Assembly (NCBI GenBank): GCA_002708925.1
Contig: PAPN01000014.1
Coordinates: 182,023 to 246,022, forward strand
Source: Paracoccaceae bacterium
Lineage (GTDB): Bacteria; Pseudomonadota; Alphaproteobacteria; Rhodobacterales; Rhodobacteraceae
DNA: 64,000 nt
Direction: 5' to 3'
Numbering within the stretch: position 1 is the first letter of the stretch; each line of letters begins with the position of its first letter. Under the pieces are notes generated by a model. It saw nothing but the letters and a program-made list of their open reading frames with translations, did not search any database and had not been told where the DNA came from. The translations under genes and the position numbers were made by a program. Shown piece by piece: positions 1-64,000 of this stretch.

Positions 1-263
1 CCCTTGGCTGCCCGTTCCAGCAGAGCCTGCGGGATAATGTCCAGATTGGCGATTGACAGCAGCCAGTCATAGCCCACATTCACGCGGTCTGCCAGGCCGG
101 GGCCTGCCTCGATCACCGTCAGCCCCTTGCCTGTTGCCCAGGCCGCGACGCTTGCGTTGCGGGTCACGACCGCGCACACCGTGTGCCCCTGCGACAGCAG
201 CACGTCTCCGCACTGAATGGCGAGCGATTCATTTCCGATCAGAAGCGTGGAAAAATTGGACAT
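1..263 (-). CDS. Formyltransferase-like N-terminus of a larger enzyme, probably an NRPS (cut by window edge)
   Basis: Only the first 87 codons are visible; the gene runs on past base 1. The start is the ATG at 261-263, with GGAG about 8 bases upstream. Only 5 bases separate it from the stop of the preceding glycosyltransferase gene, so the two are almost certainly co-transcribed. The opening residues (LLIGNESLAIQCGD) and a WLLSIANLDIIP segment near residue 70 resemble formyltransferase-like domains related to methionyl-tRNA formyltransferase. A version of this domain is known at the N-terminus of some non-ribosomal peptide synthetases. A polyketide synthase lies two genes upstream in the same operon, so an NRPS or PKS/NRPS megasynthase is the likeliest owner, but no adenylation or condensation domain is in view. 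A stand-alone formyltransferase is possible. Confidence 0.6.
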   Translation of the reverse strand, partial: MSNFSTLLIGNESLAIQCGDVLLSQGHTVCAVVTRNASVAAWATGKGLTVIEAGPGLADRVNVGYDWLLSIANLDIIPQALLERAAK

Positions 264-268
264 GGTGA

Positions 269-1291
269 CTACTCCGGTTTGCCCTCTGCGTCTGGAACAG
301 GGCGCGCAAGGCTGGGTTCACGCGCCCCGACCGAGGCACGCAGAATGGATTTCAGATCATGGGCCAGCAGGCTGCGCAGAAAATGCGGCGCCATGCCGGT
401 GGGTTTGCGGTCCAACTGGCGGCGCAGCCAATACAGCCCCCCGCCCAGCAGATGAACGCAGGTGGCGGCAACGGCATAGGCTGCGCCATGGTTCTTGGCG
501 AAATAATGCAGGCGCGAGTCGAACCAATAGTCCGGAACGCGGGCCCATTCCTTCATCCCGGTCGAGACCGAGCCAATATGCATCACCTGGCTATCGCGCA
601 CATAGACCGAGCGATACCCCTTGCGGTGGGCGCGCAGAAACAGATCGGTTTCCTCGAAATACAGAAAGAAGGTTTCGTCAAACAGGCCGATTTCCCGAAG
701 GGCATTCCAGCGCATCAATACGCTTGCGCCTGCCATCCAGTCGGCTTGGGCATTTGTCTGCGGTACGGGCAGGGCGATGATATGCCGACGCAGCAGCCGG
801 GACACAGGCCCAAAGCGAATGGCCCCCTCGAATTCTGACGCAACCGAGGGGAAGCGGAACAGGGTCTGATGCGGCGCTCCGTCCTCGCCGTGGATGTAGC
901 TGCCCGCGCACCAAAGCTGTTCGTCCTTATCCAGCGCGTCAATCAGCCGGCGGATGGCATCCGGAGCCGGGAAAGCGTCCGAGTTCAGAATATACACGAA
1001 ATCCGGCTGTGTTCCGTCGCTTAGCCCCGCGCGCATCCCCACGTTATTGCCTGCGCCGAACCCGCCGTTATGGCCGGATTGCAGGATGCGCACACGGTTG
1101 TTCTGATCCCAACCATGCGCTTGCGTATGGTTTTGCATCTTCTCAAAAGACCCATCGCCCGAGTCGTTGTCCACCACAACGATTTCCCCTGCGATACCCT
1201 CCATTGCGGTCAGCGCGGCTTTGACTGCGCGCAGGGTCATATCCGGCGTGCGCCAGTTCAGGATAACGGTCAGAAGCTTGGCCTGAGTCAT
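269..1291 (-). CDS. Glycosyltransferase family 2
   Basis: A 340-residue GT2-type (GT-A fold) glycosyltransferase. The N-terminus has the usual strand TVILNWRTPDMT, and the nucleotide-sugar loop VVVDNDSGDGS lies near residues 38-48. An NSDAFP segment near residue 104 may serve as the DxD-like metal site, and an EETDLFLRAHRKG segment near residue 217 corresponds to the conserved acidic/basic motif of this family. The overall pattern is closest to rhamnosyltransferase-like GT2 enzymes that act on lipid or polysaccharide acceptors; donor and acceptor cannot be read from the sequence. The start codon overlaps the stop of the polyketide synthase gene by 4 bases (ATGA), and the formyltransferase-like gene follows 5 bases after the stop. 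Its position between two biosynthetic genes suggests that it glycosylates the product of the cluster rather than building the neighbouring EPS. Confidence 0.85.
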   Translation of the reverse strand: MTQAKLLTVILNWRTPDMTLRAVKAALTAMEGIAGEIVVVDNDSGDGSFEKMQNHTQAHGWDQNNRVRILQSGHNGGFGAGNNVGMRAGLSDGTQPDFVYILNSDAFPAPDAIRRLIDALDKDEQLWCAGSYIHGEDGAPHQTLFRFPSVASEFEGAIRFGPVSRLLRRHIIALPVPQTNAQADWMAGASVLMRWNALREIGLFDETFFLYFEETDLFLRAHRKGYRSVYVRDSQVMHIGSVSTGMKEWARVPDYWFDSRLHYFAKNHGAAYAVAATCVHLLGGGLYWLRRQLDRKPTGMAPHFLRSLLAHDLKSILRASVGAREPSLARPVPDAEGKPE

Positions 1292-4200
1292 TCGGCAGCC
1301 TCCGGCAGCTCAAACGACGCGGCCTCTGAAATACACTCGCGGATGCGGGCGGCCAGAACGCGGACATTGGGCTCCAGAACCATCGAGTCATGATCCCCCG
1401 GCACCTCATACACGGCGATGTTGGGCGCGTGTTGGGCCCAGTCGTTATCGTCCAGCACATAGGCGCGTTCCGAGTTCACCCAGCGGCCCGGCCCGACCTC
1501 CCATTTCCCAACCAGAGGCGGGCGGAACAGGCACAGCGGGCCGTCCCACGGGCGGACACGATACTTGGCGACGGAACGCAGGAAGGCCTCCTCGATCTGG
1601 GCGTTGTGGAAACTATGGGCGGCCTCGGGCTGATCGGGCTGAATACCGCGACGTTTGGCGATTTCCCATTTCACCCGGTTGATCGCCCATTTCGCGATAT
1701 AGCCCAGCCCGCCGGCTTTTAGCTCTTGTTTCTGGATCTCCATACGGTCCTGACGGGTCAGCGGGCGGCGCACGGGCAGAGGCGTGTCCAGCAGCGCCAG
1801 AACCTGCACCTCTTCGCCTGCAACCTTCAGCTGTTGCGCGATCTCATAGGCGGTGATCCCGCCGCCTGAAAATCCGCCCACCATATAGGGCCCGTGCGGT
1901 TGCACCTGGCGGATTTCGGCGATGTAATCCCGCGCTGCCTGCACCAGATCGTCATGCGGCGCGTCCTCGCCATAGAGGCCGCGCGCTTGCAGCCCATAGA
2001 AGGGCCGGTCATGCCCCACCAGATGTGCCAGATGACGCAGGTTCAGCACGTTGCCGAACATGCCCGCCACCAGGAAGAACGGCGTTTCCGGCCCGCCCTC
2101 GCCCGAGTGCATGGGCACGATATGGGTAAAGCGGCGCTTGGCTGCGGTGGGCTGCGCGTCCTTGGGAGTCACACTTTCGGCGGAGCCTCCGGCCTCAGCG
2201 ATCAGGGCGGCGCATTTGCGGATCGTTGGCGCCTCGAACAGAACCGAGATTGGGAAGTCCACGCCAAAGACCTTTTTCACCTTGGCGAACAGGCGCACCG
2301 CAACCAAGGAATGCCCGCCCAGATCAAAGAAACTGTCCTCGGCCCCGATCTTATCGACGCCCAGAAGATCCTGCCAGATGGTGGCCAGCTGCTGTTCGGT
2401 CTCGCCTTCGGGGGCAACATATGCGCTGTCCAGCTCGGGGCGTTCAAACTTCTGTTCGGCGCTTTGCGTGGCTTCGGTCATGGCGGCCTGAGCGATCAGC
2501 CCCTGCAAATCCATCGAGGAAACAATGACTTGTGGCAGGCCTGTCGTCATCGCGCGGAAAAAGGCCTGCGCGCCCTCGGACGGGCGGATACCCTGCGAAA
2601 GGTTGTGCCGCAGGCGCTGCTCGGCGGGGGACAGCGGACGCGCGGCAGGCTCGGCCTGCGGAGCGCTGTTGCGGCGCGCGAACTCGAATCCCTTGTCCAG
2701 TTGGCGAATGGTGAAGTCTTTGATCACAACGCATACGGTGCCGTCTGGTTCGCAGATCGTTACATCAAAGCTGGCGGTCATGCCATCTGCGGAATTGGCG
2801 CTGGCATTGCGCACATGGCTGACGATCCGGTCCTGAATCGGCTGAAACACCCGGACCGAGCCATAGGACATCGGCACCCACAGATGGGTGGGCTGATAGC
2901 CGTCGATCAGTTCCATCGCCCAGCCGGTGGCCAGGTCCATCAGGCCCGGATGCAGGCCGCAACCGTCCCCAGCAAAGGTGGAATCCAGCGACAGATGCGC
3001 CAGCCCCTCGTTTTCGCCCAGGGCTGTTTTGCGCAGCACATGCCAGCGCGGGCCGAAGATCAGATGTGCCTCTTGCGGGGAACGGATATGCGTGTCCGAA
3101 GTCTGAACCCGCGGGCAGCGCGCTTGGATTTCAGCAAGCGGCAAGGCCGCAGGCTGGCGGATTGGCAACAGGGAAATCTCGGCCTGCGCGTTTTGTTCCA
3201 GGGCCCCATCCGGGCCGGTGCTTTCGACCCGGAAATCATACCCCAGATCGGATCGCGGCAGCGTCACACGAACCGAGCGCCCCTGATCGTCCACCTGCAA
3301 AGGGGCCAGAAAGGTCAGGTTGCGCAGCTCGAACGGGCCGGTTTCCCCCTGCGCCCGCAGGGCCTCGTAGGCCAGTTCCAGATAGCCGGTGCCAGGCACC
3401 AGGGCCTGCCCTGTGCGGGTGCGGTGTTCGTCCAGAATCCAGCGATCCTGCGGGGAATATTCGGCCCAAAATGTCCGGTTGCCGTCAGTGTCGAAACTGG
3501 CCCAATCCAGCAAAGAGCCCGAGATCGGCTGCTCCGGTGCGGGCTCTTGCGTTCCGGTGCGCGCGGCCATTGCCTCGGCGGCCATGCCGACATCGGCCCA
3601 GATCCCCCAGTCAATCGCCAGCACGCGGGTTTTGCCGCCCTGACGGGCCTTGGCAAAGGCGTTCAGATATTCATTGGCAGCGACGTAATCCACCTGCCCG
3701 GCCGGCGCCGTCACCGTCGAGGAGGACGAAAACAGCACCATCCAATCCAGGCTACCATCGGGGAACAGCCCGTCCAGCACCTGTGTGCCGTGGATTTTCG
3801 GGGTAAAGACATCCTCGATCTGGGTCAGGGATTTCCCCAGGATCGGTGCGTCACTGATGACACCGGCGGCATGGATCAGGCCGGTGATCGGGCCGAATTC
3901 GGATTCGGCCTGCGCTTTGGCGGCTTTCATCTCTTCGACATTCGACACGTCGGCACCGATAACCAGAACTCTGCCGCCCAGGGTTTCAAGTTGTTGAACG
4001 GCCTGAATGCGGCGCACGACCGAGGCACTGGGCGCGGTTTTGGCCAGCACGTCCTGCCAGTGTGCGCGATCGGGCAGGCCATCGCGCGAGAGCAGCACGA
4101 GGTTGGTACCGTGTTGCCTGATCAATTCGGCTGCGATGGTCAGGCCAACTCCGCCGAATCCGCCAGTGATCATCACAGTGCCGCCGTCGATGATGACGGG

Positions 4201-7200
4201 GGTTTCGGTCAGATCGACGGGCCGGTAAATTTGGGCAAAACGCTTGGATCCGCGTTGGGCGGCGACGCTATTGGCGGGGTTGGCCGGCAGTTCCTCAAGC
4301 ACCGGCTGAATATCTATACGCTTACGTTTGGTTTCAATATCCAGAACCGTGCAGGTCATGCCGGGGAATTCACGCGGGATCACACGGGCAGGGCCCATGA
4401 CGGTGGATTTTTCCGGATAGGGCAGTGGTTCGGATTTCACCTGCGCCGCGCCCGATGTGATGACCGTCAGATGTGCGTTTTCGACACCCTCGTCGCTAAG
4501 GGACTGAGCCAGAAACGTCAGCGCATAGAAGCCTTGCTCTAGGTTGCGATGAAAGAAACTGCTGCCGGGGCGATAGCTTTCTTTTTCTGTTACCAACCAG
4601 AAATGGCCGATCCTGTCAGGCAAGCTGCCCTGTGCTGCCAGCGTCTGTACCAGCAGGTCATAATCCTCGCGCCCCCGTTCGGGCGAGAGGACGAAACTGT
4701 CGTCCGAAAGCTGCGCGAACCCGTCGCCGGGCACCACGGTTATCACACGGTGCCCGCCGGTGCGCAGACGCGCGGCGGCTTGCTCGGCCACGCCGGTATC
4801 GTCTTGAAAAAACAGCCAGGTTTGCGGGGCGCCCAGTTCCTCGGTTACGTCCAGATCAATGTCCGCGAACGCGGGTTTCCAGAACGGGCGATAGCCCCAG
4901 CTTTCCAGATTATCCGAGCGCATGAGGAATGCCTCGGGGGTGTCCGTCTGTGCGGTGCCCGGTTCGATGAAATATTCCGACCGCTGAAAGGCATAGCTGG
5001 GCAGGGGCACGCGGTTGCGCCGCGCGTCTCCCCAGATTTGTTGCCAGTCGATTTCGACACCAACGGCCCAGACACGGCCCAACATGGCCATGAAATACTT
5101 ATCGTCAAAAATCTGATCGTCCGGGTGGCGCAGCGTCCCGATCACCTGGTTTGCCTGCACGTTCGGATGCTGCCCCGTCAACGAAGCCAGAGCCTTACCC
5201 GGACCGACCTCAATAAACACCCGTTCGGGCTGCTCGCTGAGCGTGGTGATCCCATCCGCGAAATGCACGGTTCCGCGCAGATGCTGCACCCAGTAGTCGG
5301 GATTTGTGGCCTCGGCATCCGTTATATACGCACCCGTACGGTTTGAGATGAATGGAATTTGCGGCGGGCTGAGTCTGATCGACCGCAGGTAATCGCCAAA
5401 CGGTTTCAGAATGGGATTCAACATGGCCGAATGCGCGGCGATGTCGATCGGAATACGCTGCGTTTGGATGTCCATCCCGGCCAACCTGCCTGCCAAGGCG
5501 TTCAGCGCGTCCTGAGCGCCACTGGCCACGCTCAGCCCCGGCGCGTTCACGGCGGCAAGATCCAGATCATCGCCCAGCAGAGGGCGCAATTCGGCGGCAT
5601 CCATCGGCACGCTGAGCATACCACCAGACGGCACCGTATCGAATAGCGAGCCGCGCAGATGCACCAGCCCGATACAGTCCTCAAAGCTCATCACGCCGGC
5701 CAGACATGCGGCGGTATTTTCACCCATCGAATGGCCAATCAGCGCGGCGGGCTTTACCCCCCAGGACATCCACAGCTGCGCCAGAGCATATTCGGTGATC
5801 ATGATCAGCGGCAGCTGCGCGGACGGACGTTTGAGCGCCTCATTCGCGGCGTCCTCGGCCCCCTCTTCGGGCAGCCACAGCGCGCGGATGTCGTAATCCA
5901 GCTTGGGTTGCAGAACCTCCAGCCCCTTGTCCATCCAGTCGGCGAAAACCGGCTCGGTTTCATAGAGATCCCGCGCCATGCCCGCGTATTGCGCGCCGCC
6001 GCCCGGAAACATGAAAACGACGTCCGGGTCCGGGCCCACCACCTGGTGGGTGAACACGCGGCGCGGGTCGTTTTGCTCTAGCAGACTGGCGGCTTCGTCA
6101 TGCGTATCGGCCACGATCACACGGCGGCGATCAAAGGCACGGCGTCCCTTGTGCAGGGTCCAGGCCACGTCGGCCAAGGGTTGATCCATACGCTGGCGTA
6201 GGTGCTGCGCCAGGCGTGCGCCGCTATCGTCCAGGGCCTTTTTCGACCGGGCCGAAAGCGTCAGCAGCTGAAACGGAAAATCCGCGGCGTCCGAGGGCGC
6301 GCGTTCGGGTGCCTCTTCAAGCACCACATGCGCGTTCGTGCCCCCCACGCCCAATGAATTCACCCCAGCACGGCGCGGCCCTTTGCGGCTGATCCAATCG
6401 GTCAGCCGGTCATTCACCCGGAAGGGCGAGCCATCGAAATCAATCGCGGGATTCGGCTTTTCATACCCTAACGAGGGCGGCATCTGTTTATGCGTCAGGC
6501 CCAGGCTGGCCTTGATCAGGCTGGCCACGCCCGCCGCCGTATCCAGATGCCCGATATTCGTCTTTACCGAGCCGATCCGACAGAACCCCACCGCATCCGT
6601 GCTTTCGCGGAAGGCGCTGGTCAGGGCGGCCACCTCGATCGGGTCACCCAGATAGGTGCCGGTGCCGTGGCATTCGACGTAATCAATCGTGTCGGCGGGA
6701 ATCTCGGCCAGCGCATGAGCATCGGCAATCGCGGCGGCCTGGCCTTCGACGCTGGGGGCCAGATACCCGGCCTTATCCGCGCCATCGTTATTCACCGCCG
6801 AGGATTTGATGAGGCCCCAGATGTGATCGCCATCCTTGATCGCGTCTTCAAGGCGGCGCAGCACGACGACACCGGCGCCCGAGCCAAACACCGTGCCCTG
6901 CGCGCGATGGTCGAACGCGTGACAATGGCCGTCGGGCGACAGAATCTCGCCCTCTTTGAACAGGTATCCACGGGCGTGGGGCAGCTCGATCGTGACGCCG
7001 CCCGCCAGGGCCATGTCGCATTCCCCGTTCAGCAGCGACTGACAGGCATAATGCGTGGCCACCAGAGACGTAGAACACGCCGTCTGCACATTCACCGAAG
7101 GGCCCTTGAGATCCAGAATGTGGCTAAGCCGCGTGGACATGAAATCCTTATCGTTGCCGGTGTGGCGCAGCAGGAACATACCCACGTTCTGCACCAGATC

Positions 7201-7620
7201 GGGGTTCGAGCAGATGTTGAAATAGAAATAGCTGCCCATGCCGCAGCCCGCGAAAACGCCAATGGGGCCGTCGAAATTCTCGGGCATGTGGCCGGCGTTT
7301 TCCAGGGCCTCCCAGCTGACCTCAAGGAATTGACGGTGCTGCGGGTCCATGATCGCGGCGTCCTGCGGGCCAAGGCCCCAGAAATCGGCGTCAAACCCTT
7401 TGAACCCCTCCAGCACGGCGGCGGCGGGGACGTAATCGGGGCGGTCGATCAGGTGAGGGGCCTCTCCGGCCTCGATCAGGTCATCGCGGGTCAGGTGACG
7501 GATGGATTCCACGCCGTCGCGCAGATTTTGCCAATACTGATCAACGGTCTGCGCCCCCGGCAGGTGCGCAGCCATCCCGACAATTGCAATGTCAGCTCCT
7601 GAATGCTGTTCGTCCGTCAT
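1288..7620 (-). CDS. Type I polyketide synthase, KS-AT-KR-DH-ACP-TE
   Basis: A 2110-residue modular enzyme read from the ATG at 7618-7620; an in-frame GTG three codons earlier (7629) is possible. Domains in order: ketosynthase, residues about 10-430, with active Cys182 in TACSTS and the two histidines in ECHGTGT and NIGHLDTA; acyltransferase, about 510-830, with Ser631 in GHSMGEN; ketoreductase, with structural half from about 930, cofactor loop GGFGGVG near 1155 and Tyr1312 in VDYVAANEY; dehydratase, with His1399 and Asp1562 in HPGLMDLATG; carrier protein, with phosphopantetheine Ser1771 in LGGHSLVA; C-terminal thioesterase, with Ser1918 in GGFSGGG and His2077. All catalytic residues I looked for are present, so it should load, condense, reduce, dehydrate and release. 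KR precedes DH, the reverse of the usual order, and there is no enoylreductase. The AT position that often reports substrate choice reads IAAHS, which is ambiguous. It is the first gene of the operon. Confidence 0.95.
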   Translation of the reverse strand: MTDEQHSGADIAIVGMAAHLPGAQTVDQYWQNLRDGVESIRHLTRDDLIEAGEAPHLIDRPDYVPAAAVLEGFKGFDADFWGLGPQDAAIMDPQHRQFLEVSWEALENAGHMPENFDGPIGVFAGCGMGSYFYFNICSNPDLVQNVGMFLLRHTGNDKDFMSTRLSHILDLKGPSVNVQTACSTSLVATHYACQSLLNGECDMALAGGVTIELPHARGYLFKEGEILSPDGHCHAFDHRAQGTVFGSGAGVVVLRRLEDAIKDGDHIWGLIKSSAVNNDGADKAGYLAPSVEGQAAAIADAHALAEIPADTIDYVECHGTGTYLGDPIEVAALTSAFRESTDAVGFCRIGSVKTNIGHLDTAAGVASLIKASLGLTHKQMPPSLGYEKPNPAIDFDGSPFRVNDRLTDWISRKGPRRAGVNSLGVGGTNAHVVLEEAPERAPSDAADFPFQLLTLSARSKKALDDSGARLAQHLRQRMDQPLADVAWTLHKGRRAFDRRRVIVADTHDEAASLLEQNDPRRVFTHQVVGPDPDVVFMFPGGGAQYAGMARDLYETEPVFADWMDKGLEVLQPKLDYDIRALWLPEEGAEDAANEALKRPSAQLPLIMITEYALAQLWMSWGVKPAALIGHSMGENTAACLAGVMSFEDCIGLVHLRGSLFDTVPSGGMLSVPMDAAELRPLLGDDLDLAAVNAPGLSVASGAQDALNALAGRLAGMDIQTQRIPIDIAAHSAMLNPILKPFGDYLRSIRLSPPQIPFISNRTGAYITDAEATNPDYWVQHLRGTVHFADGITTLSEQPERVFIEVGPGKALASLTGQHPNVQANQVIGTLRHPDDQIFDDKYFMAMLGRVWAVGVEIDWQQIWGDARRNRVPLPSYAFQRSEYFIEPGTAQTDTPEAFLMRSDNLESWGYRPFWKPAFADIDLDVTEELGAPQTWLFFQDDTGVAEQAAARLRTGGHRVITVVPGDGFAQLSDDSFVLSPERGREDYDLLVQTLAAQGSLPDRIGHFWLVTEKESYRPGSSFFHRNLEQGFYALTFLAQSLSDEGVENAHLTVITSGAAQVKSEPLPYPEKSTVMGPARVIPREFPGMTCTVLDIETKRKRIDIQPVLEELPANPANSVAAQRGSKRFAQIYRPVDLTETPVIIDGGTVMITGGFGGVGLTIAAELIRQHGTNLVLLSRDGLPDRAHWQDVLAKTAPSASVVRRIQAVQQLETLGGRVLVIGADVSNVEEMKAAKAQAESEFGPITGLIHAAGVISDAPILGKSLTQIEDVFTPKIHGTQVLDGLFPDGSLDWMVLFSSSSTVTAPAGQVDYVAANEYLNAFAKARQGGKTRVLAIDWGIWADVGMAAEAMAARTGTQEPAPEQPISGSLLDWASFDTDGNRTFWAEYSPQDRWILDEHRTRTGQALVPGTGYLELAYEALRAQGETGPFELRNLTFLAPLQVDDQGRSVRVTLPRSDLGYDFRVESTGPDGALEQNAQAEISLLPIRQPAALPLAEIQARCPRVQTSDTHIRSPQEAHLIFGPRWHVLRKTALGENEGLAHLSLDSTFAGDGCGLHPGLMDLATGWAMELIDGYQPTHLWVPMSYGSVRVFQPIQDRIVSHVRNASANSADGMTASFDVTICEPDGTVCVVIKDFTIRQLDKGFEFARRNSAPQAEPAARPLSPAEQRLRHNLSQGIRPSEGAQAFFRAMTTGLPQVIVSSMDLQGLIAQAAMTEATQSAEQKFERPELDSAYVAPEGETEQQLATIWQDLLGVDKIGAEDSFFDLGGHSLVAVRLFAKVKKVFGVDFPISVLFEAPTIRKCAALIAEAGGSAESVTPKDAQPTAAKRRFTHIVPMHSGEGGPETPFFLVAGMFGNVLNLRHLAHLVGHDRPFYGLQARGLYGEDAPHDDLVQAARDYIAEIRQVQPHGPYMVGGFSGGGITAYEIAQQLKVAGEEVQVLALLDTPLPVRRPLTRQDRMEIQKQELKAGGLGYIAKWAINRVKWEIAKRRGIQPDQPEAAHSFHNAQIEEAFLRSVAKYRVRPWDGPLCLFRPPLVGKWEVGPGRWVNSERAYVLDDNDWAQHAPNIAVYEVPGDHDSMVLEPNVRVLAARIRECISEAASFELPEAAE

Positions 7621-7717
7621 AAAGCCCACTCACACGAAAATATCCAAGCTCGTTTATGCCAATAAAATAAGGTCTCAATAGGGCGCTAGAGTGAATTTCT
7701 GGTCAATTTTGTCATTT

Positions 7718-7728
7718 TGGCCAGATTG
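7718..7728 (+). promoter_or_regulatory. TGGCC-N-R-A-N-TG motif, copy A (upstream of the PKS gene)
   Basis: TGGCCAGATTG preceded by ATTT, about 100 bases upstream of the polyketide synthase start in the 126-base gap before it. It shares the pattern TGGCC-N-R-A-N-TG and an AT-rich left flank with copies at 15531-15541, 18060-18070 and, inverted, 18087-18097. All are in gaps between genes of the PKS/EPS area. Being an operator is inference. Confidence 0.35.
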
Positions 7729-7746
7729 TTCACGATTCTGGGTAAC

Positions 7747-9108
7747 TTACTGAATAAGGTGGGAAATATCATCCCAATGCAGCCAGAACACCGATGTGGC
7801 CAATACTGTGCCTGCCCCAAAGAACACCAGATCGTGCAGCGGATCCCAGGCCCCCTGGGCGCGCGCCAGCCAGATCACCACGGGATAAATCGCCACCATC
7901 GCTACGCCCTGCGCGATCAGAGCGCCAAACAGGCCGCCCATCTCAAATCCGATCAGCAGGCTCAGAGTCATCGCCACGGCCTTGGCCGCCGACAGCACGA
8001 AAAACCGCTGAGAATCGCCCTCGGCCAGGGCGGCCTGATCGTAGGTCAGCACGATGATCTGAGGCACCTGCATACAGGCCAAGGCCACCACCACCGGCCC
8101 GGCCATCAGATAGCGAGGATCGTACAACACCTGCACCAGCCACACGCCCAAAAGAGCCACCGTCAGCAGCATCACCATCAACACGCCGGTGGCGATGAAC
8201 CGCATTTTGCGCAGTCTCAGGAAATTCTCGCGCGATTGTCTGGGCGGGCTTTCGCGATGCACCGGAATGACGACCCGGCGGATCACCATCGCCCCCAGAA
8301 GTAGGGGAAAGGACGCCAGGAAATACCCGATATTGTAGACGCCGAACTGATCCAGATCCAGATACTTACCCAGGATCAGCTTATCCCCCTGCATGATCAC
8401 AAAGCCACACAGCGTGGACAGGAAAATCCATTTGCCGAAATGTATCAACTCTTGGGTGGCGGCTTTTTCCAGGCGGAACCGATTGCCCGGCCCAGGGATC
8501 AGCACATGCATAAAGAGCAGCTGCGCGACCGAGCTGACAATCCCCGACACCACCAGCGCCCACACGGACCGCGTGGCATAGGCCAGCGCAATCGCGGCAA
8601 TCAAACCGACAACCTGGGTGGCGATCTCAACGATGGTGACGCGGCCGGCGCGCATATGCCGGTTCGCGGTTTCGAACTTCGTGGGGTTGAACCCGGTGAT
8701 TAGCAGCGTCAATGCCGAGACCGGCAGATACCAGGCCAGCGCGGGTTCCTCGTAGATCAGTGACAAAGGATAGGCCAGCAGGCAGGCGGCCCCCCACAAA
8801 GCGCCGCCGCGCAGGATTTGCAGGGACCAGGCGGTGTCCAGAAACGCGGGCTCGTCGCCGCGTTTGCTCTGCATGATGGCGGGGCCCACCCCCATATCCG
8901 AGAACATCGTCAGCCCCACCAGAAACACGGTGATCAGGGCCATCATCCCAAAGGCCTCGGGGAACAGAATGCGTGTCAGCACCAGGTTCGACAGCAGCCG
9001 CAGCCCCTGATACGAGGCAAACCCCACCATGGTCAGCAAAGAGCTGCGCACAGCCCGTTCCATCAGGCCTCCGCCCTTTGTATACCGCCCGACCACCCGG
9101 TTGATCAT
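7747..9108 (-). CDS. Polysaccharide flippase, Wzx/PST type (EPS locus 1)
   Basis: A 453-residue polytopic membrane protein of the MOP superfamily. Hydrophobic segments alternate with short loops along the whole length, and the N-terminal region (TRILFPEAFGMMALI, FSDMGVGPAIMQ) is typical of the PST/Wzx lipopolysaccharide-exporter family. Such proteins turn undecaprenyl-diphosphate-linked repeat units to the periplasmic face of the inner membrane. The start ATG at 9106-9108 has AAGGATT upstream; an internal Met16 is a weaker alternative. The gene follows a GT2 gene on the same strand (36-base gap) and precedes the polyketide synthase, separated by a regulatory-looking gap. It could therefore serve the EPS or, less likely, a glycolipid from the PKS cluster. 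Confidence 0.88.
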   Translation of the reverse strand: MINRVVGRYTKGGGLMERAVRSSLLTMVGFASYQGLRLLSNLVLTRILFPEAFGMMALITVFLVGLTMFSDMGVGPAIMQSKRGDEPAFLDTAWSLQILRGGALWGAACLLAYPLSLIYEEPALAWYLPVSALTLLITGFNPTKFETANRHMRAGRVTIVEIATQVVGLIAAIALAYATRSVWALVVSGIVSSVAQLLFMHVLIPGPGNRFRLEKAATQELIHFGKWIFLSTLCGFVIMQGDKLILGKYLDLDQFGVYNIGYFLASFPLLLGAMVIRRVVIPVHRESPPRQSRENFLRLRKMRFIATGVLMVMLLTVALLGVWLVQVLYDPRYLMAGPVVVALACMQVPQIIVLTYDQAALAEGDSQRFFVLSAAKAVAMTLSLLIGFEMGGLFGALIAQGVAMVAIYPVVIWLARAQGAWDPLHDLVFFGAGTVLATSVFWLHWDDISHLIQ

Positions 9109-9144
9109 TTGGAATCCTTTTTTTTCAGTGTGTTGGCCATTGCC

Positions 9145-9975
9145 TTAGCGCCCCCGAATCCAGTCCGCGCCATCACGGTCCGGGGTCAGTTTCACGCAAA
9201 GCGCGACCCCTGCATATACCACAAACCCTAAGGGATGGCGTAACATTAACCCAAGAAGCATCGGGATAGACATGCGCGGTTTGGTATCGTTCGCCAGCAA
9301 ATCCGGATAAAGCGCGCCAACCTGATCCACGCCGATATTCTGCCGTCGCCGCACTTTGATCAGGTTCGAGAACCCCTCGACAATCGGCCAGTCATAGCCG
9401 GCACGCGTCTTCACCCGCTCGGACGGGGCAAAGCTGAGCCGTACAAAGGTATCGTCCGAGATGATGTCGGGAAAATCCCCCCACCGTTTGCGCCCGGCCG
9501 CGTTCACTGCGAACACACCGCATCCGGGCACATCCTGAGCAAAGAACGGCACCCGCGCATAGATCTGACGATAGGCGCGGCTGACCCAGGTTTCGGGCTG
9601 CGCGATCCGCACCGAACCGCTGGCATAGCGCGGTTGGTCACCGTCCAGCACCCGCCCGATTTGGCCGATCAGCGCAGGGTCCACCACCACGTCCGCATCC
9701 AGATAAATCCGCTTGTCCCCCTGGGCGATGTCATCCGCGCGGTTCATCGCGTTCATTTTCCCACCCTCGGCCAGGTCCAGCACGGCCAGGGCCCAGCCTC
9801 GGGCCTTTAGCGCCGTCTGTCTACCCTGCGCCGCCTGCACCGTCCGGTCTTGGCAGGCATTGGCGGCGACGATCACCTCGACCGGCTCGGGCGTCGCATC
9901 AGAGCGGGCCAGGGCATCCAGGCACCGGCCGATCATCTGCTCTTCGTTATTCGCAGGGATGATGATGCTGATCAT
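9145..9975 (-). CDS. Glycosyltransferase family 2 (EPS locus 1)
   Basis: A 276-residue GT-A glycosyltransferase. It begins MISIIIPANNEEQMIGRCL, the GT2 nucleotide-binding start. YLDADVVVDP near residue 91 is the DxD metal site, and DIISDDTFVRLSF near residue 170 supplies the acidic catalytic-base motif. The C-terminal 50 residues include a hydrophobic stretch (MLLGLMLRHPLGFVVYAGVAL) that could tether the enzyme to the membrane. It should add one sugar to a lipid-linked repeat unit on the cytoplasmic side. It lies upstream of the flippase on the same strand and is divergent from a GT4 gene across a 112-base gap that must hold both promoters. Donor and acceptor are unknown. Confidence 0.85.
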   Translation of the reverse strand: MISIIIPANNEEQMIGRCLDALARSDATPEPVEVIVAANACQDRTVQAAQGRQTALKARGWALAVLDLAEGGKMNAMNRADDIAQGDKRIYLDADVVVDPALIGQIGRVLDGDQPRYASGSVRIAQPETWVSRAYRQIYARVPFFAQDVPGCGVFAVNAAGRKRWGDFPDIISDDTFVRLSFAPSERVKTRAGYDWPIVEGFSNLIKVRRRQNIGVDQVGALYPDLLANDTKPRMSIPMLLGLMLRHPLGFVVYAGVALCVKLTPDRDGADWIRGR

Positions 9976-10087
9976 GTAAAGGCTCTGCTCTTTCTTGCCG
10001 GGGCACAGAAATATCGGTGGTTTATGTTTTTAATTGGGCCGGAACGCGGTTTATGTTGCAAGTGCGAATAACACCGGGATCCCGTCC

Positions 10088-11281
10088 ATGCCGCGTAAAC
10101 TTGCGTATCTTGTGCCCCAGTTTCCGGGTCAGACCCACATCTTTTTCTGGCGCGAGATTCAGCATCTGGAAAAGATGGGCATCGAGGTGCATCTGTTCTC
10201 GACCCTGCCGCCGCCGCCGGGGTTGATCTCGCATAGCTGGTCGGATGAGGCGATGGCACGGACGACCTATCTGGGCTCGCGCTCGGTGTTGGATTTGATG
10301 CGGTCGCTGCCCCGCCTGCCCTTGGCCGAGCTGATCCATGAGGTGCGACGCGATGGCCGCGCCGTGGCCAAGGATGCGCTGATCTGCATTCCCGCAGCGC
10401 AGCGGCTGGTGCGCGAATGTCAGGCGCGCGGGATCACGCATATTCACGCGCATTCGTGCGGGCGCGCGGCGATGATTGCGGCTTTGGCCAATCGGTTTGG
10501 CGGGCAGGAGTATTCGGTTACGCTGCATGGCCCTATGCAGGATTACGGCCCCGGACAGCATTTCAAATGGCGCCGCGCGCGGTTTGCGACGATCATCACG
10601 CAGAAGATCTATGGCGAAACGCAGGCAGAGCTGGGCGCTGATTTTCCGGCCCGCGTCACCGTTCGGGGCATGGGGGTGGATACTGATGTTCTGCGGCGGG
10701 ATGCGCCTTATCAGCCGCCCAGCGAGGGACAGCCCTTGCGAATTTTCACCTGCGCGCGGCTGCATTTCGTCAAAGGCCATCAGGATTTGATGGATGCGAT
10801 CGGGTTGCTGGTGGAGCGGGGTCAGAACGTCCGGCTGGACATCGCAGGCGAGGATGACGATGGCGGCTCGGGGTATCGTCATGTGCTGGAGCAAAAAATC
10901 CGGGCTTTGAACCTGTCAGCGCATGTGACGCTTTTGGGGGCGATTGATGCGGATGAGGTCAAGCGCCGCCTGTGCGACGCGCATCTCTTTGTTTTGGCCA
11001 GCTGGGCCGAGCCTTTGGGAGTTGCCTATATGGAAGCCATGAGCTGCGCGACCCCCACAATCGGCACCGATGCCGGCGGCGTGCCCGAGCTGATACAGAA
11101 CGGGCGCGACGGGATTTTGGTGCCTCCCAAAGACCCGCAGGCCATGGCCGATGCCATTGCGCGTCTGGTGGGCGATCCGGATTTGCTGACGCAGCTTAGC
11201 GCGGCCGGGCGCCAGACCATCGAGCAGCGCTTTGCCGCGCGGCTGGGGGCGGAAACGCTGGTTTCGGAAATCTGGCCCTAA
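10088..11281 (+). CDS. Glycosyltransferase family 4 (EPS locus 1)
   Basis: A 397-residue GT-B glycosyltransferase starting at the ATG at 10088 (MPRKLAYLVPQFPGQTHIFF); a TTG 54 bases earlier is in frame but adds unlike sequence. The C-terminal half carries the GT4 donor site: TCARLHFVKGHQDLMDAI, then FVLASWAEPLGVAYMEAMSCATP with the EX7E pattern, and a TDAGGVPELIQNGRDGILV segment. The QFPGQTHIFFWREI start is shared with WcaL/AmsK-like exopolysaccharide glycosyltransferases. It is transcribed divergently from the GT2 gene at 9145-9975, and its stop lies 3 bases from the convergent stop of the large secreted enzyme gene. It probably adds a late sugar in the repeat unit. Confidence 0.9.
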   Translation: MPRKLAYLVPQFPGQTHIFFWREIQHLEKMGIEVHLFSTLPPPPGLISHSWSDEAMARTTYLGSRSVLDLMRSLPRLPLAELIHEVRRDGRAVAKDALICIPAAQRLVRECQARGITHIHAHSCGRAAMIAALANRFGGQEYSVTLHGPMQDYGPGQHFKWRRARFATIITQKIYGETQAELGADFPARVTVRGMGVDTDVLRRDAPYQPPSEGQPLRIFTCARLHFVKGHQDLMDAIGLLVERGQNVRLDIAGEDDDGGSGYRHVLEQKIRALNLSAHVTLLGAIDADEVKRRLCDAHLFVLASWAEPLGVAYMEAMSCATPTIGTDAGGVPELIQNGRDGILVPPKDPQAMADAIARLVGDPDLLTQLSAAGRQTIEQRFAARLGAETLVSEIWP

Positions 11282-11284
11282 GGG

Positions 11285-14038
11285 TCAGAAGGCCAGTTCC
11301 AGCCGGGTGCCGGGTTCGGATTCGAATTCCAGGGCTTCGATATCGCGCAGGGCGATTTCTCCGTCCGGGCCGACGGCCAGCCAGGTGTCCCCCCACAGCG
11401 CCAGCGCGTAATCGTCTGAAATACCGGGTAAAACGGCGGTATCCGTGCCTGTGCCCCCGTGGATAATATCCGGCCCGCCGCTCGAGACGATCCGATCATC
11501 CCCGCCCTGGCCCATCAGAATATCCATCCAGCGGGTGCCGATCAGCTCTTGGTTGCTGGCGTCGCCGGGCAGGAACACACCATCGTCAAACGCGTCCTTT
11601 GGCCGGGTTTCCCAATCCGAAGGGCCGCTGCGATTATGAGCCATCAGCGCATCCCATCGGGGCGATTTATCCGCCAGATGCCGTTTGGCCCCCCAGCTGC
11701 CCCATTTCGAGGGCTTGGCCACATCCACAAACCCGTTGAACAACACACCGCCTGATGCCTGCCAACCGTTCAGCAGCAGCTGATATAACCCGCCGATTTC
11801 GGGCGCATAATTATACGCGGTCAGGATGCGCGTCAGGTCTTCGTTATCGACCCATTCATTCAGCCCCACCAGATGAGTGCCGCCTTCGTACATGATCAGG
11901 CGCAGGCCATACCGCTGGGCGGTTTTGGCGTGATAGGGAAATACCTCTTCGGTCAGGTTTTTCAGCGGGCCATCGCGCAGATAGGCGGTCAGTTTTTCCG
12001 TCAGAATGCCCTGCGTGTCCCAGCGCAGCAGGCGCGCGGGCATTTCCGTGTCATCCCCGTCCAGGCCGAAATAGCCGGTCACGGCATAGGCATCAAAGCT
12101 GTCGGCGGGGCGCGGCAGCCCCTCGGCTACGGCCAGAGGCGCGTCCAGAAGGGCCGATTCCAGCCCCGGCCAGCCGGTATGCACGCCCGCCACGCGGGTC
12201 AGCCGTTCGGTGCCACCAAACACGCGGGTCCAGATGTCCATCACCTGCGCCGCGCGCATCCCTGTCCATTGCATCCAGGCATCGCCCTCGGCCCCGTCCC
12301 AGCGGGTTTTGGCCTGCTCGATCGCCCAGCGGGTCTGTGAGAACAGGAAATTCCACATCTCATTCGAATATTCCACATAGGCCTTGCGGCGCGGGTCCAG
12401 ATGATCGCGCACATAAGTGGCGAACGCCTCGATATAGGCGTCATCGGCGGCATGAGGCATGTTGAACCACGGATCCGCGCCGATCTGATTGGCCAGTTGC
12501 ACCATCACCTCGACGGGGACGCCGCGGCGGCCATAGGTGTAATCTTGTGGGACGGGACGGTTCTGCCAATCGCTGACGAAAGAGCCATTGGTAATCATCC
12601 AATCCATGAAACGGATGACGCGCAGGTCTCGGATCAGTTCGACCCACAGAGGGTTAAACGTCACCCCCATATCGTACAGATCCGCGTGATCCTGATGCAC
12701 GATGGCGATGTTGCGGATGTGATCGTTCGGATCGGTGGCCAGAATGGACACGGCAACGGGGCCTTCGCCCGGTTCAAAGGTAAAACTGACCTGGCCGGGC
12801 TCATACCGGGCATTGCGGGCGCGGCCGCCAACGCGCAGGGTGCCGGTGCCCTCGTAGGTCAGCCGATAGCGGCCGGTGAAATACTGCGCCTCGCGGGGCA
12901 GATCCGTCAGCAGATAGCTTTCCAGCTTGTCCACACCTTCGGGCAGTTCCATTGGCCAGCCGTGTTCGTCCAGATACAGTTCTTCCTCCAGCTGGGTGGC
13001 CTCGAAGCCGCCGAATTGACCGTTCACATGGCCTAGCCAGGGGCGCGCGGTCTTCATCACGTTCAAAAAAGGGTACTGAGTCGCCCAGTCGTGAATCCCG
13101 TCCAGCCCCATCGCCAGGGCAGGCTGAGCAGAGGTCGGCACCGGGGCCACGCTGTTCAGCGCGGCGCGTTTGGTGCCCGTGGCCTGCGCGACCAGCGCCG
13201 AGATTTCCGCATAATTCGCTCGCACCAGCGGATGGATCGAGGACGGCAACACCAAAGCCGCAGGAGGCGCCACATCATAAAGCACCGCATAGGTCACCAT
13301 TGCCGCCAGAAAATAGGTGGTGGGCGTGCCATGCGGGGCGTCATCCAGATAGAGATCGGTGCCCTCCAGCTTTTTCAGCTCGGGCAGGGCATAGATTTGC
13401 GCCAATACGCTGGCCACCGGGATCAGCTCTGGCGGGTTGGAGGGGTAAATCTGCCCCAAAGCCTGCACATAATCCACGTACCAATCATGATACTCCCCGC
13501 CGTTGGCGCGGTGATATTTGCGCAATTGCCGGGCCGAGGGCGGATAGCGCCCGATCACCACACCCATATCGGCCCAGCCCTCGTAGACGAACAGGCGCGT
13601 CTGGGGCCCAGCCAGATCAAAGGCCATCTGCGCGGCCTTATTGGCGGTCAGCCCATTGGGATTGTTTTCGTCAAAGGATTCATCGGGGCGCAGGTATTGG
13701 ATGAAGTTCGTCGGCGTCAGGATCATCGCGTCATAGGCTGACACATCCCCGCGCCAGGCGGATTTCACGCCCTTCACGCTCCATTCAGCCTGGGGGGGCA
13801 GTTTACCCATGATGTCCTGAAGGAACACCCAGGTGCCATCGGCGCGCAGCTCTTTGCCGGCGGCCCTGGCGATATAGTTCAGCCAATACACCGCCGAGGT
13901 CTCATGCGTGTCGCTGGGGTGTTCAACCAGGCTGTTGCCAAAGAAATAGGCGGTGACTTGGCTGCGTTCGGTCGCTTGGACGGGGGGGCTGACCAGCAGC
14001 GACAGACAGGCCGCCAGCCAGAACTTGGCAAATCGCAT
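11285..14038 (-). CDS. Large secreted SGNH-like / glycosidase-like protein with RTX-type repeats
   Basis: A 917-residue protein I recognise only in parts. Residues 1-22 look like a Sec signal peptide (cleavage after VQA). An N-terminal SGNH-hydrolase-like domain follows: GNS with Ser36 as possible nucleophile, and the block-V motif DAPH (Asp233-His236). A glycoside-hydrolase-like region (about 500-770) has EYSNEMWN, with Glu560 placed like a clan GH-A acid/base, and MYEGG, with Glu718 placed like the nucleophile. About three nonapeptides of RTX form (GGDDRIV, GGPDIIH, GGTGTDT; about 843-870) suggest calcium binding. A Sec signal together with RTX repeats is unusual, because RTX proteins normally use type I secretion. 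It sits inside the EPS locus, 18 bases after the polymerase-like gene on the same strand, so it may trim or de-acylate the polymer. It is probably annotated simply as a calcium-binding protein elsewhere. Confidence 0.7.
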   Translation of the reverse strand: MRFAKFWLAACLSLLVSPPVQATERSQVTAYFFGNSLVEHPSDTHETSAVYWLNYIARAAGKELRADGTWVFLQDIMGKLPPQAEWSVKGVKSAWRGDVSAYDAMILTPTNFIQYLRPDESFDENNPNGLTANKAAQMAFDLAGPQTRLFVYEGWADMGVVIGRYPPSARQLRKYHRANGGEYHDWYVDYVQALGQIYPSNPPELIPVASVLAQIYALPELKKLEGTDLYLDDAPHGTPTTYFLAAMVTYAVLYDVAPPAALVLPSSIHPLVRANYAEISALVAQATGTKRAALNSVAPVPTSAQPALAMGLDGIHDWATQYPFLNVMKTARPWLGHVNGQFGGFEATQLEEELYLDEHGWPMELPEGVDKLESYLLTDLPREAQYFTGRYRLTYEGTGTLRVGGRARNARYEPGQVSFTFEPGEGPVAVSILATDPNDHIRNIAIVHQDHADLYDMGVTFNPLWVELIRDLRVIRFMDWMITNGSFVSDWQNRPVPQDYTYGRRGVPVEVMVQLANQIGADPWFNMPHAADDAYIEAFATYVRDHLDPRRKAYVEYSNEMWNFLFSQTRWAIEQAKTRWDGAEGDAWMQWTGMRAAQVMDIWTRVFGGTERLTRVAGVHTGWPGLESALLDAPLAVAEGLPRPADSFDAYAVTGYFGLDGDDTEMPARLLRWDTQGILTEKLTAYLRDGPLKNLTEEVFPYHAKTAQRYGLRLIMYEGGTHLVGLNEWVDNEDLTRILTAYNYAPEIGGLYQLLLNGWQASGGVLFNGFVDVAKPSKWGSWGAKRHLADKSPRWDALMAHNRSGPSDWETRPKDAFDDGVFLPGDASNQELIGTRWMDILMGQGGDDRIVSSGGPDIIHGGTGTDTAVLPGISDDYALALWGDTWLAVGPDGEIALRDIEALEFESEPGTRLELAF

Positions 14039-14056
14039 GAGCTTGGGGTTCCCTCT

Positions 14057-15439
14057 TTACATCACACTTTTCAATTTCATCTTCGATGAACGGACATAGA
14101 TGTCATCCCGCTCAGCATAGCCCAAAAGAGCGCCCACCCACAGCCAGGTCAGCGGCGTTAGCGTCGCATTGGGCAACAGATCGAACACATTCAGGGCTAA
14201 AAACAGGGCCATGCCCGTTACATAGGGCGAAGCATGTTCCAGCACCGAGCCGCGCAGCTTGTGCCATAACAGGAAGATCGGCCACAAAAGCAGCCCGAAC
14301 ATCGCCAGCCATCCGGCCCAGCCAAAGACGCCCAGAATGATCACCCAGTAACCGTCGGCTACGGTTTCAGGCGTGCCGGTTGCCGGATTCAGCACCAGAT
14401 TGCGCCCCCAGCTGCCCCACCCGAACAGGGGCTTATCCAGGGCGCGTTCCAGCAGGACGTTTTCGTTTTCCAGCCGGTAGCGCAGCGATCCGGCGCGATC
14501 CTCGCTGATTTTCTCGGCCTGTTCCAGAAGTTGGCGCTCGGGCACCAGATTGGCGCTTTTGAGCATGGGGTAGCTTAGCGTCAGAATTGCCAGACACATT
14601 GCGGTCAGCAACTGCATCCGGCGCGGCAGGAACAACAGCAGCGGCAGCAGAAGGATCGCATACATCAGGGACGCCAGGGATTTGCACAGCACCAGAACGC
14701 CGAACAGATACGCAGCCGCGACCATGGCGTAGGTTTTGGTGCGCCCGGTTTCGCCGCGCAGCAGGATTACCGCAGACACCATCGTTCCCATGATGAAAAA
14801 CGCAGCCCACAGCCCGTGATACAGGAACACGATGGGACGGAATCCGCCCTCGCGGATCATTTGTTCAAAGCTGTGCTGGAAAAACCCATAGACCCAGATG
14901 TTGATCTGCGGGCTTAGCCGGACTTCAAGCAGCATCGGAATCGAATAGATCAGCCCGGCCGCGACAAAAGCGATCAGCAGATCGCGCTGGTCCTTGGAGG
15001 TTTTCAGCAGGCTGCGCGCCAGCAAAAAGGGCGCGATGATGGACATCTGGCGGAACATGGTGGACACCATGTCCTTGATCCCCATGCCCGGCAGACCGAT
15101 CCGCCCGAAGAAGACGGGTTCCAGATTGGTGATGGTCGTGCCCAGAGGGCTGATGACGAACAGCACCAGAAACACCCGCGCCACGCGGCTGTCGGGCAGC
15201 AATTGGATGCGGTCCCGGTACAGCGCCAGACACAGGATCAGAACCGTCAGATTCGGCAGAGATTCCTTGTTCAGCGGCGGCAACAGAGGCGGGTCAAACG
15301 CCGTCGGCTGCGGTGGCAGGAACAGATAGGCCCCCAACAGGCTGACAATCAGCGCGCGGCCAGGGGGCATCGACCGGAAAATCACCAGGCAGATCAGTGG
15401 CGACAGGGCCAGTACCAGAAATGCGAAACTGTTTGGCAT
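14057..15439 (-). CDS. Polysaccharide polymerase / O-antigen-ligase-like membrane protein (EPS locus 1)
   Basis: A 460-residue integral membrane protein with about ten to twelve hydrophobic segments. The start is the ATG at 15437-15439 with AGGA upstream; a TTG one codon earlier is in frame. A long non-helical stretch near residues 285-350 (ERQLLEQAEKISEDRAGSLRY, then a tryptophan/glycine-rich FGWGSWGRN motif) fits the large periplasmic loop of Wzy polymerases and O-antigen ligases. The FGWGSWG segment resembles the WxxW/GxG region often found before the last helices. In a Wzx/Wzy pathway it would join flipped repeat units in the periplasm. It lies 18 bases upstream of the secreted enzyme gene and divergent from a GT4 gene. 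Polymerase versus ligase cannot be decided from sequence alone. Confidence 0.75.
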   Translation of the reverse strand: MPNSFAFLVLALSPLICLVIFRSMPPGRALIVSLLGAYLFLPPQPTAFDPPLLPPLNKESLPNLTVLILCLALYRDRIQLLPDSRVARVFLVLFVISPLGTTITNLEPVFFGRIGLPGMGIKDMVSTMFRQMSIIAPFLLARSLLKTSKDQRDLLIAFVAAGLIYSIPMLLEVRLSPQINIWVYGFFQHSFEQMIREGGFRPIVFLYHGLWAAFFIMGTMVSAVILLRGETGRTKTYAMVAAAYLFGVLVLCKSLASLMYAILLLPLLLFLPRRMQLLTAMCLAILTLSYPMLKSANLVPERQLLEQAEKISEDRAGSLRYRLENENVLLERALDKPLFGWGSWGRNLVLNPATGTPETVADGYWVIILGVFGWAGWLAMFGLLLWPIFLLWHKLRGSVLEHASPYVTGMALFLALNVFDLLPNATLTPLTWLWVGALLGYAERDDIYVRSSKMKLKSVM

Positions 15440-15530
15440 CAATCCTATGCGCGGGCCGGATTGTGGCGCCGCATCTGCTCGGGGTTCTTGTTGTTTCTAT
15501 CCTGTTTAGCAAAGTGGTACGGCAAAATAA

Positions 15531-15560
15531 TGGCCTAAATGCCTCGTGTTGGCTAAACTG
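15531..15560 (+). promoter_or_regulatory. TGGCC-N-R-A-N-TG motif, copy B, with a second near-copy
   Basis: TGGCCTAAATG at 15531-15541 matches the motif also seen at 7718 and 18060. A near-copy, TGGCTAAACTG, starts 19 bases later (15550-15560). Both lie in the 182-base divergent gap between the polymerase-like gene (minus) and the GT4 gene (plus), where promoters for both must be. A regulatory role is inference from position and repetition. Confidence 0.35.
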
Positions 15561-15621
15561 TGAACGCAATTAAGTGACATCTCGTATTTTAACGCTGACC
15601 TAAGGGAAATTTGACCCTCTT

Positions 15622-16818
15622 ATGCCTGTTTCCGATCCGCAGAAACCCACGCTCAAGGTTGCCTATCTGTGCGACTCGACCCCGCTGGACCCGTGGCCCT
15701 ATTCGGGGGGCAATACGCGGATATACAACGCCCTGAAAGAGGAACTGCCCAATATCGGCATTCTCAGCCAGTCCTGGGGACTGATCGAGCCGCTGCGCCG
15801 TCTGTTGCTGAAGCTGCCCTTTGGTGTGCAACTACGGGCCAGATGGCGGCTGCATCTGCTGTTTGCCGGGATTATCCGTCGCCAGGTCGAAAAAGAGCTG
15901 CGCCAGGGGGGCTATGACGTTCTGTTCTGTGCCTACAGTTTTCATTCGCTGTTTCGCGTGCGCGTGCCCAAAGGGGTAACGGTGGTCTATACGTCGGATG
16001 CGACGCCGACGGCCTATAAGAACTCGGTTGTCGGGCAGGCGTTCCAGTCCTGGTTTGCCCTGTCGCGCCGTCTGGACCCGCTGATCCTAAAGGCCGAGCG
16101 CCGCACGTTTCAGGGGGCTGACCTGTTGCTTTGGCCGTCGCGCTGGCTGAAAGAGTCCGCTGATCCGCTGTATGATCTGGACCCCGCGAAATCTATCGTC
16201 GTGCCCTGGGGCGCGAATATTCCGGCGCCGGAATTGTCTGGCCCTGCGCTGGCGCTGTCTGCCGGTGCTCCGGTTGATTTTCTGTTCGTTGGCCGGGATT
16301 GGTGGGCCAAGGGTGGGGCGCTGACGGCTGAAACGATCCACGCCTTGCGGGCCGCCGGTATTGAGGCGCGGTTGACGGTGGTCGGCTGCGTGCCTCCGGA
16401 TCTGAACCTGCCCGCATCCGCGCTGACCGTTTATCCGTCTTTGAACAAAACTCTGCCGGATGAGCTGGCCCTGTTCCAATCGCTGTATGAGCAGGCGCAT
16501 TTCATGATGATGCCCTCGTTCGAATCCTATGGCTTTGCCTTCTGCGAGGCGTCGGCCTTTGGGTTGCCCTCGCTATGCCTGAACGCAGGCGGCGTGCCGA
16601 TCGAGGACGGGGTGAATGGCCATGCCCTGCCATTAGAGGCCAGCCCGCAGGACTATGTTGCGCTTGTGCAGGGCTACCTGAATACGCCCGCGCGCTATGC
16701 GGCTTTGCGTCAAAGCACCCGCGCGCTCTATGAGGAAAAACTGAATTGGTCCGCCTGGGCGCAAACCACGGCGGACCTGATTGTCAAAGATGCCGCACAG
16801 CGCGCCCGCGCGGCTTAG
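15622..16818 (+). CDS. Glycosyltransferase family 4 (EPS locus 1)
   Basis: A 398-residue GT-B glycosyltransferase. The N-terminal half binds the acceptor (KVAYLCDSTPLDPWPYSGG). The C-terminal half has the GT4 donor signature: VDFLFVGRDWWAKGGALTAE near residue 215, and MMPSFESYGFAFCEASAFGLP near residue 295, where the two glutamates of the EX7E motif sit. The ATG at 15622 lies about 12 bases after AAGGGAAA. Its stop overlaps the convergent stop of the phosphoglycosyl transferase gene by 4 bases, so no terminator separates them. It should extend the lipid-linked repeat unit in the cytoplasm; sugar specificity is not readable. Confidence 0.87.
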   Translation: MPVSDPQKPTLKVAYLCDSTPLDPWPYSGGNTRIYNALKEELPNIGILSQSWGLIEPLRRLLLKLPFGVQLRARWRLHLLFAGIIRRQVEKELRQGGYDVLFCAYSFHSLFRVRVPKGVTVVYTSDATPTAYKNSVVGQAFQSWFALSRRLDPLILKAERRTFQGADLLLWPSRWLKESADPLYDLDPAKSIVVPWGANIPAPELSGPALALSAGAPVDFLFVGRDWWAKGGALTAETIHALRAAGIEARLTVVGCVPPDLNLPASALTVYPSLNKTLPDELALFQSLYEQAHFMMMPSFESYGFAFCEASAFGLPSLCLNAGGVPIEDGVNGHALPLEASPQDYVALVQGYLNTPARYAALRQSTRALYEEKLNWSAWAQTTADLIVKDAAQRARAA

Positions 16819-17510
16819 TGCCCGGTGGCTTTGAAAACTACGGCAAAGGTCCGCAGGATCGTTTTGACATCGGTGCGCAGCGACATCTGGGCGAAATAGT
16901 CTGCGTCATAGTCGGCGCGCTGACGAAAGCTGGTCTCGTTCCGCTCTGATGTCTGCCAGAACCCGGTGATGCCCGGACGCATGGCGTAATACTCGGTCCC
17001 CGGATAGATCACGCGCTGGCTGCACATGATGGGGCGGGGCCCGACCAAAGACATTTCCCCGGTGGCGACGTTCAGCAGCTGCGGCAGCTCATCCAGAGAC
17101 GTGGCCCGGATGATCCGGCCGAATTTGGTGATGCGTGGGTCGTTTTTCAGTTTCTGGTCACGATCCCATTCGGCCTTGGCCTCGGGGTTGGTGGCCAGAT
17201 AGTCGGCCAGCACATCGTCCGCGTTCGGGACCATGCTGCGCAATTTCCACATACGGAAGCTGCGGCCATTCAGGCCAACCCGGTTTTGCGAATAGAAGGG
17301 GGATTTGCCGTCCAGCATCACGATCAGAGCCAGAACCAGCGTAACCAGCACAACAGGAACGGCAGCCATCGCGACGATTGTCAGATCCAGCGCGCGTTTG
17401 CCGTAGGACCGATACGCGCCATGGCCGGTTTGTGTGCGTGGCTTGGCGGCGATGGGCGACGGAAGAACCGGACGGGCCAGTTCAAAGGCTGTATCAGCTT
17501 GGATATTCAC
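16815..17510 (-). CDS. Undecaprenyl-phosphate sugar-1-phosphate transferase (monotopic PGT, ExoY/WbaP-like), first of two
   Basis: A 231-residue enzyme of the bacterial sugar transferase family, which starts repeat-unit synthesis by moving a sugar-1-phosphate from a nucleotide sugar to undecaprenyl phosphate. I chose the GTG at 17508-17510 because AGGGGAG lies just upstream; the open frame continues to 17603, but the added residues look non-coding. The single re-entrant helix ([20 protein letters not shown]) is near residue 45. The catalytic core follows: [19 protein letters not shown], then [13 protein letters not shown] and [10 protein letters not shown]. Its 5' leader faces the long 860-base gap with two inverted repeats and two copies of the TGGCC motif. 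A second PGT of the same family is at 21025-21684. Confidence 0.9.
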
Positions 17511-17573
17511 AGGATAACTCCCCTGATGTCTCTTCACTCGTGACGTCGGTTGCCCGACAAAAATCCACCCGAT

Positions 17574-17593
17574 CCACCGGACAGGTCCGGTGG
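17574..17593. repeat. Perfect inverted repeat CCACCGGA / TCCGGTGG
   Basis: Two 8-base arms (17574-17581 and 17586-17593) flank a 4-base loop, in the leader of the phosphoglycosyl transferase gene about 65 bases before its start. It could be an operator or a leader hairpin. No T-run follows, so it is not a standard terminator. Confidence 0.5.
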
Positions 17594-18059
17594 CTACAGC
17601 CATTCGGTTTCGGTAAATTCACAAGCGCGGCAGAAGCGCCTGCAAAATTTGTGATGTCGGTCCGTTGTGAACCGCGCTCCACCTGATCTCGGTACCCATC
17701 CGATTTCCTGTGGCGTTTAAGAGAGTTTTTGCGCTCTCTTGTGTCTATTTTTACGAAATTCCGGATTCAAACGTCAATTGACCTGACGAAAATGCAACTG
17801 AGGCACGATGGGGCAAACCACCCGAATTCGCCGTTTCACGCGTCTTCAAATCGCCCCAGAGGAGACTACACAGAGAAGGCGGGCAACGTGCACTTTTGGG
17901 TAGAGCCGGGCCAGCGCGACCAAATGAGTCAGCAAAGAAATTGTTGTGAATTTGGGAACAAATCCGAAAAATAGAATGGAAGGGGCACAGATAGCGCAAC
18001 AATCCTGCCCTAATTCGCCAAATTTTTTACTTAATCCACGAAGATAATTTAAGACAAAT

Positions 18060-18097
18060 TGGCCGAAATGGTGGCGGCTCGTGCGTCACTTAGGCCA
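18060..18097. promoter_or_regulatory. Facing pair of TGGCC-N-R-A-N-TG motifs (copies C and D)
   Basis: TGGCCGAAATG at 18060-18070 faces the reverse complement of TGGCCTAAGTG at 18087-18097, making an imperfect inverted repeat with arms like ATTGGCC and GGCCAAAT. It lies about 275 bases upstream of the MarR start. The same motif occurs singly at 7718 and 15531. An inverted pair is what a dimeric regulator would need; the link to the adjacent MarR protein is a hypothesis. Confidence 0.4.
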
Positions 18098-18370
18098 AAT
18101 AGGGCAGGAATGTGGCAACCTGCGGGCGTATCGGTGGCAGGGGGTGGTGGGAAATGTGGCGCTCTTGCGACTTTGTGTCAAGACAACCTTTGGTAGAAAT
18201 ATGACGTCAAACAATGGTGGGAATTCCGTGGAATTGTCTCGGAAACCGACCAAATGACAGGCGAGAGTGATTCGAAATAGACAGTTCTCTGGGCCTGCGG
18301 CGGCAAGTCTATTGATCCCGGAACGGATTTTGCCGATAAGCTTTTAACCTTCGTGGCACAGCGGACTGGT

Positions 18371-18853
18371 ATGAGCGATCAAGACAAAATCGAAAAACGC
18401 GTCGGGCTAATTTTTCAACACGTAGCGCGTCTGCGCAGCCGTCTGTATGATCAGAAACTGGCGCCGCATGGGCTGACCTCGGCCCAGGTTTTTGCGTTGA
18501 ACTATCTGATGCGCCAGGATGGGCTGACCCAGGTTGAGCTGGCGCGCTATCTGGGGATCGGAACGGTGGCCGTCAGCGGCCTGATCGACCGGCTGGAAGC
18601 CGCCAAATGGGTGGTGCGTAAACCTGACCCACGGGATCGGCGCTCGAACCGGATCTGGCTTTTGCCGGCGGCCGAGGAAAAGAAACAGGTCCTGCGCGAA
18701 GCCGCTGAGAATGTGAACGCCGCTTCGATGGAGGGGTTGTCGGATGCGGAAATCGAAACCCTGCTGAGCACCATGCATCACATCCGCAAAAACCTGCTGG
18801 AAGCGATGAAAGACGATCCCGACATCGTGCTGCCGCGCTCGGTTCAGGAATAG
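18371..18853 (+). CDS. MarR-family transcriptional regulator
   Basis: A 160-residue winged-helix regulator starting at the ATG at 18371; a GTG at 18353 is in frame but less likely. The recognition region runs LTSAQVFALNYLMRQDGLTQVELARYLGIGTVAVSGLIDRL (about residues 36-76). The wing has the MarR hallmark KPDPRDRRSNRIWLL, with the D-x-R-D-R-R pattern. Helices at both ends would form the dimer interface. MarR proteins bind palindromic sites near their own promoters and usually respond to small ligands, often aromatic acids. A thioesterase gene follows 9 bases later in the same operon, so an acyl-CoA-type ligand is conceivable. The facing pair of TGGCC motifs upstream is a candidate operator. 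Confidence 0.92.
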   Translation: MSDQDKIEKRVGLIFQHVARLRSRLYDQKLAPHGLTSAQVFALNYLMRQDGLTQVELARYLGIGTVAVSGLIDRLEAAKWVVRKPDPRDRRSNRIWLLPAAEEKKQVLREAAENVNAASMEGLSDAEIETLLSTMHHIRKNLLEAMKDDPDIVLPRSVQE

Positions 18854-18862
18854 GGTGCGCTG

Positions 18863-19270
18863 ATGTCGCGTCTGGACGATGCTGTGCAACAGATGTCCGG
18901 GTTCAATCGGCTGTTGGGTGGGCATCTGGTGGATTGGGCCCCGGATCTGGCCCGCACCGAACTGACACTGCGCCCCGAGCTGATGAACTCTCAGGGTATT
19001 GTGCACGGGGGTGTTTATTGCAGCTTTCTGGATTTTACCTGCGGCATGGCTGGCCTGTATTTTGATGAGGGCGAGACGCGGAAAACCTGTGTAACGCTGT
19101 CTCTGACCACCAATTTCGTCAGCGCTGTGGCGGAGGGCGTGCTGCATGGCAGCGGGCGGCGCACGGGTGGTGGGCGCTCGATCTTCTATGCGCAGGCAGA
19201 ATTGCGGGACGATGCCGGTAATCTGGCCGCCACTGCTATGGGCACGTTCAAGTACAATCACCCGCGCTGA
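18863..19270 (+). CDS. PaaI-family hotdog-fold thioesterase
   Basis: A 135-residue single hotdog-domain protein. The segment MNSQGIVHGGVYCSFLDFTCGMAG (about residues 42-65) carries the HGG motif of PaaI/4-hydroxybenzoyl-CoA thioesterase relatives, followed by the long central helix. The later strands (CVTLSLTTNFVSAV, GSGRRTGGGRSIFYAQAEL) match the family. Such enzymes hydrolyse acyl- or aryl-CoA thioesters as homotetramers. The start ATG is 9 bases after the MarR stop with AGGGTG upstream, so both are co-transcribed. The substrate is unknown, and a link to the surrounding EPS genes is not evident. Confidence 0.88.
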   Translation: MSRLDDAVQQMSGFNRLLGGHLVDWAPDLARTELTLRPELMNSQGIVHGGVYCSFLDFTCGMAGLYFDEGETRKTCVTLSLTTNFVSAVAEGVLHGSGRRTGGGRSIFYAQAELRDDAGNLAATAMGTFKYNHPR

Positions 19271-19373
19271 GCGCCAGGAATACCCCTCTGCCGCCATTAT
19301 TCCGCCCATCTTGGCCCCTACACGGTCTGAAAAACGGGGCTATACTGCCGGTGGGCAGGCAAAGGGGCAGCCA

Positions 19374-20675
19374 GTGGCACAAGGCAATCGCAAACCGCGC
19401 ATTCTGATCCTTGCGGATGAGTTTAACCCCGAGTGGCCCTCGTTGCCGATCGTGGCCTATAAATATGCGCTGGAATTGGCCAGGCATTGCGACCTGACGA
19501 TTGCCACCCATGTCCGCAACCGCGAAAACCTAGAGAAGGCGCAGGCCCCGCTGGACATCGTTTATATCGACAATGAGTATATCGCCGCCCCGATGTTCAA
19601 ACTGGCGCGGCTGCTGCGTGGCGGCGAAGAGGTCGGCTGGTCCACCTCGCAGATCATGAATTATGTCCCCTATGTCGCCTTTGAACGCGGCGTCTGGAAG
19701 CGTTTCAAGCCGCAGCTGAAGGCCGGCGAATTTGACATCGTGCACCGGATCACGCCGATGTCTCCGACGATGCCCAGCTATATCGCGCATAAATCCCCAG
19801 TGCCTTTTGTGATTGGTCCGCTGAATGGGGCTCTGGACTGGCCGACCGCCTTTGCAGAAGAACAGACCCGCGAAAAAGAGGGGCTGCGCAAACTGCGTGA
19901 CCTTTATAAGTTCCTACCCTTCGCCCGCTCGACCTATGATGACGCAACCTGTGTTCTGACCGGGTTCAGCCACACCCGTGCCGATCTAAAGCGGGTGCCG
20001 GATGACCGTATCGTCATGTTCCCCGAGATCGGCTTTGACCCAGCGATTTTCCATGACAACGGCGCGCAGCCCGCCGGGCAACGTGGCGGTGACAAGGTGC
20101 GCTTTATGTTTGCGGGGCGTCTGGTGCCTTACAAGCTGCCTGAATTGCCGTTGCACGCTTTTGCAGGGTCCGATCTGCTGCGTCAGCAGCATCTGCACAT
20201 TCTGGGCGACGGGCCCGAGCTGTCTCGGATGCAGGCGTTTATCGACGCGCATAATCTACAGGATTGCGTGACGCTTGAGGGGCGGAAAACCCAAGCCGAG
20301 GTGGCCGATTGGATGCGCGATTGTGACGTCTTCGTCTTCCCCTCAATCCGGGAACTGGGCGCCGGTGTGGTAATCGAGTCAATGGCCTGCGGGCAGCACA
20401 TGATCTGCGTGGATTACGGCGCGCCCGGCGATCTGACGGGTCATGGTGCGCGGGGGGATGCGGTTCGGATGGCGCCCTTTGCGCAGTTGGCCGAGGGGTT
20501 CCGTCAGGCGATGGAGACAGCCGTCACTGACCGTGCGCGCAGTGCCGCCCTGGCGCAGGCCGGGCGCGACTATGCGTTCGAGCTGTTCCCCTGGGCTGAA
20601 AAAGGTGCGCGGACCGGTCAGATCTACCGCGCAATTCTGGATGGGGATGACATGCAGGCGATGGCCTATCGCTAA
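19374..20675 (+). CDS. Glycosyltransferase family 4 (EPS locus 1)
   Basis: A 433-residue GT-B enzyme. The open frame reaches back into the thioesterase gene, but homologous-looking sequence starts at the GTG at 19374 (VAQGNRKPRILILADEF), which has AGGGG upstream. The C-terminal half holds the GT4 donor site: RFMFAGRLVPYKLPELPLHAF near residue 243, LHILGDGPELSRMQ, and VFVFPSIRELGAGVVIESMACGQ near residue 320, with the EX7E glutamates. It follows the thioesterase by about 100 bases on the same strand and precedes the second phosphoglycosyl transferase. It probably adds an early sugar on the primer made by that enzyme. Confidence 0.88.
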   Translation: MAQGNRKPRILILADEFNPEWPSLPIVAYKYALELARHCDLTIATHVRNRENLEKAQAPLDIVYIDNEYIAAPMFKLARLLRGGEEVGWSTSQIMNYVPYVAFERGVWKRFKPQLKAGEFDIVHRITPMSPTMPSYIAHKSPVPFVIGPLNGALDWPTAFAEEQTREKEGLRKLRDLYKFLPFARSTYDDATCVLTGFSHTRADLKRVPDDRIVMFPEIGFDPAIFHDNGAQPAGQRGGDKVRFMFAGRLVPYKLPELPLHAFAGSDLLRQQHLHILGDGPELSRMQAFIDAHNLQDCVTLEGRKTQAEVADWMRDCDVFVFPSIRELGAGVVIESMACGQHMICVDYGAPGDLTGHGARGDAVRMAPFAQLAEGFRQAMETAVTDRARSAALAQAGRDYAFELFPWAEKGARTGQIYRAILDGDDMQAMAYR

Positions 20676-20908
20676 GATCTCGGGCTTTTTTGTTGCCTTT
20701 TGACAACATCTTTCTGCCTGCCCTAAGCCCTCCGGGGAAATTAACCATGACTTTCCCACAGGTCGGCCGCACGCGCGCTTCCTATATCTTTAAGGGCCAA
20801 GCCACAAAGCTGGCCAGGGCCTGAATGCACACTTCTGACGGGGTGTGGTGGCTAAGATGCTCGATTCAAGGGCGAATTTTCGACTGATCCATAGCGAAAG
20901 GGGAAAAA
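20676..20908. other. Spacer upstream of the leader ORF and phosphoglycosyl transferase
   Basis: A 233-base stretch between the GT4 stop and the short leader ORF, with no credible coding frame. A T-run follows the GT4 stop closely (20690-20695), but no clear stem precedes it, so I do not call a terminator. A promoter for the leader ORF/PGT/BY-kinase unit is expected here, but no convincing -35/-10 pair could be assigned. Confidence 0.5.
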
Positions 20909-21025
20909 ATGTCTTTTCAAATCGCTAAAATTATCGGAGAAATTACCTCAATGAGGGCAAAAAATTGCCCCAAAGGCGAAATACGCCTGAACGAGCAGAT
21001 AAAGATCACCGAGGCAGGTGCGTAA
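20909..21025 (+). CDS. 38-codon leader ORF overlapping the phosphoglycosyl transferase start
   Basis: A short frame from the ATG at 20909-20911 to the TAA at 21023-21025, translating to a 38-residue basic peptide (MSFQIAKIIGEITSMRAKNC and 18 more). AAAGGGG stands 6 bases before the ATG, a stronger ribosome-binding site than most genes here. Its stop shares one base with the downstream start (TAATG), which would couple translation of the two. Two inverted repeats (GGGCAA/TTGCCC at 20955-20970 and AGGCG/CGCCT at 20974-20988) fall inside it. This could be a small protein partner or a leader peptide setting expression of the priming enzyme. I recognise no family, and no protein-level proof is possible here. 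Confidence 0.5.
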   Translation: MSFQIAKIIGEITSMRAKNCPKGEIRLNEQIKITEAGA

Positions 21026-21684
21026 TGTTTGATTTTGGTTCCCAAGGGATCCTTACGGATTCTGTCGGCGCGCAACTGCGCCTTCCCGCATCCGTGCGCT
21101 GGACAGTGTTTGGCGCGCTTAAACGTGTCTTTGACATCCTGATGAGCCTGTTCCTGATGCCGGTCCTGATCGGTCTGATGGTCGTTCTTCTGGTGCTGAA
21201 CCCGTTTTTCAACAAAGGCAGCCTGTTCTTTGTGCAGTCCCGTATGGGCCGGAATTGCCGCGCGTTTCGCGCGATCAAGTTCCGCACAATGATTGAGGCA
21301 CAGGTTACTCGCGGCCCCAATGACCCGCTGGAACGAGACCGCATCACCCGTCTGGGCGGCTTTTTGCGCCGCACCCGTCTGGATGAGGTTCCGCAAATCC
21401 TGAATGTCCTGTTGGGCGACATGAGCCTGATCGGCCCGCGCCCCGACTATTATGACCATGCGGTTACCTATCTGGAAACCGTGCAGGGTTACCGCGAACG
21501 TCATCTGGTGCGTCCCGGCATCAGCGGCCTGGCGCAAACCGAGGTCGGCTATGTCGAAGGCATCGAGGCCACGCAGCGTAAGGTTCAGGCGGATCTTTTC
21601 TATATCACCCATACGGGTTTTGCGTTGGAAGCTTGGATTTTCTGGCGTACTCTGATGACCGTATTCGGACGCGCCGGAGCCTGA
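21025..21684 (+). CDS. Undecaprenyl-phosphate sugar-1-phosphate transferase (monotopic PGT, ExoY-like), second of two
   Basis: A 219-residue bacterial sugar transferase starting at the ATG at 21025 with GAGG/AGGTG upstream; a TTG 60 bases earlier is in frame. The membrane helix is LMSLFLMPVLIGLMVVLLVL (about residues 39-58). The catalytic block is VQSRMGRNCRAFRAIKFRTM, then RTRLDEVPQILNVLLGDMSLIGPRPD. It should make the first lipid-linked intermediate of an EPS repeat unit. Its start overlaps a 38-codon leader ORF by one base, and the BY-kinase gene follows after 82 bases, so this unit pairs chain initiation with chain-length control. Two PGTs in one locus suggest two repeat units or alternative primers. 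Confidence 0.9.
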   Translation: MFDFGSQGILTDSVGAQLRLPASVRWTVFGALKRVFDILMSLFLMPVLIGLMVVLLVLNPFFNKGSLFFVQSRMGRNCRAFRAIKFRTMIEAQVTRGPNDPLERDRITRLGGFLRRTRLDEVPQILNVLLGDMSLIGPRPDYYDHAVTYLETVQGYRERHLVRPGISGLAQTEVGYVEGIEATQRKVQADLFYITHTGFALEAWIFWRTLMTVFGRAGA

Positions 21685-21766
21685 TCAGGGGCTGGCGCCA
21701 GACAGGCGGTGCATGGCACCAGAACAGGCAGACCGCCCGGTAAAAGGGCGGCGCGGGCGATAAAAC

Positions 21767-23905
21767 ATGGCGCATACGGGATCCAGGGGGCAAAACAGCC
21801 AACATGATGACGAGGGGCTGGACCTTCTTCATCTGCTGACGACTCTGTGGCAGGGAAAATGGCTGATCGCAGCCTGCATCGTGCTGGCCACGTTGATCGG
21901 GGGCTACTATGCCTTTCAGGTCGCGGTGCCGCGCTATGCGGCGACGTCCAACCTGGCCTTGCAGATGCGCAGCCAGCTGGTGCGTGAAGTTGACAGTGCC
22001 GTGGCCGCGATCCCGCCTGATTTCTCGGCTATGTATACCGAACTAGAGGTCATTACCTCGCGCCGGATCATGGAGCAGGTGGTCCGCAAGCTGGACCTGA
22101 CGAAAGACCCTGAATTCAACCCGGCTTTGCGGGAAATCCCGGCGTTTTCAATGGCGGGGATCAAGCGCAGCATCCGTGGATTGTTCGGGATCAATCTGCC
22201 CAATGCGCCTGAAAACTTCGATGTGGATTCTCCGGCGACGTTCAATACTACGGTGTCCAGCGTCCGTGGCTCGGTATTTGCCGAGGCCAAGCGCTATACC
22301 TATATCTTTGAAATCACGGCGCTTTCTCGGGATCCGGTGAAGGCGGGCCTGATCGCCAATGCGGTTGCCGAAACCTATATCGAGAACCAGATCGCCGTGA
22401 AATACGAGGCGATCGAGCAGGCGATCGACTGGCTGTCCGAGCGTGTTGCCGCGCTTGAGGCAGATCTGAAAGAGAAAGAGGACGCGATCAAGCAGATCCA
22501 TTCTCAGACCGATCTGATCAACGCGCAGACCCTGGAGGCGCTGAACCGTCAGGCCAAGGAAAACCGTGACCGTTTGCAGGAAACGCTGCAATCCGCTGCC
22601 GCCGCCCGTGCCGAACTGGCGCGTCTGGAACAGTTGCGGGAAGGTGGGGACATTCAGACGCTGTCTGACGCGCTGAACGATCCCACCCTGAAACGCCTGC
22701 TGAAGGAAACCGAGGTCGGCACAGAAAACGCCCGCCGCCTGTTTGACGCGCGCGCGGAGTTGCTGCTGTCCCGCGTTCGGACGGGGGCAGAGCGCTTTGA
22801 GACGCAGGCAAAGGCCCTGCAAACCGCTGTTGAACGTCTGAATGGCCAGATTGCCGAACAGGCCGAGGATCTGGCCAAGCTGGTGCAGCTGGAACGCGAG
22901 GCCGAGGCCACCAGCGTTCTGTACGAAACCTTCTTATCGCGCCTGAAAGAGACAACAGTGCAGCGCGGTCTGCAACAGGCCGATGTGCGAGTGATCTCGG
23001 AAGCGGGGCGCGGAAAATATGTTGAGCCGCGCAAATCCATGATCCTGGCCATTTCGATGGTTCTGGGTGCGGTGCTGGGGACGCTGGTCATCCTGCTGCG
23101 GCAGTTCCTGTACAGCGGGTTCCGCACCGCCGATGACCTGAGCAAACATACCGGGCTGGCGGTGTTGGGTCAGATCCCCCGATTCCCGATCAAATCCCGA
23201 TCCGAACTGCTGCCCTATCTGGTGGACAAACCCACCTCGGCCGCCGCCGAGGCCGTGCGGAATCTCAGGACTTCGATCCTGTTGTCTGATCTGGACAACC
23301 CGCCACAGGTGATCATGTCTACCTCCTCGGTTCCGGCCGAAGGGAAAACCACGCAGGCGATTGCCCTGGCGCATAACCTGTCGGGGCTGGGTAAAAAGGT
23401 GCTGCTGATCGAAGGCGATATCCGCCGCCGCACCTTTACCAAGTATTTCGACAAGGTTGTCGATTATGGAGTGCTGTCGGTCCTGTCGGGCTCGGTTCCG
23501 CTGAAGGATGCCGTGGTGCGGGACAGCCTGCTGAATGCCGATGTTCTGATGGGCGAGAAAACGAATGTGAACGCTGCGGATGTTTTCAGCTCTGAGGCCT
23601 TTCACCATTTTCTGGAACAGGCCCGCGCGGAATATGACTCGATCATCATCGACACGCCGCCCGTTCTGGTGGTTCCGGACGCGCGGGTGATTGCGCAATC
23701 CGTGGATGCTGTGGTGTTCTCGGTTGCGTGGGACAGCACCACCAAGGCGCAGGTCGTCGAGGGATTGCAACAGTTCGAGCTGGTCAACCAGAAGGTCGCC
23801 GGGCTGGTCCTGTCGCAGATCGACCCGTCCAAAATGAAGCGCTACGGCTATGGCGGAAAATACGGGGCCCATGCGAACTACGGCGCCTCCTATTACGAGC
23901 TGTAA
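21767..23905 (+). CDS. Polysaccharide co-polymerase with cytoplasmic BY-kinase domain (Wzc/ExoP-like)
   Basis: A 712-residue inner-membrane protein. Residues 15-100 hold the Wzz-type N-terminal domain with the first membrane helix (LIAACIVLATLIGGYYAF). A long periplasmic coiled coil follows, then the second helix near 425-445 (ILAISMVLGAVLGTLVIL). The C-terminal tyrosine-kinase domain has Walker A SSVPAEGKTT (Lys527), Walker A' LLIEGDIRR and Walker B IIIDTPP (Asp629). The final 21 residues contain six tyrosines, the usual autophosphorylation cluster. Walker A' has Glu where Asp is common. Such proteins set chain length and work with a Wza-type outer-membrane channel; that gene is convergent just downstream. 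No low-molecular-weight tyrosine phosphatase gene is nearby. Confidence 0.95.
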   Translation: MAHTGSRGQNSQHDDEGLDLLHLLTTLWQGKWLIAACIVLATLIGGYYAFQVAVPRYAATSNLALQMRSQLVREVDSAVAAIPPDFSAMYTELEVITSRRIMEQVVRKLDLTKDPEFNPALREIPAFSMAGIKRSIRGLFGINLPNAPENFDVDSPATFNTTVSSVRGSVFAEAKRYTYIFEITALSRDPVKAGLIANAVAETYIENQIAVKYEAIEQAIDWLSERVAALEADLKEKEDAIKQIHSQTDLINAQTLEALNRQAKENRDRLQETLQSAAAARAELARLEQLREGGDIQTLSDALNDPTLKRLLKETEVGTENARRLFDARAELLLSRVRTGAERFETQAKALQTAVERLNGQIAEQAEDLAKLVQLEREAEATSVLYETFLSRLKETTVQRGLQQADVRVISEAGRGKYVEPRKSMILAISMVLGAVLGTLVILLRQFLYSGFRTADDLSKHTGLAVLGQIPRFPIKSRSELLPYLVDKPTSAAAEAVRNLRTSILLSDLDNPPQVIMSTSSVPAEGKTTQAIALAHNLSGLGKKVLLIEGDIRRRTFTKYFDKVVDYGVLSVLSGSVPLKDAVVRDSLLNADVLMGEKTNVNAADVFSSEAFHHFLEQARAEYDSIIIDTPPVLVVPDARVIAQSVDAVVFSVAWDSTTKAQVVEGLQQFELVNQKVAGLVLSQIDPSKMKRYGYGGKYGAHANYGASYYEL

Positions 23906-23929
23906 GGCATCGCGGACTTCAGCAAGGGC

Positions 23930-25294
23930 CTAGTTTGCAGCCGTTTGCAGGCTGCCCAGCAACGAGGGGAAGAACTGCTGCACAGCGCGGCCCCATTTCG
24001 TGATCGGCTGCTCTTCGATAAAGATCACGTCATTGGGGCGCATCTCCATTCGGGTGGCCAGCGTGATGTTGATGGCGTTCCGTGCGTCCAGATGCCAGGC
24101 GGTGACGGCACCGAATTCCTCGGGGTTGGCCGAGGCCCGCAGCACGTAAATCTGCGCCGGATTGCCCGTGGATGTGTTGAAACCACCCTTTTCATACAGC
24201 ACATCTGCCAGCGTGACCTGGTGCTCAAAGGCCAACGGAACGCGGCTTTGCTTGTAGACTTCGCCGGTCAGGTAAACATAGTCGCGCTGAGTGGCGCCCA
24301 ATTCCGTCCGGGCCTGGAAATTCTCGCGTTTGTCGATTTGAACTTGCCGGCGCAGATCCATTTCCGCGTGCAGCGCCTGTAATTCGGTATAGCGCGCGGT
24401 GCGGCGCATCTCTTTGGCGCGCAGGGCCTGCGTATAGAATTCAATCGCGCGATCCAGATCATAGGACGTGTCCACAAACACCGCGTCGCCATCAAGCAGC
24501 AGGGTTTTCCCCAGTTTGGGCTGTTTGATGAATTGTTCCATCGGGATCTGGTACAGGGTTCCGTCGCGATAGATCCGGATCGAGGCAAATTCGCGGTCCT
24601 TTACGGTCAGACCGCCGGCCGCTGCCAGAGCCTCGGACAGGTTCAGCGGGTTCAGCGTGATCGGCACGATCGAGGCATTACGCACGGCCCCGCCCACCGA
24701 AACACGGTGCGAATTGAATTCGGCGACCTCCAGTGAGAAGGCCGGGTCGATCTGGTTTTCCACCAGAACCTGGAACAGTTGCGCCTCGGCCTCGTCCAGG
24801 GTCATGCCAGCCAGGTTGACCGGCCCGATGTCGGGGATCGCAATCGCGCCATCGTCGCGCACGGTATAGCCCTGACGCTGGTTCTGCGCGGCCAGCAGCC
24901 CGGTTAGCTGCTCGACGGTCGAGGCGGCGGATTTGGTGGCCAGCAGCAGCACATCCCCCACGCCGATCCGATAGGATTCTGGCGTCACCGAGGGCGGAAG
25001 CCGGGTTTCCAGCACGGGTTTCTGATCATACGAGCTAAGCGGCGGTTCGGGCAAAGCGCCCAGCCCGCGCGGGGTGCCGGGATAGCTGACCTGGGAAAAT
25101 TCTGCGGGCAGGCTGCGCGGCGTGTAGGGCTGGCGATTGGCCACGATCACCGTCTGAGCATTCAAAGAGACAACCCGCACCTCGGCCCCCTTGGTCTGCT
25201 GTTTGACCGAGGGGCTGTGATACGACACACCACAAGAGCTGGTAGCCAGCGCTGTTCCCAATAGCAGAGCTTGTGTAACTCTTTTGATTGCCAT
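23930..25294 (-). CDS. Outer-membrane polysaccharide export lipoprotein (Wza/OMA family)
   Basis: A 454-residue lipoprotein: signal peptide with lipobox ending at Cys21 (ATSSC). The Poly_export domain begins at about residue 95 (YRIGVGDVLLLATKS) and continues to the VSVGGAVRNASIVPI segment, where the first SLBB domain starts. A second SLBB-like region follows at about 325-400 (YLTGEVYKQSRVPLAF). Between the two is a charged helical insert (TQALRAKEMRRTARY) that is longer than in classical Wza. It would form the octameric outer-membrane channel matched to the BY-kinase protein. It follows yjbF after 50 bases on the same strand and ends 24 bases from the convergent BY-kinase stop. The start ATG has AAAGGACG upstream. 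Confidence 0.92.
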   Translation of the reverse strand: MAIKRVTQALLLGTALATSSCGVSYHSPSVKQQTKGAEVRVVSLNAQTVIVANRQPYTPRSLPAEFSQVSYPGTPRGLGALPEPPLSSYDQKPVLETRLPPSVTPESYRIGVGDVLLLATKSAASTVEQLTGLLAAQNQRQGYTVRDDGAIAIPDIGPVNLAGMTLDEAEAQLFQVLVENQIDPAFSLEVAEFNSHRVSVGGAVRNASIVPITLNPLNLSEALAAAGGLTVKDREFASIRIYRDGTLYQIPMEQFIKQPKLGKTLLLDGDAVFVDTSYDLDRAIEFYTQALRAKEMRRTARYTELQALHAEMDLRRQVQIDKRENFQARTELGATQRDYVYLTGEVYKQSRVPLAFEHQVTLADVLYEKGGFNTSTGNPAQIYVLRASANPEEFGAVTAWHLDARNAINITLATRMEMRPNDVIFIEEQPITKWGRAVQQFFPSLLGSLQTAAN

Positions 25295-25344
25295 GATGCT
25301 CGTCCTTTATTGGGGCCGCCTGTCCGTCCGGCCCTGATTTGCGT

Positions 25345-25941
25345 CTACTTTACCAGCAACTCGGTTTCCATATAACCCAGAGAGCGGCTGATCCACTGCT
25401 TTGAGCGCCACATGGTCCCGTCGTCGCCGAGCCAGTAGGTATTTGCGATATTTCCCTCGGGTGAGAAGCAGGTTTCCTCGAACCGGGTGGTTGGATGCGT
25501 GGCACCGACGATGCGGATCGTGTCGGGGGCGGTGATCTCGATCCGGCATCGGAATGCGCGAAAGGTGGTCTGATACTCGCCATCCAGATAGGTGTGAATC
25601 CGGGCGTAATCAGTGCCGGCCCTGTGGCCGGACAGCACGGCGCGCGTGTCCTCGATATCGGCGGCCATCAGATCGTCACCCAGCCCGCGCGTGGCCACAA
25701 TCAGCCCGTTTTTCATCGACAGGGTGACTTCGTCTGCGGCGCGCCAGGTCACGACTTGCCCGTTCCGCCCCGCAGGCTGCATCGTGGCCAATGTTCCCGG
25801 CCCGGTCAGCGAGGCCGCCAGCAGCGGCGTTTCCACCTGATCCAGCTGTTTGCGACTGACCAGGCTGTCAATGCTGACCGGCACGGCCCGAGGCGGCGTG
25901 CAGGCGGCCAAAACCAAGAGGGCAGCAAACCAACGGATCAT
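25345..25941 (-). CDS. yjbF: YjbF/GfcB-family lipoprotein
   Basis: A 198-residue predicted lipoprotein: short signal peptide with the lipobox ending at Cys14 (LVLAAC). The body resembles the YjbF/GfcB group of group-4-capsule-type proteins, rich in beta-strand patterns, with conserved-looking stretches such as LIVATRGLGDDLMA near residue 85 and NTYWLGDDGTMWRSKQW near the C-terminus. Family members are needed for secretion of certain exopolysaccharides, but their biochemical role is not settled. The start overlaps the yjbH stop by 4 bases (ATGA), and the Wza-type gene follows, so yjbH-yjbF-wza form one unit. No yjbG/gfcC partner is present. Confidence 0.88.
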   Translation of the reverse strand: MIRWFAALLVLAACTPPRAVPVSIDSLVSRKQLDQVETPLLAASLTGPGTLATMQPAGRNGQVVTWRAADEVTLSMKNGLIVATRGLGDDLMAADIEDTRAVLSGHRAGTDYARIHTYLDGEYQTTFRAFRCRIEITAPDTIRIVGATHPTTRFEETCFSPEGNIANTYWLGDDGTMWRSKQWISRSLGYMETELLVK

Positions 25942-28070
25942 CGCCAGAACCTCCCCCAGCCATCGCGCAGATCCTCGCGTTGCAGGCCGCGCACTGTGTC
26001 ATAAAGCCGTCCGTTCACGTTCAGCCGCGCGCCGCCGTCACGCGTTACCGGGCGGATCGTGGTGGTGTATTGGTCGGTCGAGGGCTGGCCCGACACCCAG
26101 TTCAAAGGCACCGTGATCCGCAGCCCCTTGTCAAACGAGCCTTCGCCGAAATCATCAAAGCTGACATCGGTGAACGTGGCGAAAACCCCGACTTTCCAGC
26201 CGTTGCGGAATTCCCGGTCCAGGCTGAGCGTCGCGCCCCAATCCCCGGCCAGATAGCGGCCCGCGTCCACCTGCCCGCGATAGCCTTTGCCCAGATCGAA
26301 ATAGGCCGAGACATGGCCGGTGGTGATCTCATAATCCTGAAACCCGAACAGCTGATCGAAATCGCGCTGACGAACGTGGTTCACCTCAACCCCCAGGGCC
26401 CAGCGGCGATTGTCGGGTTTCCACAGCAGCTCGCCCGAGACGCCGCCGTACATTTGCTCCAGATAGCCAGCGGTAAAGCGGCCGTATAGTTCCTTGCCCG
26501 GTTTGAAGTAATAGGCGCCCGTCAGTTCCGTCAGCGCGGGGTCGCCCTCGCGTTCGTAGATGTTGAAATCAGAACGCACATGCGGCAGCACCGAGGTCGA
26601 GGGCCGGTTGGATTCATCCAGATTGCCCAGCAGTTTTTTCCGCATCGTGCCCCGGAAAATCAGGCCGGGGGCGGGTTCGTATTTGCCCGACAGCTCGACT
26701 CCGAAATCCGCGCGCAACGGGGCGTCAGGGTCGAAAAAGCTGGGGGAGAGGTAAGGTTTGAAGTCCCATTCGAATTTGGGATAGCGGCCGGAGATCGGGC
26801 TCAGCCCCTGCTGGACAGTATCAAACCGGGCGCGGGTATAGCTGGCCCAGGATCCGTCGGCCTTGAATTCCAGCCGCTCCATGTCTGCGCGGCGCAGCGT
26901 GATGGCCTCGCCGCGCATTCCGGCGGCCATGGGGACAATCACGAAATGTGTTACCGAGGGCTGTGCCAGCCCCGTCAGATGCCGCGCGGTGCGCCCCACC
27001 GCCTGAGCCATGGTGGCGTAGGTCTCATTCTCGATCTCGATCGTGACGCTGTGTTGACCAACGGACAGGCCATGGACGCGAATACCGTCGTTTAGCAGGG
27101 CCGCGTTGATCCGTTCGGCCTGCGTATCGAGCATCTCTGGCGTCCAGCCCAGCTTGGCCAGATCGGCGCGGGGCACCACGGGGGGCGGGGCCTTATCCTG
27201 GCCGGCCCCGGCTGGCGGCGTTTTCGGGTTCACTCCGAAAGTGGCCATCACCCCGATTTCCGAACCGTAAAGATAGTTCAGCCCGACATTGATATGCGGC
27301 CGGTACGCATAGTTCAGGCCCAGGTTGATCGGCGATTTGCGGTCAAAGGCGCTGCCGTCCTCGTGCGGGTAGGCATCCGAGGAATATTCAGCGATCAGGC
27401 GCAGTTTCGGGGTGGCCTGCCATTCGATCCCGCCAAAAAAGGCCGCATCTCCGCGGAACCAGTTATTGGTGCGGACCAGGCCACCGTTATCGCCATCCCG
27501 ACCCGGCCGCGTATCGAACCTGTCCGAGATCACCGACAGCGGGTTGCGGAACGCACCGACTCCTGCCAGCCGCCCCCAGCCAATCCCGCCCGTCACCCGC
27601 AGCGTTGGCGACAGGGATTTCGAGGCCACCACATATTCCGACGAATACAGCCCCGTCCCCAGAAAATCGTTCAGGCCGATGGCCACGGCGGGGCGACGGT
27701 GGTCCTCGTCCATCAGGCGGTAATGCACGGAAAAACTGCGGTCGAACCGATAGTCCGAGATGACTCCATCCAGATAGGGCTGCACATCATACAGCAGCGC
27801 ATAGCGGAAACTGCCCGACAGCCGGTCCGAGATCTGAAACGTCAGCGTATTGCGTGTCTGGTTCCGAAAATGGCTGGAGGTATAGGACAGCTCTCCATCC
27901 GGGCGACTAAAGGCCGAGGGCATGTCGATCATCCCCGGATAGCCGTAGCTGTTATACCCCGCATAGCCCGCAAACCCGCCCGCCTGTTGCGGCACGGCGG
28001 GGGTGGCGCTGATCAGCGCTCCGCAGGACAGAATAGTCCTGCACCAGTTGTATACAGTCCGGCGTTTCAT
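25938..28070 (-). CDS. yjbH: YjbH/GfcD-family outer-membrane beta-barrel protein
   Basis: A 710-residue protein read from the ATG at 28068-28070, which gives a proper signal peptide (MKRRTVYNWCRTILSCGALI); the frame stays open 18 codons further. Alternating hydrophobic residues and aromatic girdles run through the whole chain (for instance DLGKGYRGQVDAGRYLAGDWG), as expected for beta-barrel strands. The early YGYPGMIDMPSAF motif near residue 43 is typical of the family, which is predicted to form two barrels. It is needed with YjbF and a Wza-type channel for exopolysaccharide release in other bacteria. A DUF-like linker sits around residues 290-400. It is the first gene of the yjbH-yjbF-wza unit, with an inverted repeat in its leader. 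Confidence 0.9.
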   Translation of the reverse strand: MKRRTVYNWCRTILSCGALISATPAVPQQAGGFAGYAGYNSYGYPGMIDMPSAFSRPDGELSYTSSHFRNQTRNTLTFQISDRLSGSFRYALLYDVQPYLDGVISDYRFDRSFSVHYRLMDEDHRRPAVAIGLNDFLGTGLYSSEYVVASKSLSPTLRVTGGIGWGRLAGVGAFRNPLSVISDRFDTRPGRDGDNGGLVRTNNWFRGDAAFFGGIEWQATPKLRLIAEYSSDAYPHEDGSAFDRKSPINLGLNYAYRPHINVGLNYLYGSEIGVMATFGVNPKTPPAGAGQDKAPPPVVPRADLAKLGWTPEMLDTQAERINAALLNDGIRVHGLSVGQHSVTIEIENETYATMAQAVGRTARHLTGLAQPSVTHFVIVPMAAGMRGEAITLRRADMERLEFKADGSWASYTRARFDTVQQGLSPISGRYPKFEWDFKPYLSPSFFDPDAPLRADFGVELSGKYEPAPGLIFRGTMRKKLLGNLDESNRPSTSVLPHVRSDFNIYEREGDPALTELTGAYYFKPGKELYGRFTAGYLEQMYGGVSGELLWKPDNRRWALGVEVNHVRQRDFDQLFGFQDYEITTGHVSAYFDLGKGYRGQVDAGRYLAGDWGATLSLDREFRNGWKVGVFATFTDVSFDDFGEGSFDKGLRITVPLNWVSGQPSTDQYTTTIRPVTRDGGARLNVNGRLYDTVRGLQREDLRDGWGRFWR

Positions 28071-28107
28071 CCCAGGTTTTCGGTTATCATCACGATACAG
28101 CAGCAGT

Positions 28108-28137
28108 CCCCCTGAGTATGACACAATATGTAGGGGG
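28108..28137. repeat. Inverted repeat CCCCCT / AGGGGG in the yjbH leader
   Basis: Arms at 28108-28113 and 28132-28137 are exact complements around an 18-base AT-richer centre (including ACAATATG). It lies about 40 bases upstream of the yjbH start. It may be an operator with arms about two helical turns apart, or a leader hairpin. No T-run follows on the minus strand. Confidence 0.4.
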
Positions 28138-28178
28138 TCTTTAACCGTTTTTTTGCGGATTTTTGCGCCTCAGGGCGA

Positions 28179-28940
28179 TCAGGTCGAAAGAAACTCGACC
28201 GTGCCGTGTGGAATAAGGGCCGCCGTCAGCCGCCCTGTGGCATAGGCACCCGTATCAATAGCGATCCGGCCCCGCGCGGCCTTGGGTTTGTCAACAACGA
28301 CGTGGCCATAGACCACCCATTGGCCATCTGTCCGGGTTTTTTCGGCGAAATCCCGGTGCCCCCAGATCAGATTGCGTTCGGGTTGCTGATCAATCGGGCG
28401 GGCGGGGTCGGCGCCCGCATGGGTGACATGCACATTGCCACTGCGCCAGTGGACAGGCCGTGCGCGCAGCCAGTCGATTGCCGCGTCCCCCATCGCTTGG
28501 GCCAGGGCATCGCGCAGTTTCAGCAGCGCTTTGTCATCGGTGCCAATCAGTTTTACGCCATAGCTGGACAGAGTCTGAAGCCCGCCGAATTTCAGCCAGC
28601 GGGCTCCGTATTCGACCGGGTGATCCAGAAATTTAAGGCACATGTCCTCGTGATTGCCGCGCAGGCAATGGACGGGTTGGGGGCCGTGCTCTGATGCGGA
28701 CATAAGCAGGTCAAGCACCTCGGCGCTCTGCTCGCCGCGGTCCAGATAGTCACCAACGAACACTGCGGGCAGGCCGGGGGCTTTTTCTAGGATCAGCTGC
28801 TCCAGATGTTGGACCAGATCGACCCGCCCGTGCACGTCGCCAATCGCCAGAAACGGCTGATCGGGTGCAATCGGGCTGGAGAAACCGTTTGCTTTCTCGG
28901 GGCCGTTTTTCCGGCCAAAGATCGTCCTAAGCGCTGCCAT
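28179..28940 (-). CDS. Calcineurin-like metallophosphatase (PPP-type Ser/Thr phosphatase family)
   Basis: A 253-residue phosphoesterase read from the ATG at 28938-28940; a TTG further upstream is in frame. It has the three metal-site blocks in order: LAIGDVHGRVD near residue 33, FVGDYLDRGEQS near residue 63 and CLRGNHEDM near residue 94. A later VTHAGADP supplies the histidine block, and IAIDTGAYATGRL the C-terminal one. This is the bacterial PPP (PrpA/lambda-phosphatase-like) arrangement, which acts on phosphoproteins or small phosphate esters. It ends 108 bases upstream of the yjbH start on the same strand and follows the YdcF gene by 48 bases. Its position between two polysaccharide units suggests a regulatory role, but no substrate can be named. 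Confidence 0.88.
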   Translation of the reverse strand: MAALRTIFGRKNGPEKANGFSSPIAPDQPFLAIGDVHGRVDLVQHLEQLILEKAPGLPAVFVGDYLDRGEQSAEVLDLLMSASEHGPQPVHCLRGNHEDMCLKFLDHPVEYGARWLKFGGLQTLSSYGVKLIGTDDKALLKLRDALAQAMGDAAIDWLRARPVHWRSGNVHVTHAGADPARPIDQQPERNLIWGHRDFAEKTRTDGQWVVYGHVVVDKPKAARGRIAIDTGAYATGRLTAALIPHGTVEFLST

Positions 28941-28988
28941 TGTTTCATGAATACTCAGCGGTAACCCATTGGCAAGACGCAAAAGAAC

Positions 28989-29774
28989 TTAGCGTCCCGT
29001 CATCTTATAGGCCATCAAACCAATGGTTTCTTTCGTGGCCGTGTTCAGCACATGCAGATTGCGCGCCAAGTTCCAGCCTATCCCGACGCGAAAACTGCCC
29101 GAGCGATGATCCACAGGCCATGCCACGATATTAGGCCAGCCGGCAGAGCGGAAGCTGCGCATCGCGCGGCGCATATGAAAAGCCGAGGTCACCAGCACCC
29201 AGACTTCCTCGGGTTTGGGCTGGATCAGGGCCATCGAGTTGCGGGCATTCTCGGCCGTATTGCGCGAGGTCCGTTCCAGCAGTATCCGATCCGGCGCAAT
29301 CCCCAGCGCGGTGAATAATTGGGCAGCCATTTGTGCCTGCGGAACCTGCGCGCGCCCCAGATCGCCCAACGCGCCGCTGCCCCCGGTAAACAGCAGCCGC
29401 GCCTGCGGATACGCATGGGCCAGGGCGGCGCCTTCGATGAAACGCTCGCCTGCTTCGTTGGTTTGCGGCAGCCCCCAGCGCAACGCCCGACCGGCGCGCT
29501 CACCCCCGCCCAGAACGATGATCCCGTCCACTTTGCCCAGGGGCGGGGCGACGGGATAGCGGGCCTCGATCGGGCGCAGCAGCAGCTCGCCCACGGGAAA
29601 CACGCATAGCGTCAGAAGCAGAGCAATCCCCAGCCCGGACAGGATGCGCCCCAGCCGAACCCGCCCGCGCCAGCCGGCCCAGGCCCCCAGTAGCAACAGT
29701 AATACTATCCAGGTTTCGGCGCGCAGCAGGGCACCGACCAGTTTGGACAGAATGAAAAACCCGGTGTCCATCAT
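28989..29774 (-). CDS. YdcF-family (DUF218) membrane protein
   Basis: A 261-residue protein starting at one of two adjacent ATGs (29772-29774 preferred), overlapping the preceding GT4 stop by 4 bases. Two N-terminal membrane helices (ETWIVLLLLLGAWAGW, GLGIALLLTLCVF) come before the DUF218 domain. That domain has VDGIIVLGGGERAGRAL near residue 83, LLFTGGSGALGD near 124, and SRNTAENARNS and VLVTSAFHMRRAMRSF further on. Relatives include SanA/ElyC, which act in envelope and lipid-carrier homeostasis. It is the last gene of the tightly packed second polysaccharide operon, so a role in undecaprenyl-phosphate or polymer handling is plausible but unproved. Confidence 0.85.
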   Translation of the reverse strand: MMDTGFFILSKLVGALLRAETWIVLLLLLGAWAGWRGRVRLGRILSGLGIALLLTLCVFPVGELLLRPIEARYPVAPPLGKVDGIIVLGGGERAGRALRWGLPQTNEAGERFIEGAALAHAYPQARLLFTGGSGALGDLGRAQVPQAQMAAQLFTALGIAPDRILLERTSRNTAENARNSMALIQPKPEEVWVLVTSAFHMRRAMRSFRSAGWPNIVAWPVDHRSGSFRVGIGWNLARNLHVLNTATKETIGLMAYKMTGR

Positions 29775-30880
29775 TTTGCGGTGACGTCTCTGATGGCCTG
29801 CTGATAGGCGCTGACGACGACGGATTTGTCGAACTCGCGCTCCATTTTCTGGCGGCTGGCCAGCGCCATCGAGCGTTTCTGCTCGGGGACCAGAGCCATG
29901 AATTCCTGGCACGACCGGGCCAGGCTTTCGGCGCTTTGCAGCTGGCACAGAAAGCCGGTCACGCCGTTCTGGACAACCGCGCGGCAACCGGGGACATCGG
30001 TGGCGATCAGCGGGCGGGCCATGGCGGCGGCCTCGATCAGCGTGCGGGGCGCACCCTCACGGTACGACGGCAGCACGACGCAATGCGCCGCAGCGATATG
30101 CGGGCGGACATCTGCGGTCTCGCCCAGGTAATCGACATCCACCCGAGGGGACCATTCCGCGACGGTCTCGGGCGGGATTGCCGTGCGGTTTTCTGCCCCC
30201 AGCGGGCCCAGCAGCCGGAACTGCGCCTGCGGGACAGTCTGTTTCACGATCCGCGCGGCCCGCGCATATTCCAGCACGCCCTTGTCCCGTATCAGACGGG
30301 CGATCATCAGAAAAACCGGAGGCGTGTCCGCAGGCAGGGGCGTTGCCTGGAACCGTTGCAGATCAATACCGGAACCGGGCAGCAGACGCGCTTGATGCGC
30401 CCGGATCAGACCGCGTTCCAGAAACAGTGCCTGGTCGTCCTCGTTTTGAAAAAACACGACGGGCAGGTCTTGAAAACACCGCCGATACAGCGTTTCAGCC
30501 ACTTTTTGCAGCGCCGGCCCGGACAGGAAAGCCGTGCCCAGCCCCGTCACGTTCGGAATGAAGGCAATACGCAGAGATTTCGCGGCCAGGGCTCCGAACA
30601 GGTTGTTTTTAATAGTAAAGCTGAGCACCAGATCGGGGTTCAGTTCCTGAAAGGCCCGCTTCATCCGCCGCATCAGACGCCATCCATCGACAGGGGACAG
30701 GCCCTTGGCGTTCATCCTCAGCGGCACGAAGGCACAGCCCATCTGACGCAGAGTTTGCTCGGCCCCGTCGGCGGGGGCCAGCACGGTCACGTCATGCCCG
30801 GCGGCCAGCAGGTGCTCGACCAGGGGGCGCCTGAAATTGACGATGTTCCAAGCCGTATTGACCGTCATCAAAACCCGCAT
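29771..30880 (-). CDS. Glycosyltransferase family 4 (EPS operon 2)
   Basis: A 369-residue GT-B enzyme. The N-terminal half has RPLVEHLLAAGHDVTVLAP and LVLSFTIKNNLFGALAA, then a PNVTGLGTAF motif near residue 130. This resembles the PglA/CapM-like branch, which adds N-acetyl-hexosamines or uronic acids to lipid-linked sugars. The C-terminal half has VFLMIARLIRDKGVLEYARAA near residue 200 and CVVLPSYREGAPRTLIEAAAMARP near residue 275, with the donor-site glutamates. The ribosome-binding site is GGAGG. It follows the EpsG-type polymerase gene by 6 bases and overlaps the YdcF gene. Confidence 0.9.
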   Translation of the reverse strand: MRVLMTVNTAWNIVNFRRPLVEHLLAAGHDVTVLAPADGAEQTLRQMGCAFVPLRMNAKGLSPVDGWRLMRRMKRAFQELNPDLVLSFTIKNNLFGALAAKSLRIAFIPNVTGLGTAFLSGPALQKVAETLYRRCFQDLPVVFFQNEDDQALFLERGLIRAHQARLLPGSGIDLQRFQATPLPADTPPVFLMIARLIRDKGVLEYARAARIVKQTVPQAQFRLLGPLGAENRTAIPPETVAEWSPRVDVDYLGETADVRPHIAAAHCVVLPSYREGAPRTLIEAAAMARPLIATDVPGCRAVVQNGVTGFLCQLQSAESLARSCQEFMALVPEQKRSMALASRQKMEREFDKSVVVSAYQQAIRDVTAK

Positions 30881-30886
30881 CGGCGC

Positions 30887-31951
30887 TTATCCTCCGGCGA
30901 AAATCAGAAGGCTGAAACTGTTATAGGGATCATAACAATTCTGCGCGTGGCTGGAGGTCAGAAACCAGAACAGCTGATACAGCCCATAGGCCAGCGGGGG
31001 CATCATCCGCGTGAACAGCACGCGGCCCTTGGGGGCGATTGCATGGCTGAGATACACAAAGCTGAGAATGCTGAACGGCATGATATAGAAATTGAGCCGG
31101 TGCAGCGCGATGGACGAATAGGCCGCCACGGGCAACAGGCAGAAAGAGATGATTACAAACAGCTTCAGCAGCCCGTAAACTTGCGGGAACTGAGCGCGCA
31201 GCTGTTTGTAATAAAACAGGAAAAACACCTGCGGGATCATGATCAGCGCATATCGGACCAACGCTCCTTTCGAGGTGACCTCGCCATAGGTCTGATCCAC
31301 GTAGCGATCCGTATAGACGTCCAGACGGTCACTCAGCAGGTAGATCGCCAGCGGGCTTAGCAACAGGACGGCCGCTCCGATCTGCATGGCATTGACGCGG
31401 CGCCCGGCCAGAAACGCAAGGGGCAGGAACATATAGGCCGAGCTGTGAAACTGCGCGCCAGCCAGGATGATCAAAGCCGTCGTCAGCCGCTGCCCTTTCA
31501 GAAAACTAACCGAGGCCAGCATCAACGCCGCAGTCGCAATCCCCTGCCGGATACCGGACATGCCCAGCTGCACGATGATCACCGGAAACAGCAATGCCAT
31601 GATCATCACCGGGTTGATATGGGCGCGTGCAAAGATGAAATACCCAACGATCATCAGCGCCGAGGCGCAGACATTCACCCACATATAATGCGCGCCGATG
31701 GTTTTCAGGATACCGTTCAGCAGCTCGAACCCTGGCTCTTGCCGGGACAGGATTTCGCCCAGATGCAGGCCGGGCAGCGTGTTGACATAGCGGAAATAAT
31801 ACCCGGTAAAGTCGCAGCCCACATTCACACGAGACCCCATGAACCACAGCAAAAACAGGCTGATCCCCAGCATTGCCGCCAGATTCCGGCGATCGGACAC
31901 TGACAGGCCCAGTACCGAGGCCGTGGTGAAAAGCGTCAGATAGGTGATCAA
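30887..31951 (-). CDS. EpsG-family polysaccharide polymerase (Wzy role, EPS operon 2)
   Basis: A 354-residue polytopic membrane protein with about ten hydrophobic segments. Hallmarks of the EpsG family are GSRVNVGCDFTGYYFRY near residue 39 (the R-x-x-x-G-x-D-x-x-Y pattern), EPGFELLN near residue 72, and GMSGIRQGIATAALMLA near residue 129. AGAQFHSSAY near residue 163 holds the conserved histidine-serine-serine. EpsG proteins are thought to polymerise repeat units in the periplasm. Its start overlaps the deacetylase stop by 4 bases. With the flippase at 35193-36548 this gives the second operon its own Wzx/Wzy pair, separate from that of EPS locus 1. Confidence 0.88.
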   Translation of the reverse strand: MITYLTLFTTASVLGLSVSDRRNLAAMLGISLFLLWFMGSRVNVGCDFTGYYFRYVNTLPGLHLGEILSRQEPGFELLNGILKTIGAHYMWVNVCASALMIVGYFIFARAHINPVMIMALLFPVIIVQLGMSGIRQGIATAALMLASVSFLKGQRLTTALIILAGAQFHSSAYMFLPLAFLAGRRVNAMQIGAAVLLLSPLAIYLLSDRLDVYTDRYVDQTYGEVTSKGALVRYALIMIPQVFFLFYYKQLRAQFPQVYGLLKLFVIISFCLLPVAAYSSIALHRLNFYIMPFSILSFVYLSHAIAPKGRVLFTRMMPPLAYGLYQLFWFLTSSHAQNCYDPYNSFSLLIFAGG

Positions 31952-32919
31952 AAGACGCCCTCCTGTTTGGCGATGTCGGCCATCGAGGCGCTCTGAAACC
32001 CATAGAGATCCCGCAGCTTTTGGAAACTCTCCAGCAGGGTGGTCAGCTGTGCGCAGTTCTGCTCGATATTGCGGCCCATATTATGCGGGTGCCACCACAG
32101 GTGATAGTGTTTACCGCTCTGCGCGGCATGTGTCATCTCGGTTATGATCCGTTTCTGATGCAGCAGGGAATACAGCGGCCACCGCGCCGACCAGGGACGC
32201 AGAAACCGCGAGGCCGGCACATCGAGGCTGCCGTTTCGCGCCTGTACCGGAGGGGCAGCCTGCGTGCCCAGCAAGGGCAGCGCCCCGTCCAAAAAACGCG
32301 CGGCGCGGATGGGCAATGACAGCTCGTGCTCGGCGCGGCTGCGATACACCTGGCCCGTGGGGACACCGCGCCAGGCGGTCATGCCGCAGTCCCGCGCGGC
32401 CCGAACATGCGTCTCGCTGAACTGATTTCTGGGAAAGACGATGCTGGTCAGCCTGTGCCCGGCCTGGTTTGCAATGGCCTGCGCCGCCATCAGATCCGCG
32501 TGCCAGGCGGCCTGGGTCATTCCCGGCTCTAGCGCATAAATATGGCCATAGGTGTGCGAGGCGATTTCCTGCCCGTCTGTCTGCGCAATCCGGTCCAGCA
32601 AGGAACGCCCGAAATACAAAGGCGCCTCGGATTCATCTTGTCCAATCTGGTTCAGATCGGGATAGGGGGACAGGGTTTCGTGCGCGTACTCTGGACGAGT
32701 TGAGGGGGAATAGAGCCACATTTCGTCTCTGTTCCGGGCAAAAAGCAGCCCAACCGCGGCCCAGGTTGCACGGATGCCGAACCGTTCAAACAGCGCCAGC
32801 ATCCGTGGGATCGCCTGCCGCCCGCCCAGCACCGCATCGCCATAGTCTTCGGCGCTGCGATGATCCCGCACGCCCCACATCAGTTCGAAATCCAAAGAGA
32901 TAATCAGCCTACCCGCCAT
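31948..32919 (-). CDS. Polysaccharide deacetylase family protein (EPS operon 2)
   Basis: A 323-residue protein of the NodB/CE4-like group. The start ATG at 32917-32919 has GGAGG at ideal spacing; a TTG four codons earlier is rejected. SLDFELMWG near residue 10 contains the first metal-site aspartate in the less common L-D-F-E form. SHTYGH supplies the histidine pair (His122, His126). No signal peptide is evident, so it may act in the cytoplasm on nucleotide- or lipid-linked sugars. De-N-acetylation of an amino sugar would give the polymer free amines and positive charge. It overlaps the ATP-grasp gene by 11 bases and the polymerase gene by 4, so expression is coupled. Confidence 0.85.
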   Translation of the reverse strand: MAGRLIISLDFELMWGVRDHRSAEDYGDAVLGGRQAIPRMLALFERFGIRATWAAVGLLFARNRDEMWLYSPSTRPEYAHETLSPYPDLNQIGQDESEAPLYFGRSLLDRIAQTDGQEIASHTYGHIYALEPGMTQAAWHADLMAAQAIANQAGHRLTSIVFPRNQFSETHVRAARDCGMTAWRGVPTGQVYRSRAEHELSLPIRAARFLDGALPLLGTQAAPPVQARNGSLDVPASRFLRPWSARWPLYSLLHQKRIITEMTHAAQSGKHYHLWWHPHNMGRNIEQNCAQLTTLLESFQKLRDLYGFQSASMADIAKQEGVF

Positions 32920-34111
32920 TACGTCCTCCAATCAGGCGGCGCAGGGCTTTTCGGGCGAAATTTCCAAGCTCGGCCAGCGCGGGCATTGGATCGTCCCATG
33001 CGAAAACCGCATAGGTTCGCTGCTGCGCGGGGCCGGTGGCCTCGGTCTTGGGGGTGGGCAGCACAAAGCCATGTCTGAGACGATAAAACAGGCTCGAATA
33101 CAGGTCTTTTGGGCCATAACGCCAGCGCAGACTGTCAATCTGCGGACGTGCGGGCGGCACCGGCAGGCCCGCCATATCGCAATAGGCGCTGAGCACCACC
33201 GGCCGCCCGGCTGGCTCGGTGATCGAGAACCACAGCGAGGGGCGGACGTTGATCTCGATAATTATGGGTTTGCCTGTGTTAGGGTCTGTTTTGAACTCTG
33301 CCGCAGCAATGCCTCGATACCCAAGAGCCGTCAGAAAACGGGTGGCAATCCCGGCGCTGTCGGGCTCGGGGTGGCTTTGAACCAAAGAGGCCGAGCCAAA
33401 ACCCGGTGGAAACTGCCGCAGCTTGCGCGCGGTAAAGCTTGCGTGCGTGTCCTGGCCATTCAGATAACCGCACCAGAGCGAGATATTACTCTCGGGGCCG
33501 GGCACGATTTCCTGCACCAGCAGGGTTCCCGCCTGGGCGGGGATTTGCTCAATCTGGCGCGCATAATCCTGCGCGTTTTGGGCGATCCAGCCTTTCTGTC
33601 CCTTCATCTGGTCCTTCACCAGCTGGATCAGGGCGGGCTTGATCATGCACGGATACCGAATGTCCAAGGCCAGTCCGGCAATCTGATCCTTCGTGCCGGA
33701 CCACAGCTGAGGATAGGCAACGCCATGCGTTTTGCAGAGACGATAGAAGCTTTCTTTGTCCATGATCTGCCGGGCCAGCCCATCGCGATAACTGGGCTGA
33801 AACCGGAAATGCCGGGCCAGTCTTTCGGCATTGTCACAGAGCAGATCAATATCCTGATCCGAGGTTGGAATCAGGATGGGCTTCGGCCCGTCTGCGGGGA
33901 AGGCGCGGCACAGTTTTTCCAGCTTTTCTGCTGGATCAGAGACTGAAATCACCGTCTTGCAATAGCGTGAGCGTGTCCCCGCCTGAGTGCCGTCTGTCAC
34001 GCCGATGACCGGGATTCCGGCGCGTCCCAGAGCGCGGATGACGTGCAGCCCGGTCGGCGACAGCCCCATCACGACGGCCGGTGGCAAAGCAGATTTCGGG
34101 GCGGTGTTCAT
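32909..34111 (-). CDS. ATP-grasp ligase (EPS operon 2)
   Basis: A 400-residue ATP-grasp enzyme. The N-terminal domain begins PPAVVMGLSPTGLHVIRAL. The nucleotide-binding part has YPCMIKPALIQLVKDQMK near residue 178 and LLVQEIVPGPESNIS near residue 222. The metal-binding end is AAAEFKTDPNTGKPIIIEIN near residue 288. Enzymes of this group form an amide or similar bond between a carboxylate and an amine at the cost of ATP. In this operon a TviB-type dehydrogenase makes an amino-uronic acid and a deacetylase may expose an amine, so the ligase could join an amino acid or similar group to the repeat unit; this is inference. Its start overlaps the upstream GT4 stop by 4 bases. Confidence 0.87.
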   Translation of the reverse strand: MNTAPKSALPPAVVMGLSPTGLHVIRALGRAGIPVIGVTDGTQAGTRSRYCKTVISVSDPAEKLEKLCRAFPADGPKPILIPTSDQDIDLLCDNAERLARHFRFQPSYRDGLARQIMDKESFYRLCKTHGVAYPQLWSGTKDQIAGLALDIRYPCMIKPALIQLVKDQMKGQKGWIAQNAQDYARQIEQIPAQAGTLLVQEIVPGPESNISLWCGYLNGQDTHASFTARKLRQFPPGFGSASLVQSHPEPDSAGIATRFLTALGYRGIAAAEFKTDPNTGKPIIIEINVRPSLWFSITEPAGRPVVLSAYCDMAGLPVPPARPQIDSLRWRYGPKDLYSSLFYRLRHGFVLPTPKTEATGPAQQRTYAVFAWDDPMPALAELGNFARKALRRLIGGRNGG

Positions 34112-35196
34112 CTTGGCTCCTTGCGGTGGGCCTCATGATAGAAGCCCACCAATCGGGCCGCAATCGCGGGCGTGGCAAAGCACGTCTGGGCGCGTAGGCG
34201 TCCGGCGGCACCAAGACGCTGGCGTTCTGCATCATCTTGTAACAATGCGTCCAGAGCGGCAGCCAGGGCCGGCGCATCCTGCACGGGGACCAGGCGGCCG
34301 GCATCGCCCAGAACTTCGGGCAAACCACCGGCCGTTGTCGCAAGAACAGGGCGGCCAAGGGCCATTGCCTCGGCTGCGGTCAGGCCAAACCCTTCGTAGC
34401 GTGAGGGCAGGACCACCAGATCGGCAGACTGGATTTCCTGTTGCATCTGCGCATGAGACAGCGGGCCCGTTATGCGCACATCAGGGGCGGTTTCGGACAG
34501 GATTTCCTGCAAGGGCCCGCCGCCGGCAAACACCATTTCGATGGGCGTTTTCAGCAAGGTTAGAGCCTGAATCAGATCCTGGTGCCCTTTTTCATGGACC
34601 AGCCTGCCAGGCACAACCACACGAAACAGAGTACGTGCGGGGTGCGGGTCCGGCAGGGGCGGAATCTCAACCGGGTTGTACAGTATCTTGGGCGTCTTCA
34701 GCCCCAAAGCGGCGCGGTAATGCTGTGCAACGGCCTGCGACACGGCAAGCGTCTGATCAATTCCCAACGGATAGAGAACCCGCGCGATCTGACGCTTGGC
34801 CCACAGGCCCAGCCCGGCTTTGTTCGCGCCCGCATAGGCCAGATTGTGGAAACTGACAAACGTCCGGGCGCGGTGCAGCCGCATCAGGCGCAGCAGCGCC
34901 ACGGTGATCGCGGGGAAATACAGATGCGCGTGGATGATGTCAGCGTCGGCTTTTCGTGCGATCCGGGCAATCGCGCGGGCACGGCGGGGCAGGTTCCATT
35001 TGCTCGATGCCGTAAGGCGATGCACGTGAATACCGTGCGATTCCAGCATGGGCTGCAAATCATACGGAGGGCGCAGCACAGCGACCTGCGCGGTGCAGCC
35101 CTGCTTGGCCAGTGCGGGCAGAAGCGTGACCAGCATCTGCTCGGCTCCGCCCCGGCCGAGACTGTCGATGACATGCAAGGCGCGGATCGGTTTCAT
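34108..35196 (-). CDS. Glycosyltransferase family 4 (EPS operon 2)
   Basis: A 362-residue GT-B enzyme. The true start is the ATG at 35194-35196 (MKPIRALHVIDSLGRGGAEQ), overlapping the flippase stop by 4 bases; the frame stays open further upstream inside the flippase gene. The GRGGAEQML start, VVVPGRLVHEKGHQDLIQAL near residue 190, and VVLPSRYEGFGLTAAEAMALGRP near residue 265 are textbook GT4 features, the last with the EX7E glutamates. It should act on a lipid-linked acceptor in the cytoplasm. Donor specificity is not readable, though a UDP-amino-uronic acid made by the two upstream enzymes is a natural candidate. Confidence 0.92.
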   Translation of the reverse strand: MKPIRALHVIDSLGRGGAEQMLVTLLPALAKQGCTAQVAVLRPPYDLQPMLESHGIHVHRLTASSKWNLPRRARAIARIARKADADIIHAHLYFPAITVALLRLMRLHRARTFVSFHNLAYAGANKAGLGLWAKRQIARVLYPLGIDQTLAVSQAVAQHYRAALGLKTPKILYNPVEIPPLPDPHPARTLFRVVVPGRLVHEKGHQDLIQALTLLKTPIEMVFAGGGPLQEILSETAPDVRITGPLSHAQMQQEIQSADLVVLPSRYEGFGLTAAEAMALGRPVLATTAGGLPEVLGDAGRLVPVQDAPALAAALDALLQDDAERQRLGAAGRLRAQTCFATPAIAARLVGFYHEAHRKEPR

Positions 35197-36548
35197 GCCG
35201 TTCCCTTCCGCACAAGACCCAGGACAGAGCTGTCGATGCGCAGCAGTTTCAGCCCCGCCAGCCAGAGCATCACATTCCACAGCACAACCGCGCAGAACGT
35301 GGCCCAGGCGGCTCCGGATGCGCCGAATTGGGGGATAAGAGCCGCATTCAGACCGATATTCACAACGGTCGCCAGCACAAAGGCACGCATTGTGTGTTTC
35401 TCGTGCCCGGTCATGTTCAGCAGCCCGATGCAAGAGCCAAAGAACGTGCTGACAACCTGCGCTGCGGTCAGAATGATCAGCGCGGTCGCGCCCGGCACGA
35501 AGGGCTCGCCATAAACCAGGCGCAGCACCGGCCCGGCCCACAGAAAGAACACCAGAGCCATGGGCAAGGCCATCGCGAACCCCGCCGCAGCCCCCCAGCT
35601 GGCGATCCGGGCCAGTTTGCCAGTCTCTGCGGTTTTATGGAGCGCGGCGAAACGTGGGTTGATCACACTGGCGACGATTCCCATGCCGATGGCGCACAGG
35701 CTGGCGCCGGTCGAGGCAACTTTATAGTAGCCCACCTCGGGGGCGCTGCGCCACCAGCCCAGCATCAGCAGGTCCGCATTCGCCATCAGGCTTTGGGCCG
35801 AGGCGATCAGGGCGATCGACCAGATCGCGGCGTTCCAGTCGCGGGTCTGCTGGGTGCGGGTGGTGTTTTCGGTCACCTCTGTCGGGCGGGCCTTGAGGAA
35901 CAGCACCAACCCGATGGCAAAGGCCGCCGCAGCCGCGCCGACCTGTAGCCTCATGGCCAATTGCGCCGATATGTCAGAGCCGCCAAGGATGAATGCCCCA
36001 CTCAGCAACACGATCATGACAAAGGGGCGAAACAGGTTATCGGGCATTTGTGCCCAAACCACCCGGCCCAGCCCGCTGAGTGCGGCGCTGCGCGCGGCGG
36101 ACAGCGCCAGCAACGGCACCAAAGGCAGCCCCCACAGCAGGACTTGTCGGGCGTTGTCCTCGATCAGTGCGGGCAACAGTAGCAACACCAGCAAACAAAG
36201 AGCGATGACCACGCAGGACAGCGCCAGAATGCGCCCGGTTGCCCAGAACCACAGCCCGCGCATCATCGGCCAGTCCTGCACGGCCAGAGCGCGGGCCGTT
36301 TCACGCGTCACCAGCGAAGGCAAACCCATCAGCGCGGGCAGACCCAGCAGATTGATTACCGAGATCGCCAGCGCATACTGCCCCAGACCGTTCGCGCCCA
36401 GCACCCGCGCCAACACGACCGAAACCGCCAGCATCAGAGCCAATCCGGCGATGCGAACGGCCCCCGCACCCAGCCCTGTTTTGAACAGGCCGGACTTCAG
36501 AACCTGTGTAAGATCCTGAAACAAGGTCCGACGGGCGGGCGCGGTCAT
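35193..36548 (-). CDS. Oligosaccharide flippase, Wzx type (EPS operon 2)
   Basis: A 451-residue polytopic protein of the MOP superfamily, with about twelve to fourteen hydrophobic segments. The N-terminus VVLARVLGANGLGQYALAISV and the later ADLLMLGWWRSAPEVGYYKVA (near residue 255) are diagnostic of Wzx/RfbX-type flippases. It should move the completed lipid-linked repeat unit of operon 2 across the inner membrane. AGGAAAGG precedes the start. It lies 19 bases after the dehydrogenase gene and overlaps the next GT4 start by 4 bases. It is unlike the flippase at 7747-9108 in detail, supporting two separate repeat units. Confidence 0.92.
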   Translation of the reverse strand: MTAPARRTLFQDLTQVLKSGLFKTGLGAGAVRIAGLALMLAVSVVLARVLGANGLGQYALAISVINLLGLPALMGLPSLVTRETARALAVQDWPMMRGLWFWATGRILALSCVVIALCLLVLLLLPALIEDNARQVLLWGLPLVPLLALSAARSAALSGLGRVVWAQMPDNLFRPFVMIVLLSGAFILGGSDISAQLAMRLQVGAAAAAFAIGLVLFLKARPTEVTENTTRTQQTRDWNAAIWSIALIASAQSLMANADLLMLGWWRSAPEVGYYKVASTGASLCAIGMGIVASVINPRFAALHKTAETGKLARIASWGAAAGFAMALPMALVFFLWAGPVLRLVYGEPFVPGATALIILTAAQVVSTFFGSCIGLLNMTGHEKHTMRAFVLATVVNIGLNAALIPQFGASGAAWATFCAVVLWNVMLWLAGLKLLRIDSSVLGLVRKGTA

Positions 36549-36567
36549 GGTCTGGCCTTTCCTGAGG

Positions 36568-37842
36568 TTAGAGCCTCAGATCGCTGTCCGAGGCGTCGAA
36601 CACATTCTTGAGGTCAAAGAACACGCTGGGCTCGCGGCTCAACGCGCGGATTTTCCGAAGCCCCATATCGCGGAACGCCTGATGCGCGACCGCCAGGATC
36701 ACACCGTCATACTGGCCGTCCTGCGGATCGCCGACCGGGGCAATGCCATATTCCTGCGTGGCTTCCTCTGGATCGACCCAAGGATCATGCACATCGACCT
36801 GAACGCCAAATGTTTCCAGCTCGGCAATCATGTCCACAACGCGCGTGTTGCGCAGATCGGGGCAGTTTTCCTTGAAGGTCAGGCCCATGACCAGCACGCG
36901 GGCGCCATTCACCTGGATTTTCTGACGCAGCATGGATTTCACCATCTGCCCGGCCGCATAGGCGCCCATCCCGTCATTGATCCGGCGCCCGGCCAGAATG
37001 ACCTGCGGGTGATAGCCCGTCGCCTCGGCCTTGTGGGTCAGGTAATACGGGTCCACGCCGATACAGTGCCCGCCCACCAGACCGGGACGGAAGGGCAGGA
37101 AATTCCACTTGGTCCCGGCGGCTTTCAGCACGGCCTCGGTATCAATGCCCATCTTGTTGAAGATAATCGCCAGCTCGTTCACCAGGGCGATGTTCAGGTC
37201 GCGTTGGGTGTTTTCAATCACCTTGGCGGCCTCGGCCACGCGGATGGATTCCGCCATGTAGGTGCCCGCCGTGACAACCTGCGCATACAGCGCGTCGATC
37301 TCGGTGGCCACTTCGGGGGTCGAGCCCGAGGTGACCTTCAGAATGTCCGGCAGGCGGTGCAGCTTGTCGCCGGGGTTGATCCGTTCGGGGGAATAGCCCG
37401 CGAAAAAGTCCTGGTTGAAGGTCAGCCCGGAAACGCGTTCCAGCACCGGCACGCAATCCTCTTCGGTGGCACCGGGGTAAACGGTGCTTTCGTAGATGAC
37501 GATGTCGCCCTTTTTCAGCGCGCCCCCCACGGTTTCCGAGGCCTTCAGCAGAGGTGTCAGATTGGGCCGCTTATGCGCGTCGATCGGCGTGGGCACGGTA
37601 ACGATGAAAATCTGGCAATCAGCCAGATCCTGCGGATCGGCGCTATAGGTCAGATGGGTGGCCTCGGCCAGTTCTTCGGCGTCTACCTCTAGCGTGGTGT
37701 CCACACCCGATTGCAGCGCGCCGATGCGGCCCAGATTGATGTCAAACCCGACAACGGGGCGTTTCTTACCAAACTCAACCGCCAGGGGCAGCCCGACATA
37801 GCCCAGCCCGATGACAGCGATTTTCTTGTCTGCATGGCTCAT
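36568..37842 (-). CDS. tviB: UDP-N-acetylglucosamine 6-dehydrogenase-like nucleotide-sugar dehydrogenase (TviB/VipA type)
   Basis: A 424-residue UDP-sugar dehydrogenase. The NAD-binding start is [38 protein letters not shown] (near residue 98) and [13 protein letters not shown] (near 152) match the TviB/WbpO subgroup, which oxidises UDP-GlcNAc (or UDP-GalNAc) to the uronic acid. The catalytic thiol is Cys260 in GGHCIGVDP, and the C-terminal domain has [16 protein letters not shown]. It would provide UDP-GlcNAc-uronic acid for operon 2. It follows the epimerase gene by 15 bases on the same strand, a pairing like TviB-TviC of the Vi capsule. Plain UDP-glucose dehydrogenase is less likely given the subgroup motifs. 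Confidence 0.9.
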
Positions 37843-37857
37843 ATGGTTTGCCCCCCG

Positions 37858-38868
37858 CTATTTCCCATAATACCCACGGAACCATTCAACGAACCGGGCA
37901 ATCCCATCACGGACATCGGTTTTCGGAGTATAGCCCGTCAGGCGCTGCAACAGCGTCGCATCTGCCCAGGCGGCGGGGACATCGCCCATCTGCATCCCCA
38001 TGTAATTGCGGATTGCCTTTTGTCCCAGTTGGTTCTCGATCTCGTCGATGAAATCCAGCAGGCGCACCTTGTCCGAATTGCCGATATTCACGATTCGGAA
38101 CGGAGCAACAGGGCTGAGGCTGTCCCACTCGGGCACTTGTTTATCGGCGGGGCGTTCCGGCACGGCGTCAATCAGCAGGCGGATCGCACGGGCCAGATCA
38201 TCGACATAGGTAAAGTCGCGATACATATCGCCGTGGTTATAGATGTTGATCGGGCGCCCATCCAGAATGGCATCCACGAACATGAACAGCGCCAGATCGG
38301 GGCGCCCATAGGTGCCGTAAACGCTGAAGAACCGGAACATGGTGACCGGCAGATCCCACAGATGGGCATAGGAATGGCCCATGCTCTCGGTCGCCTTTTT
38401 CGTGGCCGAGTAGATGGTCAGCTGCGTGTCGGCCTTTTCGGTCTCGACGAAGGGCATGTCCTCGTTCGCGCCGTAGACCGAGCTGGTCGAGGCCATCAGC
38501 AAATGTTCCACCTTCAGACGCTTGGCGACCTCCATGATGTTGAATGTGCCGACGATGTTGGAGTCGATATAGGTGCGCGGATGTTCCAGGCTGTGCCGCA
38601 CCCCGGCCTGGGCGGCCAGATGCACGATGATCTGCGGCTGAAATTCGTCCGCGACCTGGTTTACCAGCGCGTCATCCTCCAGCATGCCGACAGTGCAGCT
38701 GAAATTCGGATTCTCCAGCAGGATTTCGTGGCGGCGTTTTTTCAGGTTCACATCGTAATAATCGGTGATCCCGTCATACCCGTGCACGCGAAAGCCTTCG
38801 GCCAGAAGGCATTTTGCCAGGTGAAATCCAATAAACCCGGCGGTGCCGGTGATAAGCACGCGACGCAT
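37858..38868 (-). CDS. NAD-dependent UDP-uronic acid 4-epimerase-like (SDR, GalE/LpsL group)
   Basis: A 336-residue extended short-chain dehydrogenase read from the ATG at 38866-38868 with TAGG upstream; 27 extra in-frame codons upstream look non-coding. The NAD site is RVLITGTAGFIGFHLAK, followed by GYDGITDYYDVNLKK, which is typical of UDP-glucuronate 4-epimerases. The catalytic residues are in ASTSSVYGANEDM and LTIYSATKKATE (Tyr-x-x-x-Lys). MFRFFSVYGTYGRPDLALF is also family-specific. With the TviB-type partner, the substrate may be UDP-GlcNAc-uronic acid rather than UDP-GlcA, giving UDP-GalNAc-uronic acid. It is the first gene of EPS operon 2. Confidence 0.88.
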   Translation of the reverse strand: MRRVLITGTAGFIGFHLAKCLLAEGFRVHGYDGITDYYDVNLKKRRHEILLENPNFSCTVGMLEDDALVNQVADEFQPQIIVHLAAQAGVRHSLEHPRTYIDSNIVGTFNIMEVAKRLKVEHLLMASTSSVYGANEDMPFVETEKADTQLTIYSATKKATESMGHSYAHLWDLPVTMFRFFSVYGTYGRPDLALFMFVDAILDGRPINIYNHGDMYRDFTYVDDLARAIRLLIDAVPERPADKQVPEWDSLSPVAPFRIVNIGNSDKVRLLDFIDEIENQLGQKAIRNYMGMQMGDVPAAWADATLLQRLTGYTPKTDVRDGIARFVEWFRGYYGK

Positions 38869-39025
38869 GTTACCTAACCATCTCTTGTTTGTTGCCTGTT
38901 TCATCGCCCCGTGGATCGAGGCCTTCGTTATCTGCGACATGATTCGCATATTCGCCGGGGCAAAAGCAATCTTCTAATCCGGACGGAAGCGCGAAAATCG
39001 AGTGTCAGTCGCCCGGAAAGGCACC

Positions 39026-39048
39026 AAACCTTGTTTTCGGTAAGGTTT
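39026..39048. repeat. Inverted repeat AAACCTT / AAGGTTT upstream of the small secreted protein
   Basis: Seven-base arms at 39026-39032 and 39042-39048 with a 9-base spacer; a third half-copy (AACCTTG) follows at 39054-39060. It lies about 60-80 bases upstream of the gene at 39105. A regulator binding site is plausible. Confidence 0.4.
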
Positions 39049-39058
39049 CATTCAACCT

Positions 39059-39067
39059 TGTGGATAA
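39059..39067 (-). promoter_or_regulatory. Perfect DnaA-box sequence (TTATCCACA)
   Basis: TGTGGATAA on the plus strand is the exact complement of the TTATCCACA DnaA box. It lies 38 bases upstream of the small secreted protein start, next to the inverted repeat. A single box can occur by chance. If functional it could tie this gene to replication. Confidence 0.35.
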
Positions 39068-39104
39068 CCATGTTATGGTGCGGCAATAAAAACGGAGATC
39101 GAGC

Positions 39105-39428
39105 ATGTTTTTCAGAGTTTTGGCCCTCGCTTCGGTTGCCCTTACGGCAGCGCCGGCAATGGCCGAGATCCGCAGTGACAAAGAAGCACTGCGCATCGCC
39201 AAACAGAGCCGTATGTGCGGGGACCTGGCAATCCTGCGCGCCGAATTTCGTCGTCACGGAAACGTAGGTGTGCTGTGCGACGGTGGGATTGTGCCTCCGG
39301 CAAATGTCGGGGAGGCGACGAACTTTGTGCCTCTGGTCGGTGGCCTGGGGCCGCTGCTGGGTCTGGGCGGCGGCGCGGTTGTTGCCGGTGTGCTGGGCGG
39401 CGGGTCCAGTACGTCGGACACTCAGTAA
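39105..39428 (+). CDS. Small secreted protein with glycine-rich C-terminus, function unknown
   Basis: A 107-residue protein I do not recognise. Residues 1-20 are a clear Sec signal peptide (cleavage after AMA). The mature part begins EIRSDKEALRIAKQSRMCGD and has two cysteines (Cys38, Cys58) that could pair in the periplasm. It ends in a hydrophobic glycine-rich stretch (PLLGLGGGAVVAGVLGGG), resembling a glycine zipper that might insert in or associate with membranes. CGGAG precedes the start. It is divergent from EPS operon 2 and convergent with the ClpP-like gene. The upstream region has an inverted repeat and a DnaA box. Confidence 0.75.
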   Translation: MFFRVLALASVALTAAPAMAEIRSDKEALRIAKQSRMCGDLAILRAEFRRHGNVGVLCDGGIVPPANVGEATNFVPLVGGLGPLLGLGGGAVVAGVLGGGSSTSDTQ

Positions 39429-39467
39429 CTTAGAGGCAAGCACAAGCCGGGCCTGCGCCCGGTTTCA

Positions 39468-39956
39468 TCAGCATTGGGGAATGCCCATGCTGATCAACTG
39501 CGCACCAGACATGGTGTAATACCCCTTGGATCTGTAGCGACCCTCGGCCAGGTACCAATTTTTCAGGCCCGCGGGATAGTAAGACGCAATCACCTGCGAC
39601 CAGTACTCGAACTGCGCAGGTTTCAGCGGACGACCATAATAGCTGGGCCCGTGAAAGCCGAATTTCGTGTTGGGGCTGACACATACATCCCCTGCGCCCA
39701 GAAACATCGTGCAGGTGGACAGGCAAACGCGCCCGCGAATTTCCACACGTTGTTGACGCATCTGGATGCCCGCGATTTCCTGAGCTCGCGCCCCGACAAC
39801 GCCGCCACGATCATTGTGGACAACTTTGACAAGCATAGCGGTGGGCCCAGCCGCAGCAGGGCCGAGAACCATAGGAAGCGTCAAAAAAGCACAGACAAGA
39901 AAGCGTGGGATACACGCCAAAAGTCTGCGCAGGCAGCGGTGCGCAAATTCAATCAT
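39468..39956 (-). CDS. Periplasmic ClpP/crotonase-fold-like protein, possible serine protease relative
   Basis: A 162-residue protein read from the ATG at 39954-39956, which gives a signal peptide (RFLVCAFLTLPMVLGPAAA); an ATG at 39993-39995 would add 13 residues. RVCLSTCTMFLGAGDVCVSP near residues 76-95 and KFGFHGPSYY just after resemble a group of predicted periplasmic ClpP-class proteins with an S-x-C-T core and a G-F-H motif. Ser80 would be the nucleophile and the histidine after FGF its partner; both are inferred from the pattern. It stands alone between EPS operon 2 and the flagellar cluster, with no obvious partner. It may simply be annotated hypothetical elsewhere. Confidence 0.7.
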   Translation of the reverse strand: MIEFAHRCLRRLLACIPRFLVCAFLTLPMVLGPAAAGPTAMLVKVVHNDRGGVVGARAQEIAGIQMRQQRVEIRGRVCLSTCTMFLGAGDVCVSPNTKFGFHGPSYYGRPLKPAQFEYWSQVIASYYPAGLKNWYLAEGRYRSKGYYTMSGAQLISMGIPQC

Positions 39957-40540
39957 CGTCGTATCTTTCCACGGAACCCATAATGCGATCCCCATCGCGA
40001 CGGTCCCGTTTCGTGGTCACAAACGGCTAAGCAGATGCCCCGAGACTAGGGGGTTGCTGCCGATTTGGCCACTATCTTGTCACATTCATTTTTGTTGAAA
40101 ATAGCGCAAAGTATTGATTTTTAACGATTTGATGGGATTGTGCAGAGAATTAGGCTGCCCAAATTTTGCCTCAATTCAAGCTAAATTCGAACATTCTGCC
40201 TGGATTTGGAAATAATCACGGCGAATCAAGGTGTTGCATAGCTGTCAGAATCCGGCCGATAGCCAGGCCAGGCAGACGCAGCGGAGAGAATTCAAATCAA
40301 TTGTTAGGTATTTTGGTCGATACAGGCCGACAATCGACTGAGGTGTCGTTGGCATCCTGAGATGAACCAATATTCTCCATACCATTGTGGGAAAATAATG
40401 TATTAAATTAAAGACTTATCTCAAAAAGTGGATGCGCGCGCAGAATTAACCAAGCTGGTAACCGAATCTCAATTCTCATGTCTGCAATCTGTCCCGGTGT
40501 CGGCAAAGCCGATGTGAACAGCCGGAGGCGGACGCAAGAA
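39957..40540. other. 584-base AT-rich gap upstream of the flagellar cluster
   Basis: The gap lies between the ClpP-like gene (minus) and the lytic transglycosylase gene (plus). Its centre (about 40070-40450) is clearly more AT-rich than the genes around it, and no frame has a believable start and ribosome-binding site. It must contain the promoter of the transglycosylase-flhA unit. An imperfect inverted TTAACC/GGTAA sequence is at about 40445-40460, close to that promoter's expected place, but no complete CtrA or sigma-factor site could be called. Confidence 0.5.
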
Positions 40541-41203
40541 ATGCGCTTGAAATTGATGTGGATTCTGCTGGTCGTCCTGTTGCCTCAGATTTGTGTGGCG
40601 CAGGCGAATACCTGTGATCGTGCTGCGCAAAGGGCAGCTCAGAAAACTGGGGTGCCGCTGGATGTCCTGCTGGCCTTGACGCGAACCGAAACGGGGCGTC
40701 GTCAGGATGGAAAGCTGCAACCCTGGCCCTGGACCGTGAATATGGAAGGGGCCGGCCATTGGTTCGCGAATGAGGATTCCGCCCGCGCCTATGTTTTCAA
40801 ACACTTCAAGTCAGGGGCGCGCAGCTTCGATGTGGGCTGCTTCCAGATTAACTATAAATGGCATGGGAATGCTTTTCGGTCGATCGAGGCCATGTTCGAC
40901 CCCGAAGAAAACGCGCTTTATGCGGCTAATTTTCTGAAAAGCCTGAAAAAACCCAATCACACTTGGGAAGAGGCCGCAGGCGCCTATCACTCGAATACAC
41001 CCAGTTATGCGCAGAAATACAAACGGCGGTTTACGGCAATTCGCACTGCCCTGTCCTCCACGCCTTTGCCCAAACCGGGCGTCGCGCGCGCCAATGGATT
41101 TCCATTGCTGCAACTTGGAAATTCCGGCGGAGGCCTGGGATCGCTTGTTGGGCCACAAACGACTGGCGCGAAACCCTTTATCGCAATCGGAGGGCAAGGA
41201 TGA
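40541..41203 (+). CDS. Flagellum-associated lytic transglycosylase (SLT domain, SltF-like)
   Basis: A 220-residue secreted muramidase read from the ATG at 40541 with GGAGG 12 bases upstream; an ATG 63 bases earlier is in frame. Residues 1-21 are a signal peptide (LLVVLLPQICVAQA). The SLT core has ALTRTETGRR with catalytic Glu50, then GARSFDVGCFQINYKWHGN near residue 105 and AAGAYHSNTPSYAQKY near residue 149. Its stop overlaps the flhA start by 4 bases, tying it to flagellar assembly. FlgJ of this cluster has only the rod-binding part, so this enzyme should open the peptidoglycan for the rod, as SltF does in Rhodobacter sphaeroides. Confidence 0.9.
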   Translation: MRLKLMWILLVVLLPQICVAQANTCDRAAQRAAQKTGVPLDVLLALTRTETGRRQDGKLQPWPWTVNMEGAGHWFANEDSARAYVFKHFKSGARSFDVGCFQINYKWHGNAFRSIEAMFDPEENALYAANFLKSLKKPNHTWEEAAGAYHSNTPSYAQKYKRRFTAIRTALSSTPLPKPGVARANGFPLLQLGNSGGGLGSLVGPQTTGAKPFIAIGGQG

Positions 41204-43287
41204 ATACCGAATCCCTCAGCACATTGTTCAAACCGACGGTTCTGCTGGCGCTGGCGCTTATGGCGATCATTGTCATGATGATTCTGCCGGTGCCTGCCTT
41301 CGTTCTGGATATCGGCCTGGCGACATCCTTTGCGTTGGCCATTCTTATTTTCACGGTCACACTGTTTATCGAGCGCCCTCTGGATTTCTCGTCCTTTCCG
41401 ACGGTTCTGTTGGCCTCTTTGATGCTGCGCCTGTCCCTGAACGTATCATCCACCAAACTGATCATCGGGCAGGGGCATACCGGAACCCGTGCGGCCGGAA
41501 ATGTGATCGAGGGCTTTGCGAATTTTGTCATGGGGGGCAGCGTCTTTCTGGGGCTGGTTGTGTTTGGCGTGCTGCTCATCGTGAACTTCATGGTGATCAC
41601 CAAAGGGGCCGCGCGCATGGCCGAGGTCGGGGCGAGATTTGCCCTGGACGGGATGCCGGGCAAGCAACTGGCGATTGATAGCGACATGTCTGCCGGGGCG
41701 ATTGATCATGCCGAAGCCCGGCGCCGCCGTGAGAAAGAACAGATGGAGACGACATTCTTCGGCTCGTTGGATGGGGCGTCGAAGTTCGTCAAGGGCGATG
41801 CTGTTGCGGGGCTTCTGATCACTTTGCTGAACCTGATTATGGGGCTGATCATGGGGATCGTTATCCACGGGATGCCCGTCGGAGACGCCTTCGAAACCTA
41901 TGCCATTCTGACGGTCGGTGATGGGCTGGTTACGCAGATTCCGGCGGTGATCATCTCGATTGCATCTGCTTTGTTGCTGGCGCGTGGCGGGGCGACTGGC
42001 GCCACGGATCTGACCCTGGTCAAGCAACTGGGTAGCCATCCGGCAGCGCTTGCGACGGTGGCGGTTCTGATGGTGCTGTTTGCGCTGGTCCCCGGTCTGC
42101 CATTTGTGCCGTTCATGATCGGCGGTGTGGTTCTGGCTGGCGCGGCCTACCTTAGATATAACGCGCAAAAAAACGAAGCTCAGGCCGAACAAACGGGCGA
42201 GCAAACCCAGAACCTGCCAGCAGAAAAACCGATTGGCGATGTCCTGGCGCTGGATGACATTCATCTCGAATTTGCACCGGATTTGGTGAATATGGTACTC
42301 GAGCCCGGAACGGGTCTGGATGTGCGGATCGCCAATATGCGGACGCATGTGGCAAGCGTTTATGGCCTCATCTTGCCGGAAATTCGCCTGACGGATGAGC
42401 CCAGTCTGACCCCCGGCACCTATGTCATCAGGATTCAGGGGGTCGAGATTGCCAGAGCCAGAATTCGGCCTGAACAAGTACTTGCGCTTGTATCGGGCGA
42501 TGCCGAAGCCCTGCCCGCAGGCGAAGATGTTGCCGAGCCTGTCTATAATGCGCCCGCCCGGTGGCTGGATGCCCGCAATCAAGAGGCGGCCGCGCTTGCT
42601 GGCGCGACGATTGTCATGCCCGCAGAAATTCTGGCGACTCATTTGCTGGAAGTTATCAAGCGAAACTTTGGAAAATTGTTCACATTCAAGGCTATGCGGC
42701 GCCTGCTCGATGAGATGACCAGCCTGTCCGATCCCTCCAGATCCGAGGCGAACCGTAAACTTCTGGAAGAGCTTATCCCCGAACGGGTGCCGTTAGAAAC
42801 CTTGCACGCGGTTCTGAAACTTTTGTTGGAAGAGCAAGTTTCCATCCGCAACCTCCCCCTTATTCTGGAGGCCGTAGCAGAGGGGCGTTCAATCAGCCCG
42901 AATTCCGAGCTGATCTGTGAACACGTGCGGCAACGTCTGGGGTTCCAACTGGTGGCCGGTCTGAAACGCGAAGACGGGACGATTCCGCTCATCCAACTGG
43001 CCCCGGAATGGGAGGATTCCTTTTCGACCTACCAGCTTGATGGCGACATGAGCGGAAATAACATCGCGCTGCCCCCCGACTTGTTTAATAAACTGGCGGC
43101 CGGTGTTTCCGACAAAGTCACCGAAGCGGCCGAGCACGGTATTTATCCAGCGCTTGTCACCTCAACCCAGCGGCGCAGATTTATGAAAACCCTGGCTAAG
43201 GCCAAGGGCATTACCGCGCCCGTCCTTTCATTCGAGGAGATCGGCCTTGAAGCGCGGCCCTCGCTGGTCGGCTTGGTGTCAGCGTGA
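41200..43287 (+). CDS. flhA: Flagellar export gate protein FlhA
   Basis: A 695-residue inner-membrane protein of the flagellar type III export gate. The start ATG at 41200 overlaps the transglycosylase stop by 4 bases, with GGAGGGCAAGG upstream. Eight hydrophobic segments fill the first about 320 residues. The conserved cytoplasmic loop GARFALDGMPGKQLAIDSDM is near residue 140 (FHIPEP family). The large C-terminal cytoplasmic domain that binds chaperone-substrate complexes follows. Length is normal for the family. fliR and flhB follow with overlapping stops and starts, so gate components are made together. Confidence 0.97.
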   Translation: MNTESLSTLFKPTVLLALALMAIIVMMILPVPAFVLDIGLATSFALAILIFTVTLFIERPLDFSSFPTVLLASLMLRLSLNVSSTKLIIGQGHTGTRAAGNVIEGFANFVMGGSVFLGLVVFGVLLIVNFMVITKGAARMAEVGARFALDGMPGKQLAIDSDMSAGAIDHAEARRRREKEQMETTFFGSLDGASKFVKGDAVAGLLITLLNLIMGLIMGIVIHGMPVGDAFETYAILTVGDGLVTQIPAVIISIASALLLARGGATGATDLTLVKQLGSHPAALATVAVLMVLFALVPGLPFVPFMIGGVVLAGAAYLRYNAQKNEAQAEQTGEQTQNLPAEKPIGDVLALDDIHLEFAPDLVNMVLEPGTGLDVRIANMRTHVASVYGLILPEIRLTDEPSLTPGTYVIRIQGVEIARARIRPEQVLALVSGDAEALPAGEDVAEPVYNAPARWLDARNQEAAALAGATIVMPAEILATHLLEVIKRNFGKLFTFKAMRRLLDEMTSLSDPSRSEANRKLLEELIPERVPLETLHAVLKLLLEEQVSIRNLPLILEAVAEGRSISPNSELICEHVRQRLGFQLVAGLKREDGTIPLIQLAPEWEDSFSTYQLDGDMSGNNIALPPDLFNKLAAGVSDKVTEAAEHGIYPALVTSTQRRRFMKTLAKAKGITAPVLSFEEIGLEARPSLVGLVSA

Positions 43288-44054
43288 ATGATCTGGCGCA
43301 AGCGCTCGATCTTAGCCAGGAATGGCTTTGGCACGGGTTCCTGGTGTTTCTGCGGGTAGGGGCAATCATCTGGCTGGTACCGGGTTTCGGCGAACAATCC
43401 GTCCCTGTCCGTGTCAAACTGGCCCTGGCAATCGCAAGCACAATGGTTCTGGCCCCGCTGATCCCCCCTTTCGGCGGGGCAGGGTTTAATATCTCCAGCC
43501 TGGCGATTTTTCTGATGACCGAGACTGTAGCTGGCTTGTTATTCGGGATCGGCCTGCGCCTGTTCGTAATGGCATTGCAAACAGCGGGCACGATTGCGGC
43601 GCAATCTACGTCACTGTCGCAGATATTGGGTAACACGGCCGAGCCAATGCCTGCGATCGGCCACGTTCTGTTGATCGGCGGGTTGGCTCTGGCAATGCTT
43701 TCAGGCGTTCACGTTAAATTTCTTGCTTATACTTTGCATAGTTACGATCTGATTGCGCCCGGAACGGTTCCCGACGGCGCGGCGCTTTCCGAATGGGGAT
43801 TGCGCCAGATTGCAGATGCGTTCGCCTTGGCGTTTCGGCTCTCGGCGCCGTTCATTGTTGTATCGCTGCTGTATAATTTGACGCTTGGGGCCATCAACCG
43901 CGCGATGCCACAGTTGATGGTGGCCTTCGTTGGCGCGCCGGCAATCACGGCGGCAGGCATGGTTTTGTTGGCGTTGCTGAGCCCCTCTATTCTAATCGCG
44001 TGGCGCGCAGCGATGGAGGCATTTTTGCTTAACCCCGCCGGAGGCTTACCATGA
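43284..44054 (+). CDS. fliR: Flagellar export gate protein FliR
   Basis: A 256-residue integral membrane protein; a GTG start overlaps the flhA stop by 4 bases. Six hydrophobic segments, the early FLRVGAIIWLVPGFGEQSVP motif and the later PFIVVSLLYNLTLGAINRAMP are typical of FliR, which forms the export channel with FliP and FliQ. FliQ is in this cluster (48664-48930), but FliP is not in the window. The stop overlaps the flhB start by 4 bases. Confidence 0.95.
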   Translation: MNDLAQALDLSQEWLWHGFLVFLRVGAIIWLVPGFGEQSVPVRVKLALAIASTMVLAPLIPPFGGAGFNISSLAIFLMTETVAGLLFGIGLRLFVMALQTAGTIAAQSTSLSQILGNTAEPMPAIGHVLLIGGLALAMLSGVHVKFLAYTLHSYDLIAPGTVPDGAALSEWGLRQIADAFALAFRLSAPFIVVSLLYNLTLGAINRAMPQLMVAFVGAPAITAAGMVLLALLSPSILIAWRAAMEAFLLNPAGGLP

Positions 44055-45133
44055 GCGCGGAAGACGATAGCGAAAAGTCTCATGAGCCATCCCAGCGCAA
44101 ACTGGATGAGGCTAAGAAAAAGGGTGAAATCGCCCGGTCAACAGATGTCACCACTGCGGCGGCCTATGGGGGGCTGCTGCTGGCGCTGTTGATCGCAGGG
44201 GCCGAAGGGGCGCGCCATTTCGGGACTACGATGATGCTTCTGTTGTCGCAAGCGGATGCAATTTCGCAGGATATGCTTTCGGGCGGTGCCCACAGACTGA
44301 CATCTTGGCTGATCGCTGATACAGCGTTCTCGATCGGGGCCTGGTTCGGTTTGCCGGCCGTGGCCGCCATTGCTGCGGTGGCCGCACAAAGAGCATTCCT
44401 GTTCACTCCTAGCAAGTTACAGCCGAAACTGTCTCGGGTTTCACTGATCTCGAACGCAAAGAACAAATTTGGGATCAGTGGGCTTTTTGAGTTCTTCAAG
44501 AGCTTTTTGAAGCTCTCTATCTACTCTGTTTTATTGGGATTTTTCTTGTGGGCACAGTTCCCCCGCGTGTCCGAAAGTGTCCAGTATGATCCTGGCGGCA
44601 TCGCGGTGCTACTGGGCGAACTGGCTATTCAATTCGTCCTGATCGTTGTGCTGATCATGGCGGTGTTCGGTGGCATTGATTATTTCTGGCAGCGCCATCG
44701 GCATCTGGTGAAACACCGCATGTCGCACAAAGAACTGCGCGACGAACACAAAGAGGCCGAAGGAGACCCCCATCTGAAACAGGAACGCCGCAGCCGGGCA
44801 CAGCAGGTGGCCTCGCGTCAGACCGTCGCCGAGGTGAAGGAATCGGATGTGGTGATTGTGAACCCGACTCATTATTCCGTGGCGCTCAAGTGGAGCCGCA
44901 AACCAGGTGAGGCCCCGGTTTGCGCGGCCAAAGGTGTCGATGCGCTGGCGTTGCAAATTCGCGAAATCGCACGCGAGAACGGCATTCCTGTCTATTCCGA
45001 CCCCCCGACAGCCCGTGCGCTTTATGCCAAGCTTGAACCTGGTGATCAGATTCACGAAGAGCATTTCCGCGCCGTGGCTGTTGCAATCAGATTCTCAGAA
45101 GAGATGCGTGAAAAAGCACGAAAACTGTCATGA
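44051..45133 (+). CDS. flhB: Flagellar export gate protein FlhB
   Basis: A 360-residue protein: four membrane helices in the first about 215 residues, then a cytoplasmic domain with the self-cleavage site NPTH (Asn271-Pro272) in VIVNPTHYSVALKW. Cleavage there switches export from rod/hook to filament subunits, in concert with FliK (55255-57075). The basic N-terminus (SEKSHEPSQRKLDEAKKKGE) is typical. It overlaps fliR upstream and a small coiled-coil gene downstream, each by 4 bases. Confidence 0.96.
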   Translation: MSAEDDSEKSHEPSQRKLDEAKKKGEIARSTDVTTAAAYGGLLLALLIAGAEGARHFGTTMMLLLSQADAISQDMLSGGAHRLTSWLIADTAFSIGAWFGLPAVAAIAAVAAQRAFLFTPSKLQPKLSRVSLISNAKNKFGISGLFEFFKSFLKLSIYSVLLGFFLWAQFPRVSESVQYDPGGIAVLLGELAIQFVLIVVLIMAVFGGIDYFWQRHRHLVKHRMSHKELRDEHKEAEGDPHLKQERRSRAQQVASRQTVAEVKESDVVIVNPTHYSVALKWSRKPGEAPVCAAKGVDALALQIREIARENGIPVYSDPPTARALYAKLEPGDQIHEEHFRAVAVAIRFSEEMREKARKLS

Positions 45134-45507
45134 AGAAAATCAAGCAAATCCAAGACCTGCAAGCGATCACTCAGCTGGTTTTCACTGCGCAGTCCCAAGA
45201 GGTGCAAAAGCTGAACCAAGAACAGCAGAAGCTGCGTGAGAAGCTGGCGGATTTAGCTCAGGAAGAGGAGCGCTCTCAACGGATGATCGCCGAGGACATG
45301 CAGCTTAGGATGACCCGTATGGATGTGCTCTGGCAGGCTTGGATCGGCGAACAGAAATCAGCGCTCAACTTACGTCTGGCTCAGGTGAGCGCCGAAAAGG
45401 AAAGAAGCCTTTCCAAATTGAAAACGGCTTTCGGGCGGAAAGAGGTGGCGACGGGCCTGGTGGATCAGGCGCGCGCTCTCAAACGTCCTGCCGGGCGAGA
45501 TCGGTAA
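45130..45507 (+). CDS. Small coiled-coil protein coupled to flhB, function unknown
   Basis: A 125-residue, highly charged protein without signal peptide or membrane helix. Residues about 20-110 have a heptad-like pattern rich in Glu, Gln, Lys and Leu (TAQSQEVQKLNQEQQKLREK and later), so a long coiled coil is likely. Its start overlaps the flhB stop by 4 bases, so it is probably part of the export apparatus. Size and style recall FliJ- or FliH-like stalk proteins, neither of which is otherwise present here, but I see no family motif that proves it. Its 3' end overlaps the convergent fliL gene by 29 bases. Confidence 0.75.
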   Translation: MKKIKQIQDLQAITQLVFTAQSQEVQKLNQEQQKLREKLADLAQEEERSQRMIAEDMQLRMTRMDVLWQAWIGEQKSALNLRLAQVSAEKERSLSKLKTAFGRKEVATGLVDQARALKRPAGRDR

Positions 45508-45979
45508 TCAGAACACCGGCCACGCCAGGCCCTACGGTTTTACGTGCAAAGGACAACATGCCGCGCCGTAGCGTGTCGGTTTTGGACGCACTGGTAAATG
45601 CGCCGCTGAAGCCACCCATATTCGAGTGATCGAACAAAATTTGCAAAAACCCATCCCGCAGCTTCGGCTCTTTGGCGTAGACGTCTTCGGGGTTGCCGGA
45701 CATCAGCTCCAGGCTGAGCGATAAAACAACGATCGAGGTTACCGTGCCTTGCTCAATGATTGGAACGACAAACTGATTGTTCAGTTTTACGTATTGCGGA
45801 TCGCCTTCGGCGTCGTGCTCGGAGACATCTTCGTGAACATCGGTCTCATGGGCTTCTGCTTTGTGCTCCATCGCATACTCCTCTGCCGCAGGCGGAGGGT
45901 CCGGTTGCAGAAAGATACCAGCGCCGACGCCAGCGCCAATACCGATGATGGGTAAAATAAGTGGGAGTAGTTGTTTCAT
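45479..45979 (-). CDS. fliL: Flagellar basal-body-associated protein FliL
   Basis: A 166-residue single-pass membrane protein: N-terminal helix LLPLILPIIGIGAGVGAGIFL, then an acidic, histidine-rich linker (EHKAEAHETDVHEDVSEHD) and the periplasmic FliL domain (YVKLNNQFVVPIIEQG onwards). FliL encircles the stator and supports torque under load. The motA/motB genes are not in the window. It is the last gene of the minus-strand unit beginning at flgB; AAAGGGGG precedes its start. Confidence 0.9.
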   Translation of the reverse strand: MKQLLPLILPIIGIGAGVGAGIFLQPDPPPAAEEYAMEHKAEAHETDVHEDVSEHDAEGDPQYVKLNNQFVVPIIEQGTVTSIVVLSLSLELMSGNPEDVYAKEPKLRDGFLQILFDHSNMGGFSGAFTSASKTDTLRRGMLSFARKTVGPGVAGVLITDLARQDV

Positions 45980-45991
45980 TGTGATCCCCCT

Positions 45992-46723
45992 TTAGAATGG
46001 CAAAATACGGCCCAGGAATTGCTGTCCATATCGCGGTTGCTGGACCTCTGAAATCTGTCCGCGCCCTCCGTAGGAAATTCTGGCCGAAGCGATTTTGTCG
46101 TAGGTGATCTCATTCTGACGCGAGATATCTTCGGGACGCACGAATCCGGTGACCAAAAGCTCACGCAGTTCGAAGTTCACGCGGACCTCTTGCCGGGCTT
46201 CGATGGCCAGAATTCCATTAGGTAAAACACCCGTGACAGTCGCGGCGACGCGTAGGGTGAGTTTCTCGTTTCGCCGAACGCTTCCGTCTCCGCTCGAATC
46301 GCTACTGGACCCGAGCGAGACAGCCTCTTCCATGCTGGCCCCTTCGGGGAGCTTTTCATTCAGTCGTTGCGGAATGCCAAACAGATGCGGCAGGTTCATG
46401 GATTCAGAGCCGCTGCGTGAACGCGAGGTCGAATTCTGGATTTCGGCTTCGTCATCAATTTCGATCACGACTGTCATGATGTCTCCGCGTTTTTCGGCGC
46501 GCCGATCCCCAAGAAGCGAGGTTTGGCCCGCAGTCCACAACGAAGACCGATCCACGCGTCGTTGTCGTTGGGTGGTCATGGGCAGTCCGGGGCTTAGCAT
46601 GGCGTTTTGCTCGTTGCTGCCCTGGATGGGTGTAAAATCAGGAGCTTCGCCAATAGGGCCCTGACCACCACAGGCAGTGGCCAGACCGCAAATGGACATG
46701 AGGGTAAGGGTTCGGAAATTCAT
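45992..46723 (-). CDS. flgH: Flagellar L-ring lipoprotein FlgH
   Basis: A 243-residue outer-membrane lipoprotein: lipobox ending at Cys18 (GLATAC). The body carries the FlgH core: SSLWTAGQTSLLGDRRAEKRGDI near residue 60, a VTGVLPNGILAIEARQEVRVNF segment near residue 165, and the C-terminal ISYGGRGQISEVQQPRYGQQF. It forms the L-ring bushing with the P-ring protein FlgI, whose gene is not in the window. It is 13 bases upstream of fliL and 7 downstream of flgA on the same strand. Confidence 0.95.
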   Translation of the reverse strand: MNFRTLTLMSICGLATACGGQGPIGEAPDFTPIQGSNEQNAMLSPGLPMTTQRQRRVDRSSLWTAGQTSLLGDRRAEKRGDIMTVVIEIDDEAEIQNSTSRSRSGSESMNLPHLFGIPQRLNEKLPEGASMEEAVSLGSSSDSSGDGSVRRNEKLTLRVAATVTGVLPNGILAIEARQEVRVNFELRELLVTGFVRPEDISRQNEITYDKIASARISYGGRGQISEVQQPRYGQQFLGRILPF

Positions 46724-46730
46724 AGGTACC

Positions 46731-47141
46731 TCATTTCACTAAGACGCTGCCATCGGGCTGGGCAAAGCCCCAAATTGTCGAGCGTGATTCAAGATTCATA
46801 ACGCGCACGCGATCACCGGCACCTGCGCGCGCCAGGGCGCGGCCTTCGGCCTGAATGGATAGCCCGCCTTTATTAAAGGTGAGCAAAACGATTTGATTTC
46901 GCTCGATAATCGCGGGGGGGCCGACATCCCCAGGGCGGATTGGGCGCCCCGCATAGAGCGCAACGCGCGTTTCCATCCCCAGAAGGGCTGCGGGATCCTC
47001 AATCACGCCGGGGATTGTGCCGCCTTTCACCACCAGATCTGCTGCGGTGACAATGGTCTGCGGGCGCAAGGTTCGCGCCGCCAGAACCACATCAGCCTGC
47101 ACAGGTGTGGCCAGAATAAGAAGAGCCAGAATCGTGCGCAT
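46731..47141 (-). CDS. flgA: Flagellar P-ring assembly chaperone FlgA
   Basis: A 136-residue secreted protein with a short signal peptide (LALLILATPVQA) and a SAF-type domain: ARTLRPQTIVTAADLVVKGG, GMETRVALYAGRPIRPGDVG, then an IVLLTFNKGGLSIQAEGRAL strand. FlgA helps assemble the periplasmic P-ring. It is shorter than enterobacterial FlgA, as is common in alphaproteobacteria. Its ATG shares one base with the flgG stop (TGATG). Confidence 0.92.
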   Translation of the reverse strand: MRTILALLILATPVQADVVLAARTLRPQTIVTAADLVVKGGTIPGVIEDPAALLGMETRVALYAGRPIRPGDVGPPAIIERNQIVLLTFNKGGLSIQAEGRALARAGAGDRVRVMNLESRSTIWGFAQPDGSVLVK

Positions 47142-47926
47142 CAGCGGACCTGGGTCGTTGCGCCAAGCATCTGATCGGCCGCAGAAATCACCTTGGCGTT
47201 CAGCTCATAGCCGCGCTGGGCTTCGATCAGTTCGGTGACTTCGCGAACGGCGTCTACCGAGCTGGCCTCCAGATAGCCTTGGCGTAGTGTGCCCAAACCG
47301 TCTTCGGCGGGCGTGGACACAAGCGCTGGGCCAGACGCTTCGGTTTCGGTGAACAAGTTGCTGCCAATCGCTTCTAGCCCTTTAGGGTTGGCAAACCCGG
47401 CAAGCGTGAACTGCCCCAGCAACTGCGCCTCGGCCGTTTCGGAGAAATAGCCGTAAACCTCGCCCTGCCCATTGATAGAAATCGACTGAACATCCGAGGG
47501 AATGGTGATCTCAGGAGAGACCGGATACCCGTCCGATGTTACGATCAATCCATCCGCCGAACGCTTCAGGCCGCCATCACGGGTGTAGCCCGTCTGGCCT
47601 GACGGCAGGGTCACCTCCAAGAAGCCTTTGCCGTCAATGGCGACATCCAGATCGCCTTGGGTTGCGGTCAAAGACCCTTGCGACAGGTGAACCGACACGG
47701 CGGACGGGCGTACACCCAGCCCCAATTGCACGCCGGTCGGCAGCACCGTGCCATCCGCAGCGTTAACCGTCCCCGCGCGGGCGTATTGCTGATAGTGCAG
47801 GTCGGCAAACTCGGCGCGGCGGGCATTGTAGCCCGTGGTCGACATGTTCGCGAGGTTGTTCGAGATCGTCTCGACTCGCATTTGCTGAGCGGACATCCCG
47901 GTGGCTGCAATTTTCAGAGCGCGCAT
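47141..47926 (-). CDS. flgG: Flagellar distal rod protein FlgG
   Basis: A 261-residue rod protein. The N-terminal helix region has the rod/hook signature MRVETISNNLANMSTTGYNARR near residues 16-37, and the C-terminus ends with EVTELIEAQRGYELNAKVIS and a closing helix. Both ends would form the coiled-coil of the axial structure. A strong AAGGAGGTG ribosome-binding site precedes the ATG. It lies 20 bases after flgF and shares a base with flgA. Confidence 0.96.
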   Translation of the reverse strand: MRALKIAATGMSAQQMRVETISNNLANMSTTGYNARRAEFADLHYQQYARAGTVNAADGTVLPTGVQLGLGVRPSAVSVHLSQGSLTATQGDLDVAIDGKGFLEVTLPSGQTGYTRDGGLKRSADGLIVTSDGYPVSPEITIPSDVQSISINGQGEVYGYFSETAEAQLLGQFTLAGFANPKGLEAIGSNLFTETEASGPALVSTPAEDGLGTLRQGYLEASSVDAVREVTELIEAQRGYELNAKVISAADQMLGATTQVR

Positions 47927-47946
47927 TCTGCACCTCCTTGACTGGG

Positions 47947-48660
47947 TTACTTGGAAAAGCTCCGCAGAGCGTTACGAATTCGTTCATCTTCGGCTTGCAT
48001 GAAGCTCTGGCCCATTTCATAGGCGCGCTGAACTTCGATCATGCGTGCGATCTGAGAAATCGGATCGACGTTTGAGCTTTCGAGAAAGCCTTGCAGAATT
48101 TTACCCTGTTCGGTGGGCTCAAACCCGGCGTCTGATCGAAACATCACGCCGTCCTCTCGGAACAACTGAACAGAATCAAGAGGTTGAAATAGGCCAATCT
48201 GTGCAATGGGGCGCCCGTTTGTCGAAACCGTTCCGTCTGATGCGATGCTGAGATCCGCAGCATCAGGCGGAACGAAAACGGGGGCTCCACCGGCATCCAG
48301 GACCCGGAAACCATCATGGGTCACCAGATCCCCCACCGCGTTCGGAGAGAAACTGCCGGCGCGCGTCAGACGTTCGCCAGCGGGCGTTTCTACTAAGAAG
48401 AAGCCTTCTCCTTCGATGGCCAGGTCGAACGTCCCGCCTGTCTGAGTCAACGTGCCTTGGGTCATAGATGTTTGCCGCACATTGCCTGTCGCCATCGAGA
48501 GCGAATCCCCCTGGGCGACCTTGCTGACATGTTCAGAGAAGATCAGACCTTCCTGACGGAAACCTGTCGTTGCCGAATTTGCGATATTATTCGCAACGAT
48601 TTGCATCTCGCGCATCAAACCGGATTGACGCGTCAAAGTTGTGTAGCTTGCGTTGTCCAT
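47947..48660 (-). CDS. flgF: Flagellar proximal rod protein FlgF
   Basis: A 237-residue rod protein with the N-terminal signature MQIVANNIANSATTGFRQEG (near residues 20-40) and the C-terminal IARMIEVQRAYEMGQSFMQ helix. It is shorter than FlgG and placed directly before it, the usual order. It begins 3 bases after the fliQ stop, so fliQ-flgF-flgG are co-translated. Confidence 0.95.
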   Translation of the reverse strand: MDNASYTTLTRQSGLMREMQIVANNIANSATTGFRQEGLIFSEHVSKVAQGDSLSMATGNVRQTSMTQGTLTQTGGTFDLAIEGEGFFLVETPAGERLTRAGSFSPNAVGDLVTHDGFRVLDAGGAPVFVPPDAADLSIASDGTVSTNGRPIAQIGLFQPLDSVQLFREDGVMFRSDAGFEPTEQGKILQGFLESSNVDPISQIARMIEVQRAYEMGQSFMQAEDERIRNALRSFSK

Positions 48661-48663
48661 CTG

Positions 48664-48930
48664 TCAGCTTCCGATGATTGCTGGGATCAGTTTGGTTTGA
48701 AAAAATGAGACGAGCGTTTCAGCCATAAAGCCCATCGACACCCAGAAAACCGCAACGATCGCGGCCAGTTTCGGCACGAAGGTCAGGGTCATTTCCTGAA
48801 TCGAGGTCAGGGCTTGAAACAGGCCAATGGCCAGCCCGACGACAAGTGCCACCGCCAGGATGGGAGCCGAAGCGGTTACCGCGACCCACAGCCCTTGCCG
48901 TAGCGTGTCAAAGAAGACGGCCTCGTCCAT
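48664..48930 (-). CDS. fliQ: Flagellar export gate protein FliQ
   Basis: An 88-residue protein with two membrane helices (VTASAPILAVALVVGLAIGL and LAAIVAVFWVSMGFMAETLV) joined by FQALTSIQEMTLTFVPK, all conserved in FliQ. It forms the export channel with FliP and FliR. It lies 1 base after the fliE stop and 3 bases before flgF. Confidence 0.95.
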   Translation of the reverse strand: MDEAVFFDTLRQGLWVAVTASAPILAVALVVGLAIGLFQALTSIQEMTLTFVPKLAAIVAVFWVSMGFMAETLVSFFQTKLIPAIIGS

Positions 48931-48931
48931 A

Positions 48932-49222
48932 TCAGACGGGCATTCTCAGGATTTCCTGATAGGCTTCGACCACTTTGTCGCGGACTGTCACTGCCGTTTC
49001 GACGGCCAGTTCCGTTTGTGCCAAAGCCTGCACCAGCGCATGGGGATCGGCGTTGCCGGACATGGCGGCCTTGGCCGTGTTTTCGGCCTCTTGCAGGGTT
49101 GAAGCGAAATCAAGAGCGGCGTCTTTCATGACCGCGCCGACATCGCCGGTTCCCGGTTTAGGTTCGGTTGCAGGCTTGGCTGCCGCATAATTCTGTGCGG
49201 CAAAAGGTGAGCGGATTTCCAT
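48932..49222 (-). CDS. fliE: Flagellar hook-basal body junction protein FliE
   Basis: A 96-residue protein that joins the MS-ring to the rod. The C-terminal half (TAKAAMSGNADPHALVQAL and ELAVETAVTVRDKVVEAYQE) matches the conserved FliE helices. The N-terminus is variable and proline-rich. It lies 36 bases after flgC and almost touches fliQ. The MS-ring gene fliF is not in the window. Confidence 0.94.
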   Translation of the reverse strand: MEIRSPFAAQNYAAAKPATEPKPGTGDVGAVMKDAALDFASTLQEAENTAKAAMSGNADPHALVQALAQTELAVETAVTVRDKVVEAYQEILRMPV

Positions 49223-49258
49223 TCTGATTCTCCTTTGCTCGGGCCGGGTTTTCCGGCG

Positions 49259-49651
49259 TTAACGGCGCAGCAGGTCCAACAGGCTGGAAGACATCTGCCT
49301 TGCCTGTTCGAACATTTTGAGGTTCGCCTCATAGCTGCGTTGGGCTTCGCGGGCGTCCGCGATTTCGATGATCAGATCGACATTCGATCCCTGATAATGC
49401 CCAGTCGCATCCGCCATCGGATGGGCCGGATCATAGATTTTTTTAAGCTCGCTTCGATCCAGCTGCACATTTCCGGTTTGCACCTTGGCAACGGTATTTT
49501 GTGCGGTGGCTTCGGATTCGAAGGACACGCTTTTGCGGCGGTAGCCCGGCGTATCCGCATTGGCGATATTTTCCGAAACATGTCGCAGCCTGGTGGCCTG
49601 TGCCTTCAGACCGCTGGCTGCGACGCTTAGAGCTTTGCCAAAATCACTCAT
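49259..49651 (-). CDS. flgC: Flagellar proximal rod protein FlgC
   Basis: A 130-residue rod protein with the signature LRHVSENIANADTPGYRRK near residues 22-40 and the C-terminal EIADAREAQRSYEANLKMFE helix. Its short length fits FlgC. It starts 11 bases after the flgB stop. Confidence 0.95.
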   Translation of the reverse strand: MSDFGKALSVAASGLKAQATRLRHVSENIANADTPGYRRKSVSFESEATAQNTVAKVQTGNVQLDRSELKKIYDPAHPMADATGHYQGSNVDLIIEIADAREAQRSYEANLKMFEQARQMSSSLLDLLRR

Positions 49652-49662
49652 TCAGACGCTCC

Positions 49663-50034
49663 TTATTTGCGGCCAAGGCTGCTGCGCATGATGTTCAGCG
49701 CGGATTTGTAAATTGCCAGTGCCTGGTCATGCTGGCGGCGGGCCTCGATGGCGTTCACCATTTCCTCTTCGACCGAGACGGCGTTGCCATTGGGCGAATC
49801 GTTACTGGCCCTTTGATAGGGTTCCAACGCAGAGATCGTGTTCGCCAATTCCCCAGATCGCGCGCTGGAGAACCCGTTCATGCTGTTCATAACCTCGGAA
49901 AAAGGTTTTATATCCATGGGCTTATAGTCCGGAGTGTCCGCATTCGCGATATTCTGCGCGATCAATGCCTGTCGCTTGCCCGCATGAACTGACATGGAAT
50001 GTGCCATGCGAAAAATTTCCAGATTTTCAAACAT
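49663..50034 (-). CDS. flgB: Flagellar proximal rod protein FlgB
   Basis: A 123-residue rod protein read from the ATG at 50032-50034 with AGGGAG upstream; ten extra codons upstream are rejected. The signature RQALIAQNIANADTPDYKP is near residues 21-39, and the C-terminal AIEARRQHDQALAIYKSAL helix matches FlgB. It is the first gene of the flgB-C-fliE-Q-flgF-G-A-H-fliL unit and is divergent from fliI. Confidence 0.95.
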   Translation of the reverse strand: MFENLEIFRMAHSMSVHAGKRQALIAQNIANADTPDYKPMDIKPFSEVMNSMNGFSSARSGELANTISALEPYQRASNDSPNGNAVSVEEEMVNAIEARRQHDQALAIYKSALNIMRSSLGRK

Positions 50035-50056
50035 TCGGGATTCTCCCTCTGCGATT

Positions 50057-50071
50057 TCAATCAAGGCTTAA
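50057..50071 (-). promoter_or_regulatory. CtrA-like box (TTAA-N7-TTGA) in the flgB/fliI divergent gap
   Basis: Read on the minus strand, TTAA-GCCTTGA-TTGA differs by one base from the CtrA consensus TTAA-N7-TTAA. It lies in the 84-base gap between flgB and fliI, which must hold both promoters. CtrA controls flagellar genes in many Rhodobacterales, so the site is plausible, but one short match is weak evidence. Confidence 0.35.
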
Positions 50072-50118
50072 CCCTGATTCCTTTAGAAACCGTTGTCAGG
50101 AAATGATTGGAGAGATCG

Positions 50119-51513
50119 ATGCTTGCGACTGACCTGAGCTGCCTGAGTGCCCAAATAGCTGCAATTGCGCCGGTTCGGCGGATCGGGCGCGTTGCGGGCG
50201 TGAGCGGGGGGATCATAAAGGTGCGTGGCCTGACGCAATGTGCCCGTATCGGTGATCAGCTGCGCTTGACCCGTCAAAACGGCGATCAGATCGGAGGAGA
50301 GGTGGTGCGCCTGGAGCAGGATGAACTGGTGATGCTGCCGGATGAGCCCTATGATGGCGTGTCCCTGGACGATGCTGTGGCCTTGTGCCCTCCGGCCAGT
50401 ATTGCGCCGTCGCAGGCCTGGATCGGCCGTGTGATTGATCCGTTTGGCAGGCCATTGGACGGTCGCCCGCTGCTGGGTGGCTTGCAGGCCCGATCTCTGC
50501 AATCTGCGCCGCCCGCGCCAGCAAAACGGCGGGCCATGGGCGGCCGTCTGGAAACCGGGCTGGCGATCATGAATACTCTGTTGCCAATTGTGAAGGGGCA
50601 ACGGATTGGATTGTTCGCAGGCTCTGGTGTCGGAAAGTCCAGTTTGTTGGCGCATTTGGCCCGCAATATGCAGGCCGATGTGGTGGTTATTGCCCTGATC
50701 GGGGAACGAGGCCGGGAACTCCGGGATTTCGTCGAGGACACCTTAGGAGAGCAAGGAATGCAGCGCGCTGTCGTGGTTGCGGCGACCTCGGACCAGTCGG
50801 CGTTGGCGCGGCGTCGTTGCGGTTGGACGGCGATGGCCGTTGCCGAATATTTCAGGGATCAGGGGAAACAGGTGCTGTTCCTTGCCGATTCCATCACCCG
50901 TTTTGCCGAAGCGCACCGAGAAGTGGCTGTAGCCGCCGGAGAGGCCCCTTCTTTGCGTGGCTTCCCACCCTCAACGGCGCATATGATCATGTCTTTGTGT
51001 GAACGGGCGGGGCCTGGCGAGAAAGGTACAGGGGACATCACGGGCATTTTCAGTGTGCTTGTCGCGGGGTCCGATATGGAAGAGCCAATCGCTGACATCC
51101 TGCGAGGTGTGCTGGACGGCCATGTTGTGTTGGACCGGACGATTGCCGAGCGTGGCCGCTATCCCGCGATTGATCTGCTTCGCTCTGTTTCTCGCAGCTT
51201 GCCGAATGCGGCGACTGCGGATGAAAATGCGATGCTGAGCGAGGCGCGCCAATTGTTAGGGGCCTATGATCAATCTGAAATGATGGTGCGGGCCGGCCTT
51301 TATGCAGCTGGGAATGATGAAACGCTGGATCGCGCTGTTGCAATCTGGCCGGAACTGGACGCGTTCATTGGCCTGAAGGAAACCCAAGGCGGCGATGCCA
51401 GCTTTGCCAAGCTGCAATTGCTTTTGCGCCGGTCGCGTTCTTCTGTGCGGGCACCTTTGGCGCAAGGCGCGCAACCATCACGCTTGCAACAGGGTAAGGG
51501 CAATCGAGGCTGA
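50119..51513 (+). CDS. fliI: Flagellum-specific export ATPase FliI
   Basis: A 464-residue ATPase read from the ATG at 50119 with GGAGAG upstream; a TTG four codons earlier is rejected. Walker A is GSGVGKSS (residues 168-175), followed by ALIGERGRELRDFVED. Walker B is VLFLADSITRFAEAHRE, and YPAIDLLRSVSRSLP is the usual C-terminal F1-like motif. It drives export of rod, hook and filament proteins. It is the only gene of its transcript on this strand; fliH and fliJ are absent nearby. Its 3' end overlaps the convergent DUF1217 gene by 36 bases. Confidence 0.96.
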   Translation: MLATDLSCLSAQIAAIAPVRRIGRVAGVSGGIIKVRGLTQCARIGDQLRLTRQNGDQIGGEVVRLEQDELVMLPDEPYDGVSLDDAVALCPPASIAPSQAWIGRVIDPFGRPLDGRPLLGGLQARSLQSAPPAPAKRRAMGGRLETGLAIMNTLLPIVKGQRIGLFAGSGVGKSSLLAHLARNMQADVVVIALIGERGRELRDFVEDTLGEQGMQRAVVVAATSDQSALARRRCGWTAMAVAEYFRDQGKQVLFLADSITRFAEAHREVAVAAGEAPSLRGFPPSTAHMIMSLCERAGPGEKGTGDITGIFSVLVAGSDMEEPIADILRGVLDGHVVLDRTIAERGRYPAIDLLRSVSRSLPNAATADENAMLSEARQLLGAYDQSEMMVRAGLYAAGNDETLDRAVAIWPELDAFIGLKETQGGDASFAKLQLLLRRSRSSVRAPLAQGAQPSRLQQGKGNRG

Positions 51514-52263
51514 GTTCGTGCTGGCGAAGTTAGAAACTTGTGAGCGCAACAAGAACCTCTCTACCAGTTTGTTCATTGTTTCATCATCAGAGAGGTCGCT
51601 GATGCTGTCCATCCCCAGCTGCTGCTTTGCCTTCTCGGTGAATACCTCCAGCTGCTGGTCCAGGTCGATCTGGGCAAAGCTATCAGGCAGCCCCAAGGCT
51701 GTTTCCATTACTGTTCGCAGCGGGGTATTCCCCATGATCTGAAACCAGCGTGCACGTTCGCTGGCATCGCTTTCGGCCAGTTCGGTCAGCTCACGCTGGG
51801 CGTTCAACGCGAGGCGCATGTCTTCGTCTTGTTCGCCAACCGCGATTTCAAATTCTTGTGCGCGATATTTTGCGATTATTTTATCTGCGAAGTCGGATAA
51901 TTGAGTGTTGGCTATGCCAAGATCGAAACCAAAGGCCTCGGAAAAATCTGCATAGCGGCTGTCGGACATCTTATTGGCCAAGGAGCCGGGCTCAATGGTG
52001 CCTTCCTCAAGAATTTTCCGAATAAAGTAGGTATTGTTGATGTCATCCTGAAGGCCGAATGCCCCAAGGGCCACGCGCATCAGACGACGATCACTAACCA
52101 GATCTTCGGCAGATTGTACTTTCGAGATATTCGCTTCGAAATACTCGGTGTCACGTGTGATCACGACCGAAGAATTAAACACTTCTGTTTGCGTTTCATA
52201 AGTCCGCTCCAGAAAGTTCCAGCCGACCAGACCACTTGCTGGGACAATAGGCTGAAAGCTCAT
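51478..52263 (-). CDS. DUF1217 flagellar protein
   Basis: A 261-residue protein of the DUF1217 family, which in alphaproteobacteria sits among flagellar genes. The core repeats the pattern AEDLVSDRRLMRVALGAFGL and YFIRKILEEG, then SLANKMSDSRYADFSEAFGF. The C-terminus has LVERFLLRSQVSNFASTNS. The family's exact role is not settled. Its start overlaps the flbT stop by 4 bases, so flaF-flbT-DUF1217 form one coupled unit downstream of flagellin. Its 3' end overlaps the convergent fliI gene by 36 bases. Confidence 0.85.
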   Translation of the reverse strand: MSFQPIVPASGLVGWNFLERTYETQTEVFNSSVVITRDTEYFEANISKVQSAEDLVSDRRLMRVALGAFGLQDDINNTYFIRKILEEGTIEPGSLANKMSDSRYADFSEAFGFDLGIANTQLSDFADKIIAKYRAQEFEIAVGEQDEDMRLALNAQRELTELAESDASERARWFQIMGNTPLRTVMETALGLPDSFAQIDLDQQLEVFTEKAKQQLGMDSISDLSDDETMNKLVERFLLRSQVSNFASTNSASIALTLLQA

Positions 52264-52664
52264 GATAGTCGCGCCGCCAGCAGGCGATCCTCCCGTGGGA
52301 GCAGATTACGCAGCGCTTTGAGGCATTGATAAAAACGGTTGTGGATTACTGCATCCGACGCGGCATCAAGTAAATACCGGCTGTCGGTGTCCGTCAGAAT
52401 ATGGCTCAATTCCTCGATGCGCCGCAGCAGTTGTAACCGCGCCTCGTCTGGGTCAGAGTCCCCCGATAGTACCAGTTGTGTTGCATAACAGACACGCCTG
52501 ACGGGCGAGGTGACCTCATCTGGATGAATGGCGTCACGGAGACGCAAAATGTTTGCATCCGGTGTCACGATGGACAGTCTGCTGCGGCGATCGCCATTTT
52601 CGACGACGGCGCCGTTAATGAGCAAACGCTCCTTGGGTCCTAGCTTGAGCACGAGGCCAGTCAT
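52260..52664 (-). CDS. flbT: Flagellin post-transcriptional regulator FlbT
   Basis: A 134-residue cytoplasmic protein with the FlbT pattern LVLKLGPKERLLINGAVVEN at the N-terminus, an RVCYATQLVLSGD segment near residue 57 and RFYQCLKALRNLLPREDRLL near the C-terminus. In Caulobacter FlbT binds the 5' leader of flagellin mRNA and promotes its decay, opposed by FlaF. It overlaps the flaF stop and the DUF1217 start, each by 4 bases. Confidence 0.93.
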   Translation of the reverse strand: MTGLVLKLGPKERLLINGAVVENGDRRSRLSIVTPDANILRLRDAIHPDEVTSPVRRVCYATQLVLSGDSDPDEARLQLLRRIEELSHILTDTDSRYLLDAASDAVIHNRFYQCLKALRNLLPREDRLLAARLS

Positions 52665-53032
52665 TGATGCCCCTCCTGTTGCTTCAGTCCGCGCATCATG
52701 GCGGTGTTGATATCCACCAGCGGCTGGATGTCGGATGTTCTGCGCAGAACTTTGCGGCTATACTGCGCGGTGAATTCGGACAGGTAGAAAATGCGCGCGC
52801 GCAAATCGTTTGGCAGAGCGTTTGCCTCGTCGGCGACATCCGTGGCCAGAAGCGTCCAAAGTTGCCGGTTCAAGTGCACCGCAGCAGCTAACGCAGTTGC
52901 GGAGCCACTGTCCGATGCGCGTTTCAGGCGATGTGTGATCCGGGCAAATGCCTCATATTCAAGGCCGCGGGGCGTACGAATAGGGCCCGCAGTTTGCGCG
53001 TATGCGCGCTGCGCGGTATTAAAAGCGTTCAC
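52661..53032 (-). CDS. flaF: Flagellin regulator FlaF
   Basis: A 123-residue protein read from the GTG at 53030-53032, which has GGAAGG 8 bases upstream; 17 in-frame codons further upstream overlap a hairpin and are rejected. The start VNAFNTAQRAYAQTAGPIRT is typical of FlaF. The C-terminal half (ARIFYLSEFTAQYSRKVLRR) is also conserved. FlaF is needed for flagellin translation in Caulobacter and acts with FlbT. It follows the flagellin gene, whose mRNA it probably controls. Confidence 0.92.
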   Translation of the reverse strand: MNAFNTAQRAYAQTAGPIRTPRGLEYEAFARITHRLKRASDSGSATALAAAVHLNRQLWTLLATDVADEANALPNDLRARIFYLSEFTAQYSRKVLRRTSDIQPLVDINTAMMRGLKQQEGHQ

Positions 53033-53072
53033 GAAAGAACCTTCCTGTCGCTGAAGAATGCAAGTGATGGAG

Positions 53073-53098
53073 GGCTGAGGCACCTAGGCGCCTCAGCC
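53073..53098. terminator. Hairpin between flagellin and flaF (attenuator or mRNA-stability stem)
   Basis: GGCTGAGGC (53073-53081) and GCCTCAGCC (53090-53098) form a perfect 9-bp stem, extendable by a G-U pair. It starts 8 bases after the flagellin stop on the minus strand. No T-run follows, so it is not a standard Rho-independent terminator. A partial terminator or 3'-end stabiliser that lowers flaF relative to flagellin is more likely. Confidence 0.55.
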
Positions 53099-53106
53099 AA
53101 GCCGTA

Positions 53107-54333
53107 TTACCGGAACAGCGACAGAATCGACTGCGGTGCCTGGTTTGCAATCGACAGCGACTGGATTGCCAGTTGCTGCTGCGTTTGCAGGGCTTGCAGG
53201 CGCGCCGAAGCTTCCTCCATATCCGCATCCACCATCGAGCCGATCCCCGATTTCAGCGAGTCGGTCAGTTTAGATACGAAATCAGCCTGAGTTTCGATCC
53301 GACCCTGAGCGGAGCCGAATGCCGCAGCTGCGGAGATCGAGGTATCGATCAGCGTCTCAATGGAGCCAAGTGCAGAAGCGGCACCGCCGGACGTCGAAAC
53401 GTCAATTGCCGCCAAAGCGCCCAGACCACCCGAGTTGGCGTTGGTAAACTGGCCCGAGACATGCAGGCTGTCACCACCATCATTGGTGATGGTCAGACGC
53501 CCCGAGTTGGCGATGTTGTAGTCCACTGTCACGTTCGCTTCGGACGCTTCAATCGCGTCTTTCATGCCAACGGCAATGACATCGGCGGTTGATGTCGAGG
53601 CGATGTCTTCAGCGGTGACAGTATAGCTCACTTCGACATCACCCAGGCGCATCGTAATGCTATCGCCTGCCGCATAGGCAGCGGTACCGTGAGGTTCGAA
53701 TTCGATGACACCGTCATCGTCCGTGCCGCCGTTCGCATCCAGTGAGAAGCCGAAGCTGTCCTGGCCGTCAGCCGAGACGCCCTCGGTGTTAGTTGCATCG
53801 AACACCGCCTTGGCCGTGTAGCCACCGGTCGACAGGTTTTGCGCCGAAACAGAGATGGACGATGCGGTCACGTTGCCCGAGCCGTCACGATCCAGCGACG
53901 CCAACACCGAAGTTGAAGCCGTCGAACCGTCCACCAGGTTCAGACCATTGAACTGCGCTGCCGAGACGACCGAATCGATCTGGTTTTTCAGGGCTGTCAC
54001 GTCATCGTTGATCTTGGAGCGATCGACGTTGCCACCCTGTGCGGCGACGATTTTCTCTTTCATCTGGGTCAGCAGATCGGTGATGGTTTCCGACGCATTC
54101 GCGGCGACCGCCACAGTGGATTCCCCCAGCGACAGGCTGTCCGAAATAGCCTGGAAGCCGGTTACGTCCGATTCCATCACCTTCGAAATGGCCCAAACAG
54201 CCGAGTTGTCCTTGGCCGAGGCGACCTCTTTACCAGTCGAAATTTGATTTTGCGTATCGGCCAGATTCGAGTTAACCGATTTCAGTGTTTGCAGCGCAAC
54301 CATTGCGCCATTGTTGGTCAGAATGCTGGACAT
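53107..54333 (-). CDS. fliC: Flagellin
   Basis: A 408-residue filament subunit. The conserved D0/D1 N-terminus (SILTNNGAMVALQTLKSVNS, then DTQNQISTGKEVASAKD) and the C-terminal pair (GSAQGRIETQADFVSKLTDS, SARLQALQTQQQLAIQSLS) fold together as the filament core. Between them a variable surface region of about 200 residues is rich in Ser, Thr, Gly and Asp (for example SLDRDGSGNVTASSISVS). GAGGAAAA precedes the ATG. The leader to flgN is 204 bases long and may be the target of FlbT. Only one flagellin gene is visible here. Confidence 0.95.
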   Translation of the reverse strand: MSSILTNNGAMVALQTLKSVNSNLADTQNQISTGKEVASAKDNSAVWAISKVMESDVTGFQAISDSLSLGESTVAVAANASETITDLLTQMKEKIVAAQGGNVDRSKINDDVTALKNQIDSVVSAAQFNGLNLVDGSTASTSVLASLDRDGSGNVTASSISVSAQNLSTGGYTAKAVFDATNTEGVSADGQDSFGFSLDANGGTDDDGVIEFEPHGTAAYAAGDSITMRLGDVEVSYTVTAEDIASTSTADVIAVGMKDAIEASEANVTVDYNIANSGRLTITNDGGDSLHVSGQFTNANSGGLGALAAIDVSTSGGAASALGSIETLIDTSISAAAAFGSAQGRIETQADFVSKLTDSLKSGIGSMVDADMEEASARLQALQTQQQLAIQSLSIANQAPQSILSLFR

Positions 54334-54537
54334 AGCATTTTCCTCAAGTCTTTGGCCGCGTTTCGCAGCCGGTTGATCATCCCGCCCCCAAAGGACGGAC
54401 CGAGGGCCCTTCAGACCGTACAGCGAAGATCATTCGACGCTGTGCCACCCAATCTGGATGCGGGATCACCATGTGCCGCCAAAGACTAAGAGAACGCTAA
54501 ACCCCTAAATTGAATATTTGGAATTTGATTCAAACGG

Positions 54538-54882
54538 TCAGGCACGTTTTTCCATTCGGCTGACCGCACGGGTGTCCAGCGATTGGCGATGCCCCTGGCT
54601 GTCATAGGTTTCAAGCGACAGCCGCATACGTTTCAGCGTGGCCAGACGCTCTGAGACGCGCTGGATGCCCTCCATCGCACTATTCAGCAGCGCGTGATTA
54701 CGCGTCAGTTTACTATGCAGATCGGTCAAATCTGCCTCTCCGGGCTCTCCCAGCCCCTCGACCAGATCGCGTTTGCGCTCCAGAAGGTCGGGCAGGGCGT
54801 CCAGCTTGCCTTGTAACAGCAGGCTGCGTTCTTCATCCAAGAGCGTTTGCAGCTTGGCGATCAGATCAGTGTTATTTTGCAT
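54538..54882 (-). CDS. flgN: FlgN-like flagellar export chaperone
   Basis: A 114-residue, mostly helical protein read from the ATG at 54880-54882 with AAGGAGAG upstream; 42 in-frame codons further upstream lie inside flgJ and are rejected. The pattern LIAKLQTLLDEERSLLLQGK followed by LPDLLERKRDLVEGL is typical of FlgN, which escorts hook-associated proteins FlgK and FlgL to the export gate. Those two client genes are not in the window. It overlaps the flgJ stop by 11 bases. Confidence 0.8.
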   Translation of the reverse strand: MQNNTDLIAKLQTLLDEERSLLLQGKLDALPDLLERKRDLVEGLGEPGEADLTDLHSKLTRNHALLNSAMEGIQRVSERLATLKRMRLSLETYDSQGHRQSLDTRAVSRMEKRA

Positions 54883-55144
54883 TTTCTCTCTCCTTAAGTG
54901 CGTGGAACAAGGTTTCGGCCAGTCCGATGCCGCCTGCGCGCACCATTTCTTCGGCCTGGGCTTCGCGGAGGAAAGAGGCGAAATGTTCTTCGCCGGCCCC
55001 CCCACCAAAGGATTCGGACGGCTTGCCGACGCCAGCCGCCTTCAGCATTTCGGATAAAAAGGCCGCTTCCATTTTTTCGGCGGCATGGCGTAGCTGGCTC
55101 AGCCGGTCTGCCATCGGTTCCGGCAGAGACGAAATTTGGGTCAT
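54872..55144 (-). CDS. flgJ: FlgJ-like rod-binding protein (no muramidase domain)
   Basis: A 90-residue protein read from the ATG at 55142-55144 with GGAGAG upstream. The conserved part is LRHAAEKMEAAFLSEMLKAAG and GEEHFASFLREAQAEEM, matching the N-terminal rod-capping domain of FlgJ. The C-terminal peptidoglycan hydrolase of enterobacterial FlgJ is missing, as in other alphaproteobacteria. The separate lytic transglycosylase at 40541-41203 probably supplies that activity. It is divergent from fliK. Confidence 0.88.
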   Translation of the reverse strand: MTQISSLPEPMADRLSQLRHAAEKMEAAFLSEMLKAAGVGKPSESFGGGAGEEHFASFLREAQAEEMVRAGGIGLAETLFHALKERENAK

Positions 55145-55186
55145 AGGTCTCTCCAATTTGAGCAATTTTTTCCAAGCATGACGGCA

Positions 55187-55206
55187 AAGCGGTAAAGAAG
55201 CGGTAA
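55187..55206. repeat. Direct repeat AAGCGGTAA x2 in the flgJ/fliK divergent gap
   Basis: AAGCGGTAA occurs at 55187-55195 and 55198-55206, an 11-base period that puts both copies on one face of the helix. It lies in the 110-base gap between flgJ (minus) and fliK (plus), where both promoters must be. It may be the site of a flagellar regulator. Confidence 0.4.
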
Positions 55207-55254
55207 CTAAAATCACGGAGTTTGCAGGCCTACGAAAGAATTTCGGAGGGGCTT

Positions 55255-57075
55255 ATGAATCTGTCCTTTTTGACATCCGAATTGGGTATAACCATTGGAA
55301 AAAATGCAGAAAAACTGCTTCTTTCAGGCTCTGAAACCCCTGGTTTCAGCTTTGATTCCGTGCTGGAAGCTCTTGCTCGGGAGAGCGAGGATCAAGAGAT
55401 TTCCGTGCCGCAAGCAGAGGGTGAATCGGATGTAAGCTCCGAAGCTGCGTTGCCCGAGGCAGAGGATGCGCCACCCGCCGAAGATGCGGAACTGGCCGAG
55501 AAACCGGCCACGAACGATATCGCGCAGAACGCAGCAACGCCCGATCGCATACCGGAGGAGGCTGCGTATGTCGCCACCGCTCCGGGCAAGGCGCCGAACG
55601 CGCCCGGTGAGCCGCGCGCCGAGTCTCAGCCGAATCTGCGCCCAATCCAGCCCTCAGTCCAAAGTGAAACTGATCATATACAGCCCATTGGCCCCAAAGG
55701 GGCCCGCACAGGCATTGAGGCCATTCACTCCAGCGCCTTTATCGCCCAGGGCACTGATTCGCTGTCCCGGTTTACGAAGGGGGAAGAGCCATCCGTCGCG
55801 TCACCGCAAGCTACGAATCGTGCAAACTCCGATAGCGCGGCGAGGGCGATTATGCCCGCGTCTGACGCGGGTCCATCGTCGGTACAGCATGTGGAAACCC
55901 CTCTTTCAGGGGGGGGGAGCCCCGCAGAAACCAGCAGATTTGCAAGTTCTCCGCCCCTTGCGACCGTGATTTCAGCGCAGTCCGCAACACCTGAAATGTC
56001 CTGGGGGCCGGAGGCTGAGGGCGTTTCTCCGCAACCCGTCCAAACCACGAGAATGGCCGCAGATCATACAGAGCCTCGTGCCTTTGCGCGGATTGAAACG
56101 ATGCCGCGTCAGGATGCGCCTCGGGCCGATATCTCGGTTTCTGCGGAAAACGCGCCTTCAAAATCGGGGCAGGCGTTTGAGAAAGATGCGGTCCTGGGCC
56201 CAGATTTCGCGCCCCTGCCGGCCAGCCGGCCTGTGCAGGAAGCAGCCGCCTTTTTTCTGAGCGCGAATACTCCGTCGTTCGCGCCGTCTTCTTCACAGGC
56301 AGACCAGACGTCACGAGGTCAGTTTACACCCGCCCGTGACACTCCGGTTCCGGTGAATGCGGTCGGTGGCCCGCAGCAAGAGCCTTTTGCCCCGCGCACC
56401 AGTGGGCCTCTTGAAGAGACAAAAGCACTTGCAACGGTCGAAAACGACACCGCGATTGCGCACCCGGCGCCTGAATGGGGCGCCGCCAGATCCCCTCGTG
56501 CAGAGCAAAACCCGTTGCCAGCGGGCGAGCAGCCCAGCCCGGCCGAAATGGCCTTTGTCACCAGACCCGAGCGAGCACTCGCGGGTGAAAAAAACCTGGC
56601 CGAATCAGCCGGGTTCGATGGACAGCCCGAGGCGATGGCCATCGCGGCAGGTACAGAGATTTTAACCGCGCAGCTTTCCCCCACAGGGCGCGGGATTGAA
56701 GCGCAATCAGCGAATGTTGCGCGGCAGGTTGTTCAGCAACTGGCCGAAAATGCCCTGACACCCAACGGTAAAGTCGAAATTTCTCTAAACCCGGAAGAGC
56801 TGGGCCGGGTGCGTCTAACCGCCAGTCAGACAGATCAGGGGGTTGTGCTGATCGTCCAGGCCGAACGCCCCGAGACGCTGGATTTGATGCGCCGGCATCT
56901 GCCCGATCTGATGCAAGACCTGAAAAATATGGGGTTTGGCGATGTCAGCTATTCGGACCAACAGCAGCAGCAGAATCAAGAGAGGGCAGGGACGGCGATC
57001 AGGGCGGACGCCGCGCCGATAGAAGACCCGGAAACCCAGATGGTTCAGGCGACGGGCCTGGATCTGCGCCTTTGA
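55255..57075 (+). CDS. fliK: Flagellar hook-length control protein FliK
   Basis: A 606-residue protein read from the ATG at 55255 with CGGAGGGG upstream. Most of it is a low-complexity, Pro/Ala/Glu/Ser-rich ruler region of about 450 residues. The C-terminal Flg_hook domain has LTPNGKVEISLNPEELGRVR near residue 510 and ERPETLDLMRRHLPDLMQDL near residue 540. It measures hook length and triggers the FlhB switch. The tail has a short Gln run (DQQQQQNQER). flgD follows after 13 bases. Confidence 0.93.
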   Translation: MNLSFLTSELGITIGKNAEKLLLSGSETPGFSFDSVLEALARESEDQEISVPQAEGESDVSSEAALPEAEDAPPAEDAELAEKPATNDIAQNAATPDRIPEEAAYVATAPGKAPNAPGEPRAESQPNLRPIQPSVQSETDHIQPIGPKGARTGIEAIHSSAFIAQGTDSLSRFTKGEEPSVASPQATNRANSDSAARAIMPASDAGPSSVQHVETPLSGGGSPAETSRFASSPPLATVISAQSATPEMSWGPEAEGVSPQPVQTTRMAADHTEPRAFARIETMPRQDAPRADISVSAENAPSKSGQAFEKDAVLGPDFAPLPASRPVQEAAAFFLSANTPSFAPSSSQADQTSRGQFTPARDTPVPVNAVGGPQQEPFAPRTSGPLEETKALATVENDTAIAHPAPEWGAARSPRAEQNPLPAGEQPSPAEMAFVTRPERALAGEKNLAESAGFDGQPEAMAIAAGTEILTAQLSPTGRGIEAQSANVARQVVQQLAENALTPNGKVEISLNPEELGRVRLTASQTDQGVVLIVQAERPETLDLMRRHLPDLMQDLKNMGFGDVSYSDQQQQQNQERAGTAIRADAAPIEDPETQMVQATGLDLRL

Positions 57076-57088
57076 GGAAGGAGCCAAC

Positions 57089-57751
57089 ATGACGACAATC
57101 GATACAACAAGCTCGGCCACCAGCAGCGCCTCGGCGGCGCAATCTGCCACCGTTCTGAACTCGGATTTTGAGACTTTTCTTAAGATGCTCACGGTGCAGA
57201 TGCAGAACCAAGATCCGCTGAATCCCATGGATTCCTCGGAATACGCCATGCAACTGGCGACTTTTTCGGGGCTGGAGCAGCAGGTGCTGACAAATGATCT
57301 GCTGGGGTCTTTGATCTACATGAACAGCCAATCCGGGATGTCGGATCTGGCGGGGTGGATTGGGATGCAGGGGCGCTCAACCGGGCCCGCTCATTTTGAT
57401 GGCACCGAAGGGGTCGAGGTTTTGGTCAACCCCGTGACCTATGCCGAAACGGCGGAACTGGTGGTGTACGATGCCGATGGCAATGAAGTGGATCGAATGA
57501 GTATCGACGCCGATTCGCAAATGGTAACCTGGGACGGGACCGACCCGGACGGGGATGCTCTGGCCAGCGGGCTTTATACGTTCCAGGTGGAAAGCTATGT
57601 GGACGGGAACCTGACGGAAACCAGCTATGGCGAAACCTGGGGCACCATTGTCGAGGCACGCAGCGATTCGGGGGCCGTTATTCTGGTTCTGGAAGGAGGC
57701 GGTGAGATTTACTCGGATGGTGTGACGGGGGTGCGCAGGCCGCAGTCCTGA
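57089..57751 (+). CDS. flgD: Flagellar hook assembly scaffold FlgD
   Basis: A 220-residue protein with the FlgD N-terminal signature FLKMLTVQMQNQDPLNPMDS (near residues 30-49) and AMQLATFSGLEQQVLTNDLL. FLG-type beta-sandwich domains follow, with LVVYDADGNEVDRMSI and VTWDGTDPDGDALASGLYTF. It caps the growing hook. The hook protein gene flgE, usually next, is not present; a phosphotransferase gene follows instead. GGAAGGAG precedes the ATG. Confidence 0.95.
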   Translation: MTTIDTTSSATSSASAAQSATVLNSDFETFLKMLTVQMQNQDPLNPMDSSEYAMQLATFSGLEQQVLTNDLLGSLIYMNSQSGMSDLAGWIGMQGRSTGPAHFDGTEGVEVLVNPVTYAETAELVVYDADGNEVDRMSIDADSQMVTWDGTDPDGDALASGLYTFQVESYVDGNLTETSYGETWGTIVEARSDSGAVILVLEGGGEIYSDGVTGVRRPQS

Positions 57752-57810
57752 TTGCGGTGACTGCTGTGATCGCATAGGTTCCGGCGATCCCCAATCCGGA
57801 CGGAGCCCGC

Positions 57811-58659
57811 ATGTCCAAAGCCCTGGAAATAGAAGCCCTGCTATCGGAAAAGGGTTTGATCACAAAGGGTGAGACGTGGGAGCCATTGCCAGGGGGGCAG
57901 ACCAACCAGCTGTGGCGCGTGGGGCGCGCGGTTGTCAAAAGCTATGCCCAGCCAGACGGCAATCCGGTGTTTCCCAACAGTCCGGAGTGCGAGGCTGCGG
58001 TGCTTCGCGCGCTTTCCGGGCGTGGGATGTCGCCAGGTTTCCTGGGGCAGCTTCGCACCAACAAACAGCATTTTCTGGTGTACGAATTCCTAGAGGGCAA
58101 AGCATGGGCCACCGATGCCGGGCAAGTGGGTAAGCTGCTGCGCGGCCTGCATGAAGCGCCGGCACCCGCGGGATTGCGTGTTTTACCTGGGGGTTCGGGG
58201 CCGGTTTCCAAGCGGGTGGCTGGCTTTCTGGAACAGCTTCCAGCGGATATTGCGGGCTGGTTATCGAAACACAAACCGCAGATGGCGTTGCCTGCCTCGG
58301 AGCGGTATGTGCTTTTGCACGGAGACCCCGTTCCCGGCAACATTGTCATGACACCGCATGGTGCGCGCCTTATTGACTGGCAATGCCCCGCAGTGGGCGA
58401 TGCCGTTGAAGATCTGGCGATCTTTCTGTCGCCTGCGATGCAATGGGTGTATCGCGGCGCGGCGCTGACGTGGGACGAAAGACAGGCCTTTTTGCAAGCC
58501 TATCGGGATTCGGCCATACAGCAGCGACTGGAAAAGATGCAGCCCTGGTACCACTGGGCGATGACGGCCTATTGCGCGTGGAAAACCCAAAGAGGCGCCA
58601 AGGTTTACGCACAGGCGATGCGGTTGGAAATGACCGCGTTAGAGCAATGCCTGAATTAG
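57811..58659 (+). CDS. Aminoglycoside-phosphotransferase-fold small-molecule kinase
   Basis: A 282-residue protein of the APH/choline-kinase superfamily. The nucleotide loop is PLPGGQTNQLWRVG near residue 25. The catalytic loop is VLLHGDPVPGNIV (Asp172) and the metal motif is RLIDWQCPAVGDAVEDLAIF near residue 187. Its natural substrate may be a sugar, choline/ethanolamine or amino acid; the fold is shared by resistance enzymes, but nothing here points to antibiotic resistance. It stands alone between flgD and ubiB, and its 3' end overlaps the convergent ubiB gene by 21 bases. Confidence 0.88.
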   Translation: MSKALEIEALLSEKGLITKGETWEPLPGGQTNQLWRVGRAVVKSYAQPDGNPVFPNSPECEAAVLRALSGRGMSPGFLGQLRTNKQHFLVYEFLEGKAWATDAGQVGKLLRGLHEAPAPAGLRVLPGGSGPVSKRVAGFLEQLPADIAGWLSKHKPQMALPASERYVLLHGDPVPGNIVMTPHGARLIDWQCPAVGDAVEDLAIFLSPAMQWVYRGAALTWDERQAFLQAYRDSAIQQRLEKMQPWYHWAMTAYCAWKTQRGAKVYAQAMRLEMTALEQCLN

Positions 58660-60171
58660 GCTGACCACTCCGCCACCCACAACCGCGCCGAACAATGCCC
58701 AAATGGCCGCCGTTTTGCGCGACGGGGGCGTTTGGGGTTCGGCTGCTGTTGTTTGTCGGATCAGCATTGCCTCGACCAGACCGGGCAGGCGGGGACCGAA
58801 CCGGGTCAGGACTCGGGCCGTTTTTGCCAGATCTCGGGCCACGGCGCGCGGGCCGATGGATTGCGTGATGTAGGATTGCACCACCGGCTTGGCGACTTCC
58901 CAGATGTTGACCTGCGGATGCAAGGAGCGCGCGACGCCCTCGACCACAACCATGGTGCGCTGCAACAGGATCAGCTCGGTACGGGTTTCCATGCCGAAAC
59001 GCTCGGTCACCTCGAACAGGTAGTTCAGCAGCCGCCCCATCGAGATATGCGTGGCATCCATGCCGAAAATCGGCTCGCCCACAGCGCGCAGGGCACGGGC
59101 GAATTCGTCCACATCCTGATCGGCGGGCACGTAGCCGGCCTCGAAATGGACTTCGGCGACGCGTTGATAATCGCGCTGGATAAAGCCGAACAGGATTTCA
59201 GCGTAAACCCGGCGCGTGTATTCGTCGATATGGCCCATGATCCCGAAATCATAGGCGATGATGTCGCCGTTTGCGGCGACCTTCAGGTTGCCCTGATGCA
59301 TGTCCGCGTGGAAAAAACCGTCGCGCAGCGCGTGGTTCAGGAACAGGCCCAGAACGCGTTCGCCCAGGGCGCGGCGGTCATGGCCTGCGGCGTCGATGGC
59401 ATCGTTATCGCCCAGCGGGACGCCCTCGGCCCAGGTCATGGTCATCACGCTGCGGCCGGACAGATCCCATTTGATCTGCGGCAGCTGAAACCCTGCGTCA
59501 TCCACGGTATTGGCCTGGAATTCCGAGGCCGAGGCGCTCTCCAGACGCAGGTCCAGCTCGCCCTGAACGACGCCCTCGAAATGCGAGATCACGTCCCGCG
59601 GGCGCAACCGGCGCGAGGCGGGCGACAGAAACTCGATGACGTCGGCGGCAAAATAGAATGCGTCGATGTCGCGTTGAAAGGCACGTTCGATGCCGGGGCG
59701 CAGCACCTTGACGGCGACCTCTTCGCCGCTGTCTGTCAGCCGCGCTTTGTGTACCTGTGCAATCGAGGCGGCAGCGACAGGTTCGGAAAATTCGCTGAAA
59801 ATCTGATCGACCGGGCGGTCCAGCTCGTTGGTGACGGCCTGTTTTGCGGCTTCGATGGAAAAGGGGGGCAATTTGTCCTGCAACACGCGCAGTTGCAGCG
59901 CCATATCGGCGCCCACCACGTCCGGGCGGGTCGAAAGCACCTGCCCGAATTTGATATAGGCCGGGCCCAACGCGGTCAGCGCGCGGGTGGCGGGGGGCAT
60001 GTTCGGATCGCCCTTATAGCCCAGCCAGGCAAAGGGCCAGGCCAGGGTGCGCGCCAGAATGCGGACGGGGCGCGGGGCGTCCATTGCGTCCAGAATCACG
60101 CCCATGGCGCCGGTGCGCTCCATCGTGGCACCCGTGCGGATCAGCCGCCAAATGTTATGAGGTCCGCGCAT
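58639..60171 (-). CDS. ubiB: Ubiquinone biosynthesis accessory ATPase UbiB
   Basis: A 510-residue ABC1/ADCK-family protein required for ubiquinone biosynthesis. It has the KxGQ motif (Lys74-Phe-Gly-Gln77 in YIKFGQVLSTRPD), the VAVKVLRPGIE lysine segment, and FFHADMHQGNLKV followed by IIAYDFGIMGHID, which bind nucleotide and metal. One C-terminal membrane helix (AAIWALFGAVVGGGVVSLI) anchors it. It starts 2 bases after the ubiE stop, the usual pairing. Confidence 0.96.
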   Translation of the reverse strand: MRGPHNIWRLIRTGATMERTGAMGVILDAMDAPRPVRILARTLAWPFAWLGYKGDPNMPPATRALTALGPAYIKFGQVLSTRPDVVGADMALQLRVLQDKLPPFSIEAAKQAVTNELDRPVDQIFSEFSEPVAAASIAQVHKARLTDSGEEVAVKVLRPGIERAFQRDIDAFYFAADVIEFLSPASRRLRPRDVISHFEGVVQGELDLRLESASASEFQANTVDDAGFQLPQIKWDLSGRSVMTMTWAEGVPLGDNDAIDAAGHDRRALGERVLGLFLNHALRDGFFHADMHQGNLKVAANGDIIAYDFGIMGHIDEYTRRVYAEILFGFIQRDYQRVAEVHFEAGYVPADQDVDEFARALRAVGEPIFGMDATHISMGRLLNYLFEVTERFGMETRTELILLQRTMVVVEGVARSLHPQVNIWEVAKPVVQSYITQSIGPRAVARDLAKTARVLTRFGPRLPGLVEAMLIRQTTAAEPQTPPSRKTAAIWALFGAVVGGGVVSLIQALL

Positions 60172-60173
60172 CG

Positions 60174-60926
60174 TCAGACCTTCCAGCCTGAGTGCAGACA
60201 GGCGATGCCCATCGTCAGGTTCCGGTATTTCGCGTTCTCGAATCCGGCCTGTTTGACCATCCCCAGGAATGTGTCCTGATCGGGGAATTTGCGGATGGAT
60301 TCCACCAGATACTGGTACGAGTCCCGGTCATTCGCGATCACCTGGCCCATTTTCGGGATGATATTGAACGAATACAGATCATAGACTTTCTGCATCAGAT
60401 CATTGGGGATCTGGCTGAATTCCAGCACCATCAGACGGCCTCCGGGGCGGAGCACGCGGTAGGCCTCGTTCAGGGCCTCTTGCGGGCGGGTGACGTTCCG
60501 AATGCCAAAGCTGATCGTGTAAACGTCAAAGCTGTTATCGGCAAAGGGCAGCGCCATCGCGTCGCCAACCACCCAGTCCAGACTGTCGGCCATCTGGTCG
60601 GCCTCGGCGCGTTGACGGCCAGCGATCAGCATCGGTTCGGTCAGGTCGCATACGGTGGCATGGGCCCGGCCCGCGCGCCTCAGATACCGGAACGAGATGT
60701 CCCCCGTGCCCCCGGCCACATCCAGCAGGCGCGTATTCGGACGCGGCGCCAGCCAATCCATCATCGCGTCTTTCCACACACGGTGGATGCCCATGCTCAT
60801 GGCATCGTTCATCACATCGTATTTCGACGCAACCGAGCCAAACACCCCCTGCACGCGCCCGGCCTTTTCGTGCTCGGGAACCTCGGTAAAGCCGAAATGA
60901 GTGGTTTTCTGATTTGTCTGGGTCAT
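60174..60926 (-). CDS. ubiE: Ubiquinone/menaquinone C-methyltransferase UbiE
   Basis: A 250-residue SAM-dependent methyltransferase. The N-terminal [20 protein letters not shown] and [19 protein letters not shown] are UbiE signatures. The SAM-binding loop is [14 protein letters not shown] near residue 67, and the C-terminal [20 protein letters not shown] is also conserved. It methylates a ubiquinone precursor at the ring carbon. It is the first gene of the ubiE-ubiB unit and divergent from mutM across 87 bases. Confidence 0.97.
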
Positions 60927-61013
60927 GGGCTCTTGCCAGTGCGTTGTTCTGCCCCTTCTTATAGGGCGCTGAGACGGCGCTGCAATGCGCCGAACTGTCT
61001 AATAGGAGCAAAC

Positions 61014-61865
61014 ATGCCTGAATTGCCCGAGGTCGAAACCGTCCGCCGGGGCCTGGCCCCCGCGATGGAGAGCGCGGTGATTACCCGCGCGCAGGTGAAC
61101 CGGCCCGATCTGCGCTGGCCGTTTCCTGACCGGATGGCCGAGCGCCTGACGGGGCAGAAAGTGCTGGGGCTGCGGCGGCGCTCGAAATACATTCTGGCGG
61201 ATTTGGGATCGGGGGAAACGCTGCTGATCCATCTGGGCATGAGCGGCCGGATGACGGTATCGGGGGATCCGCTGGGCCAGTTCGTGCATGGCCATCCGGC
61301 GGCGGAAAAACACGATCACGTGGTGCTGGACATGGACAATGGCGCGCGCATTACGTTCAACGATCCGCGCCGTTTTGGCGCAATGGACCTGCTGGAGACC
61401 GCCACTGCGGATCAGCATAAATTGCTGGCCTCGATCGGGCCGGAACCTCTGGGCAACGATTTTCACGAAGACTATCTGGTGGCTGCCCTCCGGGGGCGCA
61501 TGAGCCCGGTCAAAACCGCCCTTCTGGATCAGAAAATCGTGGCGGGGCTGGGCAATATCTATGTCTGCGAGGCACTGTTTCGCGCTGGAATTCATCCCAA
61601 ACGCAAGGCGGGGCAGATCGCCGCGCCCCGGCTGCGGGCTCTGGTGCCGGTGATCCGCGATGTGCTGTCCGAAGCCATTGACGCCGGCGGATCGAGCCTG
61701 AAGGATTTCCGCCAGGCGGACGGGGAACTGGGCTATTTTCAACACAATTTCCGGGTTTACGGCCAAGAGGCAAACCCTTGCACCACCGCCGGTTGCCGCT
61801 CGGTCATCCATCGGATTGTGCAGTCGGGGCGGTCCACCTTTTACTGCCCGACCTGTCAAAGATAG
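61014..61865 (+). CDS. mutM: Formamidopyrimidine-DNA glycosylase MutM (Fpg)
   Basis: A 283-residue repair enzyme that removes 8-oxoguanine and cuts the strand. It starts [14 protein letters not shown] with the catalytic Pro2 and Glu3; the frame is open far upstream, but this start has TAGGAG and the invariant N-terminus. Lys58 is in [10 protein letters not shown]. The C-terminal zinc finger reads NPCTTAGC ... YCPTCQ, with a C-x4-C first pair rather than C-x2-C, a spacing I believe is usual in alphaproteobacterial Fpg. The enoyl-CoA hydratase gene follows after 64 bases. Confidence 0.97.
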
Positions 61866-61929
61866 CTTGATCCGCGCGGCAGGACGGGCCATCAATCAGC
61901 CTGACCGGAAACAAGGAAAGCATGGATTC

Positions 61930-62706
61930 ATGGCATACGAGACGCTCATCGTAGAAATTGAAGATCACATTGCACTGGTGAAACTGAATCGCCCCGACGC
62001 ATTGAACGCTCTGAATGCGCAGCTGCTGACGGAATTGGCCGACGCGATGAGCGCGGCTCAGAAGAATGACAAGGTGCGCTGCATCGTGCTGACCGGATCC
62101 GAGAAGGCCTTTGCCGCCGGCGCCGACATTAAGATGATGAGCGAGAAAAGCTATACCGACGTGTTCTCCGAAGACCTGTTCGGTGGCGAAACCGCTGAAA
62201 TTGGCCGTGTGCGCAAACCTATCATCGCGGCTGTTTCGGGCTACGCGCTGGGTGGTGGCTGCGAATTGGCCATGCTGTGCGATTTCATCATCGCTTCGGA
62301 CACTGCCAAATTCGGCCAGCCCGAGGTCAACCTGGGCGTGATGGCCGGAATCGGCGGCACGCAGCGCCTGACTCAGGCTATCGGTAAGGCCAAGGCGATG
62401 GATATGAACCTGACGGGCCGTTTCATGGACGCAGAAGAGGCCGAACGCGCCGGGTTGGTCAGCCGCATCGTGCCGGTCAAGAAGCTGCAAGAGGAGGCCC
62501 TGGCCGCCGCCGCCAAGATCGCGGAAAAGTCGATGATCTCGGTCTGCGCGATCAAGGAGGCGGTGAACCGTTCGTTCGAGGTGCCGCTGGCAGAGGGGCT
62601 GTTGTTTGAACGCCGCCTGTTCCATTCGATGTTCGCCACCGAAGACCAAAAAGAAGGCATGGCCGCCTTTGTCGAGAAACGTACCCCGCAGTTCCGCGAC
62701 CGCTAA
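61930..62706 (+). CDS. Enoyl-CoA hydratase
   Basis: A 258-residue crotonase-family enzyme read from the ATG at 61930 (MAYETLIVEIEDH); the earlier open frame lies within mutM. The oxyanion hole is made by FAAGADIKMM and the ALGGGC segment. Both catalytic glutamates are present (Glu112 in GGGCELAM and Glu132 in FGQPEVNLG), 20 apart as in mitochondrial enoyl-CoA hydratase. It should hydrate trans-2-enoyl-CoA in fatty-acid breakdown. A terminator-like hairpin follows. Confidence 0.95.
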   Translation: MAYETLIVEIEDHIALVKLNRPDALNALNAQLLTELADAMSAAQKNDKVRCIVLTGSEKAFAAGADIKMMSEKSYTDVFSEDLFGGETAEIGRVRKPIIAAVSGYALGGGCELAMLCDFIIASDTAKFGQPEVNLGVMAGIGGTQRLTQAIGKAKAMDMNLTGRFMDAEEAERAGLVSRIVPVKKLQEEALAAAAKIAEKSMISVCAIKEAVNRSFEVPLAEGLLFERRLFHSMFATEDQKEGMAAFVEKRTPQFRDR

Positions 62707-62722
62707 GGCCGCTGACACAGGG

Positions 62723-62757
62723 CCCTATTTCGGTGCGCCGGAATAGGGTTGCGTTTT
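62723..62757 (+). terminator. Terminator-like hairpin after the enoyl-CoA hydratase gene
   Basis: CCCTATT (62723-62729) pairs with AATAGGG (62742-62748), and the inner CGG/CCG extends it to about 11 bp with a TGCG loop. TTGCGTTTT follows. The T-run is interrupted, so termination may be partial. The proposed rpsT -35 element overlaps its 3' edge. Confidence 0.5.
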
Positions 62758-62777
62758 CCGCATACAGGCTCTATACG
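62749..62777 (+). promoter_or_regulatory. Candidate rpsT promoter
   Basis: TTGCGT (62749-62754), a 17-base spacer and TATACG (62772-62777) fit a sigma-70-type promoter with ideal spacing. It lies about 115 bases before the rpsT start and directly after the preceding hairpin. Confidence 0.45.
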
Positions 62778-62891
62778 CCCCCAATACATGCGCGTGAGGC
62801 CCGCTCTGGCTAGAATCATTCCCGACATGAACGCTGTCAGCTGGGGCCCCGTGCAATCGAAATGTTAACCCCAGTAAAGGGATGATTTGAA

Positions 62892-63155
62892 ATGGCAAAC
62901 TCGCCTCAGGCAAAAAAACGCGCCCGTCAGAACGAGCGTCGTGCCGACGTAAACAAAGCCCGCCGCTCGCGTATCCGCACTTACCTGCGTAAGGTCGAAG
63001 AAGCCATCGCATCGGGCGATCAGGCTGCCGCCAAAGCCGCCCTGCAAGAAGCTCAGCCCGAGCTGATGCGCGGCGTCACCAAAGGCATCTTCCACAAGAA
63101 CACCGCTGCCCGCAAAATGTCCCGCCTGTCGGCGCGCGTTAAATCGATGGCATAA
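62892..63155 (+). CDS. rpsT: 30S ribosomal protein S20
   Basis: An 87-residue, strongly basic protein with the S20 opening [20 protein letters not shown] and the C-terminal [19 protein letters not shown]. It binds 16S rRNA early in small-subunit assembly. AAGGGATG precedes the ATG. A strong terminator follows, and dnaA lies 546 bases downstream. Confidence 0.98.
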
Positions 63156-63174
63156 GCCGCCGATTAAGGCACTG

Positions 63175-63352
63175 GAATCACAAGATTAAAAAGGCGCCCT
63201 GATTTGGGGCGCCTTTTTCATTTTTCCCAAATTGTGACATCTTGGCCGCATCTTTAGCGATCCCAAGAGATTCTTTTTCGGATTCTCCGAGTCAAGCCCA
63301 GAAGATCAGTTGCCCCCTCCGCAGGCGACTTGCTAGCTTCTCCTTGCGATTC
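63175..63352. promoter_or_regulatory. Cluster of five GANTC (CcrM) sites upstream of dnaA
   Basis: GANTC occurs at 63175-63179, 63269-63273, 63281-63285, 63289-63293 and 63348-63352. I see none in the rest of the gap to dnaA. CcrM methylates GANTC in alphaproteobacteria, and methylation state affects dnaA transcription in Caulobacter. Confidence 0.5.
63188..63218 (+). terminator. Rho-independent terminator of rpsT
   Basis: AAAAAGGCGCCC (63188-63199) pairs exactly with GGGCGCCTTTTT (63207-63218) around a 7-base loop, giving a GC-rich stem with a T-run on the plus strand. It lies 32 bases after the rpsT stop. The A-run on the other side could also stop minus-strand transcription. Confidence 0.92.
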
Positions 63353-63701
63353 ACATCGCCTTGGGGGGACAGGTTGACCACGCGCTATTCGCTACGCGGC
63401 GCACGGTCTGAAGAAGCTGCCAAACCGCACCCGATCTGCCGGGTGTGGACATGATTAGCTTTGAATGTGGGTACAACCACGACTTGTCCAGCAAGACGCG
63501 CCGTATGCGCCCAAATTGGCTCTGGTTTCGGGACGACCAGGGCACGGGCCTGCGGGGCAACTGGACCGATCGGGATGACAAGGCCCGCTGCATTCGTGTC
63601 AGCGGGAGCCGGACCCTTTTGGCCATTGTTGAGGTATCGAGTGTGAGGCGGCGCCAACTGTAATGCCGCATGTTGGGGAAACAGGCTGGACGGAACAAAT
63701 A
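63219..63701. other. Gap between the rpsT terminator and dnaA
   Basis: 483 bases without a credible gene. Frames on both strands (for example 63445-63663 plus) lack ribosome-binding sites and family features. I find no good DnaA box (only TGTGGACAT at 63443, two mismatches) and no AT-rich unwinding tract, so I do not call an origin. It should hold the dnaA promoter and leader and contains most of the GANTC cluster. Confidence 0.5.
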
Positions 63702-64000
63702 ATGACGCAAGATCAATGGGGCCAACTAAAACAATCGCTTATTGGCACGGTGGGGCAGCACAACTTTAAGAACTGGATCGAACCGCTCGAAATCGAAGAA
63801 ATCGCCGAGGGCGTGGCCACTTTTGCGGTGCCGACGACGTTTCTGGGGAATTACGTTTCGCGCAATTTCGGGGATCTGATTTTGCATCAGCTGACCCAAG
63901 CCGGCGAGGCGGTCCGCCGCCTGAATTTCCGTGTGAGCACCGAGACCCTGCCCCGGCCCGCTGCTCAGGCCGCGCCGCAGAACAGCCCGCAGGCCCCTGC
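63702..64000 (+). CDS. dnaA: Chromosomal replication initiator DnaA, N-terminus (cut by window edge)
   Basis: The first 99 codons are visible. MTQDQWGQLKQSLIGTVGQH, FKNWIEPLEIEEIAEG and VPTTFLGNYVSRNFGDLILH are DnaA domain I, which self-associates and contacts helicase-loading partners. The proline/alanine-rich linker begins near residue 82. The AAA+ and DNA-binding domains lie beyond the window. The ATG at 63702 has only a weak ribosome-binding site (GGACGGA about 10 bases upstream). Confidence 0.95.
   Translation, partial: MTQDQWGQLKQSLIGTVGQHNFKNWIEPLEIEEIAEGVATFAVPTTFLGNYVSRNFGDLILHQLTQAGEAVRRLNFRVSTETLPRPAAQAAPQNSPQAP

Follow-up and report, generated by a model that had tools for sequence, protein, structure and literature searches.

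We propose that a dedicated two-protein assembly line, formed by an NRPS and a type I PKS, synthesises a small acyl unit derived from N-formyl-glycine and destined for an exopolysaccharide of the Wzx/Wzy type, a reading in which substrate, product and attachment are all predicted and to which we assign a probability of about one half. The genes for this line are nearly always carried together with one exopolysaccharide gene set, which suggests that the product is part of the polysaccharide. To our knowledge, an NRPS-PKS line that feeds glycan assembly would be rare. Roughly one in three of the family's sampled genomes carries the orphan assembly line and, should its product prove to be a substituent of the polysaccharide, a cryptic natural product of long standing would turn out to be a trait of the cell surface; this would also give a reason why screens of soluble metabolites might miss the product and would make the polysaccharide the place to look for it.

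A closely packed operon within a polysaccharide locus

In the window, by which we mean the whole 64,000-nucleotide stretch analysed (G000:C7:182023-246022), a type I PKS assigned by Pfam occupies positions 1288-7629 on the minus strand as a single open frame of 2113 aa, and is followed by a GT2-type glycosyltransferase (GT2; 269-1291, minus strand, 340 aa), the ATG of which (1291-1289) shares four bases, ATGA, with the PKS stop TGA. The contig extends to the left of the window and the gene at the edge was completed there in locus L003 (window position = L003 position - 10000). This gene starts with an ATG at window position 263, five bases past the GT2 stop, and encodes an NRPS of 1506 aa (L003:5743-10263, minus strand), of which the window contains the N-terminal 87 codons (1..263) within a formyltransferase domain. 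The NRPS stop overlaps by four bases with a gene for a phosphopantetheinyl transferase (PPTase; L003:5105-5746, 213 aa). The preliminary description, which had read PKS, GT2 and a formyltransferase-like gene as three coupled genes of one operon, had pointed out both the ATGA overlap and the five-base gap and had suspected an NRPS partner for the last gene; coordinates and short overlaps agree with this, with the PPTase as a fourth gene, and the leftward extension and domain search that it had suggested revealed NRPS domains behind the formyltransferase part. The possibility that the edge gene is a short, stand-alone housekeeping methionyl-tRNA formyltransferase (~310 aa) was rejected because of the length of the protein obtained by contig extension. 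Judging by this layout, PKS, GT2, NRPS and PPTase are one closely packed operon within a Wzx/Wzz-type polysaccharide locus.

Polysaccharide genes adjoin the cassette, as expected from the EPS locus that had been placed beside the operon. Directly upstream of the PKS lies a MOP-type, Wzx-like flippase (7747..9108, minus strand, 453 aa; Polysacc_synt_3, E 3e-48), followed by another GT2-type glycosyltransferase, GT2b (9145..9975, minus strand, 276 aa), and a GT4-type glycosyltransferase assigned by Pfam (10034..11281, plus strand, 415 aa). Further on are a putative secreted glycoside hydrolase (11285..14038, minus strand, 917 aa), which has weak C-terminal RTX repeats, a signal peptide judged by eye and a body without a Pfam family, and a polytopic protein (14057..15442, minus strand) with weak Wzy/O-antigen-ligase likeness (22.1 bits, below the Pfam cut-off of 31.7). 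No solved relative of GT2 was found at E 0.01.

Domain organisation of the NRPS and PKS

The NRPS comprises, in this order, Formyl_trans_N, ~200 aa without a Pfam family, an AMP-binding domain (E 1.6e-89, a match far above chance) split by Bac_luciferase, AMP-binding_C and PP-binding. The catalytic residues of the formyltransferase are kept among the aligned NRPSs (Asn in 128/129, His and Asp each in 127/129), and its fold, modelled on the L084 homologue with a pLDDT of 92.9, resembles ArnA and Fmt over residues 2-288 (Z about 25). Sequence comparison likewise places the domain closer to Fmt/ArnA (1fmt, E 2e-15) than to LgrA (5es5, E 6e-9), and the best solved matches of the whole NRPS are LgrA chains (9be3, E 5e-244). 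LgrA, the linear gramicidin synthetase, also begins an adenylation-carrier module with a formyltransferase, and the Asn-His-Asp residues are present here. Unlike in LgrA, however, the formyltransferase (F) does not directly precede A-T, with ~200 aa intervening and an FMN monooxygenase splitting A, and a PKS is encoded beside the NRPS. The matches listed in the fold search all fell to the formyltransferase part, ahead of the ~200-aa stretch that follows; a condensation-domain origin of this stretch was rejected, as only its last ~60 residues match a solved NRPS, and these weakly (E 0.15).

The inserted FMN monooxygenase belongs to TIGR04020 (486 bits; cut-off, 244) and lies between A4 and A5 (A4 from aa 704, TIGR04020 at 746-1097, A5 at 1176). 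We take MtaG and MelG to be the names of the genes for the myxothiazol and melithiazol glycine modules. In the passages of PMC10204066 that describe these modules, a monooxygenase is likewise placed between A4 and A5, and by this description the site is that seen in our NRPS. In MtaG/MelG hydroxylation leads to cleavage and amide release, whereas the NRPS studied here has an N-terminal formyltransferase and carries no thioesterase (Pfam). The nearest solved relative of the monooxygenase is that of PuwE (6ket, E 2e-106), a PKS-aminotransferase-monooxygenase-NRPS hybrid and as such unlike this F-A-MOx-T NRPS; the sections of PMC4219810 on puwainaphycin propose that the PuwE monooxygenase contributes to the tailoring that gives the chain a 3-amino-2-hydroxy acyl group.

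The adenylation code of the NRPS resembles that of glycine, which we infer to be the substrate. The code is DILQ(M/L/F/Y)GMIW in 126 of the 129 NRPSs, with Lys (K1370) as the tenth residue in all 129, and reads DILQMGMIWK in this NRPS. It is similar to DILQLGLIWK, which we take to be a glycine code; no paper containing this string was found in the open-licence PMC literature. The best solved match across the pocket segment is 5u89, presumably the glycine module of DhbF. The second module of LgrA, which we assume to be a glycine module, was dropped as proof of glycine because its pocket residues differ from those of this NRPS, so that the glycine call draws on the presumed glycine code and the 5u89 match.

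The PKS has the domain order KS-AT-KR-DH-ACP-TE, in which KR precedes DH, and no ER domain was found by Pfam in its 2113 aa. All domains are encoded on the minus strand. The KS (6313..7593, aa 13-439; ketoacyl-synt, E 2.2e-70, far above chance) has an intact Cys-His-His set, and the AT (5113..6018, aa 538-839) contains GHSMG, with IAAH at the usual specificity motif. Ser and Tyr are intact in the KR (3592..4182, aa 1150-1346), as are His and Asp in the double hot-dog DH (2692..3486, aa 1382-1646), GGHS is present in the ACP (2200..2394, aa 1746-1810), and the thioesterase (1291..2007, aa 1875-2113) retains Ser-Asp-His. No catalytic residue varies among the 119 aligned PKS homologues, and the closest solved KS-AT is 8xju (E 5e-221). 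Proteins below 1300 aa (NRPSs), 1900 aa (PKSs) and 250 aa (GT2s) were excluded from the alignments.

Recurrence of the cassette among polysaccharide genes

From 130 loci fetched, which include many from Rhodobacterales, we counted the 119 of at least 19 kb and excluded 11 shorter ones; the genome scan contributed 80 of 147 confirmed stretches, and 50 of the 55 places above the monooxygenase cut-off were refetched as 20-kb regions (omitted were the genome of the window itself, G022, G028, G069 and G098). Relatives of PKS, GT2 and NRPS occur together in 117/119 loci. At least two relatives of the other polysaccharide genes of the island were found in 111/119 cassette loci compared to any in 0/20 control regions, a comparison that measures relatives of these genes only, since the query genes were taken from this island, and that uses thresholds placed by the analyst at visible gaps. 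A relative of Wzx, Wzy, Wzz, CpsD or WecG is present in 112/119 loci. Fewer than two polysaccharide-type genes were present in 8/119 loci, and three of these (L034, L120 and L098) contain none; L034, from genome G144, has a related F-A-MOx-T module inside a long PKS/NRPS cluster. In L098, a GT4 adjoins the cassette. Polysaccharide genes likewise surround NRPS, PKS and PPTase on plasmids of Paracoccus, Ruegeria, Aminobacter and Shinella, and NRPS and PKS in Deinococcus; GT2 was not found in the immediate cassette of Aminobacter and Shinella.

Variant cassettes were also seen. In G097 the cassette is decayed while the polysaccharide genes are kept, and in G085 the monooxygenase, the KR catalytic residues and the DH are jointly lost, with F, the glycine-like code and the KS, AT, ACP and TE residues retained (residue losses were read off the translations by eye, and the absence of the DH in G085 came from Pfam). 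These two account for apparent exceptions to the co-occurrence described below. In at least one of the 117 loci, L153, the GT2 match is distant and lies elsewhere in the locus. An NRPS of the fatty-acyl-ligase kind was present near one Hydrogenophaga cassette.

Co-occurrence of PKS and GT2b across the family

Among 149 genomes of the family, sampled at nearly one per genus (genera not being phylogenetically independent), the assembly line was detected in 53 by its monooxygenase and in 54 by its PKS. PKS and GT2b were both present in 53 genomes, occurred singly in 1 and 3, and were both absent from 92 (phi 0.94), whereas an unrelated patchy gene used as control, the photosynthetic reaction centre, gave a phi of -0.08. 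The monooxygenase occurs without GT2b in G022, G118 and G144, and GT2b without PKS in G024 and G104. In 15 of the 53 genomes, PKS and GT2b are more than 20 kb apart or on separate contigs, and nine of these 15 cases are not explained by a nearby contig end: in two genomes 163 and 582 kb separate the genes on the same contig, and in seven the PKS is more than 20 kb from its contig ends with GT2b on another contig. The separation in G028, G069, G087, G114, G124 and G147 may reflect only fragmented contigs. The putative secreted glycoside hydrolase also co-occurs strongly with the PKS, unlinked cases included. Gene-tree distance correlations did not separate the cassette partners from the flippase (NRPS-PKS 0.69, no higher than NRPS-Wzx 0.75; only 5 PPTase sequences).

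Relation to reported clusters

A conserved roseobacter PKS/NRPS cluster is attributed to Martens et al. The account of such a cluster in the relevant part of PMC5014874 (2016) is of PKS, glycosyltransferase, NRPS and PPTase genes conserved in roseobacters, with the product unidentified. These are the same four gene kinds, matched by description, and Inhi_1972 (PKS) and Inhi_1974 (NRPS) of P. inhibens, separated by a single locus number, would agree with the same gene order. The four-gene operon is therefore already reported; these cluster descriptions, as far as they extend, draw no polysaccharide link, and what is added here is the polysaccharide association and the domain-level prediction. 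The preliminary description knew of no characterised product for the arrangement, and here too nothing turned up on a product, on mutants or on expression of the cassette, although the arrangement itself was not new. Among the open-licence PMC papers listed by the searches, none was seen to link the cluster to polysaccharide.

Proposed role and competing explanations

In the proposed route, the PPTase would activate the carriers, the NRPS would load glycine, the N-terminal formyltransferase would formylate it, and the embedded FMN monooxygenase may hydroxylate it at the alpha carbon, a step that has been suggested for the myxothiazol/melithiazol glycine modules. The PKS would then add at least one two-carbon unit, followed by reduction and dehydration, and the thioesterase, a candidate for joining the acyl unit to a sugar, would either release this unit or transfer it. 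No dedicated acyltransferase for this transfer was identified among the genes described here. GT2 and GT2b could put the modified sugar into the repeat unit, to be exported by the adjoining flippase and polymerase. Formyl-glycine, an alpha-hydroxyl and a but-2-enoyl are thus predicted features of the product, as is its attachment point. Of the glycosylated polyketide or polyketide-peptide envisaged in the preliminary description, the hybrid polyketide/amino-acid character stands, but a large polyketide-peptide finds no support unless the PKS iterates, since a single amino acid and a single PKS module are predicted. Export of a lipid-linked product by the flippase, also envisaged there, gave way to a different picture: the flippase is part of the polysaccharide locus and, judging from the comparison, the product is more likely to serve the polysaccharide than to be an independent glycosylated natural product that this flippase exports.

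We considered whether the product might instead be a free glycosylated small molecule (a signal, antibiotic or siderophore-like compound), with the shared locus arising from surface life or from GT2, GT2b and flippase acting on the small molecule. The literature, in the portions that bear on such clusters, treats them as secondary-metabolite clusters, the long PKS/NRPS cluster of G144 lacks all the polysaccharide genes tested, and plain hydrolysis of the product by the thioesterase is conceivable; however, the near-perfect co-occurrence with GT2b and the strong one with the glycoside hydrolase, even when unlinked, and the recurrence of the cassette at polysaccharide loci in other orders and in Deinococcus make this explanation somewhat unlikely. 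A lipid-part role has been proposed for the capsule PKS RkpA/WcbR, and an iterative PKS could similarly make a lipid or polyene anchor that serves as the base for glycan assembly or tethers the glycan, since KR and DH without ER would give an unsaturated chain if the PKS iterates. The PKS studied here has in common with RkpA/WcbR that it is a type I PKS within a polysaccharide locus, and where PMC3908369 deals with wcbR/rkpA it assigns these genes to capsule clusters and mentions no NRPS partner. A single-module PKS with its own TE, and with a PPTase and GT alongside, would suit such an anchor, whereas lipid synthesis would not be expected to involve an NRPS module with a formyltransferase at its start and the four-gene cassette has no fatty-acyl ligase, and we regard an anchor as doubtful. 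That the polysaccharide island is merely a hot spot in which the cassette hitch-hikes, with no functional tie to polysaccharide, would agree with the decayed cassette of G097 and with the plasmid copies, but seems very unlikely given that PKS and GT2b co-occur without linkage in nine genomes, that the unrelated patchy gene does not behave in this way, and that the active sites are strongly conserved.

A more specific form of the proposal that the assembly line supplies an acyl unit to the exopolysaccharide, which we consider highly improbable as it stands, is that the polymer bears a masked aldehyde, a butenolide-like 4-formamido-4-hydroxybut-2-enoyl group amounting to a protected 4-oxobutenoyl, and that cross-linking with amines could make it a covalent biofilm glue. 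For this, N-formyl-alpha-hydroxyglycine (a carbinolamide) would be extended once, reduced, dehydrated and attached to a repeat-unit sugar. The joint loss in G085, a single case, fits the monooxygenase, KR and DH acting on one chemical feature.

The four-gene operon

As the preliminary description had claimed, ORF coordinates place an ATGA overlap between the PKS gene (window 1288-7629, minus strand, 2113 aa) and the GT2 glycosyltransferase gene (window 269-1291, minus strand, 340 aa), with a further frame following five bases after GT2. Leftward extension of the window (G000:C7:182023-246022, in a draft genome of 3.42 Mb), the check that the description had proposed, completed the operon with the full NRPS of this frame, 1506 aa (L003:5743-10263, minus strand), of which 263 bases lie inside the window and the rest left of its edge, and a PPTase (L003:5105-5746) that overlaps the NRPS stop by four bases. 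Pfam domains are KS, AT, KR, DH, ACP and TE in the PKS, and Formyl_trans_N, AMP-binding interrupted by Bac_luciferase, and PP-binding in the NRPS. According to an excerpt of PMC5014874, the same four-gene set (henceforth referred to as the cassette) was previously described (Martens et al. 2007) as roseobacter-conserved, its product not identified, and the operon therefore belongs to a known orphan cluster. An excerpt of PMC10584327 describes new NRPS-like/T1PKS hybrids in 18 species among 37 genomes studied, which may correspond to the cassette. The functional assignment did not turn up in print: no link between cassette and polysaccharide was found in the literature searched (open-licence PMC papers).

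Association with polysaccharide genes

The 119 loci counted were each 19 kb or longer, and three pairs across the two locus sets are nearly identical. PKS, GT2 and NRPS relatives were co-present in 117 of them and PPTase relatives in 102. Two settings recur: GT4-GT2b-flippase-cassette-Wzz-CpsD, as in the window, where GT2b is a second glycosyltransferase (9145-9975, minus strand, 276 aa), and WecG-Wzy-like-cassette-hydrolase-GT2b. When 14 other genes of this island were used as queries, 111 of the 119 cassette loci contained at least two relatives; 20 control regions, drawn from other parts of the contigs concerned in 20 of the genomes, contained none. The island itself runs from L002:14978 to about window position 38949, encodes two flippases, two Wzz-like proteins and one Poly_export protein, and is flanked by flagellar genes (MotB, FlgE and FlgI on the left; FliR-type, FlhB and flagellin on the right).

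Over 149 genomes, with presence scored at E < 1e-100 for the PKS C-terminal region and E < 1e-60 for GT2b, 53 contained both, one the PKS only (G118), three GT2b only (G024, G104 and G098, the last of which holds a PKS fragment) and 92 neither (phi 0.94; Fisher 2e-35, though p values here call for caution because genera share ancestry). The photosynthetic reaction centre, an equally patchy control (60/149), gave a phi of -0.08 against the PKS. For the putative secreted hydrolase against the PKS, 51 genomes had both genes, 3 and 4 had one of them and 91 had neither; for the monooxygenase, in place of the PKS, against GT2b, the corresponding counts were 50, 3 and 6, and 90.

The simplest account is that the cassette is an assembly line for an acyl unit of the polysaccharide. 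Its presence in the polysaccharide locus might instead reflect hitch-hiking; against this, PKS and GT2b were not within 20 kb of each other in 15 of the 53 genomes with both. In two of these they are separated by 163 and 582 kb on a single contig, in seven more no contig end lies within 20 kb of the PKS, and the remaining six may reflect fragmented assemblies. Rival readings of the product are a free glycosylated metabolite and a lipid or polyene anchor.

Integrity of the domains and proposed chemistry

The cassette domains are present and intact. Invariant across 119 aligned PKSs were KS Cys-His-His, AT Ser, KR Ser and Tyr, DH His and Asp, ACP Ser and TE Ser-Asp-His. Among 129 aligned NRPSs, the formyltransferase Asn was kept in 128 and its His and Asp in 127 each, and the carrier Ser in 127, the other two being gaps. 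When the first 518 residues of the homologue in locus L084 were modelled (pLDDT 92.9), residues 2-288 formed a complete Fmt/ArnA-type formyltransferase (Z about 25). Positions 1-9 of the adenylation code read DILQ(M/L/F/Y)GMIW in 126 of 129 NRPSs, and the tenth is Lys in all 129, resembling what we take to be a glycine code, DILQLGLIWK. The top solved match of the pocket segment was 5u89, presumably the glycine-activating DhbF; the code of LgrA module 2, which we also assume to be glycine-specific, differs. The domain inserted in the adenylation domain is a TIGR04020 member (486 bits against a cut-off of 244), and its nearest solved structure is the PuwE domain (6ket); its insertion site, between A4 and A5, is the same as that reported for myxothiazol/melithiazol glycine modules in an excerpt of PMC10204066.

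The sequence of steps, the substrate, the product and its attachment are inferred from these domains. The NRPS would load glycine, which would be formylated and then alpha-hydroxylated; the PKS would extend the formyl-glycine unit, with reduction and dehydration to follow, and the thioesterase would release or transfer the acyl unit.

Variant and related cassettes

By eye, the adenylation domain of the G085 NRPS is uninterrupted and its code is glycine-like; the locus ends inside this gene. The G085 PKS keeps KS, AT, ACP and TE residues, as the NRPS does those of the formyltransferase; the KR is without Ser and Tyr, and DH is absent by domain search. In G097 (L164), inspected likewise, gene order is kept, the monooxygenase is gone, formyltransferase, KS, AT, KR and NRPS carrier no longer have their active residues, and the PKS is split in two frames with DH, ACP and TE residues kept; this decayed cassette adjoins flippase, GT2b, hydrolase, Wzz and CpsD relatives. 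Cassette chemistry is therefore not uniform, and it can be lost without loss of the polysaccharide genes.

In G144 (L034 and L170) a related formyltransferase-adenylation-monooxygenase-carrier NRPS lies inside a long PKS/NRPS cluster in which none of the tested polysaccharide genes was found; this cluster may make a soluble product from the same starter. G126 has two NRPS-PKS pairs (L037, L075), the second in a different setting. In Hydrogenophaga flava an extra NRPS (L098 16604-22615, plus strand; two AMP-binding, one condensation, two carrier and one TE domain) is the second gene past the cassette PPTase.

Occurrence and phylogeny

In the family sample, 53 of 149 genomes scored above the TIGR04020 cut-off; in the phylum sample, the formyltransferase-region profile picked out 15 of 398, of which ten belong to the family and five to other families of the class. 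Among the matches listed, named genomes with a cassette-type NRPS included many Rhodobacterales and Hydrogenophaga, the closest being Thalassobius vesicularis (82%) and Thalassovita litoralis (83%, both best segments), with which the NRPS of the window clusters (support 1.0). Plasmid records added Aminobacter, Shinella and Deinococcus. One clade of 21 NRPSs (support 0.97 with midpoint rooting) unites the Burkholderiales sequences with nine from Rhodobacterales, including Paracoccus and Rhodobacter, which suggests transfer; L145 of this clade, tallied among Rhodobacterales, is titled Exiguobacterium profundum (MAG), has a Rhodobacterales-like cassette and is probably mislabelled.

A putative secreted hydrolase

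The hydrolase of these neighbourhoods is a putative secreted protein of 917 aa (window 11285-14038, minus strand), its body without a Pfam family and its end carrying RTX repeats. The predicted fold (pLDDT 72) is like that of TIM-barrel glycosidases (4atw, E 4e-6, low TM), and the protein may represent a new family of glycoside hydrolases linked to this polysaccharide.
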